DNA of 64,000 nucleotides from Thermoleophilaceae bacterium (GTDB lineage: Bacteria; Actinomycetota; Thermoleophilia; Solirubrobacterales; Thermoleophilaceae). Positions 1 through 64,000 of this stretch are shown here, in pieces. The stretch lies in NCBI GenBank assembly GCA_030447905.1, contig JAUJNZ010000006.1, positions 131,813 to 195,812 of the forward strand, given 5' to 3'. A program made the position numbers and the translations under genes. The notes under the pieces are model-generated. The model worked only from the letters and a program-made list of their open reading frames with translations, searched no databases and had not been told where the DNA came from. How positions within the stretch are numbered: position 1 is the first letter of the stretch; every line of letters starts with the position of its first letter.

Positions 1-276
1 GCCGAGGGGGAGACCGTCCGTTCGGTGCTCATCGCGCGGACCAAGGGCAGCTGTCCGAGCCGCCCGCCACGGCGACCGCGACCGTGGGAGTCGCCCGCGG
101 CGTGGCCCGACGCCTTCCAGGAGCACCACGACTTCGGCTTCTATCCGGGACCCGACGCGAAGCGCTACTGCTACGCGGTCTGGTCGCGGGACCGCTTCGG
201 GCGTCTCAGCCGTCCGGCGACGGCCTGGCCCCGTCCGGCGGAGCAGGATGACGAGCTGATCGTCCTGGCGGGCTGA
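1..276 (+). CDS. C-terminal end of an unidentified protein (FN3-like?)
   Basis: An open frame enters from the left edge (frame 1) and ends at TGA 274-276, so only the last 91 residues are visible. The stretch YCYAVWSRDRFGRLSRPA looks like the last strands of a fibronectin type III-like module, where Tyr-x-Tyr-Ala-Val-x-x-x-Asp-x-x-Gly-Arg is common. The gene cannot be named from this fragment. The internal ATG-like codons give no reason to think the gene starts inside the window. Confidence 0.55.
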   Translation, partial: AEGETVRSVLIARTKGSCPSRPPRRPRPWESPAAWPDAFQEHHDFGFYPGPDAKRYCYAVWSRDRFGRLSRPATAWPRPAEQDDELIVLAG

Positions 277-331
277 CGAGTTCCCCCCGCGCTCGCCGAG
301 CCGGGCGCGCCCATCGGCTACCGTTTCCGGC

Positions 332-886
332 GTGAACCGAGTCTCGCCCTGCACCGAGCGCCTGGCCCTGCTCGCCCTCGCCGTTGGTCTCGCGGTGATG
401 GGTTGCGGGGACGGCTCGGATGAGGGCGCCGCCGCGCCGGCGTCCCAGGGGCAGCGCGAGGCCGAGACCGAGGTTCGGGGTGAACAGGGCGGCGAGCCCG
501 GGCCGGGGGACGACGGCGAGGACGGCATCGATCAGGACGGCGAGCCGGGCGAATCGGCGTCAAGCCAGTCGGGCTCGATCAGCCAAAGCTCGTCGGGCCA
601 GTCGAACTCGATCAGCCAGAGCTCTAATGGCGGATCGACCTCCACTTTGACGTCGAACGGAACGAAGACCTTCTCGGGGACGGGGATCACGAAGCTCACC
701 TTCGGCGTCGAACGACCCTCCCGCTTGGTCTGGACGAATTCCGAGGGCCGGCGCTTCTCGGCGAACGGCGGAGGGATCTCGATCGACTCGCGCGCGGGTC
801 GCGGGGAAGTGGCGCTCGACGAAGACCGCTACGACGACGTGCGGGTCAGCGGCGCGAGCTGGACGATCGTCGTTCGCCCGCGGTAG
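332..886 (+). CDS. putative lipoprotein with Ser/Gln-rich linker
   Basis: 184 residues from GTG 332. Residues 1-25 form a lipoprotein signal: a hydrophobic stretch (LALLALAVGLAV) then MGC, with Cys25 as the likely lipidated residue. Residues ~26-75 are acidic and low-complexity, followed by a Ser/Gln/Gly/Asn repeat tract (~75-110, units such as SISQSS) and a small C-terminal domain of ~75 residues that I do not recognise. It is probably exported and anchored to the outer face of the membrane. A -10-like TACCGT at 319-324 lies 7 nt before the GTG, supporting this start and a leaderless transcript. Function unknown. Confidence 0.7.
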   Translation: MNRVSPCTERLALLALAVGLAVMGCGDGSDEGAAAPASQGQREAETEVRGEQGGEPGPGDDGEDGIDQDGEPGESASSQSGSISQSSSGQSNSISQSSNGGSTSTLTSNGTKTFSGTGITKLTFGVERPSRLVWTNSEGRRFSANGGGISIDSRAGRGEVALDEDRYDDVRVSGASWTIVVRPR

Positions 887-943
887 GAGGGCGCCCCTGC
901 GGCTGGGGCGAGCCGGTTTTGCTGTGCCGGGTTGGGTCCGTCC

Positions 944-1498
944 CTACCGCGCCCTGAAGGTGCGAGTGACCTGATCGCAGGCGCCGAGCACGTCCCGGCG
1001 GGCAGCCTGCCACTGGCAGTTGATCCAGTACAGCGTGCGACCCTTGGCCGCGTAGATCCAGCGGGCGCCGACCGGGACGCCGTTGGCCTGAAGGCTCATG
1101 CTGAGATTGACGGCGTCGAGCCCCCCGACGCGCACATTGCTACGCCCGCGCACCTTCCCGGTCCGTCGAGCCGCCTGCTCGACCTCGCGTTTGACGCGCG
1201 GGATCAGCCGGGCGTTCACCTGACGGCGGAGTCGCTGGGTCTGGATGGCGACGAAGTCCTGGCCGCTCTCCTTGGCGACGATGGTCTGGTTCTCGAATCC
1301 ACCCTCGCGCGCGGGCGTGGTTGGCTTGCCCCCGGTCTGGAAGCCGTCGGGGTAGCTGAAGGAGTAAGGCAGGGTCGGATCGTCTATCGACCCGCCGGAC
1401 CCGCACCCCACGAGGGCGAGCGGTCCGACTACCGCGAGCAGCGAAGCGAGCACGCGGAGTAGGGGGTGTCCGGCTCGGGCGACCAAGGATCGCGCCAT
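944..1498 (-). CDS. putative lipoprotein
   Basis: 184 residues from ATG 1498. The N-terminus is basic, then hydrophobic (VLASLLAVVGPLALVGC) with a lipobox ending LVGC, so the mature protein should be a membrane-anchored lipoprotein. The rest contains YSFSYPDGF and a Trp-Ile-Tyr-rich C-terminus, resembling small actinobacterial lipoproteins with a PsbP/LpqN-like fold; that likeness is weak inference. The frame is open further upstream, but the lipoprotein signal fixes the start. It lies 65 nt behind ctaG on the same strand and could be co-transcribed. Confidence 0.7.
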   Translation of the reverse strand: MARSLVARAGHPLLRVLASLLAVVGPLALVGCGSGGSIDDPTLPYSFSYPDGFQTGGKPTTPAREGGFENQTIVAKESGQDFVAIQTQRLRRQVNARLIPRVKREVEQAARRTGKVRGRSNVRVGGLDAVNLSMSLQANGVPVGARWIYAAKGRTLYWINCQWQAARRDVLGACDQVTRTFRAR

Positions 1499-1563
1499 GC
1501 TAACCCACGGTCCGGGCGAGGCCGCGTAGGTCCGCCGGGTCAGTCCGAGCGCTCGGGGCGCGA

Positions 1564-2385
1564 TCAGACCGCCGCGGCGTCCTCGAGCTGCTCGCGCCGA
1601 CGCTCCTCCCGCTCCGACTGGACGAGCATCCGTACGAACAGGACGAAGAAGCAGATGACGAGCACGATCGATTGCTCGACCATCATGATCGCGCCGCCGA
1701 CGTTCTGGTCCTCGACGGCCGAGAGGCCCCATACTCGAGGCACCGATTCGTAGAAGGAGTAGGCGACGGAGCCCGACCACGCGAGGTAAAGGCCGAGCGC
1801 CGCGAGTCCGGCCTTGGCCACGGCGATGTAGGCGAGGTTGCCGAGGCCGGTGAGCCGGTGACGCATGGGCACCGGCTGGATCAGCGGCCACCACAGCGCG
1901 ATCCCGGCCGTGAAGAAGGAGGCATGTTCGAGGGCGTGCACGGCCGGGTGCTCGAGGGCTGCGTCGTACAGGCCGGGAACGTGCCACAGGTAGACGAGTC
2001 CGAGCCACAGGCCGATACCGGTCGCGGGATGGGCGAGCCGCCCGAGCGCTCGCTCGATACGGACGAGACGCCTCGTCGCCGGACGCAGGATCACGCGCGA
2101 GAGAGCAAGCAGGCCCAGCAGCGGCGCGATGTCGCCGAGCAGGACGTGCTGGACCATGTGTGCGGAGAAGAGGTGCTCCTCGCCGAGCGCGTCAATCGGT
2201 GAGGCGAGGGCCGCGACCAGCGCCACCAGGGTGCCGGCGAAGGCGAGCACCTGCCCGACGCCCGCGCCGCGGCCGCCGGCCTCGCGGCGGGCGGCGACGA
2301 AGCGCCGGACGTAGACGGCCGCGTACAGGCCGACCGGGAGGAGGACCACCGGGTCCGCGACCCACCGCAGGTCAGGAGCGCTCAC
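1564..2385 (-). CDS. ctaG: cytochrome c oxidase assembly protein, CtaG/caa3 type
   Basis: 273 residues from GTG 2385. A multi-span membrane protein (about seven hydrophobic segments) carrying the family's histidine signatures: HMVQHVLLGD, YLWHVPGLYDAAL and HALEHASFF. Caa3_CtaG proteins help assemble the copper-containing centres of haem-copper oxidases in the cytoplasmic membrane. The frame is open upstream to 2436, but that extension is Arg-rich and unlike the family N-terminus; GTG 2385 gives VSAPDLRWVADP, close to expected. No oxidase subunit genes are in the window, so its partners lie elsewhere. Confidence 0.88.
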   Translation of the reverse strand: MSAPDLRWVADPVVLLPVGLYAAVYVRRFVAARREAGGRGAGVGQVLAFAGTLVALVAALASPIDALGEEHLFSAHMVQHVLLGDIAPLLGLLALSRVILRPATRRLVRIERALGRLAHPATGIGLWLGLVYLWHVPGLYDAALEHPAVHALEHASFFTAGIALWWPLIQPVPMRHRLTGLGNLAYIAVAKAGLAALGLYLAWSGSVAYSFYESVPRVWGLSAVEDQNVGGAIMMVEQSIVLVICFFVLFVRMLVQSEREERRREQLEDAAAV

Positions 2386-2504
2386 CAGGCCGACGCGCGG
2401 CGGGCGGCGGCGACGCCCGCGGTGGCGGACTCGCAACCGCTCATGGTCACGATTGTGACACTGGTGCCTTGAGCCGTCGCTCGCCGTCCGGGATCGTCTC
2501 GCGG

Positions 2505-3164
2505 GTGGTCGGCGCCCTCGTTCGCAAGGCTCTCGCCCCGCTCGCCCCGCCGGCGTGCTTCGCGTGCGGTGCGAGCGCAGGGGCGGCGGCTCCGCTCTGC
2601 TCGTCCTGTCGCGGCGGCCTCGGGTGGCTGTCGGACGAGGTCGTCGAGCTCGAGAGCCGCGGCGAGCGCCCGGTCGAGGCGTGGGCGCCGCTCGCCTACC
2701 GCGGCGGCGCGCGGGCGCTGGCGCGCGCGCTCAAGTTCCGGGGCGCGGTTGCGCTGGCCGAGACGATGGCGGCCCAGATCGCCGCGAGTGCTCCGGCGGG
2801 ATTGCTCGACCACGGAGAGCTGGTCCCCGTTCCGCTTCATCCGGCGCGAAGGCGCCGACGTGGCTTCAACCAGGCGGAGCGGCTCGCCTGCGCGCTCGCC
2901 CAGAGGACCGGCCTGGCCCTCGCGGACTGCCTCGAGCGCGCGGGCCCGCGCGGCACGCAGATGGGCCGCGACCGCGACCAGCGGCTCGCCGCCCTGGCTG
3001 GGGCAGTGAGGGTGCGACGGGGCGCCTCTGCCCCTCGGGAGGCGATCGTGGTGGACGACGTCCTGACCACGGGGGCGACCATGCTCGCCTGCAGCCGGGC
3101 GCTGTGCTCGGCCGGCTCGGAGCGCGTAGCGGCGGTCGCCTACGCCCGCACTCCGGGACGGTGA
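2505..3164 (+). CDS. comF: ComF family phosphoribosyltransferase-like protein
   Basis: 219 residues from GTG 2505. N-terminal Cys motifs (CFACG, CSSC) form the small zinc-finger-like part; the C-terminal half is a type I PRTase fold with the PRPP-binding loop VVDDVLTTGAT near residue 183. The RGFNQAE motif in the middle is characteristic of ComF. In naturally competent bacteria ComF acts in uptake of transforming DNA; in others its role is less clear. The order comF-hpf-secA is conserved in many Gram-positives. The frame is open upstream, so the start is uncertain; GTG 2505 gives the usual family length. Confidence 0.85.
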   Translation: MVGALVRKALAPLAPPACFACGASAGAAAPLCSSCRGGLGWLSDEVVELESRGERPVEAWAPLAYRGGARALARALKFRGAVALAETMAAQIAASAPAGLLDHGELVPVPLHPARRRRRGFNQAERLACALAQRTGLALADCLERAGPRGTQMGRDRDQRLAALAGAVRVRRGASAPREAIVVDDVLTTGATMLACSRALCSAGSERVAAVAYARTPGR

Positions 3165-3227
3165 GGCTCCGCGATCCGCCTCCCCCTCTACCATCCGGGA
3201 GGGACGCAACGAACGAGAGGAAGCCCT

Positions 3228-3569
3228 ATGCGCATCGAGGTGAGGGGTCGCAACGTCACGGTCGACGACGCGCTCCGCAGGCACGCCGAGCGACGCTTCG
3301 ACAAGATCGCGCGCCAGGTCTCCTCGCTCGCCCAGCTCGATGTCGAGCTCTACGAGGAGCGCAACCCCTCGATCCGCGCCTCTCAGGTCGCCGCGGCGAC
3401 GCTACACCTGAAGGGCGTCACCCTGCGCGCGCGCGACTCCTCGGAGGACCTCGGTCACTCGATCAACCTGATCGCGGACGAGCTCGGACGACAGGTAAAG
3501 CGCCACCGCGACAAGCGCCGCGGACGCCGCGACGGCGCCCGCGTAGAGCCGCCTCCGACCGCCTCCTAG
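3228..3569 (+). CDS. hpf: ribosome hibernation promoting factor (short form)
   Basis: 113 residues, ATG 3228, preceded by a purine-rich ribosome site (gagaggaag). The sequence begins MRIEVRGRNVTVDDALRRH and shows the S30AE/RaiA fold pattern with a conserved Lys/Arg-rich second helix (QVKRHRDKRRGRR). It covers only the N-terminal S30AE domain and lacks the C-terminal dimerisation domain of long HPF, so it should bind the 30S decoding region without dimerising ribosomes by itself. It lies between comF and secA, the usual place in Gram-positives. Confidence 0.88.
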   Translation: MRIEVRGRNVTVDDALRRHAERRFDKIARQVSSLAQLDVELYEERNPSIRASQVAAATLHLKGVTLRARDSSEDLGHSINLIADELGRQVKRHRDKRRGRRDGARVEPPPTAS

Positions 3570-3644
3570 TGCGGCCGCAGCGGGGGTCTCGCCGGGGTCC
3601 CAGAGGCCCCCGGCGGCGCCCCGGCGCTTGCTAACCTCGCGCAG

Positions 3645-6515
<2,871 letters not shown>

Positions 6516-6583
6516 GGTGGCCGCAAGGAAAGGCGCCCGCCCTAGCATCGGAACAGACGTAGCCCGCCACGAAGCAGCTCTCC

Positions 6584-7694
6584 ATGGCCGAGACCGCCCA
6601 ATCCACCCTCCGCGACCAGCTCAAGCTGCTCGCGGACTATCTTTGACCCAGATGCCCTGAGCGAGCGCCTCGCGGCGCTCGAGGGTGAGATGGGTGAGCC
6701 GGGCTTCTGGGACGACCAGCAGCGAGCGGCGCAGGTCACCTCCGAGCATGCACGGGTGGGTCGGCGGCTGAGCGCCTACCGCGAGCTCGAGTCCGGGATC
6801 GACGACCTCGAGGCGCTCGAGGAGCTCGCGGCCGAGGACGCCTCGATCGCGGGGGAGGTCGAGGAGCAGCGGGCGCTGCTCGAGGGACGGCTCGCCCAGC
6901 TCGAGGAGGCGCGGCTCTTCGCCGGTCCCTACGACTCGGGGGACGCCGTGGTGTCGGTGCACGCGGGCGCGGGGGGCACCGATTCCCAGGACTGGGCCGA
7001 GATGCTGCTCCACCTCGAGCTCCGCTTCGCCGAGCGGCGAGGCTTCGAGGTGGAGCTCAAGGAGGCGAGCCCGGGCGAGGAGGCGGGGATCAAGTCGGCG
7101 GCCTTCGTGGCCCGCGGCGACAACGCCTACGGCATCTTCTCAGCCGAGAAGGGGGTTCACCGCCTCGTGCGCATCTCGCCCTTCGACGCCTCCTCCCGCC
7201 GGCATACCGCCTTTGCGCTCGTCGAGGTCGGCCCGCTCGTCGAGAATGCCGTGGAGGTCGACATCGACGACGCCGATCTACAGATCGACACCTATCGCGC
7301 CTCGGGGGCGGGCGGGCAGCACGTCAACAAGACCGACTCGGCCGTTCGCATCACCCACCGGCCGAGCGGGATCGTCGTGCAGTGCCAGAACGAGCGGTCG
7401 CAATCCTCGAACCGAACCACGGCGATGGCCATGCTGCGCTCGAGGCTGCTCGAGCGCGAGGAGCGCCAGCGGCGCGAGGAGCTCGAGTCCGAGAAGGGCG
7501 AGACCCAGGACGTCGGCTGGGGCTCGCAGATCCGCTCGTACGTGCTCCACCCCTACACGATGGTCAAGGACCACCGCACGAACATCGAGGTGGGCGACAC
7601 GCGCCGGGTCCTCGACGGCGACCTCGACGCCTTCGTGCGGGCCGAGCTCCTGCGCCGTGCGGGCGAGTCGGGCGCCGGCGGCGGCGGCGCCTAG
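6584..7694 (+). CDS. prfB: peptide chain release factor 2 (two segments joined by +1 frameshift)
   Basis: RF2 recognises UGA and UAA and triggers peptide release. The gene begins at ATG 6584; after 20 codons the frame stops at TGA 6644-6646. The remaining 349 residues continue in the +1 frame from GAC 6645, giving 369 residues, the normal RF2 length. The RF2 stop-recognition tripeptide SPF is at residues 198-200 and the catalytic GGQ at 243-245 within SGAGGQHVNK. A start at 6690 would remove the N-terminal helices. An in-frame stop at 6560 leaves ATG 6584 as the only plausible start. It follows secA directly, a common arrangement. Confidence 0.95.
6638..6647 (+). other. prfB programmed +1 frameshift site
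   Basis: The sequence TATCTTTGAC is identical to the classic RF2 autoregulatory shift site: CTT in the P site, in-frame TGA, then C. When RF2 is scarce, ribosomes pause at UGA and slip from CUU to UUU, decoding GAC next. In E. coli a Shine-Dalgarno-like AGGGGG lies 3 nt upstream of CUU; here that position holds the weaker GCGGAC, so stimulation may be poorer or depend on other features. Confidence 0.93.
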
Positions 7695-7708
7695 CGCCTG
7701 CCGCGAGC

Positions 7709-8431
7709 TCAGGCCACGAAGGCAAGCACTCGGGAGGGACCGCCGCTTCCGCCCTCGAACGTCGGCGCGCCGACGACCACGACGGCGCCCGCGGCCGGCA
7801 GGCGCTCGAGGTTGGCCAGGTTCTCGATCCCGTAGCGCCCGCTCGGAAGCCAGCTCACGTGCGCCGGGAAGTCGGCGCTCGGGCCGATGTCGAGCGAGGC
7901 CGTGTCGAGGCCTATGGCCCTCACCCCCGGTCGCTCCTCCCGAAGGAAGTTGGCGGTCTCGACGCTGAAGCCCGGCGAGTGGAGGGTGCCACCAACGTCT
8001 GCGTTCAGGTAGGCCTCCGCGTCGCCCGCCCGCTCCCCCCAGCCGGTCAGCGCGAACAGCGCGCAGCGCTCCGGCAGCCGCCCGTGGCAGCTCTCCCAGG
8101 CGAGCACGTCGTCGGGCTCGATCAGGGCGTCGTCGTCGGCCGCGACCTTCTCGCGGACGTCGACCACGGCTACGGCGAGCACGAGGTCCGCCGCATCGAG
8201 GCGGTCGACGGTCGCCCCCTCGGCGGAGAAGTGGGCCGGTGCGTCGACGTGGGTCCCGCAGTGCTCGTCGAACGACCACGAGCGCACGAAGAAGCCGTCG
8301 TCGGGCACCGCGAAGCGCTCGGCCATCTCGACCGGGTTGTAGATCGGAAACAGCGGGAAGTCCGGCCGGAGCGTATGGGTGAGATCGACGATCTTGGCGT
8401 CGCGCAGCCGGCCGAGACCGTCTTCGCCCAC
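7709..8431 (-). CDS. cyclase family protein (kynurenine formamidase-like)
   Basis: 240 residues from GTG 8431. The hallmark HCGTHVDAPAHF, the metal-binding HxGTHxDxPxH motif of the cyclase/KynB superfamily (PF04199), is near residue 57, and DLTHTLRPDFP matches the family N-terminus. Members are Mn- or Zn-dependent hydrolases such as arylformamidase or isatin hydrolase; the substrate cannot be read from sequence. It lies 13 nt behind the small winged-helix gene on the same strand, so the two probably form an operon. nadC and nadA lie next door, but they use the aspartate route to NAD, so a link to kynurenine is only speculative. Confidence 0.82.
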   Translation of the reverse strand: MGEDGLGRLRDAKIVDLTHTLRPDFPLFPIYNPVEMAERFAVPDDGFFVRSWSFDEHCGTHVDAPAHFSAEGATVDRLDAADLVLAVAVVDVREKVAADDDALIEPDDVLAWESCHGRLPERCALFALTGWGERAGDAEAYLNADVGGTLHSPGFSVETANFLREERPGVRAIGLDTASLDIGPSADFPAHVSWLPSGRYGIENLANLERLPAAGAVVVVGAPTFEGGSGGPSRVLAFVA

Positions 8432-8444
8432 GAGTGAGGAAGAC

Positions 8445-8780
8445 CTAGACCGCAGCGCCGGCGCCGCGCTCGTCCACCTCGGCCGGGACGGACGGTCCCG
8501 GCGGTTGGCGGCCGAGCAGACCGCTGAGCAGCTCGCCGAGCGTCAGGTTCTGGACGAGCTGGTGTCGAAGCGGGATCTCCGGATGGACCTCATAGAAGTT
8601 GCGCCGACCGACGCGGTGGCGCGTCAGGTAGCCGCCCTCGACGAGGTCGGACATGATCCGGTGGGCAGCCCGCTCGGTAATGCCGACCTCGACGGCGATG
8701 TCGCGCAGCCGCATGCCGGGCGTGCGCACCACGCAGAGCAGCGAAAGCGCGTGGTTGCTGAGGAACGTCCAAGTGGGCAC
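8445..8780 (-). CDS. small winged-helix transcriptional regulator
   Basis: 111 residues from GTG 8780. A compact helix-turn-helix runs through MRLRDIAVEVGITERAAHRIM (about 23-43), followed by a wing with GYLTRHRVGRRNFYEV. It resembles single-domain MarR/ArsR-like winged-helix proteins found in actinobacteria; no sensing domain is present. The start is supported by TATCAT (complement of 8788-8793) ending 7 nt upstream, which lies inside a perfect inverted repeat. It likely controls itself and the cyclase-family gene behind it. Confidence 0.75.
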   Translation of the reverse strand: MPTWTFLSNHALSLLCVVRTPGMRLRDIAVEVGITERAAHRIMSDLVEGGYLTRHRVGRRNFYEVHPEIPLRHQLVQNLTLGELLSGLLGRQPPGPSVPAEVDERGAGAAV

Positions 8781-8784
8781 GACC

Positions 8785-8799
8785 CGGATGATACATCCG
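8785..8799. promoter_or_regulatory. palindromic operator overlapping a -10 element
   Basis: CGGATGATACATCCG is a perfect 6-bp inverted repeat with a 3-bp centre. On the minus strand the same bases contain TATCAT, placed 7 nt before the GTG start of the winged-helix gene, as in other apparently leaderless genes here. A repressor bound to it would block the promoter. The winged-helix protein itself is the obvious candidate. Confidence 0.5.
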
Positions 8800-8905
8800 T
8801 GGCCGCACGGCCGAGACGATTGACCTGATTGAGAAGACGGTCCTGGCGAGACGGCAATGTGGCGGCGAAAGCCGTTGCGCGCGCCGGGGATAGCCTCGCG
8901 CGGCG

Positions 8906-9736
8906 ATGGACGACCTGATCGATCTGGCGCTCGCCGAGGACCTCGGCGCCGGAGACGTCACGGCCGCCGCGGTCGTCCCCGCCGGATCCCGGGCTCGCGC
9001 CCGGATCCTCCAGAAGCAGGAGGGCGCGGTGGCGGGGCTCGAAGTCGCCCGGGGGGTCTTTCGCCGGCTCGACCCGGAGCTGCGCTGGCACGCCCACGTT
9101 GCCGACGGCGAGTGGGGCGCCTCGGGCCGCCTGGTCGCCGAGGTCGCCGGTCCGGCGGCGCCGATCCTCGCGGGTGAGCGGGTGGCGCTCAACTTTCTCG
9201 GTCGGCTCTCGGGGGTGACCACCTTGACCGCCCGCTTCGTCGGCGCCGTCGAGGGCACCGGCGCGACCATCCTCGACACCCGCAAGACCACGCCGGGCCT
9301 GCGCGAACTCGAGAAGCGCGCCGTGGTCGCGGGCGGGGGGCGCAACCATCGCGCCGGGCTCTACGACGCCCTGCTCGTCAAGGAGAATCACGCCGCGCTC
9401 GGGGGCGGGGTGGGACGTGCGACCCGCGCGGCCCTCACCGCGGCGGCGGCGGTCGAGCCGCGCCCGCCCGTCGTCGTCGAGTGCGCGACGCTCGATGAGG
9501 TCGACGAGGCGTTCGAGGCCGGCGCCCCGCGGGTCCTGCTCGACAACCTCTCGGTCGACGAGCTGAGCGAGGCGGTCCGGCGAGCGGATGGACGGGTGGA
9601 GACCGAGGCCTCGGGCGGGGTCACGCTCGCGAACGTACGGGCCATCGCCGGAACCGGCGTCGACTACGTGAGCGTAGGCGCGCTGACCCACTCGGCCCCC
9701 GCGCTCGACCTGAGCATGGAGCTCGAACCGCTCTAG
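8906..9736 (+). CDS. nadC: nicotinate-nucleotide pyrophosphorylase (quinolinate PRTase)
   Basis: 276 residues, ATG 8906. NadC converts quinolinate and PRPP to nicotinate mononucleotide, CO2 and pyrophosphate. Family signatures are clear: DLGAGDVTAAAV at the N-terminus, ALNFLGRLSGVTTLTARFV, DTRKTTPGLRELEKRAVVAGGG (in parts) and GLYDALLVKENH. The TIM-barrel C-terminus has EASGGVTLANVRAIAGTGVDYVSVGALTHS-type residues. TAGCCT at 8891-8896 ends 9 nt before ATG, suggesting a leaderless mRNA. nadA follows; nadB (L-aspartate oxidase) is not in this window. Confidence 0.95.
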   Translation: MDDLIDLALAEDLGAGDVTAAAVVPAGSRARARILQKQEGAVAGLEVARGVFRRLDPELRWHAHVADGEWGASGRLVAEVAGPAAPILAGERVALNFLGRLSGVTTLTARFVGAVEGTGATILDTRKTTPGLRELEKRAVVAGGGRNHRAGLYDALLVKENHAALGGGVGRATRAALTAAAAVEPRPPVVVECATLDEVDEAFEAGAPRVLLDNLSVDELSEAVRRADGRVETEASGGVTLANVRAIAGTGVDYVSVGALTHSAPALDLSMELEPL

Positions 9737-9788
9737 AATCCGGGCTTAGCAGAATCTTCACTGCCGGCACCCCGCCGGCGCGCTCGTC

Positions 9789-10811
9789 ATGACCATCGCC
9801 CTGCCCGTTGTTCCCCCCGCCCCGGCCGCCGCGCCACTCGCGCGCGAGGAGGTCGAGGTACTGAGCAAGGAGATCCACGCGCTCGCCGCCGAGCGCGACG
9901 CGGTCACCCTCGCCCACAACTACCAGCTCCCGGAGGTCCAGGCCGTCGCCGACTACGTGGGCGACTCGCTGGGGCTTTCACGGCGCGCCGCGGCCGCCGG
10001 CGCGGGGACGATCGCCTTCTGCGGGGTCCACTTCATGGCGGAGACCGCGTCGATTCTCTCGCCCGAGAAGACCGTCCTCCTGCCCGACCTCGGCGCCGGC
10101 TGCTCCCTCGCCGACGCCATCACCGCCGATGAGCTTCGGGCCTGGAAGGCCGAGCACCCGGGTGCGGTCGTCGTCATGTACGTCAACACCTCGGCCGAGG
10201 TAAAGGCCGAGACCGACTACTGCTGCACCTCCTCGAACGCCGTGCAGGTCGTCGAGCACATCCGTCGCGAGCACGGCGACGACGTCGAGATCCTGTTCGG
10301 GCCCGACATGTTCCTCGGGGCCTACGTCGAGCGGGTGACCGGCCGGCGCATGCGGGTGTGGATGGGCGAGTGCCACGTCCACGCCGGCATCCGGCCGGCC
10401 GACATCGAGCACGTCCGCGCCGAGAACCCCGGCGCCGACTTCCTGATCCACCCCGAGTGCGGCTGCTCGACTTCGGTCATGGAGTACGTGGCCGCGGGCG
10501 ACGTCGACCCCGAGTCGACGCACATGCTCTCGACCGGGGGCATGCTCGCCCACGCCCGCCGCTCGACCGCCGATACGTTCGTGGTCGCCACCGAAACCGG
10601 GATGCTCCATCCCCTCGCCGCCGAGAACCCGGACAAGCGGTTCGTCGCCGCCAACCGCGAGGCCGTGTGCGCCTACATGAAGATGATCACCCTGCCAAAG
10701 CTGCGCGACGCCCTGCGCGACGGCGGGGAGCAGTACGCCGTACAGGTCGCGCCGGAGATCGCCGAGCGGGCGCGCGTGCCGATCGAGCGCATGGTCGCGA
10801 TCGCGCCGTAG
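9789..10811 (+). CDS. nadA: quinolinate synthase A
   Basis: 340 residues, ATG 9789. NadA condenses iminoaspartate with dihydroxyacetone phosphate to quinolinate using a [4Fe-4S] cluster. Likely cluster cysteines are seen in AFCGVHFMAETA, HPECGCSTSVME and REAVCAYMKMIT, the three regions where the family ligands occur. The N-terminal LAHNYQLPEVQAVADYVGDS is characteristic. It lies 52 nt after nadC, so the order is nadC-nadA. An aspartate oxidase or dehydrogenase must be supplied from elsewhere. Confidence 0.95.
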   Translation: MTIALPVVPPAPAAAPLAREEVEVLSKEIHALAAERDAVTLAHNYQLPEVQAVADYVGDSLGLSRRAAAAGAGTIAFCGVHFMAETASILSPEKTVLLPDLGAGCSLADAITADELRAWKAEHPGAVVVMYVNTSAEVKAETDYCCTSSNAVQVVEHIRREHGDDVEILFGPDMFLGAYVERVTGRRMRVWMGECHVHAGIRPADIEHVRAENPGADFLIHPECGCSTSVMEYVAAGDVDPESTHMLSTGGMLAHARRSTADTFVVATETGMLHPLAAENPDKRFVAANREAVCAYMKMITLPKLRDALRDGGEQYAVQVAPEIAERARVPIERMVAIAP

Positions 10812-10851
10812 GCGCAGCCGGGGCGTTCGGACGGACGAGGCTTACGCATCG

Positions 10852-11643
10852 GTGCGGCTGCGCCGCCTCGTTCCCGGTCCCGACACGCTGACCGCCAGCG
10901 AGGCCATGGCCGGACTCGGCCTCGGCGACCTCGCGCCGCCCGAGCGACCGTACCTGGTCTTGAACATGGTCGCGACGCTCGACGGAAAGGTGGCGCTCGG
11001 GGGACGCACGGCGGGCATCGGCGGCCCGGCCGACCGCGAGCTCTTTCACCACCTGCGCACCCAGGCGGACGCCGTCATGGCGGGCGCGGGAACGCTCCGC
11101 GCCGAGCGCTACGGGCGCATCGTGCGCGACCCGGCGCTGCGGGAAAAGCGCGCGCGTGAGGGCCTCGAGACCGATCCGATTGGCTGCGTGGTGAGCGCGA
11201 GCCTCGACGGGCTGGCCGACCTGCCGCTGCTCGCCTTACCCGAGCAGCGCGTGGCCGTGCTGACCGGCGCCTCCGGCGAGCTTCCCGCGCGCGGGGCGCG
11301 CGTCGAGTACGTCCGCGCCGGCCTCGCCGAGGGAGACGGACGCGAGGTCGACCTTCGCGTCGCGCTGGGGCGCCTGCGCGCCGAGTGGGGCGTGCGCTCC
11401 GTCCTGTGCGAGGGCGGGCCGACCCTCAACGCCGGGCTGTTGCGGGCAGGACTCGTCGACGAGCTCTTCCTCTCGCTCGCGCCGAAGCTCGCGGGCGGGG
11501 CGGACGCGCTCACGATCGTCGCCGGGGAGCAGCTGCCCGAGGCGCCCGAGCTCGAGCTGGTTTGGCTGCTCGAGCGCCATGGTGAGCTATTCCTGCGCCT
11601 GCGCCTCGGTGGGCGGGAGCGCGGCGGAAGGGACGAGTCGTGA
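10852..11643 (+). CDS. RibD C-terminal domain / pyrimidine reductase-like protein
   Basis: 263 residues from GTG 10852. The fold is the dihydrofolate-reductase-like RibD_C domain: NMVATLDGKVAL near the N-terminus, DAVMAGAGTLRAERYG, and VLCEGGPTLNAGLLRAGLVDELFL toward the end. In riboflavin synthesis this domain reduces the ribosylamino-pyrimidine with NADPH; stand-alone copies may do this or act on other pterin or pyrimidine substrates. No deaminase domain and no other rib gene are nearby, so I leave the symbol blank. Confidence 0.85.
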   Translation: MRLRRLVPGPDTLTASEAMAGLGLGDLAPPERPYLVLNMVATLDGKVALGGRTAGIGGPADRELFHHLRTQADAVMAGAGTLRAERYGRIVRDPALREKRAREGLETDPIGCVVSASLDGLADLPLLALPEQRVAVLTGASGELPARGARVEYVRAGLAEGDGREVDLRVALGRLRAEWGVRSVLCEGGPTLNAGLLRAGLVDELFLSLAPKLAGGADALTIVAGEQLPEAPELELVWLLERHGELFLRLRLGGRERGGRDES

Positions 11644-11688
11644 CGCTAGCCTGAAAGCCGGGCGGCGGGTCGCCCTCCTCGATCACTG

Positions 11689-12867
11689 ATGCCTCCCCGA
11701 GCGCGCCACATCCTCTTTCCGTTCATCTGCGCGCTGATCGCGCTGCTCGCCGGCCTGTGGCTCGGCGGGCACCCGCGGGTGCTCCCCGACGGCGTGCGCA
11801 CCGCCTTCGTGGAGGAGGAGCGCGCCCTGCGCGCCGAGGTCATCCACGAGATCGAGAACGACTTCATCCGCGAGGTCGACGTCGACCGGCTCCAGGACGC
11901 CTCGCTCAAGGGCATGATCTCGTCGCTCGACGACCGCTTCTCGCACTACTTCTCCCCGCGCGAGGCCCAGCGGTTCCAGCAGTCGGTCGAGGGAAGGTTC
12001 GAGGGTGTCGGCATGCGCATCGAGGAGGTGCGCCAGGGACTCCAGGTGGTGTCGGTGTTCGACGGCTCGCCGGCTAAGCGCGCCGGCATCCGCCAGGGCG
12101 CCATCGTCACCGCGGTCGACGGGCGCTCGATCGCCGGGGAGAGCGCCGAGATCGCGACCGCGAGGATCAAGGGGCCCCCCGGAACCTCGGTACAGCTCAC
12201 GCTGATCGAGCCCTCCAGGAAGGGCCGCCGCACGGTCAGGGTCGAGCGCGAGCGGATCGAGGTGCCCACCGTGGAGACGAAGCTCGAGACCGTCGGCGGC
12301 AAGAAGCTCGGCGTCGCGGCGCTCGTGACCTTCAGCTCGGGCGCGCACGGCGAGTTGCGCACCGCAATCGAGCGGCTGCGCGCCCGGGGCGCCCAGGGCA
12401 TCGTCTTCGACCTGCGGGGCAACGGCGGCGGCCTGCTGCAGGAGGCGGTGCTCGTGTCGAGCCTGTTCATCGAGGACGGCGTGGTCGTCTCGACCGACGG
12501 ACGCAACCGCGAGCAGCGGACCTTCACCGCCGAGGGCGACGCGCTCGACGGGCGCCTTCCCGTCACCGTTCTCGTGGACGGCGGCTCGGCGAGCGCGTCG
12601 GAGATCGTCGCCGGAGCGCTGCGGGATCGCAAACGGGCGACGCTCGTGGGCACGAAGACCTTCGGCAAGGGCGTCTTCCAGGAGATCGAGCCGCTCTCCA
12701 ACGGTGGTGCGCTCGACCTCACCGTGGGCCGCTACTACCTGCCGAGCGGCGAGAACATCAGCGATCGGGGGATCACCCCGAAGGTCCCGGCGCGCGACGA
12801 CCCGCGCACCGCACGCGACGAGGCGCTGCCCGTCGCGCTCAAGACGCTCGCCGGCGCGGCTCGATGA
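11689..12867 (+). CDS. ctpA: S41 family C-terminal processing protease
   Basis: 392 residues, ATG 11689. An N-terminal membrane anchor (about residues 8-27) is followed by the TPR-like N-domain, a PDZ domain around 100-190 (GVGMRIEEV, GIRQGAIVTAVDGRSI) and the S41 protease core. The Ser-Lys dyad is visible as GSASASE and, about 25 residues later, KTFGKGVFQ. Such proteases act on the outer face of the membrane and cut or degrade proteins from their C-termini. The stop overlaps the next gene's start (ATGA), coupling it to the RNase R-like gene. Confidence 0.93.
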   Translation: MPPRARHILFPFICALIALLAGLWLGGHPRVLPDGVRTAFVEEERALRAEVIHEIENDFIREVDVDRLQDASLKGMISSLDDRFSHYFSPREAQRFQQSVEGRFEGVGMRIEEVRQGLQVVSVFDGSPAKRAGIRQGAIVTAVDGRSIAGESAEIATARIKGPPGTSVQLTLIEPSRKGRRTVRVERERIEVPTVETKLETVGGKKLGVAALVTFSSGAHGELRTAIERLRARGAQGIVFDLRGNGGGLLQEAVLVSSLFIEDGVVVSTDGRNREQRTFTAEGDALDGRLPVTVLVDGGSASASEIVAGALRDRKRATLVGTKTFGKGVFQEIEPLSNGGALDLTVGRYYLPSGENISDRGITPKVPARDDPRTARDEALPVALKTLAGAAR

Positions 12868-14714
12868 GCGGGGGACGGCCCGGGGCGGCGTCGCCCCGGC
12901 GCGGCCGCCGGGGCGGCCGGCCGGCGGCGAGCGCGAAAGTCCCCAAGCGCTCGTCGGGCAACGGCCGTTCCTCGGCGCGCCCGTCCGCCGAGCCGGTGGT
13001 GGCGACGCTCGAGCGCCGCGGGCGGCTGGTCGTCGCCGAGCCGCTATTCGAGCGCGGCCGCCGCCACGCCATCGACGGGCGCGCCCGTGGGGGAGCGGAG
13101 GTCGGTGAGCTCGTGCTCGTCGGCCTCGGCAAGCGCGGCGCACGCGTGGTGCGCCGGCTCGGGCGGCCCGAGGTGGCCCGCGACGTGCTCGAGGGGCTGA
13201 TGCTCGACCGCGGGCTGCGGCGGGCGTTCGGGCGGCGCGTCGAGGCCGAGGCGGACGAGGCGGCGGGCGTGCCGGCGAGCGGCGGGGCCCGCCGGGACCT
13301 CACCGAGCTCCCCACCTTCACGATCGATCCCGCCGACGCCAAGGACTTCGACGACGCGGTATCGGCGCGACGGGAGGGCGACGACGTCCGCGTGTGGATC
13401 CACATCGCCGACGTGAGTGCCTACGTGCGCCCCGCCGCCCAGGTCGAGGCCGAGGCCCTGCGGCGGGCGACGAGCGTGTACGTGCCGGGCGCCGTCGAGC
13501 CCATGCTCCCGCACGTCCTGTCGAGCGACGCCTGCAGCCTGATACCCGGGGAGGAGCGGGCGGCGGTGACCGTCGAGGTGCTCATGCGCGGGGCGGCGGC
13601 CACCTCGGCGAGCTTCGTCCGCTCGACGATCCGCTCCGATGCCCGCCTCACCTACGAACAGGTCGACGGGATCTTCTCCGGCGGAGAGCATGCCGCCGAG
13701 CCCTGGGGCGAGCCGCTCGCCGCCGCGCGCGAGGTCGCCGCAGCGCTGCGCGCCCGCCGGGCCGAGGCCGGCACGGCGCTCGAGGTCACCTCGCTCGAGC
13801 CGTCGTACCGGTTCGATTCGGCCGGCCAGGTCACCGGGGTCGTCCACGAGGAGCAGACCGAGGCCCACGAGCTGATCGAGCACCTGATGATCCTCGCCAA
13901 CGAGCAGGTCGCCGAGTACCTGGCCGAGCGACGGGCACCCACGCTCTACCGCGTCCACGAGCGCCCCGACCCGCTCGCGATCGAGCGCCTGATCGAGCAG
14001 CTCGCGAGCCTCGGCGTGCCGACCCCGCCGGTGCCCGAGCGGATGAGCCCCCAGCAGGCCGCAGACCTCGCCGCCGAGGCGAGCCGACGCGTGGCCGCGT
14101 GGGCGCGCCGCGCGGATGGTCGCGGCCGTGAGGGCCTGACGGCGCTCGTCCTGCGCTCGCTCAAGCAGGCCACCTACTCCCCGCGCAACGTCGGCCACGC
14201 CGGCCTCGGCAGCGAGCGCTACTGCCACTTCACCTCGCCGATCCGACGCTATCCCGACCTCGTCTGCCACCGCGCGCTGCTCGGGTCGCTCGGCCTGGAC
14301 GACGCCGCGCCCCGCGCCGAGCACCTCGGCGAGGTCGCCGAGCACGCCTCGCTCGCCGAGCGCGAGGCGCTGCGGGTCGAGCGCGACGCCGCCGACGTGT
14401 GCGCCGCCTTCCTGCTCGAGCGCATGCTGGCCGAGGCCGGCGGTCGCGGCGCTGCGGTTCCCTTCGACGGCGAGGTCGTTGGCGTGATCGGCAAGGGCGC
14501 CTTCGTTCGCTTCGGCGACGAGGGCTTCGAGGGGTTCCTGCCCGCTCGGACGATCGGCGGCGCGGAGTGGTGGTCGCTCGACGACGCCGAGACCGGGCTC
14601 GTCGGCGAGGACACGGGGCGGGCGCTTCGGATCGGCGACCCCGTGACCGTGGAGGTCGAGCGCGTGGACGCCCCGCGGGGACGGGTTGACCTCGCTCCGG
14701 CGGGCCGCAGCTAG
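12864..14714 (+). CDS. rnr: RNase R/VacB-family exoribonuclease
   Basis: 616 residues, ATG 12864, overlapping ctpA by 4 nt. Order: basic Arg/Gly/Ser-rich N-terminus (1-40), one OB-like region (about 45-125), the RNB catalytic domain with IDPADAKDFDDAV (acidic metal ligands, near 152-164), and a C-terminal S1 domain (about 530-610). It is shorter than E. coli RNase R (813) and seems to lack one cold-shock domain. RNase R is a 3'-5' exonuclease that degrades structured and non-stop mRNA, in many bacteria with SmpB-tmRNA, whose genes lie directly downstream. Confidence 0.92.
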   Translation: MSGGRPGAASPRRGRRGGRPAASAKVPKRSSGNGRSSARPSAEPVVATLERRGRLVVAEPLFERGRRHAIDGRARGGAEVGELVLVGLGKRGARVVRRLGRPEVARDVLEGLMLDRGLRRAFGRRVEAEADEAAGVPASGGARRDLTELPTFTIDPADAKDFDDAVSARREGDDVRVWIHIADVSAYVRPAAQVEAEALRRATSVYVPGAVEPMLPHVLSSDACSLIPGEERAAVTVEVLMRGAAATSASFVRSTIRSDARLTYEQVDGIFSGGEHAAEPWGEPLAAAREVAAALRARRAEAGTALEVTSLEPSYRFDSAGQVTGVVHEEQTEAHELIEHLMILANEQVAEYLAERRAPTLYRVHERPDPLAIERLIEQLASLGVPTPPVPERMSPQQAADLAAEASRRVAAWARRADGRGREGLTALVLRSLKQATYSPRNVGHAGLGSERYCHFTSPIRRYPDLVCHRALLGSLGLDDAAPRAEHLGEVAEHASLAEREALRVERDAADVCAAFLLERMLAEAGGRGAAVPFDGEVVGVIGKGAFVRFGDEGFEGFLPARTIGGAEWWSLDDAETGLVGEDTGRALRIGDPVTVEVERVDAPRGRVDLAPAGRS

Positions 14715-14719
14715 CGACG

Positions 14720-15202
14720 ATGGCCAAGCGCAGCGGCAAGCGCAAGGCCGCCCCCGGCGACGTCGCGACCAACCGCCAGGCCTCCTTCCGCTACGAGCTG
14801 CTCGACCGGTTCGAGTGCGGGATCGAGCTCCAGGGCTCGGAGGTCAAGTCGATGCGCGAGGGCGGCGTCCAGCTCAAGGACGCCTACGCGGCGCTCGAGG
14901 AGGGCGAGGTCTGGCTGCACCGGATGTACGTGGCGCCCTACCGCCCCGCCGCGCGCGAGAACCACGAGCCCGAGCGCCCACGCAAGCTCCTGCTGCACCG
15001 GCACGAGATCGAGCGCCTAATCGGCCAGACCGCCGAGAAGGGCCTCACGCTGGTGCCCACGCGGGTGTACTTCCGCGGACCCAACGCCAAGGTCGAGCTC
15101 GCCCTGGCCCGCGGCAAGGCGGTGGTCGACCGGCGCCGCGACCTCAAGGAACGCGAGCAGCGCCGCGAGATCGAGCGCGCGCTCAGCGAGCGCGGGGGGT
15201 AG
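14720..15202 (+). CDS. smpB: SsrA-binding protein SmpB
   Basis: 160 residues, ATG 14720, 5 nt after rnr. SmpB binds the tRNA-like domain of tmRNA and brings it to stalled ribosomes. The signatures NRQASFRYELLDRFECGIEL, GSEVKSMREG and GLTLVPTRVYFRGPNAKVELAL are all present, as is the long basic C-terminal tail (KAVVDRRRDLKEREQRREIER) that becomes helical in the decoding centre. The tmRNA gene is 1.1 kb downstream, beyond an opposite-strand protease gene. Confidence 0.97.
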   Translation: MAKRSGKRKAAPGDVATNRQASFRYELLDRFECGIELQGSEVKSMREGGVQLKDAYAALEEGEVWLHRMYVAPYRPAARENHEPERPRKLLLHRHEIERLIGQTAEKGLTLVPTRVYFRGPNAKVELALARGKAVVDRRRDLKEREQRREIERALSERGG

Positions 15203-15226
15203 GTTCCCGAGCCTGAGGGAAGCTCG

Positions 15227-15249
15227 CCGCCGGCGCCCCGGGGCGGCGG
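15227..15249. terminator. possible bidirectional terminator between convergent genes
   Basis: CCGCCG (15227-15232) and CGGCGG (15244-15249) can form a 6-bp GC stem with an 11-nt loop that itself contains CCCC/GGGG. It lies exactly between the smpB stop and the end of the convergent site-2 protease gene. No U-tract follows, which is common in high-GC actinobacteria, so the call is weak. Confidence 0.35.
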
Positions 15250-16230
15250 TTACACGTCGCCGAAGTCGCGCTCGATGAAGGTGAGGTCCATGCCGAACGC
15301 GAGCGCCACGGCGAGCCCGATGTAGGTAAGTGCCACGGCCGCGCGGGTGCGCGGACGGACGCGGTGATAGGCCTGCGACTCGGGCGACTTGCGCGCCTTC
15401 CAGCGCCGCCAGGTCTCGAGCCCGCCGAAGAGCAGGATGATCAGCATGATCGGGTTCGGGAAGGCGACCGTCGCGGCCACGAGCAGCGCGAAGCCGACGA
15501 ACCACATCCACGGCGAGAGCGCGGCCATCGCCCGCCCGCCGTCGAGGGGCAGGACCGGCAGCAGGTTGATCAGGTTGAGGAAGAACCCGACGAAGGCGAG
15601 CGCCTGGAAGAGCTCGTTGCCGGTCAGCGCGTAGAGCCCGACCGGGATCAGGCACCCGAGCGAGCCGAGGATCGGCCCGGCGAGCCCGACGCGGGCCTCG
15701 GCGGCGGCGTCCTTGGGCATCTGCTTCATCCCCACCGCCGCCCCGAGGAAGGGGATGAACAGCGGCGCCGTGGCCTTGATCCCCTCGCGCCGGAGCTGGA
15801 AGACGTGGCCCATCTCGTGGATCAGGAGCAGGAGCACGAAGCCGACGGCAAAGCGCCAGCCCCAGATGAGCGTGTAGGCCCCGATCGACACGAGCATCGA
15901 GGCCGAGGTCGTGAACAGCTTGAGCTTGGGGAGGAGGAGCAGGAGCCCCTTGAGCTTGGCCCCGAACTTGAATAGCAGTAGGCCGAGGGCGATGAGCGGA
16001 CCGAGGGCTCGTTTCCAGATCGGCTTGTGCTCGCGCGGGGGTGCGGGCGCGGGCGCGGCGGGCGCGGGGCCGGCCGGCTGGGTCGCCGGCTCGCCCCAGA
16101 CGGGAGCGCCCGCGCCCTGCTGGGTCCAGCCGGCAGGCATGGCGGCGCTGCCGTCGCCACCGGGCCAAGCCGCCCCGGCGTTCGGCGCTGCGGCCGGACT
16201 GCGCTCGGGCGAGTCGAAGCGTTCTTGCAT
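15250..16230 (-). CDS. site-2 protease family (M50) membrane metalloprotease
   Basis: 326 residues from ATG 16230. A Pro/Ala-rich cytosolic tail (1-85) is followed by several membrane segments. The zinc motif HEMGH occurs in LLLIHEMGHVFQL (near 140) and the second ligand motif LPLDGGRAM in LINLLPVLPLDGGRAM. M50 proteases cleave within the membrane, often in regulated release of sigma or signalling factors; no anti-sigma gene is adjacent. GATAAT (complement of 16237-16242) ends 6 nt upstream of ATG, suggesting a leaderless promoter divergent from ssrA. Confidence 0.85.
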   Translation of the reverse strand: MQERFDSPERSPAAAPNAGAAWPGGDGSAAMPAGWTQQGAGAPVWGEPATQPAGPAPAAPAPAPPREHKPIWKRALGPLIALGLLLFKFGAKLKGLLLLLPKLKLFTTSASMLVSIGAYTLIWGWRFAVGFVLLLLIHEMGHVFQLRREGIKATAPLFIPFLGAAVGMKQMPKDAAAEARVGLAGPILGSLGCLIPVGLYALTGNELFQALAFVGFFLNLINLLPVLPLDGGRAMAALSPWMWFVGFALLVAATVAFPNPIMLIILLFGGLETWRRWKARKSPESQAYHRVRPRTRAAVALTYIGLAVALAFGMDLTFIERDFGDV

Positions 16231-16261
16231 ACCCCGATTATCGCAGCGACAAGCGGCTTCC

Positions 16262-16288
16262 TTGAGCCCTTGCGCGCCGGGCTAGAAT
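16262..16288 (+). promoter_or_regulatory. candidate ssrA promoter
   Basis: TTGAGC (16262-16267) and TAGAAT (16283-16288) are spaced by 15 nt, somewhat short but otherwise sigma-70-like. The -10 lies 15 nt before the first base of mature tmRNA, which fits a short 5' leader removed by RNase P. Confidence 0.45.
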
Positions 16289-16303
16289 AGGTGCCGCCAC
16301 CAC

Positions 16304-16668
16304 GGGGACGACAGGCTTCGACGTGGACGATCCGTGGGGACGGTAGCGAGCCGAGGTCCCCGGTAGGCCTCGTAAAACAACCGGGAAAACCATAATTGGC
16401 GACTCTCACGAGTTCGCCCTCCGGGCCTAGCCAAACTAGGTCCGTGAGGTGTCGGCCCGCCCTCGGCCCGTGGGGCGGATGACCGGCATCAGATAACGGG
16501 CTCGCCCGCCGCGCTCGCCCTCGACGCGGCGGGGACTTCAAGAGGGCTGGCCTCCCGCAACCCCGTCGGCACGGCTAGCGGGAGGCGAGATCAAGAGAGC
16601 CGACTACGCTCGTAGAAGCCGTCCCTGACGCGTCCGCGGACGTGGGTTCGATTCCCACCGTCTCCACC
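16304..16668 (+). ncRNA. ssrA: transfer-messenger RNA (tmRNA)
   Basis: The 5' end GGGGACGACAGGCTTCGACG and the 3' end (T-arm GGGTTCGATTCCC, then CGTCTCC and ACC) form the tRNA-like half: GGGGACG pairs with CGTCTCC over 7 bp, including the usual G3-U. Length is 365 nt. The tag reading frame runs from GGC 16398 to TAG 16428-16430 and encodes GDSHEFALRA, aligning position for position with E. coli ANDENYALAA. The genome has ACC followed by T, so the terminal A of CCA must be added after transcription. Downstream AT-poor segments should form the pseudoknots. Confidence 0.95.
16398..16430 (+). other. tmRNA tag-peptide frame GDSHEFALRA
   Basis: Codons GGC GAC TCT CAC GAG TTC GCC CTC CGG GCC TAG. 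The resume codon would be Gly (GGC) and the peptide ends Ala-Leu-Arg-Ala. The assignment rests on the only short frame ending in a stop in the expected place, on the 10-residue length, and on the ATAATT just before it, similar to the AAUAGUC before the E. coli resume codon. Confidence 0.75.
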
Positions 16669-17021
16669 TCGAAGGGGAAAAAGGGACGCGGGTACGTACC
16701 GAGCGACGGCGGATTCTTCGCGAGCAAGCCCTCGAGTGCTACCGCGAAGAGGATCCGCCACGCGATCTACGGGTGCGAAGCCGCGCGAGGCTCGGACGGC
16801 GAAGAGGCTAGCCAGTCCGGGTCTACGGCCTTGTGCGTGTTGGCCGCGCCATATGCTGGCTGGCGCTTTTCACGCGGAAGCGGAACCGTCGGTAACGGCG
16901 ACCAAGAGCGCCGCTTCCAGGGAGAGCAGCACTCTGGGTCGGTCGCACCCGTGCCGTCGACTGGCCCGGTGTTCGATCGAGGCTTGTCAGCGAGCGGTTT
17001 ATCCTTTATCGTCGATGAGCG
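16669..17021. other. gene-free stretch behind ssrA
   Basis: 353 nt with lower GC than its surroundings and no convincing gene; open frames here mix codons of poor third-position GC. No tRNA-like fold, integrase remnant or repeat of the tmRNA 3' end was seen. The last ~40 nt hold the candidate arsR promoter. Confidence 0.6.
16984..17012 (+). promoter_or_regulatory. candidate arsR promoter
   Basis: TTGTCA (16984-16989), a 17-nt spacer, and TATCGT (17007-17012) end 9 nt before the arsR ATG. This would give an almost leaderless transcript and place the AT-rich TTTATCCTTTATCG, a plausible ArsR-binding region, over the -10. Confidence 0.4.
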
Positions 17022-17426
17022 ATGAACTTAACGCGCGAACAGGCCGAGCTGTATGCGGGCTGGTTTCGCTGCCTTGCCGATCCCACGCGGCTCGAGATCC
17101 TCAGCCTCCTCGCCAGCGAGCGCCGACCGCTGTCGGTCGGCGAGATCGTGGCTGGGGTCGACGTAGGCCAGTCGACCGTCTCGGAGCATCTCCGCCTGCT
17201 GGCCGAGACGTGCTTCGTGCTGGTCGAGCACCGGGGCACGAGCAGCCTCTTCCGGATCAATGAGAGCTGCATCGACTGCTTCCCTTCGGCCGCCCAGTTT
17301 GTTATGGGCAGCGTGCGGGAGGACCACCTGCCCGCCGCGCGCCCAAGCGCGACGCGTCGCAGGCGACGGAGCACGTCGCTGCCCGCCGGCCATCGTCAGC
17401 CCGCCGGAAACCCGGGGCGCCGATGA
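17022..17426 (+). CDS. arsR: ArsR/SmtB-family metalloregulator
   Basis: 134 residues, ATG 17022. A winged helix-turn-helix runs from about 15 to 80: CLADPTRLEILSLLASERR, then recognition helix VGQSTVSEHLRLL. Cys83 and Cys86 in ESCIDCFP (with Cys63 nearby) could form a C-terminal As(III)-binding site, as in actinobacterial ArsR proteins next to arsM. It should repress the arsenic genes until arsenite binds. The last ~35 residues are Arg/Pro/Ser-rich and unlike the family, so the frame after about residue 96 may be shifted by an indel. Confidence 0.85.
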   Translation: MNLTREQAELYAGWFRCLADPTRLEILSLLASERRPLSVGEIVAGVDVGQSTVSEHLRLLAETCFVLVEHRGTSSLFRINESCIDCFPSAAQFVMGSVREDHLPAARPSATRRRRRSTSLPAGHRQPAGNPGRR

Positions 17427-17867
17427 CCAGGGCGCTCGAGGAAATGGCCCCGGGAGCTGGCGCCGTTCCGTCCGCTCCGGGCTGCGCACGAGCGGAATCT
17501 CGGACCCGCGCGCGCCTTGGGCGGCGCCGCGGGGCTACCGCTTGCCGGCTTGGACGAGCATTTCGACGGTTCTGGGTACTGGACGCCGCTGGCGGCGGCC
17601 TCGCGGGTCTCGTTGGCGCGGTACGCTACGGCCCGCCTGGCTACTGCGCTCGCTCGTCGTCCACCCTGCCGTCCGAAGTCGTAGCCACGGCCGAGTGCGG
17701 CTCACATCGGCGCTCGCCGAGGCCCGTCGCGCAGGCGTGGACGAGTCTTTCTGCTCAGCACCGACGCGCACCTATTCTTCGCCGCGCACGGATTCAAGGA
17801 AGTTCCCCGCGCGACCGCCCCAGCCGAACTGCGGTCGAGCACCGAGCTGCGGGGCGCCTACCCCTAG
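17423..17867 (+). pseudogene. frameshifted ArsN-like GNAT acetyltransferase
   Basis: No single frame is open, but pieces in successive frames join into one GNAT protein. From 17463 the frame reads RPLRAAHERNLGP and GLPLAGLDEHFDG; a shift near 17565 gives FWVLDAAGGGLAGLVGAVRYG; another near 17628 gives LLRSLVVHPAVRSR and LTSALAEARRAGVDE; another near 17745 gives VFLLSTDAHLFFAAHGF and the C-terminus ending RGAYP-stop at 17865-17867. The order and motifs match arsenic-operon N-acetyltransferases (ArsN). Either the gene is dead or the sequence has at least three indel errors. It lies between arsR and arsM, the expected context. Confidence 0.72.
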
Positions 17868-17900
17868 CAGCGCCACCCTCATGAGCTTGGAGGTCGCACC

Positions 17901-18719
17901 ATGACGAGCACACCCGCCAGCGCGATCCGCGAGGCTGTCCGCGAGCGCTACGCCGAGGCGGCCACCGAGGCCGCCCGCGGCGCCTTCGACGATGCTCGAC
18001 AGATCGAGGCGGAGGCCGGCTGTTGCGGTCCGGGAGGGGGCTGCGGCGGCGGCGCCATCGGCGACGGTTCCTTCGGCGCTGCCCTCTACAGCGGCGAGGC
18101 CGATGGCGCCCCCACGGCGGCGGTCGACGCCTCGCTCGGCTGCGGCGTGCCAACCGCGGTGGCCGACCTGCACGAGGGCGAGACGGTGCTCGACCTGGGC
18201 TCTGGGGGCGGCACCGACGTGCTCATCTCCGCTCGCCGCGTCGGCCCGACCGGCAGGGCGATCGGCCTCGACATGACCGACGAGATGCTCGACGTGGCTC
18301 GGCGCAACTCGGCTGAGGCCGGTGTCGACAACGTCGAGTTCGTCAAGGGCTACATCGAGGAGATGCCACTCGACGACGAGTCAGTCGACGTCGTGATCTC
18401 CAACTGCGTGATCAACCTGTCAGCCGACAAGCCACGGGTTCTGCGCGAGGCCGCGCGCGTGCTGCGGCCCGGCGGCCGCTTCGCCGTCAGCGACATCGTC
18501 GCCGACGAGAACATGGACCCCGCCACTCGAGCCGACAAGCAACAGTGGACCGGCTGCATCGCCGGCGCCCTCACCCGAGCAGAGTTCGAAGGGGCGCTGG
18601 ACGACGCCGGCTTCACGGAGATCGAGATCCGCGAGACCCACCGCGTCCACGAACAGGCCACCTCCGCCATCATCCGAGCTCGCCGGCCGGACCGCGGGCG
18701 GCGGAGCGCGGCACGCTGA
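17901..18719 (+). CDS. arsM: arsenite methyltransferase
   Basis: 272 residues, ATG 17901. ArsM methylates As(III) with S-adenosylmethionine. Motifs: Cys41-Cys42 in [13 protein letters not shown]; the SAM-binding [23 protein letters not shown], and [10 protein letters not shown]. These Cys positions match the residues that bind trivalent arsenic in the family. The gene follows the broken acetyltransferase by 33 nt and precedes a VOC protein, so a single arsenic operon arsR-(arsN)-arsM-VOC is likely. Confidence 0.93.
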
Positions 18720-18739
18720 GCTGTTCCGCTCTTGGCGAT

Positions 18740-19195
18740 GTGAGAACGCCGCTATCGAAGATCAGCCACGTAGACCTCGTGGTCAGCTCGGTCGAGCGGA
18801 GCCTGCCCTTCTCCCGGGGCCTGCTCGAGCCGCTTGGCTGGTCTGGCCTTCGCGAAGTGCGCGGCGAGCAGGGCGAGACGATCTACTACCTCTCGGTCGA
18901 GGGCCCGGGCGTCGCAGCGCTGGGCCTGGGGGAGAAACGCTCCGACGCGCACGGCGTCCCTTACGACCGCTACGCGGTCGGCGTCCACCACCTCTGCCTC
19001 GACGTTTGTTCGCGCGAGGGCGTGGATGCGAGAGCCCCGTGGATGCGCGGCCAGGGAGTCCGGATCGAGAGCGGCCCCGCGGAGTACGAGTACACGCCCG
19101 GCTCCTACGCCGTCTTCTTTTACGATCCCGACGGGATCAAGCTAGAGCTGCTGCACCGCCCAACGTACTGGGAGTGGCTGCGCAGTCCCACATGA
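18740..19195 (+). CDS. VOC (glyoxalase/bleomycin-resistance) family protein
   Basis: 151 residues from GTG 18740; the frame is open further upstream but that part lies inside arsM. It begins [21 protein letters not shown] and ends with [16 protein letters not shown], the paired beta-alpha-beta-beta-beta motifs of the vicinal oxygen chelate fold with likely metal ligands His (SHVDL), His (HHLCLDV) and Glu (KLELL). The dioxygenase ArsI of arsenic operons belongs to this fold, but the vicinal Cys pair ArsI needs is not seen, so a C-As lyase activity is not supported. Role unknown. Confidence 0.75.
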
Positions 19196-19459
19196 TCTGT
19201 AACGGGTCGGAGTGCTGCATCGCGCCAAGCAAATCTGCTCCCAGCGCATGGAAGCGACACTGCGTGGTGCTTGGGCCGAGTGCTGCTTCGCGAGAGGCGG
19301 GAGCGAGAATTGAAGGCGATTCAACTGGATACCCGGAAGACCGGGAGAGCATCGTTCTCGATCGCGTCGCGAAGGCGGTCCTAGGGGAAGCTCGAAGAAA
19401 GGGGCGTCACCCAGGCGACGTCATCGGTTAGGCAGGCGAGGACCACCCTCTTGATCCAC
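19196..19459. other. gene-free stretch before the IS element
   Basis: About 260 nt of lower GC. One frame ends with a plausible helix (RVAKAVLGEARRKGRHPGDVIG, stop at 19429-19431), perhaps the tail of a lost gene, but nothing upstream in that frame supports a gene. No promoter or RNA was recognised. Confidence 0.4.
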
Positions 19460-19462
19460 TTA

Positions 19463-19476
19463 GAAGCTGTTTCAGA
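19463..19476 (+). repeat. left inverted repeat of the IS
   Basis: GAAGCTGTTTCAGA, matching the right end at 12 of 14 positions, preceded by the TTA duplication. Confidence 0.8.
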
Positions 19477-19542
19477 AAAGGACCGGGCGCTGGTCCGGCG
19501 AATCCCACGCCCGCTTGACATAACCGAGCGTGGAGGTGGCCG

Positions 19543-20336
19543 ATGGCGTCGGTGTTCGAGGTCCGCGACGAGGTCTGGGAGGTCGTCGAGCCGCTGCTGC
19601 CCGAGGTGCCCGAGCAGGTCGGACCTGGTCGCCGGCGGGTGCCCGACCGGACGGCGTTCAACACGATCGTGTTCGTGCTCGTGACCGGGATCGCGTGGCG
19701 ACACGTCCCGCGCGAGCTCGGCTGCTCGGGGGTGACGGCCTGGCGGCGGCTGCGCGACTGGCAGCAGGCCGGGGTGTGGGAGCGCCTGCATCGCACGCTG
19801 CTCGAGCGCCTCAACGCCGCCGGGGCGATCGACTGGTCGGCCGCAGTCGTCGACGGCAGCCACATCCGCGCTCTTCAAGGGCTCAAACCGGGCCTTCGCC
19901 CGTTGACCCGCTCGAGAACCGGGTCAAAGCACCATCTGCTGACCGATCCGTCGGGGATCCCGCTCGCCGCCACGCTGACCGGCGGCCACCGCAACGACGT
20001 CACCCAGCTGCTTCCGCTCGTCGATGGGGTCGGCCCCGTCAAGGGCAAGGCTGGCCGGCCGCGCCAGCGCGCCGACGAGCTGCTCGCCGACCGCGGCTAT
20101 GACCACGACAAGTACCGCCGCGAGCTCTGGCGCCGTGGCGTCAAGCCGACCATCGCCCGTCGCCAGTCGGGCCACGGCTCAGGGCTCGGCAAGCGGCGCT
20201 GGGTCGTGGAGCGGACCTTCGCGTGGCTGCACAACTTCCGCCGCCTACCCGCTACGAACGTCTCGCCGAGATCCACCAGGCGTTCATGAGCCTCGCCTGC
20301 GCGGTCATCTGCCAGCGCTACCTGCGGGCATTGTGA
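19543..20336 (+). pseudogene. IS5-family transposase, frameshifted near the C-terminus
   Basis: ATG 19543 follows a strong ribosome site (GGAGGTGG). The first 236 codons read as a DDE transposase of the IS5 family: N-terminal DUF4096-like part (TGIAWRHVPRELGCSGVTAWRRLRDW), first Asp in VVDGSHI, second Asp in LADRGYD, and Glu in VVERTFAWLHNFRRL. After that the frame ends at 20289 with unrelated residues, while the next frame continues RYERLAEIHQAFMSLACAV and stops at 20334-20336 inside the right inverted repeat. A one-base indel near 20247 explains both. The copy is inactive unless the indel is an error. Confidence 0.82.
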
Positions 20337-20345
20337 AACGGCTTC
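20332..20345 (-). repeat. right inverted repeat of the IS
   Basis: Complement reads GAAGCCGTTTCACA; followed by the TTA duplication. The transposase stop codon lies within it. Confidence 0.8.
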
Positions 20346-20406
20346 TTAGGCACCGCCCGGCCCGGGCTGAGGCCCCGCCCTAGCCAGACCTCCCGACGGG
20401 TCCCCC

Positions 20407-21192
20407 TCACCGCCCCATCCGCCGCAGACCAACCAAACACAGCAACCCGAAGAAGCCGGCCCCCATCCCCGCCAGCGCGAGCACCCCCGGCAGTGTGTGG
20501 GCGAGGCTCGGCTCGATCCCCGAGACCGTCGCCTGGCGCGCGAGCTCGAGGACGTGGGTGACCGGATTGTACTGCGCGGCGCCCTCCCCGAGCCACCCGC
20601 GCAGCAGCGGCTGGGGCGTGTAGGCGGTGGAGAGGAAGACCGCGAGGAAGACGCCCTGCTGCATGAGCGGGCCGGCCTGCTGGGTGCGGAAGATCACCGC
20701 CATGAAGACGCCCCACAGGCCCGGCGACCGCGCAGAACGCCACCGCGGCGACGTAGAGCGCGACGAGCCGGCGAGGCCGCCCGGCAGCTCGGCCCCGAGC
20801 GCCAGGCCGACGAGCAGGACCACCGTGGCCGGGACGAGCGACCGGGTCACGCCGCCGAGCATCGGGCCGACGAGCAGCACGAAGCGCGCGGCACCGGCGC
20901 GACCAGCAACCGGTCGAAGAGCCCCTGCTCGATGTCGCGCGCCAGGTTCGCGCCCGTCGCCGCGCCGGCGAAGCCCGCGCCCTGCAGGCAGGACAGCGGG
21001 ACCACCCAGGAGAGGTAGGAGTCCGTCGGGAAGCCGTCGAGTCCGGTCAGGCGGCCGAACTGGCCGCTCATCCCGAGCAGGAAGACGACGGGCGCGACCG
21101 TGGCCGGCAGCAGCGCGCCCCGGACCCGCAGCACCTCGTTGAGCCGGCGGCGCCGAGGATGACCAGGACGACGGGGAGGCCGCGGCGGTCAC
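20407..21192 (-). pseudogene. ABC-2 type permease A (frameshifted)
   Basis: Starts at GTG 21192, overlapping the stop of the preceding permease (GTGA). Pieces in different frames join into one ABC-2 membrane protein: VLRVRGALLPATVAPVVFLL and LDGFPTDSYLSWVVPLSCLQ, then RDIEQGLFDRLLVAPVPRA, after a shift near 20900 FVLLVGPMLGGVTRSLVPAT, and after two more shifts near 20740 LWGVFMAVIFRTQQAGPLMQ to the stop at 20407. The predicted protein would have about six membrane spans and belongs to the DrrB/ABC-2 exporter class. At least three indels are needed, so it is broken or mis-sequenced. Confidence 0.7.
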
Positions 21193-21982
21193 AGGGTGCG
21201 CAGGCGCTCCTTGAGGGCGAGGGTGGCCAGCGCGGTCGTCGCGATCGCCAGCGCGGCCGCGGCCGCCAGCCCCGCCCACGGGTCGCCGAGCGCCGGGCGT
21301 CGGCCAGCAGCGCGCGGACGCCTCCACCACGTAGGTCAGCGGGTTGTACACCGACGCGTCGCGCAGGACCGGCGCGAGCAGCTCCCGCGGGAAGAAGGCC
21401 GGCGCGGTGAACAGGAGCACGAAGACGAACGGGAAGATGCTCTGCAGCAGCGACAGCGAGCCGGTGCGCAGCGCGATCGCCGAGGCGATGCCGCCGATGC
21501 CGACCGCGGTGCGCCGCCGAGGAGGACGGTGGTGGCGAGCACCGCGCCCACTCCGCCGGGGTAGCGCGCGCCGAAGGCGAGGCGACGGCGAGGAAGAACA
21601 CCGACTGCAGGACGGAGAGCACGAGCGCGCCCGCGAGGCGGCCGACGACGAGGCTCGCGCGGTGCACGGGCGCGGCGAGCAGCCGGTCGAAGAAGCCGAA
21701 CTCGATGTCGGACGCCAGCGCGATGCCCGCTGGTCAGTCCGGCGAGCAGCGCGCCCTGGACGATCGTCCCCGGCACGATGAAGCCGAGGTAGGAGGTGAC
21801 GTCGGGAAAACTCGTCGAGGCCCTGCGCGGCGCTCGTGCCGCTCGCGATCACCGCGAGCAGCATCAGCGGCAGCACGAACGTCGGCATCAGCAGCTGCGC
21901 GCGGCGGAACTGGACGCTGAGCGCGCGGCGGCCGAGCGCCGCGACCACGCGCCCCTCGCGCGCCGCGCCGCGCGGCGGTCAC
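21189..21982 (-). pseudogene. ABC-2 type permease B (frameshifted)
   Basis: Starts at GTG 21982 (overlapping the ATPase stop) and ends at TGA 21189-21191. Segments in all three frames recombine into a DrrB-like permease: ALSVQFRRAQLLMPTFVLPL, GFIVPGTIVQGALLAGLTS, DIEFGFFDRLLAAPVHRASL, SLLQSIFPFVFVLLFTAPAF and the end LATLALKERLRTL. At least four frame changes occur in under 800 bp. The 4-nt overlaps with both neighbours show that the three genes once formed a coupled ABC exporter operon. Confidence 0.7.
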
Positions 21983-22985
21983 GCGGCGCTCCGGCGGGCG
22001 CGCGGAGGTCGTCCTCGGCGGCCGTGCCGGCGCCCTCGAGCCGCGAGCCGGTGACGGCGGCGAAGACGTCGTCGAGCGTCGGGCTCTCCACCTCGACGGA
22101 CTCCACCTCGACGCCGCGCTCGTCGAGCGCCCGGATGACCGCCGGGATCGCCGCCTTGCCGGCGGCCGTGCGCAGCGCCAGGCGCGTCGGCGCCGCCGCG
22201 CTCGGGCGGCTCGACCTCGCCCAGCGCGGCGAGCGCCTCGCGGCGCGCGCCGCGCCGCGGGATCGGCGATCTCGACGTGCACGGTCGGCTCGCCGACGCG
22301 CGCCTTGAGCGCGTCGGGCGCGCCCTCGGCGACCAGCCGGCCGTCCGCGATGATCCCGACCCGGTCGGCGAGCTGCTCGGCCTCCTCGAGGTACTGGGTG
22401 GTGAGGAAGACGGTGGTGCCCTCGTCGTTGAGCGAGCGGACCTCGCGCCACAGCGCGGCGCGGCTCGTCGGGTCGAGGCCCGTGGTCGGCTCGTCGAGGA
22501 AGAGCACGAGCGGGCGGTGCACGAGCGCCAGCGCGAGGTCGAGCCGCCGGCGCATGCCGCCCGAGTAGCCGCCCACGCGCCGGTCGCCCGCCACCGTCAG
22601 CCCGACGCGGTCGAGCAGCGGACCGCGCGCTCGCGCGCCTCGGCGCCGCGCAGGCCGTGCAGCGCGCCCTGCATCCGCAGCAGCTCGCGGCCGGTCATCA
22701 GCGGGTCGATCGCCGCCTCCTGGAGCGCGACGCCGATCGAGCGCCGGACCGCGTCGGCCTCCGCGGACCAGGTCGTACCCGGCGACGCGCGCCGAGCCGC
22801 CCGTCGGGCGCAGGAGCGTGGTGAGGATGCGGACGGTGGTCGTCTTGCCGGCGCCGTTGGGGCCGAGGAAGCCGTAGATCTCCCCCGGGCGGACCTCGAG
22901 GTCGAGCCCGTCGACGGCGCGGATGCCGCCCTTGAACTCGCGCACGAGCCCGTGGACCTCGACGGCGAGGCGCGTGGGAGGACAC
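21979..22985 (-). pseudogene. ABC exporter ATP-binding protein, DrrA-like (frameshifted)
   Basis: Pieces read RLAVEVHGLVREFKGGIRAV, Walker A FLGPNGAGKTTTVRIL, ABC signature YSGGMRRRLDLALAL, Walker B LVLFLDEPTTGLDPTS and the H-loop region TVFLTTQYLEEAEQLADR, all in the right order. Frame shifts are needed near 22975, 22765, 22620 and 22255. The C-terminal part (ESVEVESPTLDDVFAAVTG) is typical of DrrA-type drug or lipid exporters. It leads the exporter operon with two permeases. Confidence 0.75.
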
Positions 22986-22989
22986 GCGG

Positions 22990-23700
22990 GTGGACACGGG
23001 CCGTCGCGCCCCCGGCTCGCGATCCGCCGGCCGCTCCGCGCGCCTTCCTCCTCGCCGCCGCGAGCGCCTCGCCGCTCCCGCCGAAGTAGGCCGCGGGGCT
23101 CCGGCGATCGAAGCGGCCTCGCCGCAGGTCGGGAAGGGCTCGTGCGCGCGCGCGACCGCGTGCGGTCGACCGGCGGCGCCCCGGTCTTGGACGCGGTGGC
23201 GGCGAAGTCGGGCGTTCCACGACGGCGGGCGCGCTCGCGGTGCCGCATCCCCCGGCGGGGCGCCTCCGCGGAAGGCAGGCCGCGCGCGCCGTCCACTCGA
23301 CATCGGCGGGGTCGCCAGCGCTCGCGCAGCCCCGACGCGCTCGCCTACCGGCGACCGCGAGCGCCGTCGGCCCGCAGCAACCTCGCCGACGCGCTTCTGC
23401 GTGGTCATCCCGAGGCGACTACGCCGGGCCCCCGCGAAGGGCCGACCCGTCGGCTCGCGCCGGTGCAGCGCCGGAATCGGCGGGCCCGGCATCCTGATCT
23501 GAGTACCGGGTCGGGCCCTCGCGAGCGGCTGGGACGACGACGACTGGACGGGCACGCCCCCGGAGGCGTGCCATTCGCGCGACCGCGCGGATGCCCGGCG
23601 TCGCTGGGCCCGCCAGCACCCGATCATGCCGGGGCGCTCGGCCTGTTCGTCGTCCTGGCGATCCGCGCGCTCGCGATACCGCGACTAGCGCCTGCGCGAA
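22990..23700. other. stretch with no recognisable gene
   Basis: About 700 nt between the exporter ATPase and the carboxylesterase gene. Several long open frames exist on both strands but all are Arg/Pro/Ala-rich with no recognisable motif, as expected by chance at this GC. A decayed regulator could be hidden here, but nothing supports it. Confidence 0.5.
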
Positions 23701-23701
23701 T

Positions 23702-24351
23702 CTAGGGGCGCGCGCCCACCCAGTCGACGAGCTGGGGCACCGCGCGCGGGTCGATCGTGTGGGGGACGGCGCTCTCGAGGTAGAGCACGTCGGCTCCCGC
23801 GGCGGTCGCGCGGTCGCGCGCGTCGCGGCCGAACTGCACGCCGATGATCGGGTCCTGCGAGCCGTGGGCGATCGCCACCGGCAGCCCGCGGAGGTTCTCC
23901 TCGGAGACCTCGAAGCCGGGCACCGTCGGGATGAAGCCGCTGAGCGCGAGGATGCCGGCCGGGCGCGCGGGCGGCCGGCGCGCGCGCCGAGCGCCCAGGC
24001 CATCACGGCGCCCTGCGAGAAGCCGCCGAGGATCGTGCGCTCGGGCGGGATCCCCGTCTCGAGCGCGAGGGCGGCAAGCCAGCCGTCGAGCCTGAGGAAG
24101 GTGTCGTCGAAGGTCGCCGGGTCCGGGAAGGCCGACGCGCGGCACGACGTACCAGTGAAAGCCGCCGGGCGGGAGGCTGAGCGGGCCGCGCGGGCAGGCG
24201 CCCGCCAGGCGGCGCTCGGGGTCGAGGACGTCGAGCAGCCCGAAGAGGTCGCGCTCGCTCGTCCCGCGGCCGTGCATGAGGACCAGCGCGCCGGCCGGCT
24301 CCGGCGGCGGCGGCGGGGCGTGACGTGGGCGAGCAGGTCGAGGCCGTCCAT
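23702..24351 (-). pseudogene. carboxylesterase/phospholipase-family hydrolase (frameshifted)
   Basis: Starts MDGLDLLAHV at ATG 24351. Joined pieces give ALVLMHGRGTSERDLFGLLD, GGFHWYVV, TFDDTFLRLDGWLAALALE, the nucleophile elbow GGFSQGAVMAW, SGFIPTVPGFEVSEENLRG, the acid region AHGSQDPIIGV and His in SAVPHTIDPRAVP. This is the esterase/phospholipase family PF02230, usual length about 215 residues. Frame changes lie near 24300, 24140 and 23985. Without indels it would be an intact cytosolic serine hydrolase. Confidence 0.75.
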
Positions 24352-24377
24352 GCCGGCGCCACGCTAGCGTCAACGCG

Positions 24378-24958
24378 ATGCGGCTCGGCGGACGACCCGG
24401 GGTGAACCGCCGGCCGGCCGGCCCGCGTGAGGACCCGCTCGTCGTCCTGCTCCTGCCGCGGGCGCTCGAGGCCTTCGCCCTGCGCGAGCAGGCCGAGGAC
24501 CTGCTCGAGGCGCCCGGCGTCATCGCCGTCGACCCGGCCCCGCTGCCCTACGGCGCGGTCGGCCGGCTGCCGACGCCGCTGACCGCCGGGCTCGCCGCCG
24601 CCCAGGCCGCCCGGCTGGTGCGCGCGCTGCCGGCCGCCCGCGCGCGGTGACCATCTTCCACCCGTTCCAGCTGCCGCTCGCCGAGGCGCTGCTCGACCGC
24701 GCCCCGGACGCCGAGCTCTGGTACGGGCGCACCGGCCGCCACGAGGGCGACGCCGGCGCGCGCGCGCGCGCGCGGCTGCGCGCCACCTCCACGATCGCGC
24801 CGAGCAGCGCGCCGACCTGACGTTCGCGGCCTCCCACGCGCCCGGCGGCGACCTCGCCCGCGCGGTCAACCGGCCGCTGTTCGAGCGGATGGAGGCGCTG
24901 GGCGTCGAGTCGGGCCGGCTGGGCTCCGAGCGCCTTCCTGAGCCCGTCCCGGAGGCGT
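24378..24958 (+). pseudogene. glycosyltransferase-like N-terminal fragment (frameshifted)
   Basis: ATG 24378 opens a frame with ALREQAEDLLEAPGVIAVDP and LPYGAVGRLPTPLTAGLAAA; a shift near 24645 gives VTIFHPFQLPLAEALLDRAP and DAELWYGRTGRHEGD; another gives ADLTFAASHAPGGDLARAVN and a stop at 24956-24958. It resembles the N-terminal Rossmann half of an actinobacterial glycosyltransferase, recognised from HPFQxPLA and AELWYGR. No C-terminal donor-binding half is visible before the convergent gene, so it is also truncated. Confidence 0.5.
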
Positions 24959-24959
24959 A

Positions 24960-26416
24960 GCCGGCGAAGCACCGCCGCGGCCCGCCCCGCGCGCGCGGGC
25001 GCGGCGACGCCCGCCCCGAGCAGCGTCCAGGTCAGCGGGTCCTCGAGGAAGGCGGCGTGGAGCCAGGTGTGGACCACCAGGGCGACGAAGCCCGCGGCCA
25101 CCGCCGCCCGCGCGGCGGAGCGGCGCGCGCCGCGCAGCAGCCGTCCGAGCGCCGCGGCGAGCAGCGCCAGGTAGACGGCGAGCCCGACGATCCCCTGCTC
25201 GGCGGCGACGGTGACCGGCGTGGTGCGCGCCGCCGCGGCCGCGCGCTCGCACCGACGCCGCCTGGCTGCGGCGGTACTCGCCGGAGAACGAGCCGGAGCC
25301 GTGGCCGAGCACCGGGCGCTCGGCGGCGAGCTCGACGCCGCCGCGCACGAGGTCGAGGCGCCCGCTCCGGTCGACCGACTCGCGCGGGGAGAGGTCCAGC
25401 CGCGCGTCGCGGGGAAGGCCGCCACGGCGATCGCCGCCCCCGCCGCCGCCACCGCGGTCGCCGCCAGGGCGCCCAGCGCAGCGCCGCCAGCACCACCAGC
25501 CCGGCGAGCAGCGCCGCGAGGCTCGACCGCGAGAGCGTCAGCAGCAGCCCGGCCCACAGCAGCGCGACCCCCGCCGCCGCCCCCGCCACCGCCCGCGACT
25601 CGCGCCGCCACAGCAGCACGGCGGCCAGGCCGAGCATCGCCAGCGCGAGGAAGCGGCCGAAGAGGTCGGGGTCGAAGAACACCGACCTGACCCGGAAGGA
25701 CTCGCCGACCTGGTCGCCGGCGGCCGCCTTCGGGCTGAGCAGCAGCGTGCGCTGCGAGAACTCCCAGAAGCCGACGGCCGTGAAGACGAGCGCCAGCCCG
25801 GCGAGCACGCCGGCGCAGGTCCCGGTCAGCCGCGGGGTCCAGTCGAGCTCGCGCAGGAGCGCGAACAGCAGCAGGAACGGGACGTGGAAGAAGACGACGT
25901 TGCTCGAGCGCCTTCGAGCCGTCGGAGGCGTAGACGGCCTGCAGCGCGTAGAGGACGACCGCGGCGGCGAGCAGCCGCTCGAGCGGGCCGCCGGCCCTCG
26001 GCAGGTCGGCGGCGCGCGGGCGTCGCCGTCGCGCAGGCGTGGCACGAGCCAGGCGAGCGCCCCGGCCGCGATCACGAGGTGGAGCGGGACGAGCAGGTCG
26101 GCGGTCGTCGCGCCGGACTCGACCGGCACCCGGAACGGCACGGCCGCGACGGCGAGGGCGGCGAACAGCGGCGGCCGGCGCGCGAAGAGCACGGCGAGCG
26201 CGCCACCACGGCCAGCCCGCCGGCGCCGCGGCGGCCGCCACGGCCGGGCGGTCGAGCGAGCGGCTGCACCTGCGGCGTGTCGCGGATCTCGACCCCGAGC
26301 AGGACCGCCGTGAGGACGAGCGCGCCGAGCATCGCCAGCGCGCGGCCGCGCGGCGGCGGGCGCAGCAGCGCTCCGGCGGCCAGCGCGGCCGCGGCGATCA
26401 TGCCGAGCTCGGCCAT
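24960..26416 (-). pseudogene. O-antigen ligase/Wzy-like membrane protein (frameshifted)
   Basis: Starts at ATG 26416 (MAELGMIAAAALAAGALL), whose A overlaps the stop of the upstream gene (TGATG). Pieces show many membrane spans, for example LFAALAVAAVPFRVPVESG, DLLVPLHLVIAAGALAWLV, LTGTCAGVLAGLALVFTAVG, and the ligase loop RSVFFDPDLFGRFLALAML and SFSGEYRRSQAASVRARG. The end EQGIVGLAVYLALLAAALGR and HTWLHAAFLEDPLTW is typical of the Wzy_C family. At least four frame changes are required and the exact stop is unclear. Family members polymerise or ligate cell-envelope polysaccharides. Confidence 0.65.
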
Positions 26417-28313
26417 CAGCGCAGCGGGGAGCGCGGTCGGGGGCGGACGCGCCGCAGGATGTCGGCGACGTTGCGGGTGACCTGCTGCACGCCGGCATCC
26501 TCTTGCAGGCGCGGGCCCCACTCCTCGAGGCCGACCCGGATGACCACGCCGCGCCCGAGCCGCGAGGCGGTCAGCGCCGGCAGCGGCGCTCGGGCTCCCC
26601 GTGGCGGGGTCGAGGCCGGCGTCGGGGCCGGGATCGCGCCCGGCGCCGGCGAGCAGCCGCAGCCGGCCGCCGGGCTCCGGGACCGACTCCTCGAGGACGC
26701 GGAAGGCGCCCAGCCGGTCGGCGGTCCCCTCGAGCAGGCCGAGCCGCGGCTCGTCCTCGAGCGGCACGAGCGGCGCCGGCGTCCTCCAGACGGCGGAGCG
26801 GGCGCAGGCGCGCGCCGAAGACGTCGGTCTGAGTGGGCTGGGTGGGGCGCTCGAGCCGGCCGCGGCGGCGGGCGACGGTCACGCCGCGCCGCAGCGTCTC
26901 GGTGCCGAAGCTCGCCACCCGGCCGCCGCGCTCTGCGTAGCGGCGCAGGCGGCCGGCGAGCGCGCGCGGGATCCAGCGGTGGGGGCCGGCGAGCAGCACC
27001 CCCTCGCGGTCGGTCGGGCTCGGGTCGCTGCGCGAGGCGGCGAGCGCGAGGTCGGTGGTGACGTCGTAGCGGACCCGCGCGCGGTCGAGCAGGGCGAGCA
27101 GCGGCGCGGTCTGCGTCGCGAATCCCTCCGGCAGGCCGCTTCCGTCCGCGCCGGCCAGCGGGCGCGGGAAGCGCACGCGCGAGGTCGCGCCGCGAGGGTG
27201 TCGGGCAGGCCGTCGCCGTCGTCGTCGACGGGGTCGGACCCGAGCCAGCTGATCGCCGGCAGCACCGCGAGGATCTCCGCCCGCTCGGGCGACTGGACGA
27301 GGAACGGCACGCGCGTCGCGTGGCGGCCGTTGCGGACCTCGAGCAGGTAGACGCCCGAGCGGCCGCCGGGCGCGCGGAGGTCGAGCGGCCGCCCCGGCCG
27401 GCCGCTGCCCTTGCGGATCCGCCGCGCGCCGCCGACCCGCCGGACGTTCCAGCGGTAGGTCGCGCCGCGCGAGTCGACGAGGAAGCGGGCGCGCTCGCCG
27501 GCCCGGACCGGCTCGAGCGGCGGCTGGACGGCGAGGCGGCGCACCGTCACCCCCGGGCGCCCGGGGACCTCGCCGGGCTGCGGCGGCAGCCGCGCGGGCG
27601 CGGAGCCGCGGTTGCCCGCGCGGTCCTCGACGGTCGGCACGACGAGGTAGGTGCCGACCGGGGCGGGCTGCCCGCCGACCAGGCCGTCCCAGGTCCCGCG
27701 CCCGGAGCCCGCGCGCGGCGCCTCGAAGGCGGCGACCCGCGCGGGGCCCCGCGTCCGTGCGCCAGACCTCGAACTGCGTGCGCCGGAGGGGGCTGACCCG
27801 CCGCACCGTGAGCTCGACGGGCTGGCCGGGCAGGACGATCGCCGGCCCGCGGCCCGCCTCTCGGCCGCGCTGCGGGCGCGCCCGCACCACCACGGGGCGC
27901 GGCGGGGTGGTGTCGAGCACGAAGGGCGCCGGGACGACGACGGACCGGCCCGAGCGGCGCAGCGCGACGCGGACGCGGTAGCGCCCGTCGCGCGCGCGGC
28001 CGCCCTCGTCCGTGCGCCCGTCCCAGGTCAGCTCGACGGGGCGCGACGGCCGGGCGGCGATCGCGGTGGCCAGCCGCCGGACGCGGCCGCCGTCGCCGCC
28101 GACGACGTCGACCGTCACGTCGCCGGCCTCCTTCACCCGGAACGAGATCGTCTCGGCGTCGAGCCTCCCGTCGCCGTTGGGCGAGAAGAACTCTCGAGAC
28201 GCGCGCCCCGTCCAGCGAGGGAGGGGCGCTCTCGAGCCGCTGGGCGAGGAAGAAGGCCGAGAGCGTGGCAGCGACGAGCAGGCGCGAACACCACCCCGCG
28301 CGAACACCGTCAT
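26416..28313 (-). pseudogene. N,N-dimethylformamidase-beta-like exported protein (frameshifted)
   Basis: ATG 28313 begins MTVFARG, followed after a shift by LLVAATLSAFFLAQRLE, a signal/anchor segment. Then a FlgD-Ig-like domain (EFFSPNGDGRLDAETISFRV, VELTWDGRTDEGGRARDGRY), a second Ig-like region (FLVDSRGATYRWNVRR), and the C-terminal LAVLPAISWLGSDPVDDDGD, DVTTDLALAASRSDPSPTDR and VASFGTETLRRGV, which match the dimethylformamidase beta-subunit C-terminal family as it occurs in Thermoleophilia envelope loci. The gene ends VTRNVADILRRVRPRPRSPL at 26416. Several indels break it. The role is probably cell-surface, but the activity is unknown. Confidence 0.62.
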
Positions 28314-28318
28314 GGCTA

Positions 28319-28474
28319 CGGGATCTTGTCGGAGCCGACGATGACCAGCAGCTTGGCGTTCGCGCCCGCCAGCGACTGGTTGTCGGGGTCCATGGGCGCG
28401 ATGTCGGCGCTGCCGAGCAGCTTGGCGACGTCGCGCGCCTGCGTGCGCTGGCCCTCCGCGTAGTAGACGACCGT
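28319..28474 (-). pseudogene. LytR_C domain fragment (end of an LCP-type protein)
   Basis: About 50 residues in one frame ending at TAG 28319-28321: VVYYAEGQRTQARDVAKLLG, then IAPMDPDNQSLAGANAKLLV and IVGSDKIP. The pattern YYxxGQ...A...L followed by a final V(I/V)xGSD strand is the LytR/CpsA/Psr C-terminal domain (LytR_C). Its N-terminal part is missing: upstream sequence is P5C dehydrogenase. Its context (surface polysaccharide genes) fits an LCP enzyme that attaches glycopolymers to peptidoglycan. Confidence 0.62.
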
Positions 28475-28922
28475 CGATCAGCCCGGCGGCGCCTTCGGCG
28501 TAGTACTCGAGGAAGTCGATCGCCTCGCACACGTCCGCGTCGGCCTCCGCCCACGGCTTGGCGCACTCGCGGACCTGGAGCGCGGCGAGCTCGAGCCGGC
28601 GCTCGCGCAGCCGGGCGGCACCGGCTCGCAGCACCTCGGCGCGCTCTGGCGCCGGTCGGCGGCCCCAGTCGCGAGAGCCGCGCCCCGCCGCCTCGACCGC
28701 CGCGGCGGCATCCTCGGCCGTCGCATCGGCCGCGCGCGCCACGATCCGCGACGGCCGGCCGGGGTCGGTGGATGCCATGCCATCGGCCCGCCCGCGGTCG
28801 CCGCCCACCAGCACCGGCACGGCGAGCGGCGGCCGCGCGTCGAGCTCGCGCAGCGCCGCGAGCAGCGACTCGCGCGCCGGTGCCCGGCGCAGCTCGAGCG
28901 TGGGCTCGTTGGCGAAGCTCAT
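28475..28922 (-). pseudogene. truncated L-glutamate gamma-semialdehyde (P5C) dehydrogenase
   Basis: ATG 28922 with a good ribosome site (GGGAGG) 29 nt after the proline dehydrogenase stop. Only ~148 residues remain: MSFANEPTLELRRAP, LVGGDRGRADGMASTDPGRP, VEAAGRGSRDWGRRPAPERA, ECAKPWAEADADVCEAIDFL and EYYAEGAAGLID. This is the N-terminus of PutA-type aldehyde dehydrogenases (usual length ~500-540). It lacks the NAD-binding core, catalytic Cys and Glu. The reading frame runs straight into LytR_C-like sequence at about 28474. Confidence 0.78.
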
Positions 28923-28951
28923 CGATGCATGGCCTCCCTCGTGGCCGACGG

Positions 28952-30307
28952 TCACGGCGCGGCCAGCAGCTCGTCGAGGGACGTCCCCTGGCGCCAATGG
29001 TGCAGGAACGACTCGTTGGCGGTGTTCTCGAGCAGCCGGCGTACGAGATACGCCATGCCGGCCACCAGATCGCCCACGGGGGCGTAGGAGCGTACGCGGA
29101 GGCCATCACTGGCTAGGCCGTGGGCGAGGTCGTCGCCGAGCCCGCGCAGGACCTGCAGCTCGAGGTCGCGGTCGTCGGAGCCGCTCAGTCGGTTGTAGGC
29201 GACCGCGTGCGCCACCGAGCGCAGGTTGTGTGACGCAATCGCCACCCGCACGAGCGGCCGGGCGTCCAGCAGGCGGCGGGTCAGCTCCTCGTAGTTGCGG
29301 TCGCAGTCGGCCTTCGACTCGAACACCGGGGGCCGCCAGCCGTGCTGTCGCGCCGCCACCATCTCCTGGTCCCAGTACGCGCCCTTGACCAGGCGCACGA
29401 CGAGCGGCGGGTCGCGTGGCATCGAGCGCGCCCAGTCGAGGATCCGCTCGAGCCGTGCCGGCGAGTCGCGCAGGTAGGCCTGGAGCACGAGTCCGGCGCT
29501 CGGGCCGGGGCGGAGCTCCTCCTCATCGAGGAGGGAGAAGAAGAGCTCCTCGGTCGTCTCCAGCGCATCGACCGACTCCATGTCGACGTGCAGGTGCGCT
29601 CCCGCCCGTCGGGCCGAGCGCAGTAGCAGGCGCAGGCGCCCGGCGGCGTCCTCGCGACCGACGTGCGGCGCCTCGGGGCGCAACAGCGGCGTGAGCGCAG
29701 TGACCTTGACGGAGACGTTCGCGCGCGAGAGCGGCCCGACCGAGTCGCGCTCGAGCGCCGGCCGCTCCGGCCAGTGCCGGGCGGCGCGCCCCAGCGTGTC
29801 GATCGCGTCGCGGCAGCGCTCGGCGTAGCGGTCGGCCTCCGGCTGCGTGATCGTGGCCTCCCCGAGCAAGTCGAGCGAGGTACCGATGCCGTCCCGCCAG
29901 GAGCGCTCGATCGCGCCCAGCGCGGCCTGCGGGGACTCTCCGACGATGAAGCGGTGCCCGATGTGGCGCACGCCGCCGGCGGCCGCGGCGCCCAGCGCGA
30001 TCCGTCCGGCCTTGGTGTGGGCTGCCCGCATCGCCGCGTCGAGCGAGGGCGGCCGCACCTCCACCTCAGCGAGGTACTCCTTCAGGTGGCCGGCCAGGTC
30101 GTCGAGCGAGCGGCACGCGGGCGTGACGTCCACGAGCCGGAACAGCGCCGCCCGCAGGCGCGCGTCGTGCTCGGCCAGCTCCATCGCCTTGCGGTCGAGG
30201 GCCTCGAGCGGAGTACGCGCGTGCGCCGCCAGCCCGCCGGCCAGCGCCCGGCCGACGCGCCGGATCTCCGGCTCGAGGTCGACCAGCTCGAGGGTACGCC
30301 CGCCCAC
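28952..30307 (-). CDS. proline dehydrogenase
   Basis: 451 residues from GTG 30307. It oxidises proline to pyrroline-5-carboxylate with FAD. Motifs: SVKVTALTPLL, HLHVDMESVDALETTEELF, GLVLQAYLRDSPARL, VRLVKGAYWDQE and VAIASHNLRSV, all in the TIM-barrel order of PutA proline dehydrogenase domains. TATCTT (complement of 30315-30320) ends 7 nt upstream of the start. The paired P5C dehydrogenase gene follows but is truncated, so as read here the pathway would stop at P5C. Confidence 0.92.
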   Translation of the reverse strand: MGGRTLELVDLEPEIRRVGRALAGGLAAHARTPLEALDRKAMELAEHDARLRAALFRLVDVTPACRSLDDLAGHLKEYLAEVEVRPPSLDAAMRAAHTKAGRIALGAAAAGGVRHIGHRFIVGESPQAALGAIERSWRDGIGTSLDLLGEATITQPEADRYAERCRDAIDTLGRAARHWPERPALERDSVGPLSRANVSVKVTALTPLLRPEAPHVGREDAAGRLRLLLRSARRAGAHLHVDMESVDALETTEELFFSLLDEEELRPGPSAGLVLQAYLRDSPARLERILDWARSMPRDPPLVVRLVKGAYWDQEMVAARQHGWRPPVFESKADCDRNYEELTRRLLDARPLVRVAIASHNLRSVAHAVAYNRLSGSDDRDLELQVLRGLGDDLAHGLASDGLRVRSYAPVGDLVAGMAYLVRRLLENTANESFLHHWRQGTSLDELLAAP

Positions 30308-30358
30308 ACGGCCAAAGATACGCGCGTGTGGTGGCGGCGCTGCGCTCGGGGCAGCGCC

Positions 30359-31249
30359 CTACTTCGAGTCCATCATCTTCTTCGCGATCTCCGCCATCTC
30401 ACCCGGGTCATACCCCGGCACGAAGTGCTCCGGGCTCTCCGGGAAATCAGCCGGCTGCCCACCGTCCGGCGGACCCTGCTCCACCCCGACCTCCTCGCCG
30501 TCGTCCGGATGCACGCCCTTCCACACCGCCCCGAGGTTGTGGAAGTCCGTCTCGCTGAAGCGGTACAGCGTCCGGTGCGAGCCCTGGTCCTCCCACTTCT
30601 TGGTCTCCGGGAAGGCCGAGTTCGGGATGTTCGGGATGTTGAGCAGCTTCGAGACCGTCGCGCCGGTCAGCTCCTCGAGCGCCTTGGCGTAGGCGAGGGC
30701 ATGCACGCCGCCGCGCACGAACAGGTAGCCCAGCATCTGGCGGGCGATCGGGTGGTCGGTCATCTCGTAGACGCGGATCTTGTGGGTCCGCGCGCCGCAC
30801 TCGAGGAAGAAGTTGTGCAGCAGGTCGAGGACGAGGTCGCCCGAGTTGAAGACGTAGTCGCCCTGCCACGGCTGGCCGAGCGAGTTGGCGGCGGCCGCCG
30901 TCTGGCCCTGGACGATGAAGTGGTGGGGGTTCGGCGGCGGCATGACGCCGGCGAGCGGGGTGTCGGTCGGGTCGCCGCCCGAGCTCGAGCCGGTCAGCAT
31001 GCCGTTCACCGTCGAGGCCACGAGCTCGACGTGGCCGTACTCCTCGGTGCCGATGTTGGCGATCAGCTCGTAGTAGGGCCGGACCTTCTCGCGGCCGCGG
31101 AAGTTCCATGACTGGAACGTGTAGTTCATGAACGTCGACATCTCGCCGAAGCGCCCGCCGAGGAGCTCCTGCACGATCGCGGCGGCGGCCGGGTCGGGCT
31201 GCTCCGGCATGTCCATCTCGATCTGCAGGCGGTCGATTCGCAGGATCAT
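30359..31249 (-). CDS. manganese catalase
   Basis: 296 residues, ATG 31249, with a strong ribosome site (GAGGAGG) about 6 nt upstream. It begins MILRIDRLQIEMDMPEQPDP and carries the ferritin-like four-helix core: ELLGGRFGEMSTFMNYTFQS (Glu ligand), ELIANIGTEEYGHVELVA (Glu and His), and LLHNFFLECGARTHKIRVYE. Non-haem dimanganese catalases dismutate hydrogen peroxide in the cytosol. It may follow the divergent leader; TAGGGT about 70 nt upstream could be its -10. Confidence 0.95.
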   Translation of the reverse strand: MILRIDRLQIEMDMPEQPDPAAAAIVQELLGGRFGEMSTFMNYTFQSWNFRGREKVRPYYELIANIGTEEYGHVELVASTVNGMLTGSSSGGDPTDTPLAGVMPPPNPHHFIVQGQTAAAANSLGQPWQGDYVFNSGDLVLDLLHNFFLECGARTHKIRVYEMTDHPIARQMLGYLFVRGGVHALAYAKALEELTGATVSKLLNIPNIPNSAFPETKKWEDQGSHRTLYRFSETDFHNLGAVWKGVHPDDGEEVGVEQGPPDGGQPADFPESPEHFVPGYDPGEMAEIAKKMMDSK

Positions 31250-31389
31250 TCGTGTCCTCCTCGGGGGTCGGTTGGTCGGAAGCCGGACGGGCGAGGCCGC
31301 CGCACCCTAGGGGTGGAGCCTTTCCCAGGCCCGCGGTTCCTACACCGATGTTGGCGCGATGCCTCAGTCCCGAGTACGTAACATCGTCG

Positions 31390-31491
31390 ATGCCAACCGA
31401 CCGCCACAGGGAGCAACTCTTGATCCGCACCTGCGCCGCCCTCGGCGTCGTTGCCGCATCGCTTGCGCTCGCGTCCCCGCTCGGTCTGTAG
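31390..31491 (+). CDS. possible 33-residue membrane peptide
   Basis: ATG 31390 to TAG 31489-31491. It encodes a charged start (MPTDRHREQLLIR) then a hydrophobic segment (AALGVVAASLALASPLGL). Its stop overlaps the GTG of the next gene by one base (TAGTG), which suggests translational coupling, although the spacing could be chance. No homologue is known to me. Confidence 0.3.
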   Translation: MPTDRHREQLLIRTCAALGVVAASLALASPLGL

Positions 31492-32147
31492 TGGCCAAGC
31501 CGAGCCGCGACGCGATCCTCGGGGCGCTCCTCGAGCGCCACGGTCGGACCTACTGCGACGAGCTGGGGATCGACATCGAGAAGGGGACGCCGTCCCCGCT
31601 CTTTCGCTGGCTATGCGCGTCGCTTCTGTTCAGCGCCCGGATCGGCGCCGAGCTCGCCGTTCAGGCGGCCGCCGCCCTCGCCGAGCAGGGCTGGACCACG
31701 CCGCAGAAGCTGGCCGACGCGACCTGGAAGGAGCGCGTGAGGACGCTCAATGCATCCGGCTACGCCCGCTTCGACGAAAGAACGGCGACGATGCTCGGCG
31801 ACACCTGCGAGATCCTGCTGGACCGCTACGGCGGCGACCTGCGCCGCCTGCGCGAGGAGGCCGGGTGCGAGCCCGAGCACGAGCGCTCCCTGCTGAAGGA
31901 GCTCAAGGGGATCGGCGACGTCGGCGTCGACATCTTCTTCCGCGAGGCCCAGGCGACCTGGGACGAGCTGCGCCCGTTCGCCGATCGGCGCGCGCTCGAC
32001 GCCGCCAAGCGCCTCGATCTTGGCAAGGACGCCGACGCGCTCGCCGACCTGGTCTCCGAGCGCGAGCTGCCGCGGCTTGTCGCGGCCCTCGTGCGCACGG
32101 AGCTCGCCGACGACTACGACGGCGTGCGCGAGGCCGCGGCGGGGTGA
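31491..32147 (+). CDS. EndoIII/HhH-GPD-related protein
   Basis: 218 residues from GTG 31491. The all-helical fold with LLFSARIGAELAVQAAAALA, LGDTCEILLDRYGGDLRRL and the helix-hairpin-helix LKELKGIGDVGVDIFFREAQ places it with endonuclease III/HhH-GPD-like DNA glycosylases. The catalytic Lys expected before the hairpin Gly (LPGVG-K) is not evident, and no C-terminal Cys cluster for [4Fe-4S] is present, so activity on DNA is doubtful. Its stop overlaps the next gene (GTGA). The frame extends upstream, but GTG is the first start giving family-like sequence. Confidence 0.65.
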   Translation: MAKPSRDAILGALLERHGRTYCDELGIDIEKGTPSPLFRWLCASLLFSARIGAELAVQAAAALAEQGWTTPQKLADATWKERVRTLNASGYARFDERTATMLGDTCEILLDRYGGDLRRLREEAGCEPEHERSLLKELKGIGDVGVDIFFREAQATWDELRPFADRRALDAAKRLDLGKDADALADLVSERELPRLVAALVRTELADDYDGVREAAAG

Positions 32148-33139
32148 TCCTCACGCCCGGGCGATGGGCCCGCTCGCCCCTCGTCCGGAAGCTCCTCGAG
32201 GCCTATCGCCGCACCGGCGCCGACCCGCCGTTCGGCGATCCGCTCGCCGCGCACGGAGTCGCGATGGAGGGGTGGTACTGGCGCCTGACCGACGCCGCGT
32301 CGGGACGGGTGCTCGTCGCCCTGTGCGGGGTGTGCCGGCCCGCCGCCGGCGGGAGCTGGGCGGTCGTCGCGCTCGCCGCCCACCCCGGCGGCCTGGTGCG
32401 CGAGGAGATCGTCTCGGCTCCGACAGTCGGGCGGGAAGGGCTCGCCGTGGGCTCGGCCCTGCGCGCGGGACCGGACCGGCTCGACCTGCGGCTCGGCGGT
32501 GACGAGATCGACGTGCGTCTGCGCGAACGCACGCCATGGCCGCGTCGCGCCTTTGGCGGGCTCGGTCTCCCCGGCGCGGTGCCCGGGTTGAGCCAGTACT
32601 GGCATCCCCACCTGCTCGGCGCGCGGGTCGAGGGCCGGGCGCGCCTGGGGGAAGAGGAGGTCGACCTCGGCGGCGCCACGGCCTACGGCGAGAAGAACTG
32701 GGGCGCCAGCTTTCCGGACCGGTGGTGGTGGGGGCAGGCCCAAGGATTCGACCGCTCCGACGCCTGCGTTGCCTTCGCGGGCGGTCAGGTGGCGCTCGGC
32801 TCGCACGCGCTCGGATCGGCCACGGCGATCGTCGTCCGCGTCGGCGACGAGGTCGCGCGGCTCGGCCTTCCGGGGGCGCTGGTCAGCGCCTCGGCGGACG
32901 GGAGCAGCTGGCGGCTCCGCGGCCGCGGTCCCCGCTACGGCGTGGAGCTGGAGGGGGAGTCGAACGGAACGGAGCCACACCGCCTGCCGGTTCCGATACC
33001 GGAGGAGCGGCGCAGCGAGCCGGGAGCGGAGCAGTACCTCGCCGGCCTCGTCCGCGTCGGGCTGCGCCGGGGGCGGCGGACGGTCTGGCGCGACAGCTCC
33101 CAGCTCGCGGGCCTCGAGCGGGGCACCGCGGGGGGCTGA
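32144..33139 (+). CDS. tocopherol cyclase-like protein
   Basis: 331 residues from GTG 32144, overlapping the preceding stop by 4 nt. The sequence shows MEGWYWRLTD near the N-terminus, WHPHLLGARVEGRARLG, the signature TAYGEKNWGASFPDRWWWGQ and, near the C-terminus, LAGLVRVGLRRGRRTV. These are features of the tocopherol_cycl family (PF14249), beta-barrel, lipocalin-like proteins. Non-photosynthetic members have unknown substrates; a lipid or isoprenoid ligand is likely. Confidence 0.75.
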   Translation: MILTPGRWARSPLVRKLLEAYRRTGADPPFGDPLAAHGVAMEGWYWRLTDAASGRVLVALCGVCRPAAGGSWAVVALAAHPGGLVREEIVSAPTVGREGLAVGSALRAGPDRLDLRLGGDEIDVRLRERTPWPRRAFGGLGLPGAVPGLSQYWHPHLLGARVEGRARLGEEEVDLGGATAYGEKNWGASFPDRWWWGQAQGFDRSDACVAFAGGQVALGSHALGSATAIVVRVGDEVARLGLPGALVSASADGSSWRLRGRGPRYGVELEGESNGTEPHRLPVPIPEERRSEPGAEQYLAGLVRVGLRRGRRTVWRDSSQLAGLERGTAGG

Positions 33140-33164
33140 GCGGCGCGCCGCAGGCGCTCCGACC

Positions 33165-33731
33165 CTATCTCTGGCCCCGCTCGCGCTCCTCCGCCGCGCG
33201 AGCGGCCAGCGGCAGTGGCTCCTTGGCGATGAAGGGCTCGAAGGGTCCGACCACCCGCCACAGCGCCCGCAGCCTCCACTTGGAGCGCGCGTCGACCGGC
33301 TCGATACGGGCCTCGCTCACGAGCTCCGAGCGTCCGGCGCCCAGCTCCTCGATCCAGTGCGCGAACAGGGCCCGCACGTTGCCCGGCTCGTCGTAGGCGA
33401 GGAACTCCTCCGGCCCGTCGATCTGGGGATAGTCGCGCTTGAGCGTCCAGATGTTGCCGCACAGGCCCGAAAGCGAGTGGCGCTCGCCCTCCTCGAGCAA
33501 CACGAACGGGGGGCAGCGGAAGAGCTGGCGGTAGGTCATGTCGCCGGAGAGCCCGGGAATGCGCCAGTGGACGAGGCGCCCGAGCCGCCTGGTCTCGCTA
33601 AGCCTGACGTCCTCGGCGGCGTGCCAGAGGATGTCCGGGGAGGCCTGGGCGGCGTGGCGGTGGTGGGTACGCACGACCGGTCTGCGGAGCCAATCGTCGA
33701 GCACGGGTGCGGCTGAGGAAGCCATGGGCAT
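33165..33731 (-). CDS. SRPBCC-like protein of unknown function
   Basis: 188 residues from ATG 33731. Contains RTHHRHAAQASPDILWHAAE, a strand-rich middle (RLVHWRIPGLSGDMTYRQLF, LCGNIWTLKRDYPQIDGPEE) and a late strand GRSELVSEARIEPVDARSKW before a terminal helix. The alternation of strands ending in a long C-terminal helix suggests an SRPBCC/START-like lipid-binding fold. That is inference from pattern only. It is convergent with the tocopherol-cyclase-like gene. Confidence 0.55.
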   Translation of the reverse strand: MPMASSAAPVLDDWLRRPVVRTHHRHAAQASPDILWHAAEDVRLSETRRLGRLVHWRIPGLSGDMTYRQLFRCPPFVLLEEGERHSLSGLCGNIWTLKRDYPQIDGPEEFLAYDEPGNVRALFAHWIEELGAGRSELVSEARIEPVDARSKWRLRALWRVVGPFEPFIAKEPLPLAARAAEERERGQR

Positions 33732-33822
33732 GCCTTCACACCTACCCCGCAGCCGCCGGCTCGTACCTGTTCGGTCCGAGTTGGCGGCCTACCCCGCCGG
33801 CGCAGCTGACTAGTCTCGAACG

Positions 33823-34530
33823 GTGCGGCTCGTTCTCTGGGACGTCGACGGGACCCTGGTCGACAGCGCCGGGATCGGCCCCGACGCCTTCCCGCTCGCG
33901 TTCGAGCGGACGGTGGGACGACCTGCGGCCGAGCTCCCGGAGATGGCCGGCCGGACTGACCACGAGATCGGTCTCGAAACCCTCGAGCGCAACGGGATCG
34001 AGGAGCCCGAGCGGCTCTGGCCCGAATTCGCTCGCCAGCTCGCCGCGGCGCTGGCCGAGCTCGAGCCCGCGATGCGCGAGCGGGGACGGGCGCTGCCGGG
34101 CGCCCACGATGCCATAGCGGCGCTCGCCGAGGCAAGCGGAGTCGTCCAGTCGCTGCTCACCGGGAACCTAAAGCCGAACGCGGCGGTCAAGCTCGGCGCC
34201 TTTGGTCTCCTGCTGCCCGCGCTCGACCTCGAGATCGGCGCCTACGGCTCCGACGACCGCCACCGCCCCACGCTGGTCTCGATCGCCCGGGAGCGGACCG
34301 CCACCCGGCATGGCCAAGCGCCCGAGCAAACCGTCCTGATCGGCGACACCCCGCTCGACGTCGCCGCCGGCCGCGGCGGGGGCGCGCGCGTCGTCGGGGT
34401 GGCGACCGGCCTCTACGGCGCGGAGGCGCTCGCCGAGGCGGGCGCCGACGTCGTGCTCGGCGACCTGCTCGACACCGAGGCGGTGCTGGCCGCGGTGCTC
34501 GCGTCGGCGGAGGAAGGGGCGCACGCATGA
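33823..34530 (+). CDS. HAD-family hydrolase (phosphoglycolate phosphatase-like)
   Basis: 235 residues from GTG 33823. HAD motif I DVDGTLVDS is at the N-terminus; motif II LLTGN and motif III/IV LIGDTPLDVAAGRGGGARVV follow, with a helical cap between. TAGTCT at 33811-33816 ends 6 nt before GTG, supporting the start. The enzyme is probably a cytosolic phosphatase for a small metabolite; phosphoglycolate is a guess from family likeness. Confidence 0.88.
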   Translation: MRLVLWDVDGTLVDSAGIGPDAFPLAFERTVGRPAAELPEMAGRTDHEIGLETLERNGIEEPERLWPEFARQLAAALAELEPAMRERGRALPGAHDAIAALAEASGVVQSLLTGNLKPNAAVKLGAFGLLLPALDLEIGAYGSDDRHRPTLVSIARERTATRHGQAPEQTVLIGDTPLDVAAGRGGGARVVGVATGLYGAEALAEAGADVVLGDLLDTEAVLAAVLASAEEGAHA

Positions 34531-34699
34531 CGTCGCAGCGCCCGCGCCGGTCCCCTCGCCCGCGGGTCGCGGCGGCCTTTGGGTGCCCGCGGTGCCGTCG
34601 CGGGTAGCGGTGCTTGCCGTGCGGTGGCCGCGGGTATCTCGCCACGCGATTGCGCTACGGTCGCAACCGGTCCCGTCATGTCGACCCCTGCCCTTCGCC

Positions 34700-35302
34700 G
34701 TGCCCCAGATCCGCGTTCCTGAGTATGGGTTGAGCGACGGTCGCGTGCGGCTGCGGCGCTGGCGCGAGACCGACGTGCCCGCCCTGGTCGAGGCGGCGCG
34801 GGATCCGGAGATTCCGCGCTGGACGGTGGTGCCCTCGCCCTACAGCGAGAGCGAGGCGCGGGCCTTCGTGACCGGTCAGAACGAGCGCCTGTCGCGGGGG
34901 GAGGCCGCGCCGTTCGCCGTGGTCGGCGCCGAGGTCGGTGACTTCCTGGGCTCGATCGAGGTAACCCTGCTCGACCGGCGCAGCGGGCGCGGCGAGATCG
35001 GCTACTGGGTGGCGGCCAGGGCTCGGCGCCAGGGGGTCGCGCTGCGCGCGCTCGGAGTCATCTCGGAGTGGGCGCTCGGGGAGCTCGGGCTCGAGCGGCT
35101 CGAGCTGCTCGTCGAGCCGGAGAACGGCCCCTCGCAGGGGGTGGCGGAGGCCGCGGGCTACACCCGCGAGGGCGTCCTGCGCTCCTATCGGCCGATGAAG
35201 GGCCGCCGCCCCGACTTCGTCGTGTTCTCGCTGCTGCCGAGCGACGCCCCCGCCCGCGAGGTGCTCGGGCGCGCGGGGTATCTCACGCACACCGGCCGGT
35301 AG
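34700..35302 (+). CDS. GNAT-family N-acetyltransferase (RimJ/RimL-like)
   Basis: 200 residues from GTG 34700 (VPQIRVPEYGLSDGRVRLRR). The frame stays open upstream to 34583, but that part has no family likeness. The GNAT core shows WRETDVPALVEAARDPEIPR, EIGYWVAARARRQGVALRAL (acetyl-CoA loop, Arg-Arg-Gln-Gly-Val-Ala) and LELLVEPENGPSQGVAEAAG followed by GYTREGVLRSY. This resembles ribosomal-protein or aminoglycoside acetyltransferases of the RimJ/RimL type. Substrate unknown. Confidence 0.85.
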   Translation: MPQIRVPEYGLSDGRVRLRRWRETDVPALVEAARDPEIPRWTVVPSPYSESEARAFVTGQNERLSRGEAAPFAVVGAEVGDFLGSIEVTLLDRRSGRGEIGYWVAARARRQGVALRALGVISEWALGELGLERLELLVEPENGPSQGVAEAAGYTREGVLRSYRPMKGRRPDFVVFSLLPSDAPAREVLGRAGYLTHTGR

Positions 35303-35324
35303 CGGCCGAGTCCGTCGGCGCCAG

Positions 35325-35462
35325 GTGCATGCGCCGCTCGACCACATGAACAAGGTGCAGGGCTACGTGCATCGGCACCTCGAGCAGAGGCCCGCGGGCG
35401 ACGTCGACCAGACCCGCTGGCGCTACTCGCTCATGAACTGGGGACACGATCCGCTGAAGTGA
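35325..35462 (+). pseudogene. C-terminal remnant of a DUF3140-like protein
   Basis: A 45-codon frame from GTG 35325 reads VHAPLDHMNKVQGYVHRHLE, then QRPAGDVDQTRWRYSLMNWG and HDPLK-stop. The end, Thr-x-Trp-Arg-x-x-Leu-Met-x-x-Gly-His-Asp-Pro-Leu-Lys, is the signature of DUF3140 proteins, normally ~100-110 residues. The N-terminal half is missing because the frame upstream belongs to the GNAT gene region. It looks like a deletion remnant. Confidence 0.6.
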
Positions 35463-35496
35463 GGCGGCCGGACGGGAACGCCCCGCCTCGCGCAGG

Positions 35497-35958
35497 TCAC
35501 TCCCCGATCACCTTGATGACCAGCCGCTTCTCCCGCCCGCCGTCGAACTCGCAGTAGAAGATCTGCTGCCAGGGACCGAGGTCGAGCCGGCCGTCGGTGA
35601 CCGGGACGATCGCCTGGTGGTGGACCAGCAGGTTCTTCCAATGGGCGTCGCCGTTGTCCTCGCCACCGCGGTGGTGGCGGAAGTCGCCGGGATCGGGGCC
35701 GAGCGCCCCCGCCACGTCGTTGGCGGGCTCGCGCCAGCTCGGCGGCGCGAGCTTGTCGAGCCACTCCAGGGTGTCCTCCAAGAGGTTCGGCTCGTCGTCG
35801 TTGATCCACACCCCCGCGGTGATGTGCATGGCCGAGACGAGCGCGAGGCCCTCGCTGATCCCGGCTTCGTCGACGGCGCCCTGGACGTCCTCGCCCAGGC
35901 GGATGAACTCGCGACGCTGCTCGGTCTCGAAGGTGCGGTAGACGGTGTGGGACTTCAC
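35497..35958 (-). CDS. YjbQ/UPF0047 family protein (secondary thiamine-phosphate synthase-like)
   Basis: 153 residues from GTG 35958, with a GGAG ribosome site. Conserved features: [60 protein letters not shown] and [20 protein letters not shown]. The clustered His/Asp residues ([15 protein letters not shown]) line a metal-like pocket. Some homologues show weak thiamine-phosphate synthase activity, but the true role is unknown. Length is normal for the family. Confidence 0.88.
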
Positions 35959-36034
35959 GTGTTGAGTTCTCCTCTGGAATGGAACGGTCCGGAGCGCGAG
36001 CCGTCGCGCCCGCGCCGGGCGGGATGATGCAGGA

Positions 36035-36109
36035 ATGCAGTTCGGGCTCGAGGGCAGGCTACGCGTGGTGACCGGGGGGCGCGGAGCCACGGTGCCGGTG
36101 ATCGTCTGA
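36035..36109 (+). pseudogene. N-terminal remnant of a short-chain dehydrogenase
   Basis: ATG 36035 directly follows AGGA. The 24 codons read [20 protein letters not shown] and PVIV, then TGA. The opening MxxGLxGRxxxVTGG is the standard start of SDR oxidoreductases (TGGxxGIG nucleotide loop), but the Rossmann motif breaks off. It appears to be a leftover of a deleted gene in front of the glycosyltransferase. Confidence 0.45.
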
Positions 36110-36162
36110 GCCATCGCGCGCTCCTGGGACTCCTGTTCTATCCCCGCGGCGGCTCGTCGCAC

Positions 36163-37527
36163 GTGGTCCGCTACCTCGCTCGCTTCCTGCCTCAGGCGGG
36201 ATGGGAGGTGCGCGTGGCCGCGGGCTCCTTCGGCGTGCCCGGCGAGCCGACCCACGCCGCGACCTTCTTCTCCGGCACCGACGTCGCCGCGGTCGACTAC
36301 TCGGCCGCCCGCACCGCCGAGGATCCGCCCGCCGCCGATCCGCCCTTCCAACCCTCTTACGAGGATCGGCCGGGCGCGCCCGACCGCGTCTTCGCGCGCG
36401 TAGACGATCAGGCCTACGAGCGCCTGGTCGCCACGTGGCAGCGCGAGCTCGAGACGGCGGAGGCCGGCGACGCCGACGTCCTCCACCTTCACCACCTGAC
36501 CCCTCTGAACGAGGCCGCGGCGCGCTCCTTCCCCGACGTGCCCGTCGTCGGCCACCTGCACGGAACCGAGCTGCTCATGCTCGACGCCATCGAGCGGGGA
36601 CCGCCCGAGGGCTGGAGCCACGCCGCGGCCTGGGCGGAGCGGATGCGCGGCTGGGCGCGCCGGTGCGAGCGCCTCCTGGTCCTCTCGCCCGACGCCGTGC
36701 GCCGTGTTCCCGACCTCCTCGGGGTCGAGCGCGAGCGTGTGGTGTGGGCGCCCAACGGCTTCGAGCCGGAGGGCTTCGACCGCCGGCGGCGGACCGGCGC
36801 CGAGCGGCTCGAGCTCTGGCGCCGATGGCTCGTCGAGGAGCCGCGGGGCTGGCGGCCCGGGGGCGAGGAGGGAAGCGTGGCCTACGCCGAGGAGGACCTC
36901 GGACCCTTCGCCGATGGCGAGGCTCCCGTACTGCTCTACGTCGGTCGCTTCACCGCCGTCAAGCGGCTGCCGCTGCTCGTGCGCGCCTACGCGCGGGCGC
37001 GCGAGGACTTCGTGCGGCCGGCACCGCTCGTCCTGCTCGGTGGACACCCCGGTGAGTGGGAGGGAGAGCATCCGCTCGAGGCCATCGAGGGCTGCGGCGC
37101 CGCCGACGTCTTCCTCGCCGGCTGGCGGTCCCACGACGAGCTCCCCGACGCCCTCAACGCCGCCGACGTGAACGTGCTCGCCTCGGTGCACGAGCAGTTC
37201 GGGCAGGTGCTCGTGGAGGGCATGGCCTGCGGCCTCCCCGCGATCGCGATCGACGCGCACGGCCCGGCGACGATCGTCGAACCCGGCGAGACGGGTTGGC
37301 TCGTACCGCCCGACGACGAAGACGCGCTCGCCGGCGCGCTCGTCGAGGCGGTCAACGACGGGGGCCGGCGCGCCGCCTTCGCCGAGGCCGCCTACGAGCG
37401 GAGTCGGGTGCGGTACGCCTGGCCGGCCCTGGCCGCGGGGGTCGCGCGCGTATACGAGGACGTCCGGCGAGGGCGAGAGCCGGGGGGTGGGGCGGCCGGG
37501 CTGCTACCCGATCCCGAGGCCGGCTGA
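36163..37527 (+). CDS. GT4-family glycosyltransferase
   Basis: 454 residues from the first standard start, GTG 36163. The same frame continues upstream as [14 protein letters not shown], which is needed for the N-terminal Rossmann strand and Gly-rich loop, so translation may begin near 36121-36133 at a CTG or the start has been lost. Motifs: [52 protein letters not shown] and the donor-binding [20 protein letters not shown] (EX7E). It likely makes a cell-envelope or storage glycan; the acceptor is unknown. Confidence 0.85.
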
Positions 37528-37571
37528 GCCTCGTGCGGCTCGTGGTGTAGGCCCGGGCGGGCGGCGGGTAG

Positions 37572-39197
<1,626 letters not shown>

Positions 39198-39273
39198 CGA
39201 AGGGCCGGGCTGAGATCTGGTCGGTACGATCGCAGCGCGCTGGGTCGACTTCGAGCATCAGTGCCGCGCGGCA

Positions 39274-39285
39274 GAACGGTTACAT
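39274..39285 (+). promoter_or_regulatory. shared upstream motif GAACGGTTACAT
   Basis: A 12-bp element 23 nt before ATG 39309. Nearly the same sequence, GAACGGTTACGT, occurs at 45100-45111 in front of the metallophosphoesterase operon. Both precede genes with peptidoglycan-active domains, so a common activator or alternative sigma factor is possible. Confidence 0.3.
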
Positions 39286-39308
39286 ACGACCATTGGGGGG
39301 GCGGATCC

Positions 39309-40139
39309 ATGGAAGCCCGGGACTCGGAGCTCGTCGACGAGGTCGTCACCGACGATCTCTCCGAGGAGGAGGCGGTCGATCAGGCTGGGATCGAGGGCGA
39401 CGCGTGCGAGCACGTATCCGAGGAGGGACGTGTCCCCTCCGAGGAGGCCGAGGACTTCTCGAGTCTCGGGGAGGAAGAGATCCGCGCGCTCGACGAGCTC
39501 GTCCGAGCGGACGACGAGCGCCGGTCTGTTGGGGCGGAAGCGCGCGGGCTCACTCCCGGACAGTTCCTGAGACCGGGAGGTGGTTGGGGCGGGTCAGAGG
39601 CGTCGGTGCGACGGGCGATTCGAATCGCCACCGACAACGGGCTCACGGTGACCTCGACCAAGCGAAGCATCCTCAGCTCCGGCTCCGATCATCACGTGAG
39701 CCAGAAGATGGCGTTCGCCGCCGACCTGTCGAACGGCTCGAGCCCGACCCCGCAGATGGACAAGACCGCCCGCGATATCGCCCGCGCCCTCGGCCACCCG
39801 GGCTGGCGCGGGGGGGTGCTGACGACCTCCCACGGCGCCGCTCGGGCGCAGCTTCTGTGGAGGACGACCCAGGGTGGCAACCACTTCAATCACGTCCACT
39901 TCGGAGTCCGGCTCTCGGGTCGAGTGACTCCAGGCATGCCGATGCTCACTCGGCCTTACATGCGCGGAGAGGAGGTCGGCTGGATCCAGCGCCGACTCGT
40001 GGAGCTCGGCTTCGGACCGCTCGACGTAGACGGGGTCTTCGGTCCCGATACCGATGCCGCGGTGCGCCGGTTCCAAGGCGCTCGAGGTCTGGACGTCGAC
40101 GGCATCGTCGGCCCCGGGACACGGGCGGCTCTCGGCTGA
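39309..40139 (+). CDS. M15-like peptidase with peptidoglycan-binding domain
   Basis: 276 residues from ATG 39309, behind a G-run; GTG 39261 in frame would add 16. Residues ~1-85 are acidic (DEVVTDDLSEEEAVDQ). The middle region has SDHHVSQKMAFAADLS and GGNHFNHVHFGV, the spaced His/Asp pattern of M15/VanY-type zinc peptidases, which cut peptidoglycan stem peptides. The C-terminus (205-276) is a PG_binding_1 domain: RGEEVGWIQRRLVELGF, VDGVFGPDTDAAVRRFQ. No export signal is visible, so how it reaches the wall is unclear. Confidence 0.72.
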   Translation: MEARDSELVDEVVTDDLSEEEAVDQAGIEGDACEHVSEEGRVPSEEAEDFSSLGEEEIRALDELVRADDERRSVGAEARGLTPGQFLRPGGGWGGSEASVRRAIRIATDNGLTVTSTKRSILSSGSDHHVSQKMAFAADLSNGSSPTPQMDKTARDIARALGHPGWRGGVLTTSHGAARAQLLWRTTQGGNHFNHVHFGVRLSGRVTPGMPMLTRPYMRGEEVGWIQRRLVELGFGPLDVDGVFGPDTDAAVRRFQGARGLDVDGIVGPGTRAALG

Positions 40140-40194
40140 TTCGGGCGTCTCCGTCGGCGACGGCGCCGCGACGAGAAGCGCCGAGCGCAGCCCC

Positions 40195-41928
40195 TCAGCC
40201 CCGCCCGCGATCGAGCTCCGCGGTGATGAGCGGGTAGACATCGTCGGCGGCGTGCTTGCCCATGAACGGGTCGAGGTGGCCGTAGTTGGGCAGGACGTGA
40301 AAGGCGTCGTAGCCGGGGCGCCAGGAGGCGAAGAAGTCGAAGGTCCGCTTCTGGCTGACCGGCAGGAAGCAGCGGTTGCGCTCGCCCGCCAGGAAGGCAA
40401 AGCGAGCGTCGGTCTTCGGCTCCTCGGCGACGAACGACGCGGGGAGCTCGGGCCTGTCCTCCACGGAGATCAGGTGGCCGGCCTCGATGCAGCGCGACAT
40501 CTGCTCGAAGAAGGTGATCGGCACGCTGGCGAACTCGTCCTTGAGCCACTCATGGGTCTCCTCGTTCAGGTGCTCGTGGGCCCAGAGAGTCGGGAACCCC
40601 GTTCCGTAGGTGAACGAGGACCACTTACACACGGGGTTCTCGCACTCGTGGTGGGTCAGCCTGACGAAGCCGTCGAGCGCCTTGGCGACGGGGGTCGGCG
40701 CGTCGAGGCCCCACTGGGGGTTCAGGTAGTCGGTCAGGAGGCCCACGAGCGGAAGCAGCCGCCTGATCTTGAACTCGGAGACCGCCGGGACGACCGGATG
40801 CAGGGTGACCGCGTTGGCCACGACCGTGCTCACCTCGGGGACCAGTCCCGCGACGGCCGACATCATGAACGAGGTCGAGCCCTGGCAGTGGATGACGGCC
40901 TTCACGTCCTCGGCGCCGGTTTCGGAGAGGACCTTCTTGACCGCCCGGGGGTGGTCGAGCACCGCGGCCTGGTCGAGCGTCCAGCGATTCGGCTCGTGAT
41001 CGATCGACGCGCGCCAGTTCTCGAGCCAGACGTCGTAGCCCTCGGCGACCAGATGCTCGACGAAGGTCGTGGAGACCGGCGAGCGAAACAGGTTGGCGCG
41101 CACCCCGGCGCCGTGGACGAGCAGCACCGGCCCCTTCCGCGGTGGCTCGCCGCCCACGACGTGAACCAGGTCGAGGGCCATCCCGTCGCCGGCCTCGAAG
41201 GGCACGACGCGGTGCTCGAGGTGGTCTCCGGGTCGAGCCGGCCGAGGGCGGCCGGGGGCCGGTCGGGATCGCGGCTCGGTGGGCGGAGGGTCGTCTGCGC
41301 CCGGCGTCGCGGTGTCGGCCTCCGAAGCCCGCGCCCCGTAGACCTTGAAGAGGTCGCCGAAGAAGACGGCCGCGAAGCCGGCCAGCGCCCGGGCGCGATC
41401 GCCCAGCGAGCCCCCGCGGGCACGGAAGGTGGTGAGCTGGCGGGCGAAGTCGAGCGGCAGAATCCGCACGACGCCCGAGGCGACGAGCCCCGCCTCGGAC
41501 TCCTCCGAGGCCTCGACGTGCCCGGATAGGAGGCGGCTGTAGAGGGTGGTCGTGTCCGGCCAGAGATCGAGGCCGCGATGGTCGCGCACGACCTTGAAGC
41601 CCGTGAGCGTCAGCGGGTGCCCGGCGCCGTCGCGGAAGTGCAGGCGGTAGAGCATCCGCTTGCCTCCGTCGGAGTGGTCGACGAAGAGGTTGAACAGGCC
41701 TCGCTCCACCGCAAGTCGCCCGCCCACCGCCTCGCACTCGATCCAGCCCCGCGGGATCGCCGGATGGCGAGGATCGGATCGGAACCGGTCGAAGTCGTCG
41801 GTCTCGATCGTCAGGTGGAACATCAGCGGGGTGCCCTGCTCCCGGCCCAGCCGCTCCCCCTGGGCGAAGTCCTGCTCACCAAAGGCCACGTGGCCCTTCA
41901 TCTTCTCGGTAAAGCTCACGCTGGTCAC
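40195..41928 (-). CDS. two-domain alpha/beta hydrolase with predicted Cys nucleophile
   Basis: 577 residues from ATG 41928, overlapping the GMC oxidase stop by 4 nt. Residues 1-200 begin SFTEKMKGHVAFGEQDF, a beta-rich module that, as I recall, follows the flavoprotein part in long fused cholesterol-oxidase-like proteins. Residues ~240-577 form an alpha/beta hydrolase: LLVHGAGVRANLFRSP (oxyanion region), AVIHCQGSTSFMMSA with Cys348 where Ser is usual, and a late PNYGHLDPFMG His. It probably hydrolyses a lipid or sterol ester or a product of the adjacent oxidase. No signal peptide was seen. Confidence 0.78.
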   Translation of the reverse strand: MTSVSFTEKMKGHVAFGEQDFAQGERLGREQGTPLMFHLTIETDDFDRFRSDPRHPAIPRGWIECEAVGGRLAVERGLFNLFVDHSDGGKRMLYRLHFRDGAGHPLTLTGFKVVRDHRGLDLWPDTTTLYSRLLSGHVEASEESEAGLVASGVVRILPLDFARQLTTFRARGGSLGDRARALAGFAAVFFGDLFKVYGARASEADTATPGADDPPPTEPRSRPAPGRPRPARPGDHLEHRVVPFEAGDGMALDLVHVVGGEPPRKGPVLLVHGAGVRANLFRSPVSTTFVEHLVAEGYDVWLENWRASIDHEPNRWTLDQAAVLDHPRAVKKVLSETGAEDVKAVIHCQGSTSFMMSAVAGLVPEVSTVVANAVTLHPVVPAVSEFKIRRLLPLVGLLTDYLNPQWGLDAPTPVAKALDGFVRLTHHECENPVCKWSSFTYGTGFPTLWAHEHLNEETHEWLKDEFASVPITFFEQMSRCIEAGHLISVEDRPELPASFVAEEPKTDARFAFLAGERNRCFLPVSQKRTFDFFASWRPGYDAFHVLPNYGHLDPFMGKHAADDVYPLITAELDRGRG

Positions 41929-43589
41929 GTGTGGCCCCCTTCTACTGGCTCGATCATCCGGTCTGAGAAGCGGTCGGCAAGCGCGGCGATGGTAAGGCTC
42001 GGGTTGGGGCCGACGGGGCCCGGCATGACCGCTCCGTCGGCCACGAACAGGCCCGGGTAGCCGAATACCTCGCCGAAGGAGTCGACAACGCCCTCACGCC
42101 GGTCGTCGCCCATCGGGCACCCCCCGAGCGGGTGGACGGTGATGACCCGCCCGATATGCCAGAGCGGGTTCTCGTGGAAGTCGGCGCCGAGGGCCCTGGC
42201 GACCCGCTCAGACACGGCCCGGACCCGGTCGAAGTAGGCGCCGGACTTATGCTTGCGCCAGTCGAGGTCGAGGCGCCCCCGCCTCAGGCGCATCGTCCCG
42301 TCGGGGACGTCGCGCCCCATGCCGAGGAGCGGGAGGACGCCGGCCGAGAGGTCGGTCCTCGAGAACAGCGCCGAGAGCTCGGCACCGAGGTCCGGATCCG
42401 GGCCGCGCCGAAGCCAGTCGCGCAGGCGCAGGACCGCCGCCGTTCGCAGGCGCCAGAGCACCCCTGGGGTGTCGATCACCTGAAGCGCCCAGGTGACAAA
42501 GCCAGGGAACCCGGCGTCCTCGAGGTAGAAGCCACGGCCCGAGCCACCGGGGTCGAGCTCGTCGGCGACGCGGACGGCGCTCGTGATGACCGGGCCGTAG
42601 CTCGGGTCGAGCACGCGGGCGACGCTGCCTGCTCCAACCTCGTCCTGGGCGCCCGTGGCGAAGGTGAGCAGGTCGCCGTTGCCCGAGAAGCGCTGCCCGA
42701 GGCGGGGACTCAGCTTCGGAAAGGCGCTTCGGTTGCGCAGGAGGAGGTAGGTCGAGCCGAAAGTACCCGCCGCGAGCACGACCCGGTCGGCGGTCAGGGT
42801 CACCCGGTCGGCCGGTTCTTGGGCGTGGTCGACGTACCCGACGCGGTAGCGGCCCCCGGATGCGGGCTCGAGCGATCGCACCTCGCTGAGGGTGCGCAGG
42901 TCGGCCCCCGCGCGTTTGGCCGCCGACAGGTAGGTGAAGTCGAGCGTGTTCTTCGAGCCGAAGTTGCAGCCGAGGTCGCACTCGCCGACCAGGCGGCAGG
43001 TGAAGCGCGGGGTCCCGTGCAGGTTGTCCTCGCTGCCGGGGACCTGCTCGCCGGTGCCGGCCTCCCCGCCCTCGTTGGCGAAGGTGACGGCGAGCGGCGG
43101 CAGGGACCAGTCGAGGCCCTCCCGTTCGGCCGCCGCCCGAAACGCGCGGGTCTTCGGCGTCTGCTCGGCGAGCGGGTAGGGGACGGGCTTAAGCATCCGC
43201 TCGACCTGGCCGTAGTGAGGCTCGAGGTCGGAGTAGGTGACCGGCCAGCGCTCGAGAACGCCGTCGGCGACCGCGTCGCGGACGAACCAGGAGGCGTCCT
43301 TGCGCAGCAGGACGTTGGCGTAGATGAGCGAGCCTCCGCCGAGTCCGCTGGCCACCACCCCGGCGATCCCCGGGAACGACCATACGTTGAAGAGTCCGAG
43401 CAGGCCCGCGCTCGGGTCCCAGAAGTTCTCGCGCATCCGGTAGGGGCTGCGCGGGAACGACCCGGGCGGGTAGGCCCTGCCTCGCTCGAGCAGGCACACG
43501 CGCCGACCGGCCTCGGCGAGGCGGTAGGCGGCCACCGAGCCGCCGAAGCCCGAGCCGACGACGATCGCGTCGAAGTGCTCTTCGGTCAT
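41925..43589 (-). CDS. GMC-family oxidoreductase, cholesterol-oxidase-like
   Basis: 554 residues from ATG 43589, 7 nt after the emfourin gene. The FAD-binding fingerprint AIVVGSGFGGSVAAYRLAEA is at the N-terminus with Glu in LLERGR; then GLGGGSLIYANVLLR, CDLGCNFGSKNTLDFTYLSA, VLAAGTFGSTYLLLRN and the C-terminal HPLGGCPMGDD, NPSLTIAALADRF. The layout is that of bacterial cholesterol/3-beta-hydroxysteroid oxidases and related alcohol oxidases; the real substrate is unknown. It is third in an operon protease-inhibitor-oxidase-hydrolase. A broken paralogue lies at 49.8-51.1 kb. Confidence 0.88.
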   Translation of the reverse strand: MTEEHFDAIVVGSGFGGSVAAYRLAEAGRRVCLLERGRAYPPGSFPRSPYRMRENFWDPSAGLLGLFNVWSFPGIAGVVASGLGGGSLIYANVLLRKDASWFVRDAVADGVLERWPVTYSDLEPHYGQVERMLKPVPYPLAEQTPKTRAFRAAAEREGLDWSLPPLAVTFANEGGEAGTGEQVPGSEDNLHGTPRFTCRLVGECDLGCNFGSKNTLDFTYLSAAKRAGADLRTLSEVRSLEPASGGRYRVGYVDHAQEPADRVTLTADRVVLAAGTFGSTYLLLRNRSAFPKLSPRLGQRFSGNGDLLTFATGAQDEVGAGSVARVLDPSYGPVITSAVRVADELDPGGSGRGFYLEDAGFPGFVTWALQVIDTPGVLWRLRTAAVLRLRDWLRRGPDPDLGAELSALFSRTDLSAGVLPLLGMGRDVPDGTMRLRRGRLDLDWRKHKSGAYFDRVRAVSERVARALGADFHENPLWHIGRVITVHPLGGCPMGDDRREGVVDSFGEVFGYPGLFVADGAVMPGPVGPNPSLTIAALADRFSDRMIEPVEGGHT

Positions 43590-43596
43590 CGCCGCC

Positions 43597-43920
43597 CTAC
43601 TCCGGTCTCGTCGGCGAGCGCCCGCTTGGCGACCCGTGGGTGAGCACTTTGTCGATCAGGGCGCGCAGGTCCGGCGATATCTCGTTCTCCGAAGCGGTGA
43701 CGTGGTGCTCCTCGCCGTCACGGACGACCGTGAGGTCGTATTGGAAGCGGTCCACCCCCCGGCCGCGGAGGGGCGATCTCTCAGCGAGGTCCTCTAGATC
43801 GATCCGTCCGACGAGCGCCTCGATCTCCTGTGCCTCCTCGGGCGGAAGGTCGCTCGTGTCGAGGTGAGCCGGGACCCGCAGGTTCGCGAACCCCCCGCTT
43901 CGGACCACGTCGAGGCGCAC
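43597..43920 (-). CDS. emfourin-like protealysin inhibitor
   Basis: 107 residues from GTG 43920, 7 nt after the M4 protease stop. It reads VRLDVVRSGGFANLRVPAHL, then LPPEEAQEIEALVGRIDLED, FQYDLTVVRDGEEHHVTASE and DLRALIDKVLTHGSPSGR. The size (~110 residues), the opening Arg-Ser-Gly-Gly-Phe, and its place directly behind a protealysin-like gene match emfourin, the protein inhibitor of protealysin. The frame is open upstream, but that part overlaps the protease. It should bind the protease and limit its activity inside the cell. Confidence 0.85.
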   Translation of the reverse strand: MRLDVVRSGGFANLRVPAHLDTSDLPPEEAQEIEALVGRIDLEDLAERSPLRGRGVDRFQYDLTVVRDGEEHHVTASENEISPDLRALIDKVLTHGSPSGRSPTRPE

Positions 43921-43927
43921 TCCCGCG

Positions 43928-45010
43928 CTACCGCAGCTGGAGGCCGACCGCCTCCCAGCCGGCCTGAACCGCCTTGACCTCGCCGCTATCCCTGCCGTAG
44001 AGCCGCCCGGCGACGCGTCGGGTGAGGCCGGCAAAGCGCCAAAAGCCCGATGTCGGCTTGAGGGTCGGATGGCGAAGGGCTTCGTACCAGACCCGTCCGG
44101 CGCGCTCCCAGGCGTAGCCGCCGAGGCCCGTCGCGACGAAGTAGAAGGCGTGGTTCGGTATGCCCGAGTTGATGTGGACCCCGCCGTTGTCCTCGACGGT
44201 GTCGACGTAGTCGCGCATGTGCCCCGGCTGGGGATCCCTCCCGACGAGCGGGTCGTCGTAGGCCTCGCCGGGAGCCTTCATGGAGCGCAGGGCGTCGCCC
44301 GCGATATCCGGCGTCCAGACCTCGGATCCGATCAGCCAGTCGGCCTGCTCGGAGGTCTGGTTGAGCTTGCGCTGCTTGACCAGGGAGCCGGAGACGTCCG
44401 ACATCGACTCGTTGAGCGCCCCCGACTGGCCGAAGTACTCGAGCGCGGCCTCGTCCTCGGTGACCCCGTGCCCGAGCTCGTGACCGATGACGTCGAGCGA
44501 GGCCGTCATCCTCCCGAGGACCTGTCCGTCGCCGTCGCCGAAGACCATTCGCTTGCCGTCCCAAAAAGCGTTCGGGTACTGCGCCCCGAAGTGGACGACG
44601 CCCCGCAGGGGCATGCCCTCGTCGTCGATCGAGTTGCGCCCGTAGGTCTCGAGGAAGAAGTTAAAGGTGTCGCCGAAGCCGTCGTAGGCCTCGTCGGTGG
44701 CCGTGTCCCCGCTCGGCGGGTCGCCCTCGCGCCGCACGATCTTGCCGCGCACGCTCTCCGATCCTTCGGCGCTCCTAATGATCCGGTTCGGCTTCGCCGT
44801 CGGCTCGACCGCCAGCGCGTCGGCGCCCTCGCGCGGACCGCGCCCGCGCACCTTCGCGTTCTGGACCCGGGCCATCCGGATCGACTGGTCGCGGTTCAGC
44901 GCTCGCACCGCCCAATCGCGCTGGGACTCGTCGCCCTTGCGAGCGATGTTCTCGAGGATCGCCGGCGTCAGCAGGCAGTGGAGCGGGTCGCGGCAGCGGT
45001 GCATGCTCAT
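43928..45010 (-). CDS. protealysin-like M4 metallopeptidase
   Basis: 360 residues from ATG 45010. The short propeptide resembles protealysin precursors: CLLTPAILENIARKGDESQR near residue 12, whose Cys may act as a switch on the zinc. The mature enzyme holds HELGHGVTE with HELGH at 177-181, the third ligand region GALNESMSDVSG, and the active-site His in NGGVHINSGIPNHAFYF. No classical signal peptide is present, as in other protealysin-like enzymes. It is first of a four-gene operon with its inhibitor, a GMC oxidase and a hydrolase. Confidence 0.93.
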   Translation of the reverse strand: MSMHRCRDPLHCLLTPAILENIARKGDESQRDWAVRALNRDQSIRMARVQNAKVRGRGPREGADALAVEPTAKPNRIIRSAEGSESVRGKIVRREGDPPSGDTATDEAYDGFGDTFNFFLETYGRNSIDDEGMPLRGVVHFGAQYPNAFWDGKRMVFGDGDGQVLGRMTASLDVIGHELGHGVTEDEAALEYFGQSGALNESMSDVSGSLVKQRKLNQTSEQADWLIGSEVWTPDIAGDALRSMKAPGEAYDDPLVGRDPQPGHMRDYVDTVEDNGGVHINSGIPNHAFYFVATGLGGYAWERAGRVWYEALRHPTLKPTSGFWRFAGLTRRVAGRLYGRDSGEVKAVQAGWEAVGLQLR

Positions 45011-45099
45011 CTCCTCCAGAGGTGTGGCGGGCGACTATACGGCGTTTGGGGCGGGCGCGGAAGCTCGCGCAGGCGATCTCTCCCACTCATAGGACCGCG

Positions 45100-45111
45100 G
45101 AACGGTTACGT
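45100..45111 (+). promoter_or_regulatory. shared upstream motif GAACGGTTACGT
   Basis: Second copy of the element seen at 39274, differing at one of 12 positions. It lies in the 230-nt divergent region between the M4 protease and metallophosphoesterase operons, 25 nt before ATG 45137. Confidence 0.3.
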
Positions 45112-45136
45112 GGCAGTCCAGCACGCAAGGTCCCAC

Positions 45137-45310
45137 ATGCTGCCGCCCCTCGAGCGGCGCATGGCAATGGAGTCATCGGCTGAGAAAACCTCCGATCCTC
45201 CTTTGTGTAAAGGTCTCTGCCCGGTCTGCCTCGAGAGGAGGACGTGCCCTGGATGCCACCAGACGCCCCTGAACCGCCCTGGCCGCACCGCGTGGATGCT
45301 CCTCAACTGA
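45137..45310 (+). CDS. possible small Cys-rich (zinc-ribbon-like) protein
   Basis: 57 codons, ATG 45137 to TGA 45308-45310. Residues CKGLCPVCLERRTCPGC contain three CxxC-like spacings of a zinc knuckle. It overlaps the probable N-terminus of the metallophosphoesterase, which starts at 45253 or possibly 45316, so both may not be real. Upstream placement of the shared motif at the same distance as before 39309 speaks for it; ordinary codon use and overlap speak against it. Confidence 0.3.
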   Translation: MLPPLERRMAMESSAEKTSDPPLCKGLCPVCLERRTCPGCHQTPLNRPGRTAWMLLN

Positions 45311-46956
45311 GCTTCATGCCGCAGCCGATGGTGAGCTGGCTAAGCCCCAGGATCTTGGTCGAAGCCGCCTTGCGGGTGGGCGTCTCGAGCCTCTTCGGTG
45401 AGTACGCCGACAAGCGTGAGTTCCAGGCGGCGCTCGATCCAGAGCCCGGACGACCGGTCGCCTACGGGGAGGTGGACAAGAGCGACGGCGCTCTGTGGCT
45501 CGACTTCGTCGCCGACCTCGCCGACGGCTTCGACTCGACGTACGCGGTCGCATGCCTGCTCGGTCGCCCCCGCTTGGGAGTTCGGGACGGCGGACGCGAC
45601 TACGACCTTCCGCGCGGGCGGGCGCTGGTCATGGGCGGCGACGAGGTCTACTCCGTTCCGACGCGGGCCGACTACGAGAACCGCTTGCGCGGGCCCTACG
45701 CGGCCGCCCTCCCGGGCCCGGTCTCGCCGCAGCCTGACCTGCTCGCGATTCCCGGAAACCACGACTGGTACGACGGCCTTACGAACTTTCTGCGTGTCTT
45801 CTGCGCCGAGCGCGACATCGGCGCGTGGAAGACGCGCCAGAGGCGGAGCTACTTCGCGCTGAGGCTGCCCCATCGCTGGTGGCTGCTCGGCATCGACATA
45901 CAGCTCGACACCTACATCGACGATTCTCAGCTCGCCTATTTCAAGGGGGTCGGCCTCCGTCGTGGCGATCGGGTGATCCTTGTCACGGGCAAGCCGAGCT
46001 GGGTCAAGGTCCGCCCGGGCCACGAGCCGGCCTCGCACCGCAACCTGCGCTACTTCAAGGAGCACGTCGTGAAGCCGGCGGGCGCCGAGGTGGCCGTCAC
46101 CCTCACCGGCGACCTTCACCACTACGCGCGCTACGCGATCGAGGGCGAAGACCAGCTCATCACTGCGGGTGGCGGCGGCGCCTACCTGTACCCGACTCAC
46201 CAGCTCAATTCGGAGCTCCGGCTCCCAGGTCACCGGACTCCGCACCGACTCGTCGAATGCTTTCCTTCCGCCGAAGAATCCGAGCAGCTGACCTGGGGAG
46301 CGCTGGGCCTGCCAAAGCTCGCGCGCGGTCTGTGCGCCCTCCTCGCCGTCCTCTATGCCCTGATCGGCGCCTCCCTCTTCGCGGCGATCGCCTCCGGCCC
46401 GGGATGGTGGGTGGCGGTGGTCGCCGTCGCCTTGGTCATCGCGGGGACCTTGCTCGGCTACGCCGGCGCGAGGAGCTCGCTCGCGAGGCTCGTGGTGGGC
46501 GCTCAACACGCGCTCGCCCACCTCGTTCTCGCCGCTCTACCGGCGCTCATCACCACGCTGGCGTTCGGCGCGGATGGGGCTGTCGCAGGACTGCTGGCCG
46601 CTGCGGTCTCGGCGGCCGTCGGGTTCTCGCTGGGAGGCGTGACCTTCGGGCTCTACCTCGTGCTGTCCCACCCGTTCGTCCCGCGGCACGTGAACGAGGT
46701 GCTCGCCTGCCAGGGGATCCCGGACTACAAGAACTTCCTGCGGCTTCGGCTCGACCAGGGCGGTTTGACCATCTATCCGATCGGCATCCGCAAGGTACCG
46801 CGCAGGTGGGGGCGGGTGGCGGAGCGTGGCCCCGAGGATCCGGTGCTGGCCCCGGCTGAAGGCGAGCTCGTGGCGGAGCTGATCGAGCCCCCGATCGAGG
46901 TACCGGTGTCCCGGCGCCGAGAACACATACCCGACCTCGATGGAGGGAGACGATGA
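45253..46956 (+). CDS. membrane-anchored calcineurin-like metallophosphoesterase
   Basis: 567 residues from ATG 45253, with AGGAGG 11 nt upstream; GTG 45244 or ATG 45316 are alternatives in the same frame. The phosphoesterase part (to ~330) shows GGDEVYSVPTRADYENR, AIPGNHDWYDGLTNF and TGDLHHYARYAIEG, which supply the bimetal-binding Asp, Asn and His residues. From ~350 to 480 there are several membrane spans (LLAVLYALIGASLFAAIA, ALITTLAFGADGAVAGLLAA), then a soluble tail. The substrate is unknown. The stop overlaps the next gene (ATGA), linking it to the lysozyme-like protein. Confidence 0.82.
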   Translation: MPPDAPEPPWPHRVDAPQLSFMPQPMVSWLSPRILVEAALRVGVSSLFGEYADKREFQAALDPEPGRPVAYGEVDKSDGALWLDFVADLADGFDSTYAVACLLGRPRLGVRDGGRDYDLPRGRALVMGGDEVYSVPTRADYENRLRGPYAAALPGPVSPQPDLLAIPGNHDWYDGLTNFLRVFCAERDIGAWKTRQRRSYFALRLPHRWWLLGIDIQLDTYIDDSQLAYFKGVGLRRGDRVILVTGKPSWVKVRPGHEPASHRNLRYFKEHVVKPAGAEVAVTLTGDLHHYARYAIEGEDQLITAGGGGAYLYPTHQLNSELRLPGHRTPHRLVECFPSAEESEQLTWGALGLPKLARGLCALLAVLYALIGASLFAAIASGPGWWVAVVAVALVIAGTLLGYAGARSSLARLVVGAQHALAHLVLAALPALITTLAFGADGAVAGLLAAAVSAAVGFSLGGVTFGLYLVLSHPFVPRHVNEVLACQGIPDYKNFLRLRLDQGGLTIYPIGIRKVPRRWGRVAERGPEDPVLAPAEGELVAELIEPPIEVPVSRRREHIPDLDGGRR

Positions 46957-47768
46957 CCAGTAAAGAGCGCGGCTACGTCGAGGAGATGAAGCGCGGAGGA
47001 GTGCTCCGGGCGGAGACCGTGCTCGAATGCGCGAAGCAGGCCGGCGTGAAGCTGTCGCTCGGGATCGGCCTGCTCGAGCAGGAGGCGAGCCGAGACGGCA
47101 AGATCGGGCTGAACGTCTGGGGCAACGACCGGGCCCCCAACGGCGGCACCTCCGACTGGGGCTGGGACGAGGTCACCGAGTCCAACTACAAGGCCTACAA
47201 GGAGCGCCGCGGCCCGACCGGACAGGGCGGGCGCCAGGGCGTGGGCCCGACCCAGCTGACGTGGCACACGCTGCAGGATGCGGCCGATCGCCTCGGAGGC
47301 TGCTGGAAGCCCGAGAACTCGATCCTCGTCGGCTTCACCCACCTGAAATCACTCATCGACGAGCACGGCTACGAGGTCGGAGTCGAACGCTACAACGGCG
47401 TCGGGCGTGTGGAGTACTCGCGGTCGGTCCGCGAGAGGGCGAGTCGCTGGCACGACATCCTCGGCGATGCGGGCGGTGACGGGGAAGAGACGCCGGAGGA
47501 TGATCCCGAGGGTGAGGGGGATTACCCGGAGGTCAACTTCGGGGACAGCGGAGCGGGAATCGAGGAGCTGCAGCGGGCCCTCAACGGCCACGGCGCCGCC
47601 GACGCGCTAGGCCTCTGGGAGATCGACGTCGACGGAGAATACGGGCCGCTCTCACACGGCTTGGCCGTCGAGGTCGTCTATCGGCTCGGGGTCTATTCCA
47701 GACGTATCCGCGGCGACGCGCTCAGCGCGTACGCAACACGAGCTGGTCATGGCTCCGCAGCGCCGTAA
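46953..47768 (+). CDS. lysozyme-like protein with C-terminal peptidoglycan-binding-type domain
   Basis: 271 residues, ATG 46953. The N-terminal half (20-165) has the helical lysozyme-superfamily pattern: KLSLGIGLLEQEASRDGKIG with a candidate catalytic Glu, NVWGND, GVGPTQLTWHTLQDAADRLG and VERYNGVGRVEYSRSVRERA. After an acidic linker (GDGEETPEDDPEGEGD) comes a domain with GDSGAGIEELQRALNGHGAA and VDGEYGPLSHGLAVEVVYRL, like PG_binding_1. No signal peptide is seen, as in phage endolysins. It is coupled to the metallophosphoesterase and overlaps the amidase start. Confidence 0.72.
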   Translation: MTSKERGYVEEMKRGGVLRAETVLECAKQAGVKLSLGIGLLEQEASRDGKIGLNVWGNDRAPNGGTSDWGWDEVTESNYKAYKERRGPTGQGGRQGVGPTQLTWHTLQDAADRLGGCWKPENSILVGFTHLKSLIDEHGYEVGVERYNGVGRVEYSRSVRERASRWHDILGDAGGDGEETPEDDPEGEGDYPEVNFGDSGAGIEELQRALNGHGAADALGLWEIDVDGEYGPLSHGLAVEVVYRLGVYSRRIRGDALSAYATRAGHGSAAP

Positions 47769-48330
47769 CGCTACTCAGAAGGAGCGGGCCGGCGAGCGTG
47801 CCAAGGAGGAGACCTCGCCCGACGGCGATCCGCGCAGCATCTCCGCCGCCGAAGCCGGTATCCGGACGGAGGCGAAGTTCGGCGGGCTCGGCCCCGAGAC
47901 GCGTGTGAGCACTCACTACTCGGCCGGTCCGCGAGCCCGCAACCTCGCCGAGGGCCTTAGGATCGCCCGCGAACACGACCGCTTTCACCGCGATAAGGGC
48001 TAGGGCGGGTCGAGCTACCACTTCAACATCCCCGACACCGGGGAGATCATCTGCGGGCGCCCCGTAAGTCAGAAGGGTGCCGGCGTGGCGGGAACGAACT
48101 CCAACAACGTCCACGTCCACTTCTACGGGACGACCGGCGATCGCCCGACCAAAGCCCAGATCGAAACGGCGAAGTGGCTCGTCGCCAACGCACATACGGC
48201 GGCGATGCCGTCGGGCCACCGGACCGACCGCGACCTCCGACAAGCGGACATTCGCGGACACAATCAGTGGCCGAATCAGAGCACCGGATGCCCGGGCCAC
48301 TACACACCGGAAGGGCTGGGAATCAAGTGA
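47749..48330 (+). pseudogene. N-acetylmuramoyl-L-alanine amidase interrupted by TAG
   Basis: One frame, 194 codons, from ATG 47749 to TGA 48328-48330 with a single in-frame TAG at 48001-48003 (codon 85). Before it: ETRVSTHYSAGPRARNLAEG and IAREHDRFHRDKG. After it: GGSSYHFNIPDTGEIICGRP, NSNNVHVHFYGTTGDRPTKA and IRGHNQWPNQSTGCPGHY. These are the zinc ligands and core of the amidase_2/PGRP fold. The interrupted spot is normally Trp (KGWGG), so TGG to TAG, a single G-to-A change, explains it. It may be a pseudogene, a suppressed stop or a base error. Confidence 0.82.
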
Positions 48331-48391
48331 CGGACGAGCGCCCGTCACACGGCCACGCCCACCGCTCACAGCCACTCTGAAGGGAGGCACG

Positions 48392-48586
48392 ATGGCTACG
48401 CCCGAGACCGACCGCGACCAGCTGAGCCCCGAGGAGGAGCAGGAGATCGACCCGCAGGCCGAGGCAGACAGCCGCGTCGACTACGCGCGCCGCGAGCTCG
48501 AGGCGCGGGAGGTATGGGACCGCCTCGGACTAGCAAGACGAAGAGCAGGAGGGGTAGCAATTGGCGGGTTCGGGGTGAGCACCTGA
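48392..48586 (+). CDS. small acidic protein of unknown function
   Basis: 64 residues, ATG 48392, with a good ribosome site (GGGAGG). It reads TPETDRDQLSPEEEQEIDPQ, then ADSRVDYARRELEAREVWDR, forming a likely amphipathic helix, and ends in Gly/Arg-rich residues that may come from a shifted frame. It follows the amidase by 61 nt. No family is recognised. Confidence 0.5.
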   Translation: MATPETDRDQLSPEEEQEIDPQAEADSRVDYARRELEAREVWDRLGLARRRAGGVAIGGFGVST

Positions 48587-48745
48587 GCAAAGTGGGGGCT
48601 CTGGCTCATGCTTGCGTTGCGCCCTGCCCTTGCCCCTGGTCCTCGCCGCGCGCGGCCGTAACTCGGTCACGAACACCTCGACGTCGCTCCGGATGAGGTC
48701 CTCGACGCGCTTGGCGAGCTCCTTTTCCGGCCCGGGGAAGCTCAT
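48530..48745 (-). CDS. possible small protein, minus strand
   Basis: 71 codons from ATG 48745. The first 30 residues, MSFPGPEKELAKRVEDLIRS then DVEVFVTELRPRAA, have strongly gene-like codons (GC at nearly every third base) and helical character; the rest is basic and Cys/Pro-rich and overlaps the end of the preceding plus-strand gene. It may be a real small gene with a damaged end. Function unknown. Confidence 0.35.
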   Translation of the reverse strand: MSFPGPEKELAKRVEDLIRSDVEVFVTELRPRAARTRGKGRAQRKHEPEPPLCSGAHPEPANCYPSCSSSC

Positions 48746-48823
48746 AGGACCCGCCTGCGGTAGAAACGGGCCAGGTACTCTGCCCTCTACGAGCCTTCGG
48801 CCATGAAGGCGAGGTGATCGGCG

Positions 48824-49679
48824 ATGAAGTTGCCTGCACGCATCCAGCGACAGAAGGGCCGACACGCACTCGTGGACGGCATTCCGTTCGCCCTGCCCGT
48901 CAACTCGGACCGGACGCCGGTGCTCATGGCCGCATTTCTGGTCAATCCTGCCCGGTCCGCCCAGTTGCTTCCGGGCGACGAGTTACACCCGGTCCGGCTG
49001 TTCGGACGCGGACTCTTGCTGGGATCGGTCGTCAACTACAGGTCACGGACATCGGCCGCTACGTCGAGTACAGCATCGCCCCGGGAGTCACTCAGGGGCC
49101 AAAGCCGGCGCCAGACCTTATTCCTCTCATCCTTCGAGACCGCTACGGGTTCGGCCAGTACGTCTACGACATGCCGGTGAGCTCCGAGGTCTCCGTCAAG
49201 GGCGGCAAGGGCAGCTGGGGCATGCCCAAGCACCAGGCGAACTTGGACTTCCATGTCACCGACGACCGGGTGACGAGCCAGTACGACGGAATGCTCGCTT
49301 TGAGGATCGAGATCGACCGACCAAAGCATGGGTGGGTCCCGCTGAGGATGTCGGCGGTCAGCTACGCGCAGTTCCGGGGCCTGCTGATCGAGTCGTACAT
49401 GCACGCCAAGGGAAGGATGGGGGTGTCGCCCTTTTACCGAAGGGCCCGCCTCGACATCGGTGATCACCCGCGGGTACAGCCGCTCAAGCAGCTCGAAATC
49501 TCGCCGCGGCCGATCTTCACCGCTTTCTTCCCGAGCGGGACGGGGATCCTCGACGACCACTTCGAGGGCTGGTTCCTACCTATGGCGAGCCGCCGACCGA
49601 GGTGCCGGAGGGACTTGAGAGCGTCGCCGATCTGGGGCAGAGCCAGACGTGGCTCGAGCCTCCCCAGCCGCGATACTGA
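48824..49679 (+). pseudogene. acetoacetate decarboxylase-like protein (two frameshifts)
   Basis: ATG 48824 opens MKLPARIQRQKGRHALVDGI, then VNPARSAQLLPGDELHPVRL. A missing base near 49041 (expected AGGGTCACG) moves the frame to TDIGRYVEYSIAPGVTQGPK, YVYDMPVSSEVSVKGGKGSW and GMPKHQANLDFHVTDDRVTS, and a second shift near 49578 leads to EPPTEVPEGLESVADLGQSQ and a stop at 49677. The fold is that of acetoacetate decarboxylase-related proteins (PF06314), although the catalytic Lys is uncertain. It lies just ahead of the broken second GMC oxidase. Confidence 0.65.
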
Positions 49680-49776
49680 GCTGAGGTGCGGGACAGCGGC
49701 CTCCTGCCCTCGGGAGAGAAAACCGCGTGACGGTCGCGACCGATGCGAGGGCGAGGCTCGCCGAAACGGAGAGCGC

Positions 49777-51077
49777 GTGGGCCCTGAGTACGACGCCGTC
49801 GTAGTCGGATCGGGATTCTGCGGCGGCGTGAGCGCATGCCGGTTGGCTGAGGCCGGCTGGAGGGGTCTGCGTCCTCGAGCGCGGCCGGCGCTTCCGGCGC
49901 GGTGACTTCGCCGACGGTCCCGAGGAGGCACCGAGGCTGCTGTGGCACCACAAGGCCAACCCGAACGGACTGTACGACGTGCGTCTCTTCGGCGACGTGT
50001 CGGTGCTCAGCGCGGGCGGCGTGGGCGGCGGCTCTCTCCTCTATGCCAACGTCCAGCTGTCGGCGAAACCTGACGTCTTCGACGAGCACTGGCCGGCGGG
50101 CGTCGATCTCAAATCGCTCGAGCCCTACACCGGCGGGTGGAGGAGGCCCTCGAGCCACTGCCCACGCCCGACATCCCGAAGACACGCGCGTTTGCCGCGG
50201 CGGGCGACGCCGTGGGGCGCGCGGCGGAGCGGACGCCGGTGGCGGTCCACTTCGGAGACGATCGGCTCAACCGATCGGCTCGACCCGGCTGCTGCTGAAG
50301 AACCGTCGGCGCCTGCCACGACTCTCGCGTGCGCTGGGGACCCGCTTCTCAGCTAACGGGAATGCTCTGGGAGCGATCTTCGATCCGCGCGCACCCGAAG
50401 CGCAGAGCGCACAGATCGACTACGGACCGACGATCACCAGCAAGCTCGACCTCTGGGGCGAGAGGCGCTTCCTCATCGAGGATCTCGGTCTGCCCCGCTC
50501 GTATATGGGCTTGCTGGCGGGCCTTCGGGGAGCGAATCGCCTGGTCGGGTGGCGGCGCCAGCTGCTTCGTGCCAAGCAGGCCACGGCTCGCCATGGCCTG
50601 ACCGATCGCAGCATGACCCCGCGCGAGGCAAAGCTACGTCCCGGGGACCCCGGGGGCGACACGCTCGCCTTCCTGTTCATCGGTCAGGACGCCTCCGACG
50701 GACAGATGCGACTGACGCCCCTGCTGCGCCGCTTCGACGTCACCTTCTCGAAGGATCAAAGCCGGGCGCTCTTCGACGCGATGGACGCGGGCCTGAGCGA
50801 GCTCTCCGGGGCCATCGGCGGGACGCCGTTCTTCTCCCTCGACAACGGGCCGCTGGGGCAGTTCGTGACGGCCCATCCGCTGGGGGGCTGCCCGATGGCC
50901 GACGATCCAACGAAGGGTGCGGTCGACGGGTACGGCAGGGTCTACGGCTACGAGGACACTCTGCGGGTCCTCGACGGATCGATCCTCCCGAGCGCCTTGG
51001 GCGCGAAGCCCTCGAAGACGATCGCGGCGCTCGCGGAGCGCGGGATCGCTCAGCTGATCGAGGAGCGCGGCCGGTGA
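49777..51077 (+). pseudogene. second GMC oxidoreductase, frameshifted and internally deleted
   Basis: GTG 49777 reads VGPEYDAVVVGSGFCGGVSA, an FAD fingerprint. Frames then change near 49862 (to RRGDFADGPEEAPRLLWHHK, GGVGGGSLLYANVQLSAKPD) and 50140. At 50270 the sequence jumps from VAVHFGDDRLN to GSTRLLLKNRRRLPRLSRAL; compared with the intact paralogue at 41.9-43.6 kb, about 105 residues of the central region (including the CxxxC part) are missing. The C-terminal half is one open frame with HPLGGCPMADDPTKGAVDGY and SKTIAALAERGIAQL. It cannot be functional as read. Confidence 0.78.
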
Positions 51078-51140
51078 AGTCGCCCACCATACGCTCGGTG
51101 TCAGTTCGTCCAACCAAGGGGGGGACGCCGTGAAGGCGAC

Positions 51141-52551
51141 ATGACGCAGACCATCACCAACTACGACGGCGGCATCACGACGAGTCCCCGGACGGTGGTC
51201 ACCCCCGCCAGCGTGGCCGAGCTGCAGGCCGTCCTGCGGGATATCGAACGGTACCCGAGCCCGGTCCGGGCCATGGGGAGCTTCCACTCGCTCACCCCCT
51301 GCCCTTCGTCCACGGGCACGGTCGTCCGGCTGTCCCGCATGAGCCGGATCCTCACCGTCGACAGGCAAGGGCTCACGGTGACCGCGCAGGCCGGGATCCA
51401 GCTCGCCGACGCCGCCGCCGAGCTGCGCAAGCACGGCCTGCAGTTCCACCTCAACATCGAGATCGGCAACGCCACCCTCGGCTCCCTGGCCTGCTGCCAC
51501 AGCAAGGACGCCATGGACGGCGTCGAGCTCGGGCAGGTCAGCTCCTACGTCACCCGCATTAAGTGGGTCGATCCGTCCGGGGAGCTTCGAGATGCGTTCG
51601 AGGCAACGACACCGAGCTCCTGCGCCTCGTCCGGTCGAGCTACGGGCTGTGCGGGTGGTCTACGAGGTGACCCTGCGGGTGAAGCCGTTGGAGATCGTCA
51701 AGTTCGACTACCAGGTCCACGACACCTTCAAGCTCACCCAGCAGCACGTCGACGGCGTCATAGCCGCCAACGAGACGATGGTGGCCTGGACCATCGGCGG
51801 CACCACCGTTCTCCAGACGCGAAATCAGACAACCCGCCGAAAGAGGTCGTGGCTGGCTCTGGTGCGGCGCTGGGCCTGGACGTTCTTCGGCGCGTTGATC
51901 GGTCGCAACCTTCGCTACGTCCCCACGCCGGTCCTGCCGAACCTGTTGGAACGCCTGTGGCTGGGGACGCAGAAGCTCGCCTACCGAGCCCTCAGCGCCA
52001 TCGGCGGCTTCTCCCTGTACGGCCCCGACAAGATCATGAACTACAAGGAGACCCCTCCTTCGGCCAGGTATGCCTTCACCTTCTGGGCCTTCCCTCGGCA
52101 CACATGGGTCGAGAACCTCAGGGCCTACGTCGAGTTCAGCGAGGACCACTTCCGCCGCTACGGCTTCCGCTGCAACATGCCCCTGGGCTCCTACTTCATC
52201 AAGGAGGACGAGGGGTCGCTCCTGTCCTACACCCACGCCGGCGACACCCTCTCGCTCGACCCCATCCACTCCTATCGAGAGGAGGACGAGGAGCAGTGGT
52301 ACCGCTTTCTCCGGGAGTTCAACGCCTGGGCCCACCAGCGTGGGGGCATCCCCCTGTTGAACCAGAGCCCCTTCGTCGAGCGGGAGCACGTCGTCGCCGT
52401 CTTCGGGGAGCGATGGAAGCACTTCTCCGATTGGGTGCGGGAGGTCGACCCGCAGGGCCGCATGCGCAACGAGTTCTTCGCCGACCTCCTATGGAATAGC
52501 GTCCCCGTTCCTGTCCTCGCCGGGGCGGCCGATCGGTTTCCTACCCTGCGC
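51141..52551 (+). pseudogene. FAD-linked oxidoreductase (frameshifted)
   Basis: ATG 51141 (MTQTITNYDGGITTSPRTVV) leads into the FAD_binding_4 (PCMH-type) domain with RAMGSFHSLTPCPSSTGTVV and IEIGNATLGSLACC. Single-base losses near 51602 and 51652 move the frame; afterwards VVYEVTLRVKPLEIVKFDYQ, ALSAIGGFSLYGPDKIMNYK and YRFLREFNAWAHQRGGIPLL form the C-terminal part seen in sugar-lactone and cholesterol-type flavin oxidases. The true end is probably FFADLL near 52495. It may have acted with the GMC oxidase just upstream. Confidence 0.7.
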
Positions 52552-52553
52552 CC

Positions 52554-53246
52554 GTGTCCGAAGCCATCGAGTACCGGCTACGCCGCTCGGCGCGCGCTCG
52601 CCATGCGCGGGTGGTCGTCACCCAGGACGGAGAGGTCGAGGTCGTGCTGCCGCGAGGTATGGCCGTCCGCCAGGTCGAGCCGTTCCTCGCCGAGAAGTGG
52701 CCCTGGATCGAGCGCGCGCTGCGGCGCTTCGAGGAGGCACGGGCGGGCGCGCCGACCCGACTCGAGGACGGTGGGTTGGTCCCGTACCTGGGGCAGGAAC
52801 TGTCGCTCCGCGTGCGGGTCCAGCCCGGACGGGTGCGTCCGCACGTGGCCTCTCGGGGAGGCTCACTGGAGGTCGCGGTCGGCGAGCCCGAAGTCGAAGC
52901 GCTGCGCGGGGCCCTCGAGCGCTGGTATCGCCGCGAGGCTCGTCTTGAGATCGGCACGCGACTCGACGCGGCTGTGCGGCGCGCGGGTCGCAACTACGCC
53001 CGCCTCTCGATCCGCAACCAGCGCTCGCGCTGGGCGAGCTGCTCCCCGGCCGCAACCATGAGCTTCAACTGGCGCCTCCTCCTCGCCCCCGAGCCGATCC
53101 TCGACTACGTCGTAGAGCACGAAGTCGCCCACCTGGAGGTGCCCGACCACTCGAGGCGCTTCTGGGCGCTCGTCGCGAGCCGCTGCCCCGAGTACCGCGA
53201 ACACGAGCGCTGGCTGCGTCGCAACGGCGCCTCGCTGAGGCTCTGA
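52554..53246 (+). CDS. YgjP-like M48-type metallopeptidase (DUF45)
   Basis: 230 residues from GTG 52554. The zinc motif HEVAHLEVPDHSRRFW is at about 185-200, with SRWASCSPAATMSFNWRLLL before it; both are signatures of the YgjP/SprT-like DUF45 family. TACCCT at 52542-52547 ends 6 nt before GTG, which fixes the start. These are small cytosolic predicted metalloproteases of unclear role. Confidence 0.88.
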   Translation: MSEAIEYRLRRSARARHARVVVTQDGEVEVVLPRGMAVRQVEPFLAEKWPWIERALRRFEEARAGAPTRLEDGGLVPYLGQELSLRVRVQPGRVRPHVASRGGSLEVAVGEPEVEALRGALERWYRREARLEIGTRLDAAVRRAGRNYARLSIRNQRSRWASCSPAATMSFNWRLLLAPEPILDYVVEHEVAHLEVPDHSRRFWALVASRCPEYREHERWLRRNGASLRL

Positions 53247-53286
53247 CTCGCCGAGCATTCGAGGGCCGACTGCGACACTGCGTTGG

Positions 53287-54552
53287 GTGATCCGCCTGGC
53301 CACCGCAGCCCGTCGTCGACCTGGGCGGTGGCGCTCACCGAGCGGCGAGGCGCCCGTCGACCGCGAGGCGTGGCTGCGGCTCGCGGCGTGCACCGGCGCG
53401 GCCGCGCTGCTCCAGATCGACGGCACGCTGATCACCGTCGCCTTGCCGGCGGTCGGCCGGTCGCTCGACGCGGGCGCCGGGGCGCTCTCGTCGGTGCTCG
53501 CCGTCTACTTCGCCGCCTACGCGCTCACGCTCTTTCCGGGCGGGCGGCTCGTCGATCGCCTCGGCTCGCGCCGGCTCGCCCTCGCCGGCCTCTTGCTGTT
53601 CGCGGTCGGGTCGATCGTCGGCGCGCTCGCTCCGAGCCTGGGCGTTCTGCTCGCCTCGCGCGTCATCCAGGGAGTAGGGGCGGGACTTGTGAGCCCGGCG
53701 GCGCTGGCCGGCGCGGTCAGCGGCTTCCCGCCCGAGCGGCGAGGCGCCGCGCTGGGCATCTGGGGCGCCGGCTCGGGCATCGCCAACCTGCTCGGCCCTC
53801 TGCTCGGCGGCCTGCTCACCGTCGGACTCGGGTGGAGAGCCAACTGGTGGGTGCTCGTGCCGCTGTCGGCGGCGGCCGCGATCGCGATCTGGGCGCTCGT
53901 GCCCCGTAGCGTCCACGACGACGGCTCACCCGAGCTCGGTGGCCTTCGCCAGCGGGTCGTGGCCGCCGCAGCGCTCGTCGCCACGCTCACCTTCATGATC
54001 CTCATCGGCACCTTCTTCATCGCCCAGCAGTACCTCCAGCAGGTGCAGGGCTACTCGGCGCTCGGGGCGGCGTCGACCCTGATCTTCGTCGCCCTCCTGG
54101 TCGCGCTGGCGGCGCCGTTGTCCGGTCGCGTGGCCGACGCTCGCGACGAGCGCTGGCCCGCCCTCGGGGGCTTCGCGGCGGCCGCCGTCGGCCTCGGCGG
54201 GCTCGGCCTACCCTGGGTGCCCCTGCAGGGACCGGTGGCCCTTCCACTGCTCGGTCTCGTCGGCTTCGGTCTCGGCCTCCTCTTCCCGCCGACCTCGCGC
54301 GCCGCGCTCAACGCGGTGAGCAACGGGCGCCACGGGCGCGTCTCCTCCGTCCTCTCGGCGGGGCGACTGGTCGGCGCGGCCACCGGGGCCGGCCTCGCCG
54401 GCCTCGCGCTGGCCCCGCACGTGACGGACGCCAACGTCCACACGGCGCTGCTCGGCGGGGCCGGGCTCTGCCTGCTCCTGGGAATTCCCGCTGCCGCCGC
54501 GCTCGGTGCACGCGCGCCCGCCGGCGGCGGCGCTCGCGCGGGCACGATGTAG
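53287..54552 (+). CDS. MFS transporter (DHA2-like exporter)
   Basis: 421 residues from GTG 53287. Hydrophobic throughout, with about 12 membrane spans. MFS motif A-like FPGGRLVDRLGSRRLALAGL follows helix 2, and the exporter-type motif GIWGAGSGIANLLGPLLGGL is in helix 5, as in drug/proton antiporters. The N-terminal LLQIDGTLITVALPAVGRSL resembles the ALDxTIVNVALP of the DHA2 class. Substrate unknown; no regulator is adjacent. Confidence 0.88.
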   Translation: MIRLATAARRRPGRWRSPSGEAPVDREAWLRLAACTGAAALLQIDGTLITVALPAVGRSLDAGAGALSSVLAVYFAAYALTLFPGGRLVDRLGSRRLALAGLLLFAVGSIVGALAPSLGVLLASRVIQGVGAGLVSPAALAGAVSGFPPERRGAALGIWGAGSGIANLLGPLLGGLLTVGLGWRANWWVLVPLSAAAAIAIWALVPRSVHDDGSPELGGLRQRVVAAAALVATLTFMILIGTFFIAQQYLQQVQGYSALGAASTLIFVALLVALAAPLSGRVADARDERWPALGGFAAAAVGLGGLGLPWVPLQGPVALPLLGLVGFGLGLLFPPTSRAALNAVSNGRHGRVSSVLSAGRLVGAATGAGLAGLALAPHVTDANVHTALLGGAGLCLLLGIPAAAALGARAPAGGGARAGTM

Positions 54553-54640
54553 CCGGCGCGCGCGGCCATCACGTCGGCCGCCTGCACGATCTCTTCCTGC
54601 CCCGGCGCTCGACCGAACCGGCGACCGCTGGGGCGCGGCC

Positions 54641-54901
54641 TTACCAGCCGGGGCGCCGGCGGGAGGCGGCCGCCTTTCGCCGCTCCTTGCGCTTGTCAAG
54701 CGCGCCCTGGAGGATGTTGAGCAGCACGATCACGAGCGGGAAGAAGAGCACGAGTCCGAGCGACATGAAGGTGATGATCTTGTCGTTGGCCTCACCGACG
54801 AAGCCCTCGCCGTCGTCGGTGCCCACCGCGAGCGCGGGTGCCGCCCACGCGAGCAGCAGCCCGAGCGCGACCAGGAGGGTGGGGAGCGCAGGGCGCCTCA
54901 T
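54641..54901 (-). CDS. small secreted/membrane protein
   Basis: 86 residues from ATG 54901. An N-terminal signal (LPTLLVALGLLLAWAAPALA) is followed by a short acidic loop and one membrane span (ITFMSLGLVLFFPLVIVLLN), then a basic cytosolic tail (ALDKRKERRKAAASRRRPGW). TATCGT (complement of 54910-54915) ends 8 nt upstream of ATG, which favours this start over TTG 54910. Divergent from ppa. Function unknown. Confidence 0.72.
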   Translation of the reverse strand: MRRPALPTLLVALGLLLAWAAPALAVGTDDGEGFVGEANDKIITFMSLGLVLFFPLVIVLLNILQGALDKRKERRKAAASRRRPGW

Positions 54902-54944
54902 CGCCGCCAACGATACCTCTATCGACCGGGTAGTCTGAGGCTGG

Positions 54945-55439
54945 ATGAGCAGCGACGGACTCCTCTGCTACGTCGAGATCCCGAAGGGGAGCCGCAACAA
55001 GTACGAGTACGACGAGGACCTCGACGCCGTCAAGCTCGACCGCCTGCTCTACTCGTCGATCGTCTACCCGACCGACTACGGCTTCATCCCGGACACCCTC
55101 GGCGAGGACGGGGACCCCCTCGACGCGATGGTCTGCGTGACCGAGGCGACCTTTCCCGGCTGCGTGATCGAGGTCAAGCCGCTCGCCCTGTTTCGGATGA
55201 GCGACGAGGAGGGGCTCGACGACAAGATCCTCTGCGTGCCGCTAAGCGACCCGAGCTGGAACACGCTCGAGACGCTCGACGACCTGCCCAAGCAGCTGAC
55301 CGACGAGATCACCCACTTCTTCTCGGTCTACAAGGACCTCGAGCAGAAGTCGGTCGAGGTCGACGGCTGGTACAGCCGCGAGGACGCCGAGCAGATGGTC
55401 GAGGAGGGGCGCCGCCGGTTCCACGACCAACCGGACTGA
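54945..55439 (+). CDS. ppa: inorganic pyrophosphatase
   Basis: 164 residues, ATG 54945. It hydrolyses pyrophosphate to phosphate in the cytosol. Family I motifs: EIPKGSRNKYEYDEDLDAVK, YPTDYGFIPDTLGEDGDPLD (with catalytic Asp residues in EDGDPLDAMV) and VPLSDPSWNTLE. Length is typical of bacterial hexameric PPases. TAGTCT at 54931-54936 ends 8 nt before ATG. Confidence 0.96.
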   Translation: MSSDGLLCYVEIPKGSRNKYEYDEDLDAVKLDRLLYSSIVYPTDYGFIPDTLGEDGDPLDAMVCVTEATFPGCVIEVKPLALFRMSDEEGLDDKILCVPLSDPSWNTLETLDDLPKQLTDEITHFFSVYKDLEQKSVEVDGWYSREDAEQMVEEGRRRFHDQPD

Positions 55440-55496
55440 CGGCGCCCGGGGACAGCGCCGCTGGCCCCCCTCGAGCCCGGTTACCCTCCCGCGGCC

Positions 55497-56321
55497 GTGT
55501 CGCTGATCGAGGCCATCGTGCTCGGCATCGTGCAGGGTCTCACGGAGTTCCTGCCGATCTCGAGCACGGCTCACCTGCGGATCGTCCCCGCCTTCTTCGG
55601 CTGGCCGGACCCCGGGGCGGCCTTCACCGCGGTCAGCCAGCTCGGCACGATGGCCGCGGTCCTGCTCTTCTTCCGTGCCGACCTGTGGCGGATCGCCCGG
55701 GCGTGGCTCGGAGCGCTGCGGGCCGGGCACGCGGGCGTCAGCCTCGACGCGCGGCTCGGGTGGTACCTGATCGCTGGGACCGTGCCGATCGTCGTCTTCG
55801 GGGTGCTCTTCGAGCGCCAGATCGAGACCGGCGCCCGCAGCCTCTCCCTGATGGGGACGACCCTGATCCTGCTCGGGCTCGTGCTGGCCGCCGCCGAGCG
55901 CCTGGGATCGCACCGCCGGCCGCTCGAGTCGATCAGCGCCCGCGAGGGCGTGCTCGTGGGATTCGCCCAGGCCGCCGCGCTCGTTCCTGGGGTCTCGCGC
56001 TCGGGGGCGACGATCAGCGCCGGGCTGTTCCTGGGCCTCGACCGGCCCTCGGCGGCGCGCTTCTCGTTCCTGCTGTCGGTGCCGGCGGTAGTCCTGAGCG
56101 GCGTGTTCCAGCTCGTCGGCATCGTCCGCGGCGATCCCGGTGAGAGCGGCGGCATCGTGAGCCTCGCGGTCGCCACGCTGCTCGCCTTTGCGGTCGGATA
56201 CGCATCGATCGCCTTTCTGCTGCGGTGGCTCACCGCGCACTCGACGGCGGTGTTCGTGGTCTACCGGGTGGGCCTCGGCGTGGTGGTGCTGGCGCTCGCG
56301 GGCGCAGGCGTGATCTCCTGA
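55497..56321 (+). CDS. uppP: undecaprenyl-diphosphatase
   Basis: 274 residues from GTG 55497. UppP recycles the undecaprenyl carrier of cell-wall synthesis at the outer face of the membrane. Signatures: IVQGLTEFLPISSTAHL at the N-terminus (Glu and Ser residues of the active site) and ALVPGVSRSGATISAGLFLG with the PGxSRSG motif. Eight or so membrane helices are visible. TACCCT at 55482-55487 ends 9 nt before GTG. Confidence 0.95.
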   Translation: MSLIEAIVLGIVQGLTEFLPISSTAHLRIVPAFFGWPDPGAAFTAVSQLGTMAAVLLFFRADLWRIARAWLGALRAGHAGVSLDARLGWYLIAGTVPIVVFGVLFERQIETGARSLSLMGTTLILLGLVLAAAERLGSHRRPLESISAREGVLVGFAQAAALVPGVSRSGATISAGLFLGLDRPSAARFSFLLSVPAVVLSGVFQLVGIVRGDPGESGGIVSLAVATLLAFAVGYASIAFLLRWLTAHSTAVFVVYRVGLGVVVLALAGAGVIS

Positions 56322-56361
56322 CCACCCTCGGCACAGGCGCGGCCCACTACCCTCGGGAGCC

Positions 56362-56718
56362 GTGAAGCTCGCGCTCAAGTTAGGCATCGTCGCCCTGATC
56401 GCGCTCGTGCTCACCGTCGCGCCCGGGGGAGGCCCGACCCTCGACGTCTTCTTGACGCTGCTCACGATCGCGTTCTTCGTGGTCATCGGGCTCTTCGGCT
56501 TCCGCCTCTTCCGCGAGCACCGCTTCACGCTGGACGCCCTGAGCGATCGCCAGCGGCTGGTGCTCTACGGATCGGTCGGCCTCGCCCTTCTCACGTTCAC
56601 GGCGACGCAGCGGCTGTTCGGCTACGGCGGGCTCGGGGTGCTCGGCTGGCTCGCGCTGCTCGGCCTGTGCTCCTACGGGGGCTACTGGGTGCTCGTGCGT
56701 TCGCGGCGGATCGGATAG
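56362..56718 (+). CDS. small membrane protein of unknown function
   Basis: 118 residues from GTG 56362. Four hydrophobic segments: LGIVALIALVLTVAPGG, VFLTLLTIAFFVVIGLFGF, LVLYGSVGLALLTFTAT and VLGWLALLGLCSYGGYWVLV, with a charged loop REHRFTLDALSDRQR between the second and third. TACCCT at 56348-56353 ends 8 nt before the start. It lies between uppP and uvrC; no family is recognised. Confidence 0.72.
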   Translation: MKLALKLGIVALIALVLTVAPGGGPTLDVFLTLLTIAFFVVIGLFGFRLFREHRFTLDALSDRQRLVLYGSVGLALLTFTATQRLFGYGGLGVLGWLALLGLCSYGGYWVLVRSRRIG

Positions 56719-56832
56719 CGAGCGCCCGGCGGTACCCACCGGCCAGGGCCCCGGAGGAGTCAGCGGTAGCCCAGCCTGGCGAAGGCAGCGGCGAGCCTAT
56801 CCTCGCGGTGGGGCTGCCGCGCCCGAAACTCG

Positions 56833-58731
56833 ATGACGACTCCGACCGCGCACACTCTCATCCCAGCCACCGATCGCTCGACACGGCTCGCCGCCCAGCG
56901 CCGCTCCCTGCCCGACTTCCCCGGCGTCTACCTCTTCCGCGACGCTCGCCGCAAGGTCATCTACGTCGGCAAGGCCAAGTCGATCCGCAAGCGCGTCGCC
57001 TCGCACTTCTCGAACCCGAGCACCCGCGGCAGCCAGGAGATGGTCGACCAGGCGGAGGCGATCGAGTTCATCGTCACCCAGACCGAGGCCGAGGCCTTCC
57101 TCGCCGAGCAGAACTTCATCAAGCAGTACAAGCCTCGCTTCAACGTCCGCCTGCGCGACGACAAGTCGTACCCCTACATCGCCATCTCCCTCGACGAGGA
57201 CTTCCCGCGCGTCTACTTCACGCGCGAGCGCCACCGCCGCCAGCGCGCCTACTTCGGCCCGTTCTCGAACGCCAAGCGCGTGCGCGAGACCCTCGACCTG
57301 CTCGGCAAGGTCTTTCAGTACCGCACCTGCGACGGGCCCGAGCCGGGCCGCGCTTCCGGGAGCCCGTGCCTCGACTACTTCATCAAGCGCTGCGGTGCCC
57401 CGTGCGTCGACTACGTTTCGAGGGAGGAGTACCGCCGCGGGATCGACGCCATCGTCGGCTTCCTCTCCGGCCGCTACCGCCAGATAGAGCTCGAGCTCGA
57501 ACGCGACATGCAAGCCGCCGCCGAGGCTCAGGAGTTCGAGCAGGCCGCCGCCTTTCGCAACAAGCTCAAGGCGGTGCGCTCGCTGCTCGAGCGTCAGCGC
57601 GTGGCCAACGAGGCGGTCGGGACCGTGGACGCGATCGCGGTCGCCGCGGAGGGCACCGACGCCAACGCGCAGGTCTTCCAGGTGCGCGACGGGGTGCTGG
57701 CCGACCGCCAGAGCTTCTACCTCGAGAACGAGGCCGCTCGCGAGGACCCGGAGGTCGTCGAGGAGTTCGTGCTCCAGTACTACGCGACGTCGCCGGCGAT
57801 CCCGCCCCAGGTGCTCGTGCCCGCCGGGCTCGACCCCGAGCGCGCGGAGACCCTCGGCGAGGCGCTGGCCGAGCGCCGCGGCGGGCCGGTCGAGATCCGG
57901 CATCCCGAGCGCGGCGACAAGCGGCGCATTCTCGAGCTCGCCGAGCGCAACGCCCGCCTGGCGCTCGACCAGGACCGCCTGCGCTCAGAGCATCGACGCA
58001 GCGCGCGCATCGATGCCCTCGAGGGCCTGCAGGACACGTTGGGCATGCCGACGATCCCCATGCGCATCGAGTGCTTCGACATCTCGAACCTCGGCGAGAC
58101 CCATACCGTGGCCTCGATGGTCGTCTTCGAGGGAGGCGCGCCGAAGAAGTCCGACTACCGGCGCTTCGGCATCCGCGAGGCGATACGGGACGACTTCGCG
58201 GCTATGAACGAGGTGCTGTCGCGGCGGATGGCCCAGTACGTCGCCCACCGTGAGCGCTCACCGCACGAGAAGAGCTACGACACGAGCTTCGCAACCGCGC
58301 CGGGGCTGATCGTGATCGACGGCGGCAAGGGCCAGCTCTCGGCCGGGCTCGACGCGCTCGACGAGTTCCGCGACCTCGGTGTCGTCGTGGTCTCGCTGGC
58401 CAAGCGAATCGAGGAGGTGTTCCTGCCGGGTCGGCCGGAGCCGCTCGTGCTCTCCCGCGACAGCGCTCCGCTCCAGCTGCTTCAGCGTGTCCGGGACGAG
58501 GCGCATCGCTTCGCGATCGAGTTCCACCGGGGCCGCCGCGACCGGGCGATGACACGCTCCATCCTCGACGACCTGCCGGGGGTGGGACCGGCGCGCAAGC
58601 GCCTGCTCCTGAATCACTTCGGGTCGCCGGAGCGGTTCGTCCAGGCCACGCGAGAGGACCTCGAGGCGGTTCCCGGGCTGCCCGGAAAGCTCGCGCGCGA
58701 CATCCACTGGCACCTGCGCAAGACGGCGTAG
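56833..58731 (+). CDS. uvrC: excinuclease ABC subunit C
   Basis: 632 residues, ATG 56833. UvrC makes both incisions in nucleotide-excision repair. Domains in order: GIY-YIG nuclease (PGVYLFRDARRKVIYVGKAK, near 30-110), Cys-rich region (SPCLDYFIKRCGAPCVDYVS), UVR motif (EAQEFEQAAAFRNKLKAV, ~230), the RNase H-like nuclease domain (ECFDISNLGETHTVASMVVF, LIVIDGGKGQLSAGLDAL) and C-terminal helix-hairpin-helix pairs (DDLPGVGPARKRLLLNHFGS). Complete and of usual length. Confidence 0.96.
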   Translation: MTTPTAHTLIPATDRSTRLAAQRRSLPDFPGVYLFRDARRKVIYVGKAKSIRKRVASHFSNPSTRGSQEMVDQAEAIEFIVTQTEAEAFLAEQNFIKQYKPRFNVRLRDDKSYPYIAISLDEDFPRVYFTRERHRRQRAYFGPFSNAKRVRETLDLLGKVFQYRTCDGPEPGRASGSPCLDYFIKRCGAPCVDYVSREEYRRGIDAIVGFLSGRYRQIELELERDMQAAAEAQEFEQAAAFRNKLKAVRSLLERQRVANEAVGTVDAIAVAAEGTDANAQVFQVRDGVLADRQSFYLENEAAREDPEVVEEFVLQYYATSPAIPPQVLVPAGLDPERAETLGEALAERRGGPVEIRHPERGDKRRILELAERNARLALDQDRLRSEHRRSARIDALEGLQDTLGMPTIPMRIECFDISNLGETHTVASMVVFEGGAPKKSDYRRFGIREAIRDDFAAMNEVLSRRMAQYVAHRERSPHEKSYDTSFATAPGLIVIDGGKGQLSAGLDALDEFRDLGVVVVSLAKRIEEVFLPGRPEPLVLSRDSAPLQLLQRVRDEAHRFAIEFHRGRRDRAMTRSILDDLPGVGPARKRLLLNHFGSPERFVQATREDLEAVPGLPGKLARDIHWHLRKTA

Positions 58732-58835
58732 GCTCGCCCTTTGGCCGGGCGGAAGCTCGCCATCGCTGAGCAGGCCGCTGACGCGCAGCACTGATACATT
58801 GCCTCCGCTCCAGCTCCAGCAGAAAGGATCACCAG

Positions 58836-59840
58836 ATGGCCGTGAAGATTGCCATCAACGGCTTCGGCCGCATCGGCCGCAACTTCTTCCGGGCCGCCCA
58901 CGACCGCGGGGCCGACGTCGAGTGGGTCGCGATCAACGACATCATGGATCCCGTGACGATGGCCCACCTGCTCAAGCATGACTCGGTCCTCGGACGCTTC
59001 GATGGCGAGGTCGAGGCGACCGACGACTCGATCCGCGTGAACGGCACCGAGATCCCCGTCATCTCCGAGCCCGAGCCGACCAACCTCCCGTGGGGCGATA
59101 TGGGCGTCGAGGTCGTGCTGGAGTCGACCGGCGTCTTCACCGACGAGGGCGAGGCCGATCAGCACCTCACCGCCGGGGCCAAGAAGGTCATCGTCTCCGC
59201 CCCGTCCAAGGGCGACGTGCTGACCGTAGTCCCCGGCGTGAACGACGGCGACTACGACCCGGACCAGCACAACGTGATCTCGTGCGCCTCGTGCACGACC
59301 AACTGCCTGGGCCCCGTGGCCATGGTGCTCAACGACACCTTCGGGCTCGAGCACGGCCTCATGACCACCGTGCACGCCTACACCGCCGACCAGCAGCTCC
59401 ACGACGGGCCGCACAAGGACCTGCGCCGCGCGCGGGCCGCGGCGGTCAACCTCGTTCCGACCACGACCGGTGCGGCGGCGGCGATCGGCCTGGTCATCCC
59501 CGAGCTCCAGGGCAGGCTCAACGGGTACGCCATCCGGGGGCCGGTCAACGACGGCTCGGTGCTCGACCTGACCGCCACCCTAGGCCAGAACGTCTCGGCC
59601 GAGGACATCAACGAAGCCTTCGCCGAGCGCGCCGACAAGGGCGAGCTTCAGGGAATCCTCCAGTTCTCGGACGAGCCGCTCGTCTCGAGCGACATCGTCA
59701 AGTCGCCGTACTCGTCGATCTTCGACTCGGGGATGACGCTGACCGTCGACAGCAACATGGTCAAGGTCGTGGCCTGGTACGACAACGAGTACGGCTACTC
59801 TCACCGGCTCGTGGACATGGCCGAGAAGGTGCTTGCGTGA
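58836..59840 (+). CDS. gap: glyceraldehyde-3-phosphate dehydrogenase
   Basis: 334 residues, ATG 58836, with an AGAAAGGA ribosome site. The NAD-binding start AVKIAINGFGRIGRNFFRAA and catalytic Cys in SCASCTTNCLGP are clear, as is WYDNEYGYSHRLVDM near the C-terminus. It makes 1,3-bisphosphoglycerate from glyceraldehyde 3-phosphate. First gene of a glycolytic run with pgk, tpiA and gpmI. Confidence 0.97.
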   Translation: MAVKIAINGFGRIGRNFFRAAHDRGADVEWVAINDIMDPVTMAHLLKHDSVLGRFDGEVEATDDSIRVNGTEIPVISEPEPTNLPWGDMGVEVVLESTGVFTDEGEADQHLTAGAKKVIVSAPSKGDVLTVVPGVNDGDYDPDQHNVISCASCTTNCLGPVAMVLNDTFGLEHGLMTTVHAYTADQQLHDGPHKDLRRARAAAVNLVPTTTGAAAAIGLVIPELQGRLNGYAIRGPVNDGSVLDLTATLGQNVSAEDINEAFAERADKGELQGILQFSDEPLVSSDIVKSPYSSIFDSGMTLTVDSNMVKVVAWYDNEYGYSHRLVDMAEKVLA

Positions 59841-59881
59841 TTCGAGGCATCGGAGCGGCTGAGGCCGGGTAGGCGCACGCG

Positions 59882-61072
59882 ATGGCCTTCAACAAGAAGT
59901 CCGTCCGCGACCTCGAGGTCTCCGAAGGCGACGCGGCGCTGGTGCGCGTCGACTTCAACGTCCCCCTCAAGGACGGCGAGGTCACCGACGACTCGCGCAT
60001 AAAGGCGACCGTTCCCACGATCGAGAACCTGCGCGGTCGCGGTGCCCGCCTCGTGCTCATGAGCCACGTCGGCCGCCCCGACGGGCGCGACCCCGAGACC
60101 TCGATGGAGCCGATGTCACAGCGCCTCGGCGAGCTGCTCGGGGTGCAGGTCCATCAGGCCCCGGATGTCATCGGACCGGAGGTCCGCCGCGGGGTGGACC
60201 GGCTCGACCCCGGCGAGATCCTCATGCTCGAGAACCTCCGCTGGGAGCAGGGGGAGACCGACAACGACCAGGAGCTCGCCCAGGAGCTCGCCTCGCTCGG
60301 CGACGTGTACGTAAACGACGCCTTCGGCGCCTCGCACCGCGCACACGCCTCGGTGGCCGCCGTGACCGAGCATCTCCGCCCCGCCGCGGCTGGAGAGCTG
60401 CTCGAGGCGGAGGTGGCCACGCTCACCGAGCTGGTCGAGGATCCGGGACGGCCGTTCGTCGTCGTCCTCGGTGGCGCCAAGGTGAGCGACAAGATCGCGC
60501 TGATCGACCGCTTCCTGGAGACCGCCGACGCGATCCTCATCGGCGGCGCGATGTGCTTCAGCTTCTTCAAGGCCCAGGACATCCCCGTCGGCGACTCGAA
60601 GGTCGAGGACGAGGACGTGGACACCGCGCGCGAGGCGCTCGAGAAGGCCGAGAGCTCCGACTGCAAGCTCTGCCTTCCGGTCGACCTGGTGGCCGGCCGA
60701 GACTTCGACGAGGATACCGAGACCCAGGAGCTCGACGGCGTCGAGGTCCCGGACGGTTGGATGGGCCTCGACGTCGGCCAGAAGACGGTCGAGACCTACC
60801 GCGAGGAGATCACCGGGGCCGGCGCCGTGTTCTGGAACGGTCCGCTGGGCGCCTTCGAGCTCGAGCCCTTCGCTGCGGGCACCAAGGGAGTCGCCGAGGC
60901 CGTCGCCGCGGCCGGCGGCGAGACCGTGGTCGGTGGCGGCGACTCCGCGTCGGCGCTCGCCGAGTTCGGGCTCGCCCACGAGGTCACCCACCTGTCCACC
61001 GGCGGCGGGGCGTCGCTCGAGCTGCTCGAGGGCAAGGAGCTCCCGGGCGTGGAGGTCCTCGACGATGCCTGA
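59882..61072 (+). CDS. pgk: phosphoglycerate kinase
   Basis: 396 residues, ATG 59882, 41 nt after gap. Motifs: VRVDFNVPLKDGEVTDDSRI, MSHVGRPDGRDPETSMEPMS, YVNDAFGASHRAHASV, FVVVLGGAKVSDKIALID and the ATP-binding VGGGDSASALAEFGL with STGGGASLELLEG. It transfers phosphate from 1,3-bisphosphoglycerate to ADP. Its end overlaps the tpiA start by 8 nt. Confidence 0.97.
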   Translation: MAFNKKSVRDLEVSEGDAALVRVDFNVPLKDGEVTDDSRIKATVPTIENLRGRGARLVLMSHVGRPDGRDPETSMEPMSQRLGELLGVQVHQAPDVIGPEVRRGVDRLDPGEILMLENLRWEQGETDNDQELAQELASLGDVYVNDAFGASHRAHASVAAVTEHLRPAAAGELLEAEVATLTELVEDPGRPFVVVLGGAKVSDKIALIDRFLETADAILIGGAMCFSFFKAQDIPVGDSKVEDEDVDTAREALEKAESSDCKLCLPVDLVAGRDFDEDTETQELDGVEVPDGWMGLDVGQKTVETYREEITGAGAVFWNGPLGAFELEPFAAGTKGVAEAVAAAGGETVVGGGDSASALAEFGLAHEVTHLSTGGGASLELLEGKELPGVEVLDDA

Positions 61073-61841
61073 GGCGGATTCCGGGCGCCGGCCCTACATG
61101 GTCGGCAACTGGAAGATGCACAAGACGATCGCCGAGGCACGGGAGTTCGTGGAGGAGCTGCTCTCCCGGCTCGACACGGCCGGCGATGGCGTCGACGTTG
61201 GCGTCTGTCCTCCCTATACGGCGCTCGCCCCCGTGGTGGAGCGTTTGGACGGCACGGGGGTCGAGGTGTTCGCCCAGAACATGAGTGCGGCCACCCACGG
61301 GGCAGAGACGGGTGAGGTCTCGGCGCCGATGCTGCTCGAGCTTGGTGTGCACGGCGTCGTGCTCGGCCACTCCGAGCGCCGCACCGACCACGGGGAGACC
61401 GACCGCTCGCTCTGCGAGAAGGTGCCGGCGGCGCTCGACGCCGGCCTCGAGCCGATCCTGTGCGTGGGCGAGAGCGAGCAGGAGCGCGACGAGGGCGAGA
61501 TGGAGCGGCGCTTGCGTCACCAGATCCAGGAGGGGCTCCAGCAGGTGCCGGCGGAGCGGCTCGCGGAGGTGACGATCGCCTACGAGCCGGTCTGGGCGAT
61601 CGGCACCGGTCGCACGGCCAGCCCCGAGGAGGCCGAGGAGGCGGTCGGCTTCATCCGCGCCCTCCTGGGCGACCGCTCCCCCGAGGCCGCCGAGCGGGTG
61701 CGGATCCTCTACGGCGGCAGCATCAAGCCCGACAACGCGGCCGATATCCTCGGCCAGCCGGACGTCGACGGTGCTCTCGTGGGCGGCGCGAGCACCGACC
61801 CTGCGGACTTCGCGGAGCTGGTCGCGGCCGCGGCGAGGTGA
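61065..61841 (+). CDS. tpiA: triosephosphate isomerase
   Basis: 258 residues, ATG 61065, overlapping pgk by 8 nt. The barrel shows NWKMHK (catalytic Lys), VLGHSERR (catalytic His), IAYEPVWAIGTGRTASPEEA (catalytic Glu) and the phosphate loop ILYGGSIKPDNAADIL. It interconverts dihydroxyacetone phosphate and glyceraldehyde 3-phosphate. The stop overlaps the next gene (GTGA). Confidence 0.97.
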   Translation: MPEADSGRRPYMVGNWKMHKTIAEAREFVEELLSRLDTAGDGVDVGVCPPYTALAPVVERLDGTGVEVFAQNMSAATHGAETGEVSAPMLLELGVHGVVLGHSERRTDHGETDRSLCEKVPAALDAGLEPILCVGESEQERDEGEMERRLRHQIQEGLQQVPAERLAEVTIAYEPVWAIGTGRTASPEEAEEAVGFIRALLGDRSPEAAERVRILYGGSIKPDNAADILGQPDVDGALVGGASTDPADFAELVAAAAR

Positions 61842-63412
61842 CCGAAGGGGCTTCGGGGCTTCCCGCCGGTCCCGGCGCCCCGCCGGTTCCCGCGGTCTGC
61901 CTGATCGTCCTCGACGGGTGGGGGCTCGCTCCGGAAGGGCCGGGGAACGCGATCTCGCTGGCGCGTACGCCGGTCTTCGACGAGCTGTGGGGGAGCTGCG
62001 CGCATACCGAGCTCGCCACGAGCGGCGTCTCGGTCGGGCTTCCGGAGGGTCAGATGGGCAACTCCGAGGTCGGGCACATGAACCTCGGCGCGGGGTCGGT
62101 GGTGAACCAGTATCTGACCCGGATCGACGACACGATCGCCGGTGGCTCGTTCACCGCCAACGAGGCGCTGCGTGCGGCGTGTGCCCGCGGGCGCGAGGTA
62201 GGGCGTCTGCACTTGCTCGGGCTCGTCTCCGACGGCGGTGTGCACGCGAGCTTCGAGCACCTCGAGGCGCTGATCGACTTGGCCGCCGCCGAGGGCGTGC
62301 CCGACATCGTGCTGCACGCCTTCACCGACGGGCGCGATACCCAGCCCGATGCGGGTCGCGGCCACCTCGAGCTGGCTGAGCGCCGGCTCACCGGAACCGG
62401 GGTCGGCCGCGTCGGGACGGTCTCCGGGCGCTTCTACGCCATGGACCGGGACCGTCGCCGGGAGCGAACGCACGCCGCCTACCACGCGATCGTCCACGGC
62501 GAGGCGGAGGGGCGGACGGCGTCGAGCGGTGCCGAAGCGGTCGCCGCCGCGTACGAGCGAGGTGAGACCGACGAGTTCGTGCTGCCCACGCTGGTGGTGG
62601 CCGGCGAGGGCGACGCTCGCGTGCGGTCGGGCGACCCCGTCATCTGCTTCAACTTCCGCCCCGACCGCGCGCGCCAGCTCATGCGCGCGCTCGGGGAGCC
62701 GGTCTTCGACGAGTTCGACCGCGGCGAGCCGCCCGAGGTGTTCCTTACCACCCTGACCGAGTACAGCGAGGACTGGACCTATCCGGTCGCCTTTCCTCCC
62801 TCGCGTCCCGAGACCACCCTCGCCGCGACCCTCGCCGAGCGCGGCGTGAGCCAGCTTCACGTCGCCGAGACCGAGAAGTACCCGCACGTGACCTACTTCT
62901 TCAACGGCGGGGAGGAGGACCCGTACCCGGGGGAGAAGCGCCGCCTCGTCGACTCACCCCGCGAGATCTCGACCTACGACCAGAAGCCCGAGATGAGCGC
63001 CGCCCCCGCCGCCGAGGCCTTCGCCGAGGAGTGGAGCACGGGCACCTTCGGCTTCGGGATCATCAACTTCGCCAACCCCGACATGGTCGGCCACACCGGC
63101 GTGGTCGAGGCCGGGGTGGCGGCGGTGGAGGCCGTGGATCGGGGCCTGGGTCGGGTCGTCGGCGCCGTGCACGAGACCGGTGGCGTCTGCGTTATCACCG
63201 CCGACCACGGCAACGCCGAGCACATGCGCGAGTCCGACGGCAGGCCGAACACCGCGCATACGCTCAATCCGGTACCGCTCGTGGTCACCGCCGCAGTCGG
63301 GCCGTTGCGTGGGACTGGAGCGCTCGCCGACGTGGCCCCGACCGTGCTCGAGCTGCTCGGAATCGAGCGGCCGATGCCGATGACCCGAAGCTCGCTGCTC
63401 TGTAGCTACTGA
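61838..63412 (+). CDS. gpmI: 2,3-bisphosphoglycerate-independent phosphoglycerate mutase
   Basis: 524 residues from GTG 61838, overlapping tpiA by 4 nt. The alkaline-phosphatase-like fold carries LIVLDGWGLAPEGPGNAI (metal Asp), the phosphoserine loop EGQMGNSEVGHMNLGAG, AFTDGRDTQPDAGRGHLEL, FNFRPDRARQLMRAL and ITADHGNAEHM (metal His and Asp). It converts 3- to 2-phosphoglycerate using manganese. Last gene of the glycolytic run. Confidence 0.96.
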   Translation: MTEGASGLPAGPGAPPVPAVCLIVLDGWGLAPEGPGNAISLARTPVFDELWGSCAHTELATSGVSVGLPEGQMGNSEVGHMNLGAGSVVNQYLTRIDDTIAGGSFTANEALRAACARGREVGRLHLLGLVSDGGVHASFEHLEALIDLAAAEGVPDIVLHAFTDGRDTQPDAGRGHLELAERRLTGTGVGRVGTVSGRFYAMDRDRRRERTHAAYHAIVHGEAEGRTASSGAEAVAAAYERGETDEFVLPTLVVAGEGDARVRSGDPVICFNFRPDRARQLMRALGEPVFDEFDRGEPPEVFLTTLTEYSEDWTYPVAFPPSRPETTLAATLAERGVSQLHVAETEKYPHVTYFFNGGEEDPYPGEKRRLVDSPREISTYDQKPEMSAAPAAEAFAEEWSTGTFGFGIINFANPDMVGHTGVVEAGVAAVEAVDRGLGRVVGAVHETGGVCVITADHGNAEHMRESDGRPNTAHTLNPVPLVVTAAVGPLRGTGALADVAPTVLELLGIERPMPMTRSSLLCSY

Positions 63413-63418
63413 AGAGCC

Positions 63419-63447
63419 TTGACATCTAGGCACTTAGGTTTTATACT
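63419..63447 (+). promoter_or_regulatory. consensus promoter of the Hsp20 gene
   Basis: TTGACA (63419-63424), a 17-nt spacer, TATACT (63442-63447). This is the closest sigma-70-type consensus in the window and is followed by a leader with AGGAGGTG at 63473-63480, 8 nt before ATG. No full HspR-type inverted repeat (CTTGAG-N9-CTCAAG) was found over it. Confidence 0.75.
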
Positions 63448-63488
63448 CGTGCTCTCAGGCACCACAGTCCCCAGGAGGTGAAGAGAAG

Positions 63489-64000
63489 ATGTCGTTTCTG
63501 ACCAAGCCGGATCCCTTCAGCTCGGAGGTCAACCGCCTGTTCAACACGCTGCTGGCGCCCGAGGCCGGGCGCTCCCAGCGCTGGAGCCCGGCGATGGACC
63601 TCGTCGAGGCCGAGGACCACTACCTGCTTCGCGCAGACCTCCCCGGCATGGGCGAGGAGGACGTCTCGATCGAGATCAACGAGAACGTCCTCACCGTCGC
63701 CGGCGAGCGTCGCGACGAGCAGGAGCGCCAGGGACAGGGCTGGCACCGCGTCGAGCGGACCTTCGGCCACTTCAGCCGGTCCCTCGCCCTCCCCGAGGGC
63801 GTAAACGCCGACGCGGTCACCGCGTCCTTCGATCGCGGCGTCCTGTCGATCCGGGTCCCCAAGCCGGAGCAGCGCAAGCCCCGCCGCGTCGAGATCCGCG
63901 CCGGCGCCGACGCCCCCGCCGCGGACCGCCAGCCGGCCGTAGAGGGCACTGCGGCGGACCGCCAGCGGGCGGTAGAGGGCGCCGCGGCGGACCGCGAGCC
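63489..64000 (+). CDS. Hsp20/alpha-crystallin small heat-shock protein (3' end outside window)
   Basis: ATG 63489, at least 170 residues visible; the frame runs off the right edge. The alpha-crystallin domain spans about 36-135: RWSPAMDLVEAEDHYLLRAD, LPGMGEEDVSIEINENVLTV, and the A-x-x-x-x-G-V-L-x-I motif ASFDRGVLSIRVPKP. The tail (from ~140) is a tandem repeat of 11 residues, AADRQxAVEGx, unusual for the family. Small heat-shock proteins hold unfolding proteins in the cytosol. A near-consensus promoter and strong ribosome site suggest high expression. Confidence 0.92.
   Translation, partial: MSFLTKPDPFSSEVNRLFNTLLAPEAGRSQRWSPAMDLVEAEDHYLLRADLPGMGEEDVSIEINENVLTVAGERRDEQERQGQGWHRVERTFGHFSRSLALPEGVNADAVTASFDRGVLSIRVPKPEQRKPRRVEIRAGADAPAADRQPAVEGTAADRQRAVEGAAADRE
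63918..64000 (+). repeat. 33-bp in-frame tandem repeat in the Hsp20 gene
   Basis: Units at 63918-63950 and 63951-63983 and a partial third at 63984-64000, each encoding AADRQ(P/R)AVEG(T/A) or close. The array continues past the window edge. Confidence 0.85.

Follow-up and report, generated by a model that had tools for sequence, protein, structure and literature searches.

Chimeric joining as the probable origin of a P5C dehydrogenase–LytR_C junction in a Thermoleophilaceae contig

Many relatives of the bacterium studied here carry a separate proline dehydrogenase gene followed by one for a full-length P5C (L-glutamate gamma-semialdehyde) dehydrogenase of group 2, i.e., of the TIGR01237/PRK03137 type. 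In the same order of bacteria, a conserved envelope-polysaccharide cluster usually contains CapD, LytR_C, FlgD-like and O-antigen ligase genes, in this order. A third point of comparison comes from MAGs, in which local assembly errors and overlaps missed at scaffolding gaps are known faults (PMC7111523). The window, i.e., the whole stretch of 64,000 nucleotides that was analyzed, brings the two gene groups into contact. On its minus strand, the N-terminal residues 1-151 of a P5C dehydrogenase (28922-28470) directly adjoin the ~52 C-terminal residues of a membrane protein of the LytR_C type (28474-28319). Judging from the assembled sequence, we give a probability of about 0.73 to the explanation that the joint is a chimeric junction generated by sequencing or assembly and not a real feature.

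The P5C dehydrogenase piece, MSFANEP...CEAIDFLEYYAEGAAGLIDG, starts at the ATG at 28922. It is preceded, in the gene order found in relatives, by an intact proline dehydrogenase gene (28955-30307, minus strand) whose product has PutA_N and Pro_dh domains (Pfam PF18083 and PF01619, the latter with an E value of 1.9e-83). The piece matches positions 9-105 of the 461 in the PF00171 profile and positions ~3-148 of the ~511 in NCBIfam PRK03137.1/TIGR01237. Its N-terminal ~145 residues are like those of the group-2 enzymes and the NAD-binding region is present in full-length register, but homology ends at residue ~151 and some 360 C-terminal residues are absent, including the catalytic half with the active-site Cys and Glu. 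The piece is 77% identical to the protein of relative G011, which has a full-length gene, and in an alignment of ten relatives the homology holds to the last residue ahead of the joint (pattern EYYAxxAxxLxxG). Genus-mate G002 aligns to 28727-30278 with 73% DNA identity, and to much of the several kilobases that follow with 85-91%. Since an intact proline dehydrogenase precedes the piece and G002 matches the region at 73%, this side of the joint is native.

The LytR_C tail, TVVYYAEGQRTQARDVAKLLGSADIAPMDPDNQSLAGANAKLLVIVGSDKIP, reads TVVYYAEGQRTQ...IVGSDKIP and terminates at a TAG (28318-28316) that ends two bases ahead of the ATG of the FlgD-like gene at 28313. It was identified from aligned tails, being 46-50% identical to the C-terminal ends of the LytR_C proteins of those relatives that match best; the 52 residues have no Pfam match, and the curated cut-off of LytR_C (PF13399, 86 positions) was not reached. 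Compared to the cluster of relatives, the gene order LytR_C–FlgD-like–ligase is the same, but only the second half of the LytR_C domain is present, the N-terminal membrane segment and the linker also being absent, and the copy is frame-shifted and devoid of CapD. The gene for the FlgD-Ig/DMFA2_C-like surface protein (26455-28313, minus strand; assigned from the Pfam matches of its orthologue in G222) has at least five frameshifts, with frames changing as -2/-3/-1/-3/-1/-2 in the comparison with G222. The O-antigen ligase (Wzy_C) gene (25009-26407, minus strand; assigned from PF04932 in the G116 orthologue) has at least three, with frames -1/-3/-1/-2 compared with G054 and G116. The original prediction counted an LCP N-terminus among the missing parts. 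This expectation was mistaken, as LytR_C is the one domain matched by the orthologous protein of a relative, which has no LCP domain; the PF03816 (LCP) matches of the genome itself, at C4:119308 and C1:122914, are away from the joint.

When the three minus-frame translations were read, the P5C dehydrogenase homology was found to stop with ...EYYAEGAAGLIDG at 28470. The end of this homology (LIDG) and the start of that to LytR_C (TVV) fall within ~10 nt (28470-28479), and the sequence common to both sides is at most ~10 nt. The LytR_C frame is offset by one base with respect to that of P5C dehydrogenase, and a TGA (28481-28479) is located in the LytR_C frame directly upstream of the LytR_C homology. 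The two genes, each cut inside its domain, are adjacent as had been predicted, but the in-frame continuation from one into the other does not exist. Past the joint, the P5C dehydrogenase frame consists of nonsense followed by one frame of the FlgD-like gene; because it is open by accident in GC-rich DNA, a gene caller would produce a meaningless protein of 808 residues. A functional fusion between the NAD-binding part of P5C dehydrogenase and a LytR_C domain, for which the adjacency speaks, is the least probable of the explanations that we considered: a stop codon separates two different frames, both domains are partial, the LytR_C piece being the one below the Pfam cut-off, and the loci of 60 relatives showed no joint of this kind.

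The presence of GACGGTCGTC at the joint and the encoding of YYAEG on either side, both pointed out in the original prediction, were seen in the sequence. The two YYAEG-coding repeats, tactacgccgaaggc and tactacgcggagggc, are ~37 bp apart, and a short-homology deletion between them had been suggested. However, only one copy persists after a deletion between direct repeats and both are present here, the repeat search did not report the pair, and the P5C dehydrogenases of relatives lack YYAEG. Such a deletion is therefore highly improbable. As these relatives mostly read EYYAR(E/A)A at the position of the repeat, its occurrence on both sides is coincidental.

As predicted, the joint is located at the right edge of a frame-shifted block. 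When the proteins of relatives were compared with the window, almost every gene between ~20.4 and 28.2 kb showed internal frame changes, at least eight of them in the 3.3 kb of the FlgD-like and ligase genes, which are the nearest to the joint within the block. None was found in the P5C and proline dehydrogenase genes to the right of the joint. The last one was detected near 28.19 kb, so the edge of the block is placed only within ~300 bases. Well-formed open reading frames of coding composition cover 39% of the block versus 62-83% elsewhere in the window. The GC content is ~0.80 (78-80%) in the cluster and 0.72 in the window, and GC3 is 0.98 in the cluster versus 0.92-0.93 in the P5C and proline dehydrogenase genes.

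The block is bordered on the left by an IS5-type insertion sequence (DUF4096/DDE_Tnp_1; 19459-20349, plus strand) with terminal inverted repeats. Another IS5-type copy, at C18:82276-83035, has gaps in 104 of 859 columns when aligned to the one in the window, many of them multi-base, which suggests uncorrected indels there. The genes between the insertion sequence and the ligase include those of an ABC-2 exporter (DrrA-like ATPase and permeases; 20452-22999, minus strand), frame-shifted several times, and a phospholipase/carboxylesterase-like gene (23717-24286, minus strand), which is a second copy that has diverged and shares 50% amino acid identity with the G002 copy. The exporter region (20412-22136) has 83% DNA identity to another genus-mate, G003, and groups with it; this part of the block is thus probably native. 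The proposal that the whole 20.4-28.47 kb block is foreign was dropped as a firm claim, given the grouping of the exporter with G003.

None of the relatives inspected has the two loci together. In them, the genes for proline dehydrogenase and a full-length P5C dehydrogenase are paired and have unrelated neighbors, and the LytR_C, FlgD-like and O-antigen ligase genes are found elsewhere, downstream of CapD. The contents of the genome itself were assessed by family and protein searches of the contigs of the assembly. The C-terminal half of P5C dehydrogenase was not found elsewhere in the assembly by these searches. The other aldehyde dehydrogenase matches consist of two full-length proteins nearer to other subfamilies, one gene split by a single frame change (C24:275560-276941) and one divergent partial match on C6 that is probably ProA, because it adjoins a gene resembling glutamate 5-kinase. 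The missing halves were also sought at contig ends and joined to each other, and were not found in either situation; nor did the genes that follow P5C dehydrogenase in G002 lead to any matching contig end in the assembly. A HAD-hydrolase gene is located downstream of P5C dehydrogenase in G002 and was considered as a possible neighbor of the C-terminal half, but its orthologue, on C21, has different surroundings that lack a P5C dehydrogenase. According to the original prediction, finding the two missing halves joined elsewhere would prove a misassembly; the search returned no such arrangement, and no positive evidence for a real deletion came from it either.

The genome has a second cluster of the same kind. 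Contig C24 (247732-251714) includes a genus-type LytR_C–FlgD-like–GT87–O-antigen ligase cluster, syntenic with that of G003 and with 76-79% identity to it for several proteins. Within this cluster, and in common with G003, the FlgD-like protein is short and the ligase is inverted and very diverged. LytR_C was found in the genome only on C24 and C25. The C24 LytR_C protein is complete and accompanied by its own cluster, and is a paralogue or xenologue rather than the missing half. The copy in the window looks foreign by comparison: in the trees, its FlgD-like protein groups with G222, a genome of family f2 (100/100), and its O-antigen ligase also groups with G222 (89/94); the partner of the C24 ligase, in contrast, is G003 (100/99). 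The esterase copy on C24 is likewise of the genus type, with 80.5% DNA identity to G002 and in synteny. A search for a close donor of the ligase among all bacterial genome contigs yielded only one match, of 44% identity. Since the window cluster groups with another family and genus-type copies are present on C24, it represents either contamination or lateral acquisition.

Lateral acquisition could have taken place in a real molecule. A family-f2-type polysaccharide cluster may have recombined in, or been brought there by a deletion, with both the P5C dehydrogenase and the LytR_C genes halved in the process. We consider this rearrangement unlikely, yet it is the strongest of the alternatives. 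The two pieces share a strand, which is what a true deletion would produce, and an IS5-type element with both of its ends is located at the far side of the block; on the other hand, neither an IS end nor a long repeat was found at the joint. The cluster, present in addition to the native one, groups with f2, and genus g1 also seems to carry adjoining f2-type ABC genes; nonetheless, a second CapD gene to go with an f2-type LytR_C gene was not found, the single strong match being the one on C24. The failure to find either missing half in an assembly of 95% estimated completeness agrees with their loss, but losing both at once would be unusual, and the joint coincides with the edge of a low-quality block. 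More doubtful still is that the joint is biological in the sense that the f2-type cluster entered the chromosome and inactivated P5C dehydrogenase. If this were true, the lineage would oxidize proline only to P5C, or another aldehyde dehydrogenase would carry out the second step. The claim that proline catabolism is cut after the first step does not follow from the joint, because the break is probably technical and relatives have an intact full-length P5C dehydrogenase after proline dehydrogenase.

Of the two options originally offered, a deletion or an assembly join, the evidence favors the latter. The loci are separate in the relatives, both genes are interrupted inside their domains and out of frame at the place where the quality of the data changes, GC and GC3 are raised in a cluster that is redundant with the C24 copy, and similar faults are found elsewhere in the assembly, namely a 100-N gap on C24, the gap-riddled insertion sequence copy on C18 and the frame-split aldehyde dehydrogenase gene on C24. 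The 100-N gap (C24, L086 3207-3416) has the same 55 bp on both sides, so that overlapping adjacent contigs were left unmerged. The joint resembles the chimeric contigs and local assembly errors described for MAGs (PMC7111523) in that it connects two loci that relatives keep apart, lacks a repeat common to both and adjoins sequence rich in indels, and in that the same genome has an N gap despite overlapping flanks. It differs in that our judgment was made from the assembled sequence, whereas the formal criterion for an assembly chimera is that no read supports the joint. For faults of this class, the literature that was searched offers support of a general kind only.

A chimeric join could have been generated as follows. 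A native contig that ended within the P5C dehydrogenase gene would have been joined there to a GC-extreme, poorly corrected stretch carrying the tail of the LytR_C/FlgD-like/O-antigen ligase cluster. Short-read coverage may have failed in this GC-rich stretch, and the extension or bridging of the contig may then have relied on one or a few long reads that were noisy or chimeric, or else on reads from a second organism. Bridging of this kind would leave indels throughout and a wrong edge, and the joint presumably does not exist in any real DNA molecule. A misjoin of the ordinary de Bruijn-graph type is unlikely, because the shared sequence at the joint is ~10 nt at most; a better fit would be a long read, chimeric or noisy, or the filling of a gap where short-read coverage was lacking. 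The same shortness also counts against an artefact, since it calls for a chimeric read, a gap fill or a real event. The 83% match of the ABC genes to a genus-mate, by which part of the block is probably native, the common strand of the two pieces and the failure to find the missing halves at contig ends weigh in the same direction, and the cluster may be a lateral acquisition located in a genuine GC-rich island.

If the joint is recognized as a probable artefact, neither a fusion of P5C dehydrogenase, FlgD-like and LytR_C parts nor an interrupted proline pathway will be annotated falsely as a biological feature. The gene content, frames and linkage of the GC-extreme, frame-shifted region at 20.4-28.47 kb (20400-28475) should not be trusted. 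Left of this region and of the insertion sequence, the window also includes a tmRNA gene (16304-16668) with the tag GDSHEFALRA.
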